Source: Oligoflexia bacterium
GTDB taxonomy: Bacteria > Bdellovibrionota > Bacteriovoracia > Bacteriovoracales > Bacteriovoracaceae
Assembly (NCBI GenBank): GCA_015232015.1
Contig: JADGAM010000014.1
Span: forward strand, 1-46,263
DNA: 46,263 bases
Reading direction: 5' to 3'
Each line of letters opens with the position of its first letter. Position 1 is the stretch's first letter. Below the pieces are notes generated by a model, which was not told the DNA's origin, did no database searches, and saw only the letters and a list, made by a program, of their open reading frames with translations. The translations under genes were made by a program, and so were the position numbers. Shown piece by piece: positions 1 to 46,263 of this stretch.

Positions 1-981
1 CCAGAAGAAATGAAAAAATTTGAGACAAGCTATGCAATTATTGTTGCAGAATTATTTAATCGTCTTTACTTAAATGAAGCGGCAAAATTATCAGAGACAA
101 TTTTTTACAAATTATGCAACAAAGGTGTTAACTCACAAAAAATAAATATCTTTTACAAAAATGCGATCTTAGTTTATTTGGCCGATAATCGTATAGATGA
201 AGCAATGACTTTGTTAAAGAAAAGTGATCAATGTAATATTCCTCCAAGATATGTGCGCGAAACAGGAATGGAATTAGTAAAATCACTTACTAAGTTAAAA
301 AGATACGACAGTTTTGAAGGTCTAATAAAATATTTAGATAATGGAACATATATACCATATTTAATTAAAGCATATGCTGATTTAAAAGATGCATATTTAA
401 AATCAGCTCGTTTTGAAGAGGCCAAAGATATTGAGAATAAGATACTAAAATATTATTTTGATAGCAAGAGACGCTCAGAGAATATGGAGTTAGAAGATCT
501 TGATGAAATAGCTAAAATTTTCATAGTTAAATTAAAGGGAAAATCAAACGAATTTAAAAAGATAAATTTAAGCTATCCAGAAGAACAATATAATAAAATT
601 TTAAAGTTAAAATTGGCAAAGCTAGATGAATTAACAAAGGAAGGAAATATTATTATTGAGACTGGTTCAGGAACGGGAATTTTAAATAACTATAAAATAT
701 TAAGTGAATGTTATTTGAGCTTGGCCAGTGAAATTGAAGGTTTTATTCCTCCAGGAAAATCTACTGAATATCTAGAAAGCTTTAAAAATACTATGAACAA
801 AGTTATTGTTCCTCTTAAGAGTAGATCTAATGATTTTATTAGAGATGGAAAAAAGCTCATGTTAGACAACAATATTCTATTTGAAAATAATTTGTATTTT
901 CAATTTGCAGAAAAGCATAAGGAACTACCACGTAGCTTTTTTGATTCTGGCATCTTAATGGACCGACGAGGTAGTAAATGA
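1..981 (+). CDS. Hypothetical helical/TPR-like protein, probably 5'-truncated by the window edge
   Basis: Frame is open from base 1 (cca gaa gaa atg); helical repeat-like composition; stop overlaps the start of the next ORF (978), operon-like. Confidence 0.6.
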   Translation, partial: PEEMKKFETSYAIIVAELFNRLYLNEAAKLSETIFYKLCNKGVNSQKINIFYKNAILVYLADNRIDEAMTLLKKSDQCNIPPRYVRETGMELVKSLTKLKRYDSFEGLIKYLDNGTYIPYLIKAYADLKDAYLKSARFEEAKDIENKILKYYFDSKRRSENMELEDLDEIAKIFIVKLKGKSNEFKKINLSYPEEQYNKILKLKLAKLDELTKEGNIIIETGSGTGILNNYKILSECYLSLASEIEGFIPPGKSTEYLESFKNTMNKVIVPLKSRSNDFIRDGKKLMLDNNILFENNLYFQFAEKHKELPRSFFDSGILMDRRGSK

Positions 982-1853
982 AAAAGCAAATAATGAAAGT
1001 AATATATTTAATTATTCTAGGAATATTTCTTGTTTCATGTGCAAGCGAATCAACAAAAAATGAAAAGAATTACAAAGAAGATATAATTCAACCTCAAACT
1101 CAAAATAAAATCGTTATTGAAGAGAGCGAATATGATTATTTAAAAGATAATTACAACTACAATAATAACAGTAATAATATCAAAGAAAAGGATTCAAATA
1201 TAGCAAATATTTTAGATAGAGAAACTCTTTACAAATATAGTACCGGGTCTTTAGAAGAATTTATAAAAGACCCTAAAAGTGATCCCTTTATTAAGACATT
1301 TTCCCTATGTTATTTAAAAAAATTCATTGATGCTCGAAAAGAAATTACCCAACTATATTGGGAATATAAAAAATATCCTACATATTGGAATTTAATTGGA
1401 AATTGTCTGTTATTAGAGGGAGACCTTGCAAAGGCACGTCTTTATTATAATAAAGCATTAGAACTAGATGCTAATTATACTCCTGCTTTGAATAATTTAG
1501 GAATTTTATATTTAAAAGAAAAAAGAGAACAAAAAGCACTGGCAGCATTTATTAAAGCTTCAAAAAGTAGTTTATTTACAATTACTCCAATGTACAATCT
1601 TGCAAATTTATATACTAAATATGGGTTAATAGAAAAGGCATTGCCTGTATTTGAAACTTTTTATGCCAATGATGTGGCCTCAAATGGAATTTATTTTCCT
1701 GAACTTTCTTTAAATTATTCTTACGTTCTTATGTTAAGCGGCCAAGAACATCGAGCAAAAGAAATTTTTAATACTATAGATTTTAACAAGATTAAAGAAG
1801 ATCCAAAATTAGAAAAAATATATTATGAGATTAGAAATTATATAAGTAATTAA
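978..1853 (+). CDS. TPR-containing lipoprotein
   Basis: N-terminus MKKQIMKVIYLIILGIFLVSCAS has a lipobox (LVSC); TPR-like repeats (YWNLIGNCLLLEGDLAKARLYYNKALELDANYTPALNNLGILYLKEKREQKALAAFIKA). Confidence 0.8.
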   Translation: MKKQIMKVIYLIILGIFLVSCASESTKNEKNYKEDIIQPQTQNKIVIEESEYDYLKDNYNYNNNSNNIKEKDSNIANILDRETLYKYSTGSLEEFIKDPKSDPFIKTFSLCYLKKFIDARKEITQLYWEYKKYPTYWNLIGNCLLLEGDLAKARLYYNKALELDANYTPALNNLGILYLKEKREQKALAAFIKASKSSLFTITPMYNLANLYTKYGLIEKALPVFETFYANDVASNGIYFPELSLNYSYVLMLSGQEHRAKEIFNTIDFNKIKEDPKLEKIYYEIRNYISN

Positions 1854-1877
1854 ATATTATTAAGGATATGAAGATAT

Positions 1878-2357
1878 ATGATAAGCAAGAAAAAAAAATT
1901 AATTATCTCATTAATGTTAATATTGATGTTTGTATTATTTAATTTACAAATATCTTTTGCGGAAAATAATGAAGATGATATTAAAAAAGAAATAATTAAA
2001 AGCAAAAAAACATCTATTAAAAGATCAATAGCTAGTTCTGATGATGATATTGAAAATGCTAATCCAAATGAAATAGAAGAAGTTGTTGCAGATGATGGTA
2101 AAAATGATGTTGCTATTGTGAAAATGAAAAATAGTACAAAAGATGCTAATGCTAATAAAACTAGTAGAGATAAAAATGTTATTAAATATAAAAATTATGA
2201 AAAATTTAATTTTGATGAATTAGATGTTGCGGGAGAGGGTGCCAGTGAAGGAGGAATATCGATAGTTCCAAGGGAAGAAAGAAAATATAAAAATAAACTT
2301 CCAGAAAAAAATAATTTTAATTACGAAATTAAGAAGACTATTAATACTGTTAATTAA
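1878..2357 (+). CDS. Small secreted/hypothetical protein
   Basis: Signal-peptide-like N-terminus (KKKLIISLMLILMFVLFNLQISFA), same strand and close spacing in the cluster. Confidence 0.55.
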   Translation: MISKKKKLIISLMLILMFVLFNLQISFAENNEDDIKKEIIKSKKTSIKRSIASSDDDIENANPNEIEEVVADDGKNDVAIVKMKNSTKDANANKTSRDKNVIKYKNYEKFNFDELDVAGEGASEGGISIVPREERKYKNKLPEKNNFNYEIKKTINTVN

Positions 2358-2416
2358 ATTAATGTTAACTAAATTAATTTAACTTAAATTCTTTATATCT
2401 GAAGGAGTTTTAAAAA

Positions 2417-4540
2417 GTGAATACTCTTGAAAATTTTGAAACATTTTTCGAATTAATTCCTGTTTCAGCAAAAATAAAGAGTAATAAAAGCGCTCTCCTT
2501 TTAAAGAAAAAGAGAATTATAGTAGGTAGTTCAGAACATTGTGATTTAATAATTAGACATTCTAAAATTCAGGCCATCCATGCAGTAATTGAATTGGGAA
2601 AAGAAAAAGACTGCGGCATTCTATATGATATGAACAGTGTGACTGGCACATTTGTTAACAATGAAAAGATTATTACTTCCAATTTCAAAATAGGGGACAA
2701 AATTTCTTTTGGTGGAATTGAATTCATATTTAAAAATTATGTTAAAGAAGATATTTTACCTCCGATATTAGATATTTTGACTGAACAAAAGATTGGGAAA
2801 AATGCTGAACAAAGAGTTGAACAAAAAATAGAGCAAAAGATTGAACAACAGGCAAAGACACTTCCAGAAACACCAAGTAAATTTTCTTCAACAGCTACTA
2901 TAAAACTAAAAGAAGCACTTACTAATCTATTAACTGATAAAAATGAAAAATATTCTATTGCATATCCACTAACAAGAGATCCTAAGGCCATCTATAGTGA
3001 ATATATTTTTGAAGATAGCGATACAATTTATCCAATATTTAAATACTCTGATGATATAAAAGCTGTAGAAGTTATTATTTTGTTTAAAGAAAGAATTTAT
3101 CTTGTAGATTACTTTTTATTAGAGGGTAATAATAAAACAATTTATTTGCAAGGGATGCTAAAAGAGAAAGATAAATATAATGTACATAATAGAATGTCTG
3201 ACTCTGGTGTTGAATATGTTCACTTAGGTAAAAATGAAAAAATTGAATTTATAGAAATTAACGCTAATGAAGCATATATAAGTCCCATTGAAGGACATGA
3301 ATTATTACGTTTATCAGATAAAAATAACATAAATACAGTTCGTAAAACAGCTATTAAATTTAAATTGCAAAATGATGATATATTACGTTTTAAATTAAAT
3401 GATACTCAAATCTTTGTAAGGAAAACTAATTCTCCTCCCCAACTTGCTAATCCTCCATTTTTAAGGCGAGATAAGGATTTAAGAAAATATTTATATATAA
3501 GTCTTTTAAGTGTTTTACTGCTTTTATTTTTTGTCATGACAGTGAAAATAGATAAAGAAGAATTCGAAGAAAAAGCACCAGAGAGATTGGCCACTGTTTT
3601 ATATAAAATGGAAGATAAAAAAATAATTGAGGAGAGAAAAAAATTTTTAACCAAACCTCCAATTGAACAAAAGATCGAACAAAAGATCTGGCCCAAGAAA
3701 GAAATTCCAAAAAAAGAACCACCGAAAGTAGAAGAAAAAATAGTTGCAAAACCAGCTGAGCTAAGTAAACCAAAGCTTGCACCAAAAGTTGCTGAACCTC
3801 CAAAGGCAGCAAAATCAACGACAGCAAATCCAACACGTCCTAGTGAAATTCCTAAAGTAAATGATGTTAGAGGCGGCGGAGTTCCTTCTATTAGAACAGT
3901 TGATATGAAATTTAAATCTCCGGGGCATGTTGATGCATATAAATCTGAAGATTTTGCAAGTACCATAAATACTATGGTGGCCAGAGGATCTTCTGCTGTA
4001 AAAAGTGTTCATGAAGTATCTTGGGCCGATGGTGGAAGTGGATTTATAAAAACTCAAACCATTGGTTCACCCGATGGAACTTCTCTAAAACATGCTGTAA
4101 TTGAGGCCGGCAGTAAAGATGGAATTAAAGGAGTAAATACTACCGTACTAGATCAAGGGCAAGGTAAATTAGATGAAGTTGGTGAAAAGAAAGGAATATA
4201 TACTGCGGGAACATCCACAAACACTGTTATTATGGGCTCAATAGATCCAGCAATCATTAGAAAAATTTTAATAGATCACTTACCTGAATTTAGATATTGC
4301 TATCAAAAACAACTTGATCGAAGTCCAAAAGAATTTGAAGGAGTGATTCCTATTACATTTGTAATTGGAGCTTCAGGTCGTGTAGTGAAAGCAGGAATTG
4401 ATGGAGATACTAGCTTACCAGTTAATGTTCATGAATGTGTTGTGAATGTATTAAAATCGATTCAATTTCCAGCACCCAAAGGTGGAGGTCAAGTAGAGAC
4501 TCATCAACCAATTCGTTTCTATCCTAAACGAATATACTAG
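2417..4540 (+). CDS. FHA-domain protein with a transmembrane segment, Pro/Lys-rich linker and AgmX/PglI (TonB-like) C-terminal domain
   Basis: GTG start with GAAGGAG upstream; FHA motif RIIVGSSEHCDLIIRHSKIQAIHAVIE; TM segment YLYISLLSVLLLLFFVMTV; C-terminus IIRKILIDHLPEFRYCYQKQLDRSPKEFEGVIPITFVIGASGRVVKAGI. Confidence 0.8.
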   Translation: MNTLENFETFFELIPVSAKIKSNKSALLLKKKRIIVGSSEHCDLIIRHSKIQAIHAVIELGKEKDCGILYDMNSVTGTFVNNEKIITSNFKIGDKISFGGIEFIFKNYVKEDILPPILDILTEQKIGKNAEQRVEQKIEQKIEQQAKTLPETPSKFSSTATIKLKEALTNLLTDKNEKYSIAYPLTRDPKAIYSEYIFEDSDTIYPIFKYSDDIKAVEVIILFKERIYLVDYFLLEGNNKTIYLQGMLKEKDKYNVHNRMSDSGVEYVHLGKNEKIEFIEINANEAYISPIEGHELLRLSDKNNINTVRKTAIKFKLQNDDILRFKLNDTQIFVRKTNSPPQLANPPFLRRDKDLRKYLYISLLSVLLLLFFVMTVKIDKEEFEEKAPERLATVLYKMEDKKIIEERKKFLTKPPIEQKIEQKIWPKKEIPKKEPPKVEEKIVAKPAELSKPKLAPKVAEPPKAAKSTTANPTRPSEIPKVNDVRGGGVPSIRTVDMKFKSPGHVDAYKSEDFASTINTMVARGSSAVKSVHEVSWADGGSGFIKTQTIGSPDGTSLKHAVIEAGSKDGIKGVNTTVLDQGQGKLDEVGEKKGIYTAGTSTNTVIMGSIDPAIIRKILIDHLPEFRYCYQKQLDRSPKEFEGVIPITFVIGASGRVVKAGIDGDTSLPVNVHECVVNVLKSIQFPAPKGGGQVETHQPIRFYPKRIY

Positions 4541-4548
4541 CGGCCGTG

Positions 4549-4587
4549 ACGTGCTATCTTAGCAGTCGTTAATTCTTATTTTTTTTT
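4549..4587 (+). terminator. Candidate intrinsic terminator for the FHA gene
   Basis: GAC(G)TGCTA-TCT-TAGCAGTC stem-loop then TTAATTCTTATTTTTTTTT. Confidence 0.6.
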
Positions 4588-6021
4588 CCAAAGTTCATCT
4601 TTATAAAGAAAATAAACTTCTCTTAAATTTCTTTGAAGATCATCATAAACTTGGTTTTTTCCACTATTAAGACCAACTAAACCAAACCACTCTTCATGGC
4701 CTAGTTCATCTGGGAAAGGAGCTCCCCAAGGCATTCTTGAGTTATGAATAAATGATTCATTAACTTTTTGTTGCTTCCACCACTCATCACTCCATTCAAA
4801 AGCACAACCACCAATTGCAGGTCCAGATTCATTTACTTCTACACTATGTTTAACAATATCCATCCAATTTCCACGATGATACTCGCTTTGAGCAGTTTGA
4901 TCTTCTTCTCCTTGAAAATCCAATCTCTGATTTCCCTTAGCTGCAAAAGCATCAGCACCATATTCAGCAACGAAAATTGGTTTATCAATGTATTTAGTAA
5001 TTTCCTTCCAAATATTTCCGAAAGTATTTCCATGATAAACATTAATACCGAAAATATCTATATCTGGAGCAAGTTCACTGTAATACTTAAATAAACGATC
5101 TCGGTTACCATAATCTCCCCAACTACTAATAGCAACTGGATGATTTGGATCAAGTTGATGAATGAGTTTGGCTGCTTCATTTAAAAAGGTAATGTACTGA
5201 CGTAGATAAACACCAGCATTGCTATTTGTTCCTGGAAATTCATTCTCATTACCTAGCAGCCACATTAGTACATAAGGTTCATCTTTATGGTCCATTACTT
5301 GATCTCTTACATATTCTAGCATTTTTTCTCTTTGAATTGGATCGGTGTAATCTGTACCTTGAGACCAAGGAGCATCTGAGCCAATTGTGTATGCTCCAAA
5401 GAAATTTCCCATGATTACTCTTATTCCATAAGAATAATAAAGATCTCGTAAAACATTTTTATTAAATTCTTCTGCTACGTAACTAGCTTTTGAAATGGAA
5501 CTGTACAATCTGATTGCATTCACACCCATTTCTTTCATTAAAGCAAAGTCACCAACGGTTTTTTCTGAAGGATCTTTTATATTGTTGTTGTTCGAATCCA
5601 CCCAAGTATCGTAGGCAGCATCACATTTGCCATTCCCATTATCATCCCTTTTCATCCAATCGGTTTGTGCTCCAGGAAGTGTATCTGGGCTAAGACCAAT
5701 TTTTGTAGGGGAGTAAGATACAGCTTTCACAACAAAGGGTTCTCCATCAACTAGTAAATTCCACCCTCCCTTATAATTTTTTTCTACTGTTACGATAGAA
5801 GTTAACTTGTTATTTGAATTAGGCGAAAAAAGTGAAACTGATTTATTATTAAAAAGTGGGTATGGAAAATTTGTGATAGACCAAATATCATCATTTATGC
5901 TTGCAGGTTCTTTTTTGAAAAGTTGATGTGCATTAGAATTTGCAGAATAAATTAATAAGAAACAAAATAAAATTAAGAGTAGGCCAATGACCTTTTTGAA
6001 TGAGTAACACACAATATACAT
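4576..6021 (-). CDS. Secreted glycoside hydrolase, TIM-barrel (GH2-like)
   Basis: Signal-like N-terminus; 'MWLLGNENEF' (candidate acid/base) and 'KPIFVAEYGADAF' (candidate nucleophile) motifs typical of clan GH-A enzymes. Confidence 0.75.
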   Translation of the reverse strand: MYIVCYSFKKVIGLLLILFCFLLIYSANSNAHQLFKKEPASINDDIWSITNFPYPLFNNKSVSLFSPNSNNKLTSIVTVEKNYKGGWNLLVDGEPFVVKAVSYSPTKIGLSPDTLPGAQTDWMKRDDNGNGKCDAAYDTWVDSNNNNIKDPSEKTVGDFALMKEMGVNAIRLYSSISKASYVAEEFNKNVLRDLYYSYGIRVIMGNFFGAYTIGSDAPWSQGTDYTDPIQREKMLEYVRDQVMDHKDEPYVLMWLLGNENEFPGTNSNAGVYLRQYITFLNEAAKLIHQLDPNHPVAISSWGDYGNRDRLFKYYSELAPDIDIFGINVYHGNTFGNIWKEITKYIDKPIFVAEYGADAFAAKGNQRLDFQGEEDQTAQSEYHRGNWMDIVKHSVEVNESGPAIGGCAFEWSDEWWKQQKVNESFIHNSRMPWGAPFPDELGHEEWFGLVGLNSGKNQVYDDLQRNLREVYFLYKDELWKKK

Positions 6022-6168
6022 AGATTCTCCCTGTTATAAATTATAAAGTAATAATTTTTATTAATAACTCTTATTAATTAAAAAACTTATCTTGAAATGA
6101 AAATAAAAGGAATTAAAAAATATAAACAAAATCTTTCAAAAGAGGAAAAGGCAACTTTAATAGATTAG

Positions 6169-6642
6169 CTAGTTAGTTAGTTCTAATTCACTTTTACAAT
6201 TAATACATAATTCACTGGTAGGATCTATAAGAAGTCTTTTATATGGAATGGGTGAGTCACACTCTATGCAAATTCCATATTGGCCATATTCCATTCGTTT
6301 TAATGCTTTATTTACTCTATTTTCAATATTTCCATCACGATTCATAAACAACCAAAGTCTTTCGGCATCTGCCTCTTGTCCTGCCATATCCGCAGCATCC
6401 TTAGTTGCTTCATGGCTAGAATACCTTATCTGTTCTAATCGTGCCTCTCGAGTTACACGAAGTATCTCTTTTTGTTCTTCAAGAATTTTTTTTATACTTA
6501 ATAAATCCTCTTGCTCGAGAGCATTTGGTTTATTCCTTGTATTCTCTCTGCCTCTGAATTCACTGCTTTCACTGTTTTTTAAATTTAACATTTCCATTGC
6601 TTCTTTCGCTCCATTTACAGTTTTTATTACATTCCCACTCAA
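6169..6642 (-). CDS. DksA/TraR-family zinc-finger protein
   Basis: C-terminal YGQYGICIECDSPIPYKRLLIDPTSELCINCK (CxxC...CxxC) after a coiled coil. Confidence 0.85.
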   Translation of the reverse strand: MSGNVIKTVNGAKEAMEMLNLKNSESSEFRGRENTRNKPNALEQEDLLSIKKILEEQKEILRVTREARLEQIRYSSHEATKDAADMAGQEADAERLWLFMNRDGNIENRVNKALKRMEYGQYGICIECDSPIPYKRLLIDPTSELCINCKSELELTN

Positions 6643-6919
6643 TATAATTAATTTGCGTACCCGTAATCATTTATTTAAACTTGTAATTTATAATCTATAT
6701 TTTATGTATTATTCAAGTTAAAGATTTTTGAGAACAAATGTGAAGATATTTATTACAAAAATATTTTCAGTTTTTTAACAGAAAAATTTAATAATGTAAG
6801 AAAAAAATAGAAATAAATTAATTATTTTCTAATGTAATTAGTCAGTTTTTTTTGAAATTACATCAATTACTACATTACTACATTAAATATTTTATTTTTT
6901 TCGCAGAGAGGATTTCAAA

Positions 6920-8002
6920 ATGTTAAAAGTAAAATTGGAAAAAATTACTAAATTGATTTTTATAATAATTACTCTTATGATTTTAGGCATTGCTTCTATT
7001 TCCTGTAATTCAGAAGTAAAATCCAGACCAAATTTTGTTTATAAACCTGCACCCAAAGCAGGTATCGCAGTAAAGATTGCAGGACGTGAAATTAATTACG
7101 AAGAATTTTACTCTGGTATTGAGGGAGATATTTTTGAAGCAGAACAAAAACTCTATGAAATAAAAATTGATAGAATAAAGGCCATGCTCTTAAAAGAATT
7201 AATGGAGAAAGACCCAAGAAAAGTTGGTTTAACAAATGATGAATTTCTTATTAAATACATCAGTAAAAATAAAACTCCTTCCAGTAAAGATATAGATAAA
7301 TTTATCGAAGAAAAAAAGATTCCTAAAGAAAATATTAATGATGAAGTCAAAGATAGAGTAAAAAAATATCTTGAAATTGAACTTAAAAAAAGTGCTGTTG
7401 ATGATTGGTTAACTGAATCAACAAAAATTACACCGGTTGAGATTTATTTTGAAAAACCAAAAAGATCTGTTTTTAATATTACTATTGGTGATTCTCCTGC
7501 ATATGGAGCAGTTGATGCTAAGGTAACGATCATTTTGTTTGCTGATTACCAATGTCCTTTTACCGCCAGAGGATTTCAATTATTAGAAAATATTAGCGAC
7601 AAGTATGGTAAGAAAAAAATCAAAGTAGTATTTAAGCATTATCCACTTTCATATCATGTTATGGCGTATCTATTGGCCTCTGCAAGTATGTGCATTTATG
7701 AAAATGATCAGGATAATTTTTGGAAATTTTCAAAACTTATTTTTCAAGATCAAACCAATCTTTCTAGAGATGCAATTAAGGAAAAGGCAAAGAAATCTGG
7801 CATAAGCTCCAAGGATATGGAAATATTTGAAAAATGTATGGATGGAAAGAAATTTGCTAATAAAATAGACGTAGACTTGGAAATAGGTCGAAAAATTGGA
7901 GTTAAGGCCACACCAACATTTTTTATAAATGGGAAAATGATTAACGGTATTATTGCTCAAGATACTTTTGAGGATATAATTGATGAAGAGTTAGCAAGAT
8001 AA
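6920..8002 (+). CDS. DsbA/thioredoxin-fold lipoprotein with N-terminal helical (SurA-N-like) region
   Basis: Lipobox SISC; VTIILFADYQCPFTARGFQLLENISDKYGKKKIKVVFKHYPL...; cis-Pro region GVKATPTFFINGK. Confidence 0.8.
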   Translation: MLKVKLEKITKLIFIIITLMILGIASISCNSEVKSRPNFVYKPAPKAGIAVKIAGREINYEEFYSGIEGDIFEAEQKLYEIKIDRIKAMLLKELMEKDPRKVGLTNDEFLIKYISKNKTPSSKDIDKFIEEKKIPKENINDEVKDRVKKYLEIELKKSAVDDWLTESTKITPVEIYFEKPKRSVFNITIGDSPAYGAVDAKVTIILFADYQCPFTARGFQLLENISDKYGKKKIKVVFKHYPLSYHVMAYLLASASMCIYENDQDNFWKFSKLIFQDQTNLSRDAIKEKAKKSGISSKDMEIFEKCMDGKKFANKIDVDLEIGRKIGVKATPTFFINGKMINGIIAQDTFEDIIDEELAR

Positions 8003-8071
8003 TAAATGCGGATGAAAAATTTCATATTTCTGTCATAAAAATTACTCTGACAAAATCCTTTTATTATATTT

Positions 8072-9172
8072 TTACAATGATTTTGGGGGTATAGTTTTAA
8101 CTATACTAACTTTTTCAGGTGTAATGGAAAATGTTCCATCATCTTTAAATGTAAAAATTCTTTGCCTTTCTAAAATTAAATTTCCTTTTATATTTCCTTT
8201 AATATCAAAATCGATAACTTGCTTGCCATCACCATAATATAGAAGAGAATAATTAATTTTCGTAGTAGCAAATAATTGGTTTCCTATAACATGATAATTA
8301 ATATTTCTCTCGCTCGCTCTTAAGGCAATTTTATCTTGATATTCCTTTTTTATTTCTTTTAATATTATTTCCATGGCCATTGGTTCAAAAGTTTGCGTTC
8401 GACTAGCAAAGGCCTGCAGTATGGCCTGATTTATATTATCCATAAATAAAGATTTATTTTTATCATTTATTAATTTATGTAAATTATCCATTAATATAGA
8501 TTTAAGCATATTTAAACTTTTGATAATTGAATTTTTAGTATCTATACTAACAGTAGATGCAGAATTTGATGTGGGTGCTGATAAAGAGGGAGAGTACACA
8601 TGGATTTCAGAAGTATTATCAAAAATTTTATATGGATATCTTTTGAAATCAGTAAGAATTTGTTTATATAACGATAATTTTTGTTTTTCAACTATTCCTT
8701 TTTTGTTGATAAATTCATTCATAATGGTGGTAGTATTTTTTTTAATTTCATTTAATAAATCCGAAACTGATTCTTGAATATCACTAGTTACTTGCTTCAT
8801 GCTAGATAAGACATCTTCAATGCTAGTGGGTATTTGGGAAGTTGATTGAGGATTTGAAAAAAAAATTCCTTCTAATCCACTGAAAAAACTTTTAAACGTA
8901 GATGCTGCTGATGTTAGATTCTCCTCTAGATAAGAAAATTTTGATTTAGTTTGAACGCTTTGGACGCTGTTGCTTTTTGTACACGAAGTTCCTGTAATTG
9001 CACTTAAGCTTGTACTTGAATCTGGAATAGCATCACTACTATATACATTTGTTGAAGTAAAGAAAATTGAAATGAGTAACAAGGTGATCATTAAAAGCAA
9101 TAACGAAAGAATAATATAATAATTTTTTTTGATGTCCATTTTTGTAAAAATATAATTCATAATAAGGCCCAA
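8072..9172 (-). CDS. Hypothetical exported/membrane-anchored protein
   Basis: Long ORF with N-terminal hydrophobic segment (YYIILSLLLLMITLLLISIFF). Confidence 0.6.
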   Translation of the reverse strand: MGLIMNYIFTKMDIKKNYYIILSLLLLMITLLLISIFFTSTNVYSSDAIPDSSTSLSAITGTSCTKSNSVQSVQTKSKFSYLEENLTSAASTFKSFFSGLEGIFFSNPQSTSQIPTSIEDVLSSMKQVTSDIQESVSDLLNEIKKNTTTIMNEFINKKGIVEKQKLSLYKQILTDFKRYPYKIFDNTSEIHVYSPSLSAPTSNSASTVSIDTKNSIIKSLNMLKSILMDNLHKLINDKNKSLFMDNINQAILQAFASRTQTFEPMAMEIILKEIKKEYQDKIALRASERNINYHVIGNQLFATTKINYSLLYYGDGKQVIDFDIKGNIKGNLILERQRIFTFKDDGTFSITPEKVSIVKTIPPKSL

Positions 9173-9410
9173 TGTTTAGTATAATAAAGTTAATTAAAAC
9201 GAATAAAAAATAAAAATAAAAATAAAAATAATTTAAAATTAATCATATGAATTCTACTCTAAATAAATATTGTTTTAATTTTTGTTAATTATTATTTTAG
9301 ACGAACTTTAATACTTTCATCTGTTTAGGATGAAAATAATAAAATAATTATGTTTAGATATTTTTTTGAAGTGTGTATAAAAGTTGGCAATTAATAATTA
9401 CAAACAATTT

Positions 9411-11711
9411 CTAACTTAAAAACAGCATATCGTAATATTTAGGAAGATACCAATGTTCAGCGGCCACCAATTCCTCTAGATCGTTGCAAAGTAAGGAAAT
9501 TTCTTGGGATAATGGAAGTAATGTAGAAGTGATTTCTTTGTTATTGATAGCATTGTTGGTATGAGCACTATGATTATTAGATAGAGATAATTCTTTTATT
9601 AGATTATTTAATTTGTTGGTTTTACTAAATAGAGATTGAGATTTGTTATTTAATTTTTGCAACATGCTTTTTACATATAAATTATCACAATCAGTTTGGT
9701 AACTTTTATCACCATCATATATTTTATCAAGGGAGGTAATAAATTTACTTAATTTCAATTTATAATTTATTACGGAAGGTAATACATGTTGATTGACCAT
9801 GGATATTAGTGTTGCAAATTCAATTTTTAATTGCATATGATAACGTTCCATTAATACGTTATATCTAGTGTTGAGCTCATCTGCTCTATAAATTCCATGT
9901 TTGATTAAAAAATTTGTTTTACATTCATTGCTTAAAACTTCTATTGCTTCCGTTGAATTAATTAAATTAGGAAGACCTCTTCTTGCTGCTTCTAATTTCC
10001 ATTCATCACTGTAACCATCGCCATTAAATACAACTTTTTCTGAGTTTTTAAACCATCTACTAATTAACGCCTCAATAGCATCATCGACACTAAATCCTTT
10101 TGTTAGATGATTTTCAATAAAACAATTTGAATCAACTAATACATCTATTACAGCAGCATTTAAAATACTTAAAGGAAATCCGATAGGGGCCGATGATCCT
10201 ACAGCTCGAAATTCAAAACGATTTCCGGTAAATGCAAAAGGCGAAGTGCGATTTCTGTCGGTATTATCGATTAATAATTGGGTCAATTGTTTTGCTCCCA
10301 AATTTAATATTCTGTTGCCATTACCGTTATGGTTATTGTTAACATTGCCATTTTTAGAGTGAGAAGTTGTCCCATTGGCGATTGATTTAAAAATGTCTGA
10401 CAAGGTATCTCCTAAAAATACGGAGATAATAGAAGGAGGGGCCTCATTTGCTCCTAAGCGATGATCATTTCCAGCTGATGCTACACTCATTCTTAAAACC
10501 TCTGCATGTCTATTTACTGCTTCGACAATTATTGCAATAAGAGCTAAAAAACGTTTGCTGGATTTATCTTCTGAAATTGAATTTGAGTTTGAATAATTTG
10601 CATCGGTATTTAATTCTAATAAATTATTTCCTTGGTCATCACTAAGAGACCAATTAACATGTTTTCCGCTTCCATTAATTTTTGAAAATGGTTTTTCATG
10701 AAGAAGTGCTTTGAAGTCGTGGCGTTCAGCGATTTTTTTTATTATTACCATTACCAGTTGATTTTGGTCAGATGATAAGTTGGCCTCAGAATAGAATGGT
10801 GCCATCTCAAATTGTCCAGGTGCCACCTCATTGTGTCTTGTTTTAGAGGGGATTCCTAAGCGATATAGTTCGTAATCTAATTCTTGCATGAATGCTAGAA
10901 CTCGATCATTTACGTTTCCAAAATAGTGATCTTCTAATTGTTGATTTTTAGCAGTTAAAGAACCAAAAAGGGTTCTACCACACATTACAAGGTCAGGGCG
11001 AAGATTGTAATAAGCTTTATCAACTAAAAAGTATTCTTGTTCTGCGCCTGAATTTACGGTTACATGCTTTACCTCGGGAAAACCGATCAGATTTAAAAAA
11101 CGAGTGGCCTCATCAGATATTTTGGAAATACTTCTTAGAAGAGGAGTCTTAATATCTAAGGCGGCACCATTAGGAGCAGCAAATGCAGTAGGGATACATA
11201 GAACTTTTCCATTTATTCCCTCGGTGATGAACATAGGAGATGACATATCCCAAACAGTATAACCTCTGGCCTCAAAAGTTGAGCGTGCTCCTCCTGAAGG
11301 GAAGGAGGAAGCATCAGGACCACCACAAAGTAATTGAGAAGCAGTTAACTTATCTAGAGGAAGGATTTCGCCATTTTTATAGATGAAATTTAAGAATGAA
11401 TCATGTTTTTCAGCTGAGTTGCCCGTTAGAGGTTGAAACCAATGACAGAAGTGAGTTGCTCCCTTATTTAAGGCCCACTCACTCACAGCATGAGCTATCA
11501 TTTCAGCGTGTTCTTTAAGAAGTAATTTTCCAGTTAGAGAAATCTCTTGCATCTCTTTTTTTACACTTTCTGGAATTCCTAATGCTTTTTTAAAATCAAA
11601 AACATTTTCAGCATAGTACTCACTGATTTTTAAAGTTCGCCCGTTTTCATTTTTGGGGAAATGGATTTTTCTAATTAAACGACTAGTGGCGTTGTCTCGA
11701 TAAGATTTCAT
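9411..11711 (-). CDS. glnN: Type III glutamine synthetase
   Basis: 766 aa; TRHNEVAPGQFEMAPFYSEANLSSDQNQLVM, HEKPFSKINGSGKHVNWSL, GNDHRLGANEAPPSIISVFLGD and FTGNRFEFRAVGSS. Confidence 0.93.
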   Translation of the reverse strand: MKSYRDNATSRLIRKIHFPKNENGRTLKISEYYAENVFDFKKALGIPESVKKEMQEISLTGKLLLKEHAEMIAHAVSEWALNKGATHFCHWFQPLTGNSAEKHDSFLNFIYKNGEILPLDKLTASQLLCGGPDASSFPSGGARSTFEARGYTVWDMSSPMFITEGINGKVLCIPTAFAAPNGAALDIKTPLLRSISKISDEATRFLNLIGFPEVKHVTVNSGAEQEYFLVDKAYYNLRPDLVMCGRTLFGSLTAKNQQLEDHYFGNVNDRVLAFMQELDYELYRLGIPSKTRHNEVAPGQFEMAPFYSEANLSSDQNQLVMVIIKKIAERHDFKALLHEKPFSKINGSGKHVNWSLSDDQGNNLLELNTDANYSNSNSISEDKSSKRFLALIAIIVEAVNRHAEVLRMSVASAGNDHRLGANEAPPSIISVFLGDTLSDIFKSIANGTTSHSKNGNVNNNHNGNGNRILNLGAKQLTQLLIDNTDRNRTSPFAFTGNRFEFRAVGSSAPIGFPLSILNAAVIDVLVDSNCFIENHLTKGFSVDDAIEALISRWFKNSEKVVFNGDGYSDEWKLEAARRGLPNLINSTEAIEVLSNECKTNFLIKHGIYRADELNTRYNVLMERYHMQLKIEFATLISMVNQHVLPSVINYKLKLSKFITSLDKIYDGDKSYQTDCDNLYVKSMLQKLNNKSQSLFSKTNKLNNLIKELSLSNNHSAHTNNAINNKEITSTLLPLSQEISLLCNDLEELVAAEHWYLPKYYDMLFLS

Positions 11712-11891
11712 TTTAATCTCCTAAAGGAGGCCGGATGGAAGGCCGTGCTAATTTTTAAAAGGAAAATCTATATCATGCTTGGATATAGTTTGAAAACACC
11801 AATATATTTTGAGATCATATTTTATATGATAGCAATAATAATTTTTTTTAAATTAAACTTAAGATAAACTAAAACACTAGAGTATTAAACA

Positions 11892-12326
11892 ATGTCATTA
11901 GCAAAAAAACCTCAGATATCACGCTTTGAAATTAATAAGAAAGTTAGAAGTATTTTGATAAAAAATGGTGTTTGTATGACTGATATTCAATATACTTGTA
12001 CAACAGCTACTGTACATATAAATGGAACTTTAATTAAAGATACTGGAAAGGAATTTGAAAGAGCTGCTGTTGAATATCTTTTAAAAGAGATTACAGATAT
12101 TAAATCGATTAAACATATGGTTGTTAATTTATCTAATTGGGATATAAAAATAGAAGGTGGATCATGCTTGGTAAATAAAAAAGAGGATCCTAATCTTAAA
12201 AAAGATAAAGAAAAAGCTGCACGAAATGAAATTAGAAAAAAAGAAAAAGGGACGGGTGATGGTAATAAGAAAACTCCAGATTCTGCAGCTGGTGGTACTG
12301 GTGGTACTCCAGGAGGAGTTTATTAA
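11892..12326 (+). CDS. Hypothetical protein with BON-like domain
   Basis: Pattern IRSILIKNGV...ATVHINGTLI...AAVEYLLKEITDIKSIKHMVVNL resembles BON-domain architecture; low-complexity tail. Confidence 0.5.
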   Translation: MSLAKKPQISRFEINKKVRSILIKNGVCMTDIQYTCTTATVHINGTLIKDTGKEFERAAVEYLLKEITDIKSIKHMVVNLSNWDIKIEGGSCLVNKKEDPNLKKDKEKAARNEIRKKEKGTGDGNKKTPDSAAGGTGGTPGGVY

Positions 12327-12346
12327 TTCTAATAACTATGTGTTTG

Positions 12347-13372
12347 CTACCAACTTTTGAACTTAATTTTCTTAGGTCCTTCAATAATCCTTCTAAAAAT
12401 TTCAGCTTCATCATAAATGCCACAAAAATTTTCTGCTCTGGCACCGGTGGCCAGCACTAAACCCATTAAAGAAGATTTATGGTAGAAGTTTGGTTGTCCT
12501 GTCTTTTCAAATTGAATCCAATCTTTTCCACCATCAGGAAATTCGAAACTCCAAGGAGAGGAGGAAGAAAGTAAAAGAAGGACTTTTCCTTTTAAATCAG
12601 TCTTATTTAAAAAATATTTATATGTTTTTTCAATTTCAAGCAAAACTTCTCGGGCCCCTTCCAAATTCTTTTTTTCAAGCGCTTTTAAGTATGAAACATC
12701 TCGGACTAAGAAAAAATAACGATTGTTATTTTTAATGAAGTTTTCAAATAAATATTCAACGTTTCTAGAGAGACCACTATAACATTCATTCTGCTGACAG
12801 GCCTTATCGTAATAAATTTTACTCTTTGAAAAGCTTTTTTCTTCTTGAAGATGAAAACTTTCCATTCCTTTTCTTTCTGCTTTTGCCATTTTCCATAATA
12901 TTAAATCCTGTAAAAAATCTTTTCCTTTTTCTCCACATTTTAGTGCTTTCTCAAAACTATCATTTTCATTTACACCAACTTCAAGCATAGCAGTTTCATA
13001 ACCATTATCTGTTAGATATTTCCAAATAGGTGAATAATTAAAATCGCTGCAATTATCTTTGATATTTTTTTTGCCAATTAATTCCATTGTTTGAGATATA
13101 AAAGCATTAGGTCTTATCTCGTAAAGAGTGTATGTCCAAGTTTTACCCAAGCATTGAGCAGATTCGAAAGATGTTTTTTCAAATACTGTTGGCATGTAAA
13201 ATCTAAGCATCGCTAAATGTTCTTCTTGTAGACCGGCGACCTGAATCCAAATTATCTCTGTTGGAAGTGCTCCATAATTGTGCTCTCTTAAATTTAGTGT
13301 TCCAAAGCGCATGCAACTAAAAATATTTGTAAGGATTAATATAGTAAAAATTAAAGTAATTATTTTATTCAT
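12347..13372 (-). CDS. Hypothetical lipoprotein
   Basis: N-terminus IITLIFTILILTNIFSC (lipobox-like). Confidence 0.6.
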   Translation of the reverse strand: MNKIITLIFTILILTNIFSCMRFGTLNLREHNYGALPTEIIWIQVAGLQEEHLAMLRFYMPTVFEKTSFESAQCLGKTWTYTLYEIRPNAFISQTMELIGKKNIKDNCSDFNYSPIWKYLTDNGYETAMLEVGVNENDSFEKALKCGEKGKDFLQDLILWKMAKAERKGMESFHLQEEKSFSKSKIYYDKACQQNECYSGLSRNVEYLFENFIKNNNRYFFLVRDVSYLKALEKKNLEGAREVLLEIEKTYKYFLNKTDLKGKVLLLLSSSSPWSFEFPDGGKDWIQFEKTGQPNFYHKSSLMGLVLATGARAENFCGIYDEAEIFRRIIEGPKKIKFKSW

Positions 13373-13376
13373 ATTA

Positions 13377-14099
13377 TTATTTGATACCCTCCTGATTTTC
13401 TAAATCACTCATGTAATTTGTTATCATGAAAAAATTGATCATTTGAAACAGAAATAGATTTGAAAAAAAGATTGCGATTAGTGCTGGCCAAATGAATGAA
13501 TTGATTTTTTTAATTTCTATTATTTCTCCATTCGCAAGCAAAATAAATATAAATGCAAGAAGAGCTAATGTCCAACTAGTAAAAGCATTTCTATATGCCA
13601 AACGCCATTTTATTCGATTAAAGTAAAGTGCAAAAAGAATAATGGATAAGACTGCAAATTGAATTACAAAAATATAAGCTGGTTTAAAGAAATATAAATT
13701 GTTACCAAAATGGTAGATGCTATAACCTATCAATGCTCCTAAAATAGGTATTCTAATTAATAATCCTTTGTTTTTGAAAGAGCGTCCTTCGTTAATTACT
13801 AATGCAACAATAATAAAACTCAAAAGAGAAAACCAAGCAAGTCCATACATCCCAACCAGGATAGAGCTCCAATTATTGATTGTTATTATTGTTAAGAGAG
13901 AAGAAGGTAGGAAAAATATATATGAACATAAAAGGAATAAAATAATTCCAGCATTCCATATGAATAAATAACGTTTTAGAGGAGGGAGTTTAATAGAGTT
14001 GGTAATTGTGAAAGCACCATATTGTTTAAAATACGATACAAAATAGTATAAAAATGTTAATAGAAATAAGGATATGATAAACATCATAAAAATCACCAT
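13377..14099 (-). CDS. Multi-pass integral membrane protein
   Basis: Repeated hydrophobic segments along the 240-aa ORF; adjacent to the lipoprotein on the same strand. Confidence 0.65.
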   Translation of the reverse strand: MVIFMMFIISLFLLTFLYYFVSYFKQYGAFTITNSIKLPPLKRYLFIWNAGIILFLLCSYIFFLPSSLLTIITINNWSSILVGMYGLAWFSLLSFIIVALVINEGRSFKNKGLLIRIPILGALIGYSIYHFGNNLYFFKPAYIFVIQFAVLSIILFALYFNRIKWRLAYRNAFTSWTLALLAFIFILLANGEIIEIKKINSFIWPALIAIFFSNLFLFQMINFFMITNYMSDLENQEGIK

Positions 14100-14112
14100 A
14101 TAAATAAAATAA

Positions 14113-16257
14113 ATGAATCATCAAGGAGCAAACAAAGTGAGATCCATTCAAGATCAAATATTTTCTACAGCTACTAGGGAACCTTTATGGAATATCCCAA
14201 CGTATTTTCTAATAATCATGTATACTCTTTTTTTGCTATCATTAATTTTACTTTTTAGGAATCTTTATCGCTACTATATTTTTATTGCAAAAGGGGTTTT
14301 CACAGAGCATCTTATGGCAAATAAGTTTTCTACTCTAAATTTTAAGAATTTTTTTAAAACAATATTTTTACAAGGTAAAGTCACGAATGATTACTATGCC
14401 GGAATATTTCATTCGATGATTTTTTATGGATTCCTTACTCATTTGTTGGCCACCTCTGTTGTGATGATACATCAAGATAGTCCATTTAAAATTTTTAATG
14501 GGCATTTCTATGTGATGGTTTCATTTCTGGCCGATATGGGAGGCGTAAGCATTTTATTAGGAGTTATTTTAGGGATGGTTAGGCGTTATATGTTGAAACC
14601 AAAAAATCTCTTATTTAATTGCTCTGATTCTTCTACTTCAACAATTTCCGACCCAACTCCATTTTTTAAAGAAGTATACATGTATGTGATGTTAATTCTT
14701 TTTGTGTTGATAGGTTTTTCTTTAGAGGGAATTCGTATCATTTTAACTGACTCATTTACTCAGGCACTTACTGTTGAAAAATATTGCTCTCCTGTAGGCT
14801 GGTTTGTAGCACAATTATTTTTAACAATCTTTAATTTTAGCGGCCAAGATAACATAAATAATTTGACCTCATCATTTTTAACTGCTCATAAAATTTTATG
14901 GATGATTCATACTATTTCTACAATGCTTTTTATTGGATTAATCGCTAATAGTAAATTTATTCATTTATTCCTGCTACCTTTATCAGCATTAATTACCAGA
15001 GATCGTCAGGGTGCGGTTATTCTTCCAATGAATTTTCAAGATGAAACAGCAGAAACTTTTGGTTTAGGTGATAGCAAGGATTTAAATTGTAAAGAGCGCT
15101 TTGATGTTTCGGCCTGCATTGAGTGTGGCCGTTGCACTAAAGTGTGTCCTGCGAACAATAGTTCGAAACCTCTCGATCCTAAAAAAATTTTAGTTAAGCT
15201 TAAAGAACTTAAGCAAAAAGATGTATCTCTTTTTTCAGAGGAGAAGGCCTTATTTAGCGCTGATGAATTGGATTCATGTACAACTTGTGGTGCATGCATG
15301 CAAGAGTGTCCCGCAAATATAGAACATGTTAGATTAATAACTAATCTTAAACGTTATAAGGTTTTAACTTTAAGTGATATTAGGCCTAATGCTGCGGCCA
15401 CTGTTAATAAAATTAAAATGTATGGTAATCCTTGGGGAATTCCTACTTCTGAACGTTTTAAGTGGGCGCAGTCGTGCAAAGAAGATATTCCAATTATTAA
15501 AGCAAATAAAAAGGTCGAGTATTTATTTTATGTAGGTTGTGCCGGAGCACTTGATCCTTTAGGGCAAAATATTACTAAAAAAATGATCAAGTTATTAAAA
15601 AAATGCAATATTGATTTTGCACTCATCGAGGGAGAGGAACGTTGTACAGGGGATTCGATTAGACGTTTTGGCGATGAGTATTCATTTGATGAGTGGGCCA
15701 AAGATAATATCAAATTTTTACGACAATTTTCTTTTGATAAAATTTTAACTTTTTGTCCTCATTGTTTGCATACCCTAGGGAAAGAGTATGATAAATTTTC
15801 TGATAAAGATCTTGATGGTAATTTTAAAGTAATTCATCACACAGAACTCTTTTCTTCACTTATTAACTCTGGCAAAATTATTCCAAAGGGGTTAAATGAA
15901 AAAACTAAGGAGTTTACTTTCCACGACCCATGTTATTTAGGAAGACATCATGGGGAATATAAAGCAGCAAGAGATATTTTGGCCAATATTCCAAATTTAA
16001 AATTGAAGGAGCTCGATAATTCAAAGGAGAAATCAGTTTGCTGTGGAATGGGTGGAGGAAATATGTGGTATGAAGTTGCTGAAGGTGAACACCTGGCCAT
16101 TAATCGTTTGAAAGAAATTGCAAGTGTAAATATTAATAATGTGATTACTGCCTGCCCCTTCTGTATGATAAATTTTAATTCCAGCAAGGGACGATATAGT
16201 GTTACTGAAAATATTGAGATTAAAGATATATTTGATATTTTGGACGAATCTTTATAA
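14113..16257 (+). CDS. Membrane-bound (Fe-S) oxidoreductase, NarI-like membrane domain fused to HdrD/GlpC-like CCG domains
   Basis: CIECGRCTKVCP and CTTCGACMQECP ferredoxin motifs; YVGCAGALDPLGQ and CCGMGGGNMWYE CCG motifs; N-terminal TM helices. Confidence 0.88.
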   Translation: MNHQGANKVRSIQDQIFSTATREPLWNIPTYFLIIMYTLFLLSLILLFRNLYRYYIFIAKGVFTEHLMANKFSTLNFKNFFKTIFLQGKVTNDYYAGIFHSMIFYGFLTHLLATSVVMIHQDSPFKIFNGHFYVMVSFLADMGGVSILLGVILGMVRRYMLKPKNLLFNCSDSSTSTISDPTPFFKEVYMYVMLILFVLIGFSLEGIRIILTDSFTQALTVEKYCSPVGWFVAQLFLTIFNFSGQDNINNLTSSFLTAHKILWMIHTISTMLFIGLIANSKFIHLFLLPLSALITRDRQGAVILPMNFQDETAETFGLGDSKDLNCKERFDVSACIECGRCTKVCPANNSSKPLDPKKILVKLKELKQKDVSLFSEEKALFSADELDSCTTCGACMQECPANIEHVRLITNLKRYKVLTLSDIRPNAAATVNKIKMYGNPWGIPTSERFKWAQSCKEDIPIIKANKKVEYLFYVGCAGALDPLGQNITKKMIKLLKKCNIDFALIEGEERCTGDSIRRFGDEYSFDEWAKDNIKFLRQFSFDKILTFCPHCLHTLGKEYDKFSDKDLDGNFKVIHHTELFSSLINSGKIIPKGLNEKTKEFTFHDPCYLGRHHGEYKAARDILANIPNLKLKELDNSKEKSVCCGMGGGNMWYEVAEGEHLAINRLKEIASVNINNVITACPFCMINFNSSKGRYSVTENIEIKDIFDILDESL

Positions 16258-18352
16258 GAACTCGTGTAAGGAATTTTATAAAGAATATTATAAGAAATAT
16301 TTTTATCTTTGCCTCATTATCTTTTCTTTAATTATTTTTTATTCTTCTACTAAAGCTCAACAAACTCAAACAATTAATTCTCAAGATGTAAAAGATATTA
16401 ATGGTAATAATTTAGAGACAAGTGCAGGTCTTGTTGATGAGATAACTTTGCCGGGAATGGTTTATAGCTTAAATAAAATTATAAGTAGTGAAAATGCGCT
16501 GTTAAAAAAAATCACCTTAGCCGCTTTTAGAAATATAAAAACTCTTGATCAACTTAAAATTAATAATAATAAAATTAGAGATATTACAATTCATCCAACA
16601 GTAATATCGCAAATGTTACTGCGTTCAGATCAGCGTTTTCTTTTTTTAGCAGGAGAAAATTCTTATGACGAATGTATATTTTTTTCATTATTAGAAAATA
16701 ATTTGCTTAAGATGAGTTTTGATGAAAAAAACAAAAATATGATTATAAATATTGTTTATAAAGATAATAAAAAAGAATTAGCGTTGATTAAAAAAGAAGA
16801 TTTTTTTACATGGATTTATAATAATCATCCGAAATGTGCAAAAAATAAAGAATATTCAGTAGCATTTAATTTAGAAAATTTAGCAAAAACTATAGAGAAA
16901 ATTGATTTTAAAATTCCCAAGAGAGAAGATGAATGTCATGAAATATTTAATGATTGGATCAAAAATCCGCTTACGCCATATATTTGCAAGATTTCTGAAA
17001 TTTTTAGTAATGCCAAAAAGTTAGAGGAGTCTGTAGGTGGGAATATTTTAGATATAACTGCTTTAAGAGACGATGATGAAAAAATATTATTTAGATTTAA
17101 TCAAAAATTGAAAGGTAAATTTAATGATTTACAGTATGTTTATGTAAATAATCTTTGTAAAAACCTTCTTAATAATAAGGATTTTTGTTTGCCTTATCTC
17201 TCTAAAAGTTTTTGGATAAAAGTATTAAATGGGGAAAAACCTGCTGGACATATTAAATATCGCTGTCAAGAATTGTTAAAAAAAGAAGAGATAATTAAAA
17301 ATGATTACCCTGCTTGTGTACAAAAACTTGAAAACAACAATAACAGTTGTCATTATTTAAATGCTACTCGTTTTCCATCTTTAACACCAAAACCTAATTG
17401 TCAGTCAATTTCATTAGCACTAAATAATTCTAGAATTAATAATTATTATCAAGATTGTCCAATGCCTCTTGATAATGATGTAGTAATAAATATTAGTCGT
17501 ATTTATCATCATTTAAATAATACTGTTTTTGAGTCAAATCCTCTTAATTGCTCTGGAATGCCTATGGCAACATTTTATAAAATTGTTAATGATTCAAAAA
17601 ATGAAAAGTATTGGAATTTTTTCATGTGCTATTTTAATCAAAATCAAGGTAAAGAACTATGCATCCCATTTTATCCTGGGACTTTAGATAATTCAAAATT
17701 ATTTGCAGATGAAAATATTGAAAATGCTGAACCTGCAGTTGTGGCCAATATTTTAAGTCAAAGCACGGCAGCACCTGATAATTTAAAATGCACTATTTTA
17801 AATAAAAAATATTATCGGCCAACTTTACTAAAATATAAAAACGGCTGTTTTCTACTTTATGATGAAACAAATTGTACAACAGGTAAATGTCCGAAAGAGA
17901 TTATTTATAATGATCGAAAAATAACTCATATTCAATATAAAATTGGATTTTTAGTTAGATATATCTCTACTGACACTCAAGAATTAAGATATTCAGCAAT
18001 GCTGTTTTTAAATGATCTTTTGCATTTTACTGAAAATAGAGTGAATAATTTACCAGAATTAAAATTTCATTTAAACGCAGGGTCGCAAACCCTAATTCAT
18101 GGAGTAGGTTGTAGAGAAGATTTTTTTCCAAGTTTTTTTAAACAAACAACAATGAATCAATGTAGAGGAATTCCGTTCCTAGTTGATGGTATTATAGAGA
18201 AAAATTCTAAAAGCTATGTAGTAATTAGAACCGCTCTAGATGATATTGGGTCACCAAGAATTATGAGTTGGAATCATTTTTATTCTGCCATAAAAAGTTA
18301 TCAAAATAGTCATCCATTAAAAACTTGGGCATTATATGCAATTAAAAAATGA
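16199..18352 (+). CDS. Secreted cysteine-rich hypothetical protein (true start probably downstream of 16199)
   Basis: Long ORF with signal-like YFYLCLIIFSLIIFYSSTKAQQ; about 20 Cys; annotated start overlaps the previous gene by 59 bp. Confidence 0.6.
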   Translation: MLLKILRLKIYLIFWTNLYKNSCKEFYKEYYKKYFYLCLIIFSLIIFYSSTKAQQTQTINSQDVKDINGNNLETSAGLVDEITLPGMVYSLNKIISSENALLKKITLAAFRNIKTLDQLKINNNKIRDITIHPTVISQMLLRSDQRFLFLAGENSYDECIFFSLLENNLLKMSFDEKNKNMIINIVYKDNKKELALIKKEDFFTWIYNNHPKCAKNKEYSVAFNLENLAKTIEKIDFKIPKREDECHEIFNDWIKNPLTPYICKISEIFSNAKKLEESVGGNILDITALRDDDEKILFRFNQKLKGKFNDLQYVYVNNLCKNLLNNKDFCLPYLSKSFWIKVLNGEKPAGHIKYRCQELLKKEEIIKNDYPACVQKLENNNNSCHYLNATRFPSLTPKPNCQSISLALNNSRINNYYQDCPMPLDNDVVINISRIYHHLNNTVFESNPLNCSGMPMATFYKIVNDSKNEKYWNFFMCYFNQNQGKELCIPFYPGTLDNSKLFADENIENAEPAVVANILSQSTAAPDNLKCTILNKKYYRPTLLKYKNGCFLLYDETNCTTGKCPKEIIYNDRKITHIQYKIGFLVRYISTDTQELRYSAMLFLNDLLHFTENRVNNLPELKFHLNAGSQTLIHGVGCREDFFPSFFKQTTMNQCRGIPFLVDGIIEKNSKSYVVIRTALDDIGSPRIMSWNHFYSAIKSYQNSHPLKTWALYAIKK

Positions 18353-19715
18353 GTTGAAAAATAAATTTAAAAAATTAATTATTGGTTCTTGGCTTTTTTT
18401 AACTGTCTTTGTTGCTGTTGTTGATACTGAAGCTGCATCTAAAATTCCTATTCTCCTGACAAAACAGCCAAGTAATAAAATATGTTTCATTTCTAAAGAT
18501 GGTAAATATACATACTATCAAAAAAGACCTACTACTTTAGTTTTATCTAGTATGTATAAATTGATTGATGTTTTAACTGGGCCACCAGAAGCAACTTTTA
18601 ATTTGTTTGCAACTCCTGCAAGAAAAAAAATTGCTATTGAAATGATGCCTTTCCAATATCATAATATAAGTTCTACTTCATTAAATTATTTGTATGTAAT
18701 GGACTTTGGAGAAAGTGTAGCAACCCCCATTGAAAAAGGCATACATCCGACACTACATTTAGATGACAAATGGATTTCTTATTATCATCCATTAAAAAAG
18801 GCTATTTTTTTTCAAAATATTGAGTCTTTGAATAATAAAAAAAATACTGGAGAGCAGGCATTTAAAATTCAATTAAAGAATCCATTAAATCCATATTTTA
18901 TTCCAGAAGTTGTTATGTACACTGAAGATCTAGTTTTATTTACAGATATTAATTTAGAAGGAGTTTCAGCATTACTTTTACTAAATCGTAGCAAGCAAAA
19001 ATTAATAACACTTATAAAGTCAAAGAAGGCGGGAACAAAAATTGAACTTTGTCTTAACAAAACAAAATTATTTGTTGGCCAATTTCCCTATCCAGACGTT
19101 TTAGGACAATCAGAGATTGCAATGATTGATTTAGATCAAACAAAAGATTTTTCAAAAATGGAGATGCTTTATATATCTGATCATGCTGATGTGGGAAATA
19201 TTGAATGCCAAAGCGAAAAAGATTTATTATTTTTCATTCAAAATCAAAGTGATAAAGAAGATCTTGTATTAACTAAATCTGAACTAGTGGCCATCGATTT
19301 GAAAAAAAAACAGGTAATTACTATTAGTGATTTAATTCATACAACTCAAGTTATAAATATGGATGGAAGATTGTTGATTCCTTATAGAGGTGATTTTTAT
19401 GTTATTAAAGGGGATTCTAATTTAAACACTGATAAATTAATTAATATAAAAATAAAACACAAAAATAAGGAAACAGCAAAAAATTATAAACTGGGAATAA
19501 GTAATATCGATCAAACAGTGGATACGGACATGGCAACAGATCTAGCTGAAGTACAAACAGAAGATGATGGAAATTTAAGTAGTGACACGAATATACTTAA
19601 TAATTCAAATACCACTACTCCTATTGCAACACCTATATCAACATTACCTAAAAATAAATCTTCAGCAGTGATAAATCCATCCCTTCCAGCAACAGAAAAG
19701 GGTAATGGTAAATAA
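18336..19715 (+). CDS. Secreted hypothetical protein
   Basis: Signal-like N-terminus (LIIGSWLFLTVFVAVVDTEAA); overlaps the previous ORF, operon-like. Confidence 0.6.
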   Translation: MQLKNELKNKFKKLIIGSWLFLTVFVAVVDTEAASKIPILLTKQPSNKICFISKDGKYTYYQKRPTTLVLSSMYKLIDVLTGPPEATFNLFATPARKKIAIEMMPFQYHNISSTSLNYLYVMDFGESVATPIEKGIHPTLHLDDKWISYYHPLKKAIFFQNIESLNNKKNTGEQAFKIQLKNPLNPYFIPEVVMYTEDLVLFTDINLEGVSALLLLNRSKQKLITLIKSKKAGTKIELCLNKTKLFVGQFPYPDVLGQSEIAMIDLDQTKDFSKMEMLYISDHADVGNIECQSEKDLLFFIQNQSDKEDLVLTKSELVAIDLKKKQVITISDLIHTTQVINMDGRLLIPYRGDFYVIKGDSNLNTDKLINIKIKHKNKETAKNYKLGISNIDQTVDTDMATDLAEVQTEDDGNLSSDTNILNNSNTTTPIATPISTLPKNKSSAVINPSLPATEKGNGK

Positions 19716-29645: not shown

Positions 29646-29892
29646 TAATTTTTTCTCCCAAGTAAGTGCACGTGGAGGCATCTGATCAATACATTCACCC
29701 ACATATTAGATTATGAATCATTTTAAACCGTAAAGATGCAATTTAGAAATATTTTTATCAAATTGTCTATAATTATATTGAGCATGTTTACAAAATTAAA
29801 TAATTTTATAAAGTAATTTTTGGGCCCATTGCAGAATAAATTAGTATATCAATATCATCAACATTAATATACGACCTTTTTAGTTAACAATT

Positions 29893-30204
29893 ATGAATAA
29901 AAAAGAAAGAATTTTAATAGTAAGTAGATTTTTGGGTGAGATTACTTATAGATCAATAATACCTAGATCAATGCCAATGTCGAAAAATGTAAAGATGAAA
30001 GGATTTAAATTTCATTTCAAGGGATATTATAAAGGAGAAAAAATAAATGAAATTATACTTTTTAATTCATCTAAATATTCAAATAATTTTATTATAGGGG
30101 AAGATTATTTGTTGAATGTTGATGTTTTTAGAATTGATGAAGAAAGAATTTTGTTAGGTATTATTCTTGAATTTAAGAATATTAATTTGATTCATTTGTT
30201 TTAA
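29893..30204 (+). CDS. Hypothetical protein
   Basis: 103-aa ORF; no recognised domain. Confidence 0.5.
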   Translation: MNKKERILIVSRFLGEITYRSIIPRSMPMSKNVKMKGFKFHFKGYYKGEKINEIILFNSSKYSNNFIIGEDYLLNVDVFRIDEERILLGIILEFKNINLIHLF

Positions 30205-30214
30205 AAGCACTTTT

Positions 30215-30240
30215 TATCTACTGATATATATCAGTAGATA
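30215..30240. repeat. 26-bp perfect palindrome
   Basis: TATCTACTGATATATATCAGTAGATA equals its reverse complement. Confidence 0.9.
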
Positions 30241-30318
30241 CTTTGCCAAAAGGTGATAAAATAAAATACGGGGACTTATTTTGTAATATTCACTTATAAT
30301 TACGAGGAATGAAAATCA

Positions 30319-30789
30319 ATGGCAGATAGTAAGATAGAATCCTTGGTGAAGGAAGGAAGAAAATTTTTACATGATATTAGTAATAAAGTTTTAATTAGTT
30401 CTGGTCTTGGATCACATGTTTTAAGTGCGGTTAAAAAAGGAAAACCAATAGATGAAAAAATGGTGGACAAATTAGAGCGTTCTATGAATGCACTTAATTT
30501 AATAGCAGATATGATCAGAGAGTATAGAAGTTATTTAATTGCTTTGGCCGAAGAAAGTACTGGCAGTGGCAGTGGCAGTGGAGGCGAGACAAGTGTTAGT
30601 AATACGGTGGCGGCCACAGTAACAACAACAGCAACAACAATTGCTCCTCCTGCTCCTCCTACTCCTCCTACTACTATTACTGCAACTCCTATGATGGCCC
30701 CAACTCCCCCAAAACCTAAAAGTGACTCTGGAACAGGAACTCCGTCCGGAACTCCTCCTTCGGGAACCCCATCATCTTCTGCTGCCTAA
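30319..30789 (+). CDS. Stand-alone histidine-kinase-dimerisation-like (DHp) protein with Ser/Gly/Pro/Thr low-complexity tail
   Basis: KFLHDISNKVLISSGLGSHVL resembles an H-box; second helix VDKLERSMNALNLIADMIREYRSYL; no ATPase domain. Confidence 0.55.
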   Translation: MADSKIESLVKEGRKFLHDISNKVLISSGLGSHVLSAVKKGKPIDEKMVDKLERSMNALNLIADMIREYRSYLIALAEESTGSGSGSGGETSVSNTVAATVTTTATTIAPPAPPTPPTTITATPMMAPTPPKPKSDSGTGTPSGTPPSGTPSSSAA

Positions 30790-30812
30790 TAAACTTTTTC
30801 AATGTGAATTTA

Positions 30813-31280
30813 TTATTCAAGATGTATTTGCACTTGATCACCAATCATGAAATCTTTTATCTCCATAGAAGGAGAGTTATCATCTTTATAAAATATTTTA
30901 CTATTTGCCACACAGGCCTCATCTTCAGAATGGACAACACTTAATTCACCAATTTTCAGACGATAATTACTATATTGGCCATTATTTTGATAAGGATTAT
31001 ATTGAGCAATAGTTCGATATACATCTAAAAGAAGACCCTTTTTGATTCCTTGATTTTCTCCCATATTAACATAAAAATTTTTATAGATTTTTTCATCCTT
31101 AAAACCCATAGGAACATCTTGTGATATGGAATAAATGACATGCTCACTTGCATATAGGTTAAGATTAATGGCCAACAGATTCGCACTCAAAAAGAGAGCA
31201 AAAAGTAAAAAGGAATTAATAATAAAACTAAACGTTTTGAGACAGGAATTTAAATGGATACCATTCATAATTACTCTCAA
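30813..31280 (-). CDS. Secreted hypothetical protein
   Basis: Signal-like N-terminus; C-terminus FMIGDQVQIHLE. Confidence 0.55.
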   Translation of the reverse strand: MRVIMNGIHLNSCLKTFSFIINSFLLFALFLSANLLAINLNLYASEHVIYSISQDVPMGFKDEKIYKNFYVNMGENQGIKKGLLLDVYRTIAQYNPYQNNGQYSNYRLKIGELSVVHSEDEACVANSKIFYKDDNSPSMEIKDFMIGDQVQIHLE

Positions 31281-31425
31281 TGGTGAATATAGTTTGTTTT
31301 ATTTTTTATTTTTATTTTTATTTTTTTAACTTTTAAAAACTCTATATTCCTCCAGCAGGTATCAGATCTATCGACGTATTTAAAAAAAACTAAAAAACAA
31401 AATAGAAATTAGATTTGAGATATTA

Positions 31426-33192
31426 TCAATAGGCAATTTTTACATATTTTAAATAGTTATATACTAAATCAGAGTGACGATAATTTTTTAACTGATAATT
31501 ATATAAGACATATTTGCGATCATAAAATGTCATTATCCAGGGCAGATCATTTAGTACAATGTCTTCAATTTCTCTAAGTAAGTTAAATTTCTGTTGTTCA
31601 TTTTCCATTTTTGATACTTGAGCATAAAGCTCTTCAAACTTTTTATTATCATAGTAGTAATTGTTTGGTCCTGGAGGAAAATTTTTAGAGCTTAATAGTT
31701 GTAACACATTTACTGTATCGGGAAAATCTAGAGACCAGCCTCCTTGCCAAAATTGTAGTTTTCCTTTTCGTGCTTTCTCTAGAAATTCAGGAAATGAATT
31801 TAATGTTATTTTAATATCAATACCAACCTTTTTTAATTCGGATTTAATAAATTCAGCTTGTAAAACATTTCTTGTATCATTTCCTCTAGTATCAAATATA
31901 ATTGTTGGAGGAGGTTTAGTCTCACTGAAGCCTGCAAGTTTTAAATATTTTTTAGCGGTATCAATGTTATAAGTAAAATTTAATTGTTTGCGAGGATCGT
32001 AACCTGGAATAGAAGGAGGATAAATTGAGTTCGCTTTTTGTCCAATGTTATGAGTGAACAATTTTATAAATTTATCAAAATCTATAGCATAAGCAATAGC
32101 AAAACGGAGATTTTTATTTTTTCCAACTATACTATCGCGCATATTAAAGGCAAGCCACCAATATATTAGAGAAGGAGAAATTTCAAAATTAATATTTTTT
32201 CTTACCAGTTCCGGATTTAAATCTCCAGAAGGAGTTATGTAATCATTAATTTTATTTTTTGGAATGCTATCAATTAGATCAACTTTTTTTTCTACAAAAT
32301 AATCCCATCTACTTTGAAAATCTTTTAAAAGATAAAATTCTATTCCATCAATAAAAGGAATTTTTTTTCCAGCATCTTTTAAAAGGTCATGGTCATGGGC
32401 CCAACGGTCTCCAGTATTAGGATAAAAATCATCACGATAATTTTTAAAGCGCTCGAGTTTTACACTTTTTTCTTTAATCCATTCTTTCATAGTGAAAGGA
32501 CCAGTGCCTAAATCTTGATCTGAAAAATCATTTTTATAACAGTCAAAGGCCTCTAATGGAATGGGAGCAGCGTGAGACATGGCCAATAGATAAGTAAATT
32601 GAGGAAGTGCAGCTGTTAGTTCTATAACTAAGGTTTGATCATCTGGAGTTTTTATTCCTTCGATATCAAATTTTTTAAAGAGCTTAAAATCATTTTTTGC
32701 CTTATCTCTAAACTCTTTCAAACCTTTAATCACTCCATTAAATGACCACATTCCATTGCTATTGGTTGGAGCGAAAGCAAGTCTTTTAAATTCGGTTGCA
32801 AAATCTTGGGCCTTTACAAAACGCTTTTGACCTTTGAAGCATGGGTTATCATGATACAAAATATTTTTTTTAATTTTTATAGTGTATTTTTTTCCTTGAT
32901 TATCGATTAAAGGGAGTGCTTCTGCTAAAAGTGGTTGAAGTGTATATGGGCGCTTTAGATAATGATATTCATATAGGGTTTCGTAAATTTGATAGATAAC
33001 ATTTCCCGAAACAAGATCGTAAGCATTTGCTGGATCTAGAGAGCTGATATTACTCTCAAGAGGGATATGAGCAATATTAGGGCCATTTTTTTTAAATAGA
33101 TTACACGAAGTCAAAAGAGTTAACAGACTCAGTGAGCAGATAGATATAGAAATTAAAAATAGATTAAGTTTAATTTTTATAAAATTTTTCAT
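31426..33192 (-). CDS. ABC transporter oligopeptide-binding lipoprotein (SBP_bac_5 family)
   Basis: Lipobox LLTSC; HIPLESNISSLDPANAYDLVSGNVIYQIYETLYEY, LRFAIAYAIDFDKF and later DppA/OppA-like motifs. Confidence 0.92.
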   Translation of the reverse strand: MKNFIKIKLNLFLISISICSLSLLTLLTSCNLFKKNGPNIAHIPLESNISSLDPANAYDLVSGNVIYQIYETLYEYHYLKRPYTLQPLLAEALPLIDNQGKKYTIKIKKNILYHDNPCFKGQKRFVKAQDFATEFKRLAFAPTNSNGMWSFNGVIKGLKEFRDKAKNDFKLFKKFDIEGIKTPDDQTLVIELTAALPQFTYLLAMSHAAPIPLEAFDCYKNDFSDQDLGTGPFTMKEWIKEKSVKLERFKNYRDDFYPNTGDRWAHDHDLLKDAGKKIPFIDGIEFYLLKDFQSRWDYFVEKKVDLIDSIPKNKINDYITPSGDLNPELVRKNINFEISPSLIYWWLAFNMRDSIVGKNKNLRFAIAYAIDFDKFIKLFTHNIGQKANSIYPPSIPGYDPRKQLNFTYNIDTAKKYLKLAGFSETKPPPTIIFDTRGNDTRNVLQAEFIKSELKKVGIDIKITLNSFPEFLEKARKGKLQFWQGGWSLDFPDTVNVLQLLSSKNFPPGPNNYYYDNKKFEELYAQVSKMENEQQKFNLLREIEDIVLNDLPWIMTFYDRKYVLYNYQLKNYRHSDLVYNYLKYVKIAY

Positions 33193-35852
33193 ACGGATTC
33201 CAATAATAATTTTTTGATCTCTAGCAGAAATTTATTTATTTTTTCAGTTCCCGTTTGATCATTTGTAATTTCGCCAGAACCTTGAGAAAAATCCTTTCTT
33301 CCACCGCCATTTCCATTTATAAGAGGGAGCAATTTTTTTATTATTGTAGAACAATCTACGGTAGTGACTGTTTTGCTAACTCTCAGTAACACAGAAACTT
33401 TATTAGTAAGTTTATCGCCTGTAGTTTGTTGATACAATATTAAAATCCCATTTGGATATTTATCCATATATTTGTCGGAAAATTTTTTTAGATCTTGACC
33501 GGGATTAATTTTAATTTGTTTGAATGCATATTTGTCTTTTATTATTTCTGGATTGTCAAAAAGAGGACCACTTTCTAGATCTTGAATTTTATCATTAAGA
33601 TTTTTTATCTCTTTATCCATATCTTTAATTTTTACTTTTATGTTTTCGATATAGTGAGGAATATCTTGTGTTTTAACTTGAGTAATGACCTCGATTTGCT
33701 CAAGAAGAGAAGATCTTTCTAATAAACGCTCTATTGCTTTAGTTGAGGTAAGTGCTTCAATTCTTCTTACTCCACTACTGAGGGCCGTTTCTGCAACGAT
33801 TGAAAAAATTCCAATTTCTTGAGTGTTAGTTACATGAGTACCACCACAAAGTTCGGTAGAGTAATTTTTTATATTAACAACTCTAACCTCTTCTGCATAT
33901 TTTTCTCCAAAGAGTGCAACCGCGCCAGTTTTTAGGGCCTTATCTTTTTTCATGTTTTGTATGTCTACCTCAAGACCATCTTTGATTGCTTTATTAACCA
34001 TCTCTTCTACTCTACTAATTTCATTATCTTTCATTGCTGTAAAGTGAGTGAAGTCGAAACGCAGTCGATGAGGAGTTACCGCAGATCCTGCTTGTTTTAT
34101 ATGATCGCCTAAGACAGTGGTTAGCGCTTTTTGTAGTAAATGGGTGGCCGTATGATTTCTCTGAATTAATTTTCTTTCACTTAAATCAACACATAAAGTG
34201 TAGCTGTTTCCGGTTTGTAATTTATTTAGATCTGCTTCAGTTGCAATATGAACAATTAATCCCTCAAGTGGTTTGAGAGTATCTGTTACCTTAGCTATTA
34301 TTGTTCCTACTGTTCCAGAAGTAACTATCGTACCTTTATCTCCAATTTGTCCGCCTGATTCTGCATAGAAAGGAGTATTATCAAAAATAAGTGCAACTTC
34401 CTTAGAAGAAGAAGAAGGAGAAAGTTCGATTATTGCCAAAAGTTTTCCTTGATCAATGGTCTTTTCATAACCACTAAATTTGCTTGCTCCAAATTTATTA
34501 AAAATTTCATTATATTGTTGGTTATTGTTTGAGAGTGCAGCTCCCTTCCAAGACTTTTTAGATAGCTCTTGTTGCTTTTTCATGCAGGAATCGAATTCAG
34601 CAACGTCAACAGTGATTCCTTTTTCTTTGCTGATTACTTCAGTTAAATCTAGAGGGAAACCGAAGGTATCGTGAAGTTGAAAAGCAATAGCACCAGGAAG
34701 AATTTTATTATTTACTTTAGAGTAAGCTTCTTCTAAAAAGCGTAGACCTTGATCTAAAGTTTCTAAAAATTTTGATTCTTCTAATTCTAAAAATTTTATT
34801 GCAAGAGGCTCATTGTTTTTATTTGTGGGGTAAGTACCTCCTAAAATATCAAATACAGTAGGAACTAATTTATGAAAAAGAATCTCTTTTGTTTCTAATT
34901 CTCTTAAGTGGCGAATGGCCCGTCTGATAATTCTTCGAAGAACGTAACCGCGTCCTTCATTAGAGGGAATTACTCCATCAGTAATAAGCATAGTTGCGCC
35001 TCTAATGTGATCTGCAACTACTCTAATATTTGAAGCATATTTTGCATCTTTAGCACTTTTACTTGTTAGAGATTCAATCTTATTTATTAGTGGAGTAAAA
35101 CAATCTGTATCGTAATTCCAATAACAATTTTGCATTACTGCTGATAAACGCTCTAGACCTGCGCCAGTATCGATAGATGGAGCTGGTAATGTTTGTGTTC
35201 CCTTTTGTGTTTTTTCATATTGCATGAAAACTAAATTCCAAATTTCCACGTATCTTAGACCATCGTCTAAAATATCTTCACCTGCTTTAGGAGTAAAATT
35301 TGGAGTTGCATATTTGGATCCATGATCAAAAAATATTTCGCTACATGGACCGCAAGGGCCAAACTCTCCCATTTCCCAAAAATTATCTTTATCTTTCTTA
35401 AAAATTTTTTCTTTGGGAATTCCAATTTTTTCATTCCAAATTTTTAATGCTTCATCATCACTTATATGAACTGTGACATATAATTTATTGGCATCTATTT
35501 TTAAATCTTTTGTTAAGAAGTCCCATCCAAAGCGTATGGCCTCTTCTTTGAAATAATTTCCGAATGAGAAATTACCTAGCATCTCAAAGAAGGTGTGATG
35601 TCTAGCGGTAAGGCCTACATTTTCTAAATCGTTATGTTTTCCTCCAGCGCGAACACATTTTTGTACAGAGACTGCACGTGAGTAGGGGGATTTTAGTTGA
35701 CCAGTAAAGTATTCTTTGAATTGATTCATCCCTGCGTTTGCAAAGAGTAATGTGGGATCATTTTGTGGTATGAGGGATGATGATTGAATATGTTGATGTC
35801 CTTCTTTTTTAAAGAATTGAATAAATCTTTCTCTGATTTCACTTGATTTCAT
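33189..35852 (-). CDS. alaS: Alanyl-tRNA synthetase
   Basis: EIRERFIQFFKKEGHQHIQSSSLIPQNDPTLLFANAGMNQFK, LCGGTHVTNTQEIG, RNHTATHLLQKAL. Confidence 0.98.
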   Translation of the reverse strand: MKSSEIRERFIQFFKKEGHQHIQSSSLIPQNDPTLLFANAGMNQFKEYFTGQLKSPYSRAVSVQKCVRAGGKHNDLENVGLTARHHTFFEMLGNFSFGNYFKEEAIRFGWDFLTKDLKIDANKLYVTVHISDDEALKIWNEKIGIPKEKIFKKDKDNFWEMGEFGPCGPCSEIFFDHGSKYATPNFTPKAGEDILDDGLRYVEIWNLVFMQYEKTQKGTQTLPAPSIDTGAGLERLSAVMQNCYWNYDTDCFTPLINKIESLTSKSAKDAKYASNIRVVADHIRGATMLITDGVIPSNEGRGYVLRRIIRRAIRHLRELETKEILFHKLVPTVFDILGGTYPTNKNNEPLAIKFLELEESKFLETLDQGLRFLEEAYSKVNNKILPGAIAFQLHDTFGFPLDLTEVISKEKGITVDVAEFDSCMKKQQELSKKSWKGAALSNNNQQYNEIFNKFGASKFSGYEKTIDQGKLLAIIELSPSSSSKEVALIFDNTPFYAESGGQIGDKGTIVTSGTVGTIIAKVTDTLKPLEGLIVHIATEADLNKLQTGNSYTLCVDLSERKLIQRNHTATHLLQKALTTVLGDHIKQAGSAVTPHRLRFDFTHFTAMKDNEISRVEEMVNKAIKDGLEVDIQNMKKDKALKTGAVALFGEKYAEEVRVVNIKNYSTELCGGTHVTNTQEIGIFSIVAETALSSGVRRIEALTSTKAIERLLERSSLLEQIEVITQVKTQDIPHYIENIKVKIKDMDKEIKNLNDKIQDLESGPLFDNPEIIKDKYAFKQIKINPGQDLKKFSDKYMDKYPNGILILYQQTTGDKLTNKVSVLLRVSKTVTTVDCSTIIKKLLPLINGNGGGRKDFSQGSGEITNDQTGTEKINKFLLEIKKLLLESV

Positions 35853-36010
35853 GGATTACTCTGCCTTTTGCCTTTAGTTTTATGATTTTTTAATGACTAA
35901 TTTTATGAATCATAAATGATTCATTGATACTTTTAAGTAACATAAAATAAATCAAAATCCAATCAAAGAGATTTTTTATGGAGAGACAAGGATAAGTGTT
36001 TGAGAGGGAA

Positions 36011-37234
36011 TTAGTGCTTTTTAACTTGATTTTTATCGGCCGATTTATCTAGAGATTTACTCTCTTTTCCTTCTGTTTTTTTATCAACAGAAGTTAAGAG
36101 TGGTGAATTTTTGTCACTACGTGAACTAGATAAAGTGTTAATATTTTCTGTTCCATTTCCACCTTCTGCTCCAGCATCTCCTGAATTACCTAATCCATAT
36201 TTTTTAAGAATGTTTTTTCTTATTTCCATAAGTGTATTTTGATCTTTGCTTAAAAAATCTTTAGCGTTTTCTCTTCCTTGTCCAATTTTCATATTGTTGT
36301 ATGAATACCATGATCCTGCTTTTTCAATTAATCCTTCTTTCACTCCCAGATCTAAGATGTCACCCTCTCGAGAAACGCCTTCTCCGTGCATAATATCGTA
36401 TTCAGCTTCTTTAAAGGGAGGAGCAACTTTGTTTTTAACAATTTTCACTTTAGTTCTGCTTCCAACTACATCTTCACCATTGGAATCTTTAATTGAACCA
36501 ATTCGTCTGATATCTAGCCTTACAGAGCTATAAAATTTTAGAGCATTTCCGCCTGTTGTAGTCTCGGGATTTCCAAACATAATTCCAATTTTTTGGCGAA
36601 GTTGATTTATGAATATCACTGTACAATTTGAACGCGATATTGAAGCAGTAAGTTTTCTTAATGCTTGAGACATCAAGCGGGCCTGTAATCCCATATGTGA
36701 ATCACCCATGTCTCCCTCTAATTCTGCTTTAGGAACAAGGGCGGCAACAGAGTCAATAATTAAAAGATCGACTGCGCCAGAGCGAACAAGCATGTCAGTT
36801 ATTTCCAGCGCCTGCTCGCCACTATCAGGTTGAGAGATTAATAGACCAGCAATATCTACTCCTAGTTTTTTAGCATAATTTGCATCAAGGGCGTGTTCTG
36901 CATCGATAAAGGCAACAGTGCCTTTATCCTTCTGACATTCGGCCGCTATTTGTAGCGTGAGCGTTGTTTTACCAGATGATTCTGGGCCAAAGATTTCAAC
37001 AATTCTACCTTTGGGTATGCCGCCTACCCCAAGTGCTAGATCCAGACTTAAACATCCAGTAGGTATAGCACCAATTTGCATGGGTGTTACATTTTGACCC
37101 ATCTTCATTATGGCACCTTTGCCAAAAGTTTTTTCTATAGAAGAAAGTGCTAAATCAAGTGCCTTAATTCTGTTAGCATCATTTTCCATTGCATGTTTTT
37201 CACTGGGAATACTTTGATTTGTGAAGATACTCAT
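36011..37234 (-). CDS. recA: RecA recombinase with long Ser/Lys-rich C-terminal tail
   Basis: [13 protein letters not shown] Walker [51 protein letters not shown]. Confidence 0.98.
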
Positions 37235-37434
37235 GTAGTTTAGCTCCTAATTACGATTATTAGTAAAAAATTTTTCTAGATTAATGTGATTTAAAAAAGC
37301 TACCATCAATTATTGAATCTAGACAAATTAAAAAAATGCAAAAATTTTTAAAATTTGTTTATAATTAACTCGTTAAAATTTTAGAAAAATGAAATGGATC
37401 AGCATAAAAAATGAAAGCATAGAGAGAGAAAAAA

Positions 37435-38739
37435 ATGAAAAAAAGACCAGAATATCTTCAAAAATATCATTTTGATTGGGATGTGTTAGATGTAATAATC
37501 AATGGATTCTCCGCTGTAGATGCGCGTTCCTTTCTTGTTGATGTTAGCTCTAAATCTAAAGTAAATAATTTTTTAAAAAATTATGGTTTTGAACAAGAGG
37601 ATGCAGTTTTAAAAGCTGAGCTTTTTGGTAATTTTCAAGAGTCAATGCAATTTATTAGACGCTATTTTTTGAAAGAAAATAATCCAGAAGATGGCCTTGA
37701 TATTACAATACCAGTTATGTTTTCTACTATAACGGAGGCATCTGATTTATTTTTAATGGTGTGGCCTAAAAGTACATTCTTTCGTTCATATGAAGATCGA
37801 CTTTGGGCCATGGTTATTTTAAAGGTAATGCATACACTGGCCCATGTGGATAAAGATTTACGACAAAATTATTTTCCTATCATTCAACAACAAATATTTG
37901 ATCGTTTCTATAAATATTTAGTAAGAGATGATGGGGATAGACTTTACTTAGGAGAAGATTCAAAAACTCGAATTCCATTGCACTCATTTGCAACAAAGGC
38001 AAAAAAGAATCGAGATAGTTTGATAATAAAATTACTTCATAAGGCGGAAAATGTAGCAGAAGAGGTTTTTGATAGAGTAGGCGTTCGTTTTGTTACTTTT
38101 ACAAAATTAGATGCTTTGAAAGTAATTAAGTTTCTTCAAAATATGAATATTGTTATCCCCCATAATATAAAGCCAAGTAGATCTTATAATTCATTAGTAG
38201 ACATGATTAAATTTAAAGAATCCTATCATAATCTGATAAGAAATTCGATTAGAGGGCAATACGCTGAGGAAAAATTTTTAGAAGAACTTCACCTTTTAAT
38301 AAATGAATGTGTTCCCCCAGAGCGTGGGAGTATGAGAAACGAATTTACTTCTAGAAAATATCGAGCGATTCAATTTACTTGCAGACAATTAATCAAATAT
38401 AAAAATCCTTTTATGGCGGAATTCTCTTCTTTGCGTGCGCAAGCAAAAAATACTTTAGAAACTGAAAAAGATAATAGGTTAGCACAAAAAATTTTAGAGT
38501 TAGATGCTTCTTCTATTGCTAAAGATATTCGTTTCTTCTATCCATTTGAAGTTCAGGTAGTAGATGTTTTAAATCATGAGATTAATACTATAGGAGAGGC
38601 CTCTCATCGCGATTACAAAAAGCAACAAATAAGAACAGCGATGATAAGATTGTTTAGGCCATTAATTAAATATAAAAATTTAAAAGTGGATTTTTTAACT
38701 TCAATCACCGCCAACTCTAATACTACACCTACCTTGTGA
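37435..38739 (+). CDS. Conserved hypothetical with RelA/SpoT-synthetase-like motifs
   Basis: EEVFDRVGVRFVTFTKLDALKVIKFL, SRKYRAIQFTCRQLI, PFEVQVVDVLNHEINTIGEASHRDYK. Confidence 0.55.
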   Translation: MKKRPEYLQKYHFDWDVLDVIINGFSAVDARSFLVDVSSKSKVNNFLKNYGFEQEDAVLKAELFGNFQESMQFIRRYFLKENNPEDGLDITIPVMFSTITEASDLFLMVWPKSTFFRSYEDRLWAMVILKVMHTLAHVDKDLRQNYFPIIQQQIFDRFYKYLVRDDGDRLYLGEDSKTRIPLHSFATKAKKNRDSLIIKLLHKAENVAEEVFDRVGVRFVTFTKLDALKVIKFLQNMNIVIPHNIKPSRSYNSLVDMIKFKESYHNLIRNSIRGQYAEEKFLEELHLLINECVPPERGSMRNEFTSRKYRAIQFTCRQLIKYKNPFMAEFSSLRAQAKNTLETEKDNRLAQKILELDASSIAKDIRFFYPFEVQVVDVLNHEINTIGEASHRDYKKQQIRTAMIRLFRPLIKYKNLKVDFLTSITANSNTTPTL

Positions 38740-39670
38740 TAGGTTGAAATCTTTCTTCGATTTTTTGAATAAAGAGCAATATGCGTTCATTGATCATTTC
38801 GGGAAAATCAACTTGTGGAACGTGACTGCCATCTTTTAAAATATAGAGTTCAGAATTTATTAATTTGCGATGAAGTATTCTTTGAATATAATGGGGTATT
38901 ACTTTATCATTATCTCCACCAATAACTAGTGCTGGGGTATAGATCTTTCCTAGGGAATCTGCAATTTTATGTTTATTCATTTCAGTAAATAATCTAAAAA
39001 AGATATCAGGACCCAGCTCATTGATCTTTGCTAAATATTTTTTTACAAAGGAGAGTGGGACTTTTTGTTTATTAAATCCCTCATGAAGAATTATTTTTTG
39101 AACTAGAGTACTTCTAGTATTAAAATCCCAAATTTTTTTTACTAAATTCGGATATGCATGAGAAAGATGATAAGCAAAAGGAAAAATTACTTCCATGATT
39201 TTTGAATCAAACATAGTTTCCGAAGGAGGAAAAATTGTTCCGGATATTAAAACGACAGCAGTAGCATTTTGTGGAAATAATTTTGCAAATTCTAAACAAA
39301 CATTAACTCCCATGCTGTGGCCGAGTAAAATACAATTTTTAATCTTCATGAAATCAAGAAGATATTTTATATCTTTTGAAAAGTGTGTAAAATCACAACT
39401 GTTAGGAGGATCATTTATTAGTGATGAATTGTAATGACCTCGATAATCATGCAGAAGAACGGGATAACCTTTTTTACTTAAGAAAGGAATTTGTTTGCTC
39501 CAATGATGATTACTACAAACTAAACCATAGTTAAAAATTAACAGAGGTGCGTTTGCTCTAAGTTTAAATTTTTTCATAGAGCGCTCAGGGTGATGAGGAC
39601 AAAAATTGGTAGAAAAATGAATTTTAGTTTGATCTTTTAAAATTATGTAGTGATCAAAAAGTTTTTTCAT
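38729..39670 (-). CDS. Alpha/beta-hydrolase
   Basis: LLIFNYGLVCSNHHWSKQIPFLSKKGYPVLLHDYRGHYNS...ILLGHSMGVNVCLEFA (GHSMG elbow); C-terminal DGSHVPQ. Confidence 0.9.
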   Translation of the reverse strand: MKKLFDHYIILKDQTKIHFSTNFCPHHPERSMKKFKLRANAPLLIFNYGLVCSNHHWSKQIPFLSKKGYPVLLHDYRGHYNSSLINDPPNSCDFTHFSKDIKYLLDFMKIKNCILLGHSMGVNVCLEFAKLFPQNATAVVLISGTIFPPSETMFDSKIMEVIFPFAYHLSHAYPNLVKKIWDFNTRSTLVQKIILHEGFNKQKVPLSFVKKYLAKINELGPDIFFRLFTEMNKHKIADSLGKIYTPALVIGGDNDKVIPHYIQRILHRKLINSELYILKDGSHVPQVDFPEMINERILLFIQKIEERFQPITR

Positions 39671-39740
39671 GGTTATTTGGCCAATTTATTTTTTCCCAGG
39701 CCCTTATTTCCTTGCTTATTTTTTTCACTTTAGTTGCAAG

Positions 39741-40169
39741 TTATTTAATTTTTATTTTATTTAAATCGTGTTCAACAAACTCAATAATTCGTTGAACTTT
39801 TTCAAACGATTGGTCAGAGGTGATTAATTCTAGATTTTGTTTTATGATTTCTTTCTTTGATGTGGCCTTAGTGAATTCAAAAAACAATATCTGAATAATT
39901 GTCTTCCCTAAAGCTATAGTATCACCAAATTTAATTTTTTTATGCCCGGTAGTTTTTTTATCGTTCACTAAGTAATTTGCAATTTTAGGATTTTTTTTTG
40001 CCATTAACCCCTCTTCAGAAATTTCCAGCAGTAGATGGGAGTTTATTATTTCAGGGTCGGTTATTAGAATATCACCAGAGCTTTTGCCTATTTTTATAAA
40101 ATTTTTGTTGTACTTATATTTTCCGATAGCTTCTTCGTCTGGAGAGGAGATGATATTTATTTCAATCAT
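39741..40169 (-). CDS. FHA-domain protein
   Basis: FIKIGKSSGDILITDPEIINSHLLLEISEEG...YLVNDKKT; ATG overlaps the upstream stop (ATGA). Confidence 0.7.
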   Translation of the reverse strand: MIEINIISSPDEEAIGKYKYNKNFIKIGKSSGDILITDPEIINSHLLLEISEEGLMAKKNPKIANYLVNDKKTTGHKKIKFGDTIALGKTIIQILFFEFTKATSKKEIIKQNLELITSDQSFEKVQRIIEFVEHDLNKIKIK

Positions 40170-40714
40170 GGATATTCTTTATATTCTACACTTTCGATTT
40201 CATATTCTATTTTTCCCTTTGGGGCATCAACTATAACGGTATCGCCTTCTTGCTTGCCAATCAAAGCTTTGGCCAAAGGAGCAGTAAATGGAATTTTATT
40301 TGGGCCATCATTATGAGCTGCCGAATTTGATGTCGATGATTTCATTAGCGCTTCGTCAGTTCCTACAATTTGCTAAAGAATACTTTTTTCTTTTAATAGG
40401 TCATATAGGGAAACAGTGGCCCCGAATCTTATCTTTGGGCCTTTTAAGGTGGAAACATCAATTACCTGAGCAATACTAATGTTATATTGTAATTCCTTAA
40501 TCTTTCCCTCTGTTAAACTCTGTTTTTCCTTGGCAGCATGATATTCAGCATTTTCTCGCAAATCTCCCATGGCCCTGGCCTCCGCTAGGGTCTCTTTTAT
40601 TTTTTCACGCTCAACTTTAATCAGGAATTCAAGTCTCTCCTCGAGCATTTTTTTACCAGCTAAGGTCATGGGAGTTGAAGTCATTATGGGAGTAGAGTTG
40701 TTAGGTTTATTCAT
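40166..40714 (-). pseudogene. greA: GreA/GreB-family elongation factor interrupted by an in-frame TAG (40373..40375)
   Basis: N-part AGKKMLEERLEFLIKVEREKIKETLAEARAMGDLRENAEYHAAKEKQ; after the TAG the same frame reads QIVGTDEALMKSS...IPFTAPLAKALIGKQEGDTVIVDAPKGKIEYEIESVEY. Confidence 0.85.
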
Positions 40715-40720
40715 GTAAAT

Positions 40721-41011
40721 TTATTTTTTAAATATTGAATCGGCTGCGTTATATATTGCGTTTTTATCTTCGTCTTTATCTGATCTACCTGTGGTCACTC
40801 GAAAACTATTACAAAAATTTGCATTTTCTTTTTCAATAACTCTTTCGGCCATTATTTCTCTGCATTCGTTATAGGTATTGGGATCATAAAAATCACACAT
40901 CTTACAACAGCGAACAGCAGAGCGGCAGTGAGGGCATTCCTCACTTCTGGCCACAGCTCTAGATTCATCTCTTTCAAAATTCTTTTTACAATTATAGCAT
41001 AAAATTTCCAC
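40721..41011 (-). CDS. Cysteine-rich zinc-ribbon-like conserved hypothetical
   Basis: CYNCKKNF...CPHCRSAVRCCKMCDFYDPNTYNECRE...NFCNSF. Confidence 0.7.
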   Translation of the reverse strand: MEILCYNCKKNFERDESRAVARSEECPHCRSAVRCCKMCDFYDPNTYNECREIMAERVIEKENANFCNSFRVTTGRSDKDEDKNAIYNAADSIFKK

Positions 41012-41089
41012 TTATTATTCCTCTGTTAAAATTAATATAACATTATATAAAAATATTTAAAAATAGCAAATAAGGATTATTGTTATTTT

Positions 41090-41854
41090 TTAAACATCTT
41101 CAGGAATAAACAAATCTTGATCACAGGTCTTCGCAGATGCTGGATTATAATTATCAATTACATAACGTAAAATATCATATTCATGGTATCCTAATTTTCT
41201 TCCAAGAATAATGGCCTCACGGGCATCTTCAATAGATGATTCACGAAATAAATTGGGGTTGGTAAGACGTAATTTTTCTCTTACTTTTAGCGGGCAATTA
41301 TAAGGGCCTGGTCTAAGCATACTGTAGGATTGAACTTTTATGGTACTTTTAGCAAATTTTTCTTGTCTGTCTTTTTCTACGCTTTCTGTACCCCGAACTT
41401 CACCATTAGCAGCTGTAACCGGTCCAATGCAACCTCTGTTATATTCTACTAGAGGAGATTTAAAAAGTTTAATAAATGTATTTATGGCCCGAACCTCTTC
41501 ATTGTAGTCTGAATTAATTGAGGCCGGTTGTGTGCGAGGATGATTATCTGACCAATCAATATTTAGATCTGGTTGTTTGGCATCATCCCACTCTTTTCTT
41601 GTCATGGCCCAAGGGGCCTTCGTAGCAGTTTTTGCTTTTTCAGCTTTTATCTCTTCTGCCTTTGTATCCTTAGGGACAACCTTTTTTAATTCATCACTTG
41701 CATAACCAATATTTATAATAGAAATGGAAAGTGTAATGAAATAAAAAAAGATTAAAACTAAATTAAAACAATTTACCCATTTATTTTTCTTAATATTACA
41801 ATTGTCCATATTAATTTCTCCTAGGTTATTTTTTTGTCTTAATAATAAATTCAT
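41090..41854 (-). CDS. Secreted hypothetical protein
   Basis: Hydrophobic N-terminal segment (CFNLVLIFFYFITLSISIINIGYA). Confidence 0.55.
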   Translation of the reverse strand: MNLLLRQKNNLGEINMDNCNIKKNKWVNCFNLVLIFFYFITLSISIINIGYASDELKKVVPKDTKAEEIKAEKAKTATKAPWAMTRKEWDDAKQPDLNIDWSDNHPRTQPASINSDYNEEVRAINTFIKLFKSPLVEYNRGCIGPVTAANGEVRGTESVEKDRQEKFAKSTIKVQSYSMLRPGPYNCPLKVREKLRLTNPNLFRESSIEDAREAIILGRKLGYHEYDILRYVIDNYNPASAKTCDQDLFIPEDV

Positions 41855-42067
41855 TTCACTATTCTATTATAACAAAGGTGTTTTTATATTTTTTTAAATT
41901 TTAAAAAAAAATTTAACAATCATTTGATTTTGGTTAGTTATAGGGATAAAAACAAATTTAATTATAGCAATTAGATGATTACTTTTTTTGGTAGAAAATT
42001 TTTTTATTCATAAATAATTTTTACCTAATATTAAGGATAATATGTATGTCGAATAAAAAAAGAGCAG

Positions 42068-42190
42068 TAACTGGTCAGGTCCCTGGTAAATTTTGATCCA
42101 TTTTCCTCGTCATTCGTGCGGCTTGCAGGAAGCAAGCCTCCTCTTTCCTCTGAAACTGAATCAAAATTTCCTCAGGGCCTTGACCAGTTA
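42068..42190. repeat. Imperfect long inverted-repeat element with internal hairpin
   Basis: Left arm TAACTGGTCAGGTCCCTGGTAAATTTTGATCCA (42068-42100) pairs with right arm TGAATCAAAATTTCCTCAGGGCCTTGACCAGTTA (42157-42190); inner stem GGCTTGC/GCAAGCC. Confidence 0.8.
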
Positions 42191-42195
42191 TCAAA

Positions 42196-42219
42196 ACTAG
42201 CTGACTAGCTGACTAGTTA
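42196..42219. repeat. Short tandem repeat CTAGCTGA x2 plus partial third copy
   Basis: aaaa CTAGCTGA CTAGCTGA CTAGTTAC. Confidence 0.7.
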
Positions 42220-42250
42220 CGAATTTATTTAAATTGAGATTAATTTATTT

Positions 42251-42461
42251 ATGAATGATGCAATTGTTTAAAAAAAAGAATCTTTTTTAAAAGGAAAAAG
42301 TAAAGAAGATTTTGTTGCAGATTTGATTTCATTATTAGATGGCAAAGCAATTGAGGTTTACATATTTGGAAGTTTTATCTCTAATGATTTTCATTCAGAT
42401 AGTGATTTAGATTTAATAATTATCACTGAAACAAAAACAGAATTTTTTAAAATTCTTTGAT
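42251..42461 (+). pseudogene. Decayed minimal nucleotidyltransferase (MNT/KNTase-like)
   Basis: In-frame MNDAIV*KKESFLKGKSKEDFVADLISLLDGKAIEVYIFGSFISNDFHSDSDLDLIIITETKTEFFKIL*; GS...DSDLDL NTase signature; internal TAA and early 3' end. Confidence 0.7.
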
Positions 42462-43028
42462 AATACCAGTTGAGATTCCATAAGAGGTATCACCACTTCT
42501 TCCACTCTTATTGTCTGAGCTATTTTGGTAAGGAGAGAAGTAGATTTGAGGAAGGTTTCTTTTATTGTATTCTTCAACAGAACGGATAAGCAGGCGCTCA
42601 TTGCTATACTCTAAAGTTTTTACCAATAGAAAATTTAAAATTAGAAGAGATAATCCACTATATAACCAGGTTTTTTTAGTTGTATCATTGACATCTTCGA
42701 AGGGACCAAGCTTACCTAAACTTAAAAGAACAACAGAGGTTCCCACAGTTCCAACGGCAGCATTATACCATTTAGGGAGGTTTTTTTGTTGGTATTCATC
42801 TAGGTATTGTTTAGCGACTGAATCTTTTTCTAGGTAATAACGTAATCCATCACCACGCTTAGTTGTACTTGTGTCAATTAATACTTCTTGGTAATTAATT
42901 ACTGCAGTCCTACCGCAAATATTAATGGCAAAAGCGCAGTTATTCGTAGTTGCAGAAATGATAGACAAGAATAGTATGTTTATTAAGCAAACTATTTTCC
43001 AAAATATTTTAAAAATTTTCACTGGCAA
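42447..43028 (-). CDS. Hypothetical exported/membrane protein
   Basis: Signal-like N-terminus plus two further hydrophobic segments. Confidence 0.55.
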   Translation of the reverse strand: MPVKIFKIFWKIVCLINILFLSIISATTNNCAFAINICGRTAVINYQEVLIDTSTTKRGDGLRYYLEKDSVAKQYLDEYQQKNLPKWYNAAVGTVGTSVVLLSLGKLGPFEDVNDTTKKTWLYSGLSLLILNFLLVKTLEYSNERLLIRSVEEYNKRNLPQIYFSPYQNSSDNKSGRSGDTSYGISTGIIKEF

Positions 43029-43145
43029 AAACCGTGGGGTATAATATCGTAAAGTTTATTAATAATTATTTATCTATCAGAGATATATCAAAATATAAAT
43101 AAAAGTTTTTCAATGATCTTTTTAAGAATTTTTTAAGGAAAGAAT

Positions 43146-44903
43146 ATGGATATTATTAAAACTGGCATCGATTTGACTAAAACCATAAAGAATGTCTCTA
43201 GATTGAAAGAGATTGTTTCCGTGCTCGCCAGAAATGGTTTTTATGAATTTATTATTAAGACCGGCATTCATGAAAAAATTCCAGGTTTTGTTTTACCTTC
43301 TTCAACTTTGAAAGATATTGAAAGTGAGATTGCTGAATTAGATTTAGAAAATAGTGGAACTGGAAGGGATTGGAAAAAAAATAGTTGGGGTAAAATTGTA
43401 GGTAATAGATTAAAAAAAGCATTTGAGGAACTGGGTCCTACCTTCATCAAGTTAGGACAGATATTATCCTCTCGAGAAGACATGTTTAATAGTGCTTTCA
43501 TTGAGGAAATGAAAAAATTATTAGATCAAGTTAAAGGGATTCCTTTTCAAGAGGCAAAAACTGAAATTGAAAAATCAATTGGAAAAAAAATAGAAGAGGT
43601 TTTTAAAAATATTGATCAAGTACCTATAGGGAATGCCTCTATCGGAATAGTTTATAAAGCAGAATTACTAAACGGCGAAAAAGTTGTTATAAAAATAAGA
43701 AGACCTAACATTGAAAAAATTATTAAGATAGATATTTCAATATTATTATTTTTAGCAGAAAAACTAGAATCGGCAAGTGGAGAGATTAAACATTTAGGAT
43801 TATCAAGAATTATTGATGATTTTGCAAACACCATACATAATGAACTTGATTTTAATCTTGAATGTTTGAACTGTGAAAAACTTACTGCAAATATTACAAG
43901 GCTTGACCCGGAATCAATTTTTCATTTACCAAAAATGTATAAAGAGTATGTAAAGGAAAATTTGATTGTGATGGAATATTTAGATGGGATATTTTTTAGT
44001 CGTACCCAGGAGATAAAACCATATATAAAAATTATCGAACCAAAATTACTAAAAGGAGTGAAAATATTTGTTAGTTGTTTATTAGATGATGGTTTTTTTC
44101 ATGCAGATTTACATGGAGGAAATTTTTTATTTTTAAAAAATCAACAAATAGGAATTATAGATTTTGGTCTTGTAGGAAGCATGCAAAAAAGAGGGAGAAT
44201 AAATTTAATTTCCATTCTATATGCTCTTGTTACTTATGATTATGAAAACTTGGCATACGAGTTTTTAGAGGTTGCGGAATATGGAAAAATTCCAGATATT
44301 GATGTGCTTTCAATAGATATAAAAAGATGTGTTGAACCATTTGTTGGATTAACTGTTAGACAAATGAATTTCACAAAGATTATTGGAAGTGTGATAAAAA
44401 CTTTAGCAAAGCACGAGATATACTTGCCAAAAGATTGGTTTATAGTATTTAGGGCCTTAATGGTTTTAGATGGCGTAGGTCGTTCACTTAATATTGATTA
44501 CGAAATATTTGCCTTGTTAGACGAGAATGTAAGAGAAAAAATAAAAAAGGTTTTATCCTTCGATGAATTATCAAAAGATGGAATTTGGGGGCTTAAAGAT
44601 TTAAGTTCATCTTTAAGAATGATACCCAGACAATTAAAATGGTTTGTAAAAGAATTTGCTAAAAGAAATTATGCAATAGATATTAGACTTAAAGGACATG
44701 AAAAAGATTTGGCAAAGCTTTCAAATGCTATTATTTTTGCTGCCTATGCTTTTTTAGTAGGAATTTTTATTTTTGCTGGAATTTATGTTTTAGAAAAAGA
44801 GGTTACTAATGGTAGGGTCCATATTACAACATTAACAATTATTTTATGGTTAGCGGCATTGGCAATCTTTCTTCGAGGAAGAAGCTACATCAAAAAAAAG
44901 TAG
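43146..44903 (+). CDS. AarF/ABC1/UbiB-family kinase-like protein
   Basis: GPTFIKLGQILSSREDMF (KxGQ), EKVVIKIRRPNIEK, FFHADLHGGNFLF, GIIDFGLVG; C-terminal TM segments. Confidence 0.93.
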   Translation: MDIIKTGIDLTKTIKNVSRLKEIVSVLARNGFYEFIIKTGIHEKIPGFVLPSSTLKDIESEIAELDLENSGTGRDWKKNSWGKIVGNRLKKAFEELGPTFIKLGQILSSREDMFNSAFIEEMKKLLDQVKGIPFQEAKTEIEKSIGKKIEEVFKNIDQVPIGNASIGIVYKAELLNGEKVVIKIRRPNIEKIIKIDISILLFLAEKLESASGEIKHLGLSRIIDDFANTIHNELDFNLECLNCEKLTANITRLDPESIFHLPKMYKEYVKENLIVMEYLDGIFFSRTQEIKPYIKIIEPKLLKGVKIFVSCLLDDGFFHADLHGGNFLFLKNQQIGIIDFGLVGSMQKRGRINLISILYALVTYDYENLAYEFLEVAEYGKIPDIDVLSIDIKRCVEPFVGLTVRQMNFTKIIGSVIKTLAKHEIYLPKDWFIVFRALMVLDGVGRSLNIDYEIFALLDENVREKIKKVLSFDELSKDGIWGLKDLSSSLRMIPRQLKWFVKEFAKRNYAIDIRLKGHEKDLAKLSNAIIFAAYAFLVGIFIFAGIYVLEKEVTNGRVHITTLTIILWLAALAIFLRGRSYIKKK

Positions 44904-44941
44904 TTAGTTAGTCGCTGGCGCAAGCGCCGGCGACTAACTAA
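44904..44941 (-). terminator. GC-rich 18-bp-stem hairpin between convergent genes, with U-tract on the minus strand
   Basis: TTAGTTAGTCGCTGGCGC-AA-GCGCCGGCGACTAACTAA; minus-strand transcript continues into CTTTTTTTTG. Confidence 0.8.
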
Positions 44942-45783
44942 ATGCTATCGAGACCTGAAATAAAGATGGGTTTACCATAATGTTTCCATTCAGAAAGAGG
45001 ATTTGGTCCAAAAATAAATGTTAAGAATTTTTCAATCGTTTCAAAGTAAATTTGTTTGTTGTAGGTGAAAGTAATATTATTGTTATTTATTGATTTAATT
45101 TTAATTTCTTCATTGGACCATTGGTGGATAAAGTTTAAAAATATTTTTTTATCTCCAATTTTAATTAATCCCATATATTTTTTCTCAAATTTAGCGTCAA
45201 AGAAATTAGTGCTACCACTTTCTGGCAACCAAATTTTTGCATGTGGATTTTGTTCAAAAATAATAGGTAATATGGAGCTTTGATGTTCATTTAATATAGC
45301 AAATTCGTGGACAACGTTTTTTAAATCTTGACCTTTGTTAGCAAAATAATAAGCAACAATTTGTGAATCTGTACTTTGTTTTTGATTTTGAATATTCGTG
45401 ATAATGAACAGATCTGCTGAAGTAATTTTTTCTATTAATTCCCAATCTGTTTTCTCTCTGTGAAAGGTAGTGTATTGCTGTTCAATTATATTTCTATATA
45501 ATTCATGAATCTGCTTTTTTTCTGAATGAGAGATACTTTTGTAAAGTGTTTTAGTTATTAAATAGTGATTATTGTGATTTTTTTTTGAATCTGATTGAGA
45601 GCAAGAATATTCTATTTGTCCGATAGACAAATGGAAATCAAATTTATTGTAGAGATCAATTAAATCACTCCAGAGTAAAAACATAGCAATATTTTTAGTA
45701 TACTTATCAAAGATATGATTTAATAATATTTTAGAGAGACCGATATTCCTAAATTCTTTTGAAACAACAATTCCTCTGAGCAT
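44938..45783 (-). pseudogene. C-terminal portion of a GNAT-like acetyltransferase (beta4 onward); N-terminus of the predicted ORF is out-of-frame flagellin leader
   Basis: MLRGIVVSKEFRNIGLSKILLNHIF (GNAT motif A) with nothing before it; residues upstream (MVWPARVSRRISWDFVLILISPQS) are the +2 frame of a flagellin 5' region. Confidence 0.75.
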
Positions 45784-45820
45784 TGATTGAGGCGATATTA
45801 GTATTAATACGAAGTCCCAT
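45749..45820 (-). pseudogene. Flagellin 5' fragment: 17 flagellin-like codons then frame disruption
   Basis: SD AAGGAGGATATC then MGLRINTNIASINAQRN|CCFKRI*; MGLRINTN..S.NAQRN is the flagellin N-terminal signature. Confidence 0.85.
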
Positions 45821-46141
45821 GATATCCTCCTTGATACGCGGGCGGGCCAGACCATCCTAGTCTTAGCAAAAGATTAAGTTTACATATACATTAAAAGTTT
45901 TTTGCTTTCATTGAGTGTAACTTATCTTCACACAAATCATTTCGTATAAACAAAAAAAAACTTGAAGAAAAAAATAAAAATTTTTGATTTTTTAACAAAA
46001 AAATATTGTATTTCTTGTAAATTTAACAAGTTATATGCGTAAAAATATTGTAAAATATTTTTATAATAAAAAATAAATTTTATTGTATTTTGTAAAACAA
46101 TATAACAGTAACTTAAATTCCTCTCCCTAAAAGCTTTGATA

Positions 46142-46263
46142 ATGGAAAATATAAAAATTTCTACTTTAGATACTGTTCCTCATTTAGCAAAGGCGGTTAT
46201 TAATCTTATAGAAGATTCTTTTCACTATGATTCCAATAATAATTTTGAAATAGATTTTGCTCC
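46142..46263 (+). CDS. Start of a GNAT-like protein, truncated by the window end
   Basis: ATG open to the end: MENIKISTLDTVPHLAKAVINLIEDSFHYDSNNNFEIDFAP. Confidence 0.5.
   Translation, partial: MENIKISTLDTVPHLAKAVINLIEDSFHYDSNNNFEIDFA

Follow-up and report, generated by a model that had tools for sequence, protein, structure and literature searches.

Bacterial secondary-channel factors bind RNA polymerase through their C-terminal globular domain and insert their coiled-coil into the secondary channel (PMC4598747). Loss of the Gre factors is tolerated by E. coli; Mycoplasma and Streptococcus pneumoniae, in which GreA is the sole factor of this type, need it or are very sick without it (PMC4598747). 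A stop codon inside such a gene can be compared with two kinds of described system, namely the recent nonsense pseudogene and programmed UAG readthrough of the UAG-CAR-YYA type. As for the efficiency of UAG decoding, E. coli reporters showed a mean TAG readthrough of less than 1% at each of the temperatures tested (PMC11126739). The greA homologue described here carries one in-frame TAG, and the reading that accounts best for our results, and probably the correct one, is an ordinary chromosomal greA with a very recent single nonsense codon.

The gene lies on the minus strand (40714-40166) of the window, i.e. the whole stretch of 46,263 nucleotides that was analysed, which corresponds to contig C55. 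The assembly is a draft of 4.9 Mb in 413 contigs, with an estimated completeness of 84.7% and an estimated contamination of 2.6%. Translation of 40714-40166 gives a single in-frame TAG at 40375-40373, preceded by 113 codons and followed by 68 sense codons and a TGA (...DLLKEKSIL*QIVGTDEALMK...IEYEIESVEYKEYP*). The original prediction had placed one TAG at these coordinates, at a conserved Tyr, and our analysis agrees; its figure of 69 codons after the TAG is correct if the TGA is counted, but not as a number of sense codons. Both domains of a GreA transcript-cleavage factor are recognised. The part upstream of the stop (40376..40714, minus strand) is the N-terminal coiled-coil domain, matched by PF03449 (GreA_GreB_N) with E 1.7e-23 and 83 bits (cut-off 24.5); it is 83% identical to the ortholog in G001, a genome of the same genus that served as the main reference, and its best named matches are in Bacteriovoracaceae and related draft genomes. 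The part downstream of the stop, in the same frame (40166..40372, minus strand), is the C-terminal domain, matched by PF01272 with E 3.1e-13 and 50 bits (cut-off 26.9). Termination at the TAG would leave a product with the coiled-coil domain and without the C-terminal one, as had been predicted. What sets the locus apart from a typical GreA gene is that the TAG (40373-40375) stands between the start of the C-domain and its remainder, so that the two-domain product is not encoded without interruption, and that the C-domain linker is expanded. This Ser/Asn-rich linker, which follows DEALMK (40298..40339, minus strand), is in frame and is the sole length difference past the TAG in the alignment. 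A low-complexity Ser/Thr/Asn linker in the C-domain is a genus-level trait of GreA: compared with other relatives it is 6 residues longer in G001 and 12 residues longer here, i.e. 6 longer than in the G001 ortholog.

The gene has the same neighbourhood as in the same-genus genome. In G001, greA (G001:C13) is intact, has TAT at the site and lies among the same genes, a small Cys-rich gene, greA, an FHA-like gene and a hydrolase, and in the family member G020 the gene order around greA appears to be the same as here. Upstream of greA, the small Cys-rich gene (40721..41011, minus strand) is a conserved neighbour with 90% identity in G001 and matches no Pfam family. Downstream, the terminal TGA of greA shares an ATGA with the ATG of the FHA-like gene (39741..40169, minus strand), an overlap that had been predicted and is seen in the translation. 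The FHA-like gene is syntenic in G001 and matches PF16697 (Yop-YscD_cpl, an FHA-type domain) with E 3.6e-7, which is under the curated cut-off. A 254-aa ORF (41090-41854) that separates the small Cys-rich gene from the conserved gene beyond it lacks an equivalent at the corresponding position in G001:C13. A search of phage records with the greA region gave no match.

The codon in relatives, a comparison proposed with the original prediction, is clear. Tyr occupies the TAG position in 101 out of 114 aligned greA-type genes (51 TAC, 50 TAT); the other residues are Phe in eight genes, Ile in two, and Val, Trp and Lys in one each. A stop is found at this position in none of the 114, and none of the other Gre matches in a search of 58 related genomes is interrupted by an internal stop. 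The prevalence of Tyr and the absence of stops indicate that a genuine greA frame has been interrupted once, and that we are not dealing with a chance open stretch. From the aligned sequences the TAG appears, as far as visible, to be private to this sequence. Apart from the TAG there is no lesion in greA, and the downstream half is open and constrained: pN, the share of amino-acid-changing sites at which this genome differs from G001, is 0.120 before the TAG and 0.121 after it. We used pN alone and did not rely on dN/dS ratios, since synonymous sites between the two genomes are near or past saturation. Equal pN values on both sides point to a stop that either arose very recently, is an error or is read through, and mean that any loss of constraint is recent. 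According to a rough Poisson calculation, in which the branch of this genome was given a length of 0.5 to 0.94 synonymous substitutions per site, constraint is unlikely to have been lost for longer than some 10-15% of that branch, which starts at the split from G001. Relaxed constraint past the TAG is not visible, as expected for a very young lesion. A fresh null, one of the options raised in the original prediction, fits these data: past the TAG the gene is under as much constraint as before it and bears no additional lesion.

TAG is used as a standard stop in this genome. Release factor 1 (RF1) is encoded on C406 (485 bits; cut-off 423), and TAG terminates 51 of the 318 ORFs with 100 codons or more in about 400 kb of sampled sequence. 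The G001 sample contains counterparts of 24 TAG-ended genes; 23 of these genes end where the counterpart does, and greA is the sole exception. One candidate for a discordant TAG end, C222:37646-38338, was rejected; read by eye, it ends at the residue equivalent to that of its G001 counterpart. RF1 and the 23 concordant genes thus bear out the earlier view that genome-wide recoding is unlikely. No tRNA gene with a CUA anticodon, for which a search had been suggested, is among those located by ARAGORN; a CUA tRNA pattern gave six matches, compared with five in a reversed control, and none of them is a tRNA by ARAGORN. The tRNA set of the draft is incomplete, so a missing CUA tRNA is no proof.

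Could the UAG nevertheless be decoded often enough, through a leaky context or a suppressor tRNA, to give useful full-length GreA? The constrained half past the TAG and the absence of any other Gre gene from the assembly are what one would expect of such decoding, but RF1 is present, the TAG is common to no relative, a CUA tRNA was not found in the incomplete tRNA set, and mean readthrough in E. coli stays below the level cited above. The likeness to programmed readthrough of the UAG-CAR-YYA type consists of the long open frame and the CAA that follows the UAG. To this extent the predicted resemblance to the leaky context stands; it does not extend to the next codon, as the 3' context is TAG CAA ATT and ATT is not YYA. 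Further differences from such systems are that the stop is not conserved, that the RNA 3' of the TAG folds no better than its shuffles (z +0.94) and that the stop-terminated product lacks the docking domain. Suppression and programmed readthrough, both listed in the original prediction, find no support in our data, and we regard useful decoding of the UAG as quite improbable. Regulated readthrough as the way in which the bacterium makes its sole Gre factor, with transcript-cleavage capacity set by termination efficiency, seems extremely unlikely. If the TAG were read through, this would be a rare example from a bacterial chromosome. It is also very unlikely that the 113-residue N-domain, alone or together with a re-initiated C-terminal fragment, serves as a functional short form. 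The N-domain is intact and an ATG lies nine codons past the TAG (40345-40343), but this ATG has no obvious ribosome-binding site before it, and a fragment starting there would miss the start of the C-domain, the domain by which such factors bind RNA polymerase (PMC4598747). None of the 58 related genomes has a short form, and the C-domain is without decay, which leaves little time for adaptation to one.

A more serious competitor, although we still consider it unlikely, is that the organism's greA is intact and the TAG results from a sequencing, consensus or strain-mixing error in the draft. The TAG is one base away from the Tyr codons, downstream decay is entirely absent, and the assembly is a draft with the contig number and estimated contamination given above. 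In addition, the adjacent codon is altered as well: directly 5' of the TAG there is Leu here and Thr in the two nearest relatives in the alignment, G001 and G020, which makes a local cluster of changes. On the other hand, when about 400 kb of contigs were compared with parts of G001, only greA among some 90 comparable genes had a convincing internal stop; this indicates that the assembly is not rich in errors, although an isolated error is not to be judged in this way. Most of the other internal stops flagged in that comparison were discarded, as they lay at alignment ends where the start or end of an ORF was over-extended. The region 12347-14099 was rejected as a second lesion: its second ORF has a separate start and an N-terminus that looks signal-like and lipoprotein-like, and so reads as one of two genes. 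Here these are adjacent membrane-protein and lipoprotein-like ORFs, and in G001:C3 their place is taken by a single 587-aa ORF, which is either a fusion or a frameshift in G001.

We return to the very recent nonsense codon. With known recent nonsense pseudogenes the locus shares the one stop, the otherwise intact gene and the intact ortholog in a close relative, and we found no difference from them here; the TAG base is taken from the draft consensus. If the base is real, translation would stop at the TAG and yield a product of 113 residues. This would comprise the N-terminal coiled-coil, the part that extends to the active centre of RNA polymerase, but not the C-terminal domain, which docks on the enzyme. 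Having lost the docking domain and kept the coiled-coil, this product should be inactive or weak, and greA would consequently be null or strongly weakened. Termination about 200 nt before the ATGA overlap may also reduce translation of the FHA-like gene. Two findings speak against a null: no other Gre gene is present in the assembly (about 85% complete), and downstream decay is not visible, which a base error would explain too. In the 84.7% complete draft, this greA locus is the only match to either Gre domain. A second greA or greB had been named as something to look for, and the assembly contains none, with the reservation that the draft is incomplete and that G001 carries a greB elsewhere in its genome in addition to greA. 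A search with the G001 greB protein returned the greA locus only. The DNA around G001 greB likewise led to no greB in this assembly; the nearest region, on C71, is weakly similar, so that loss of greB and a missing contig are indistinguishable. How surprising a greA null would be depends on whether the organism has a DksA, or a greB that the assembly lacks. If the stop is real, greA would have been lost naturally in a Bacteriovorax-like lineage in which no other Gre gene is seen, and this would be a small data point on the dispensability of transcript cleavage. A text search of the literature for greA pseudogenes in draft genomes found none. As the evidence stands, the TAG is a single nonsense codon of an ordinary kind, found in a single draft genome.

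Some features near the end of the contig are to be noted. At 44899-44946, between the ends of two convergent genes, there is a strong inverted repeat with 23 nt arms (87%) set 2 nt apart, which is probably their shared terminator. The contig end itself (45839-46263, plus strand) is similar to G001 C13:22757-23035 and to the N-terminus of C13:21577-22743, and the counterpart of the remainder of C13:21577-22743 lies on the minus strand at 45792-44941. Such an arrangement would be explained by a local inversion, a second copy or a chimeric contig end.
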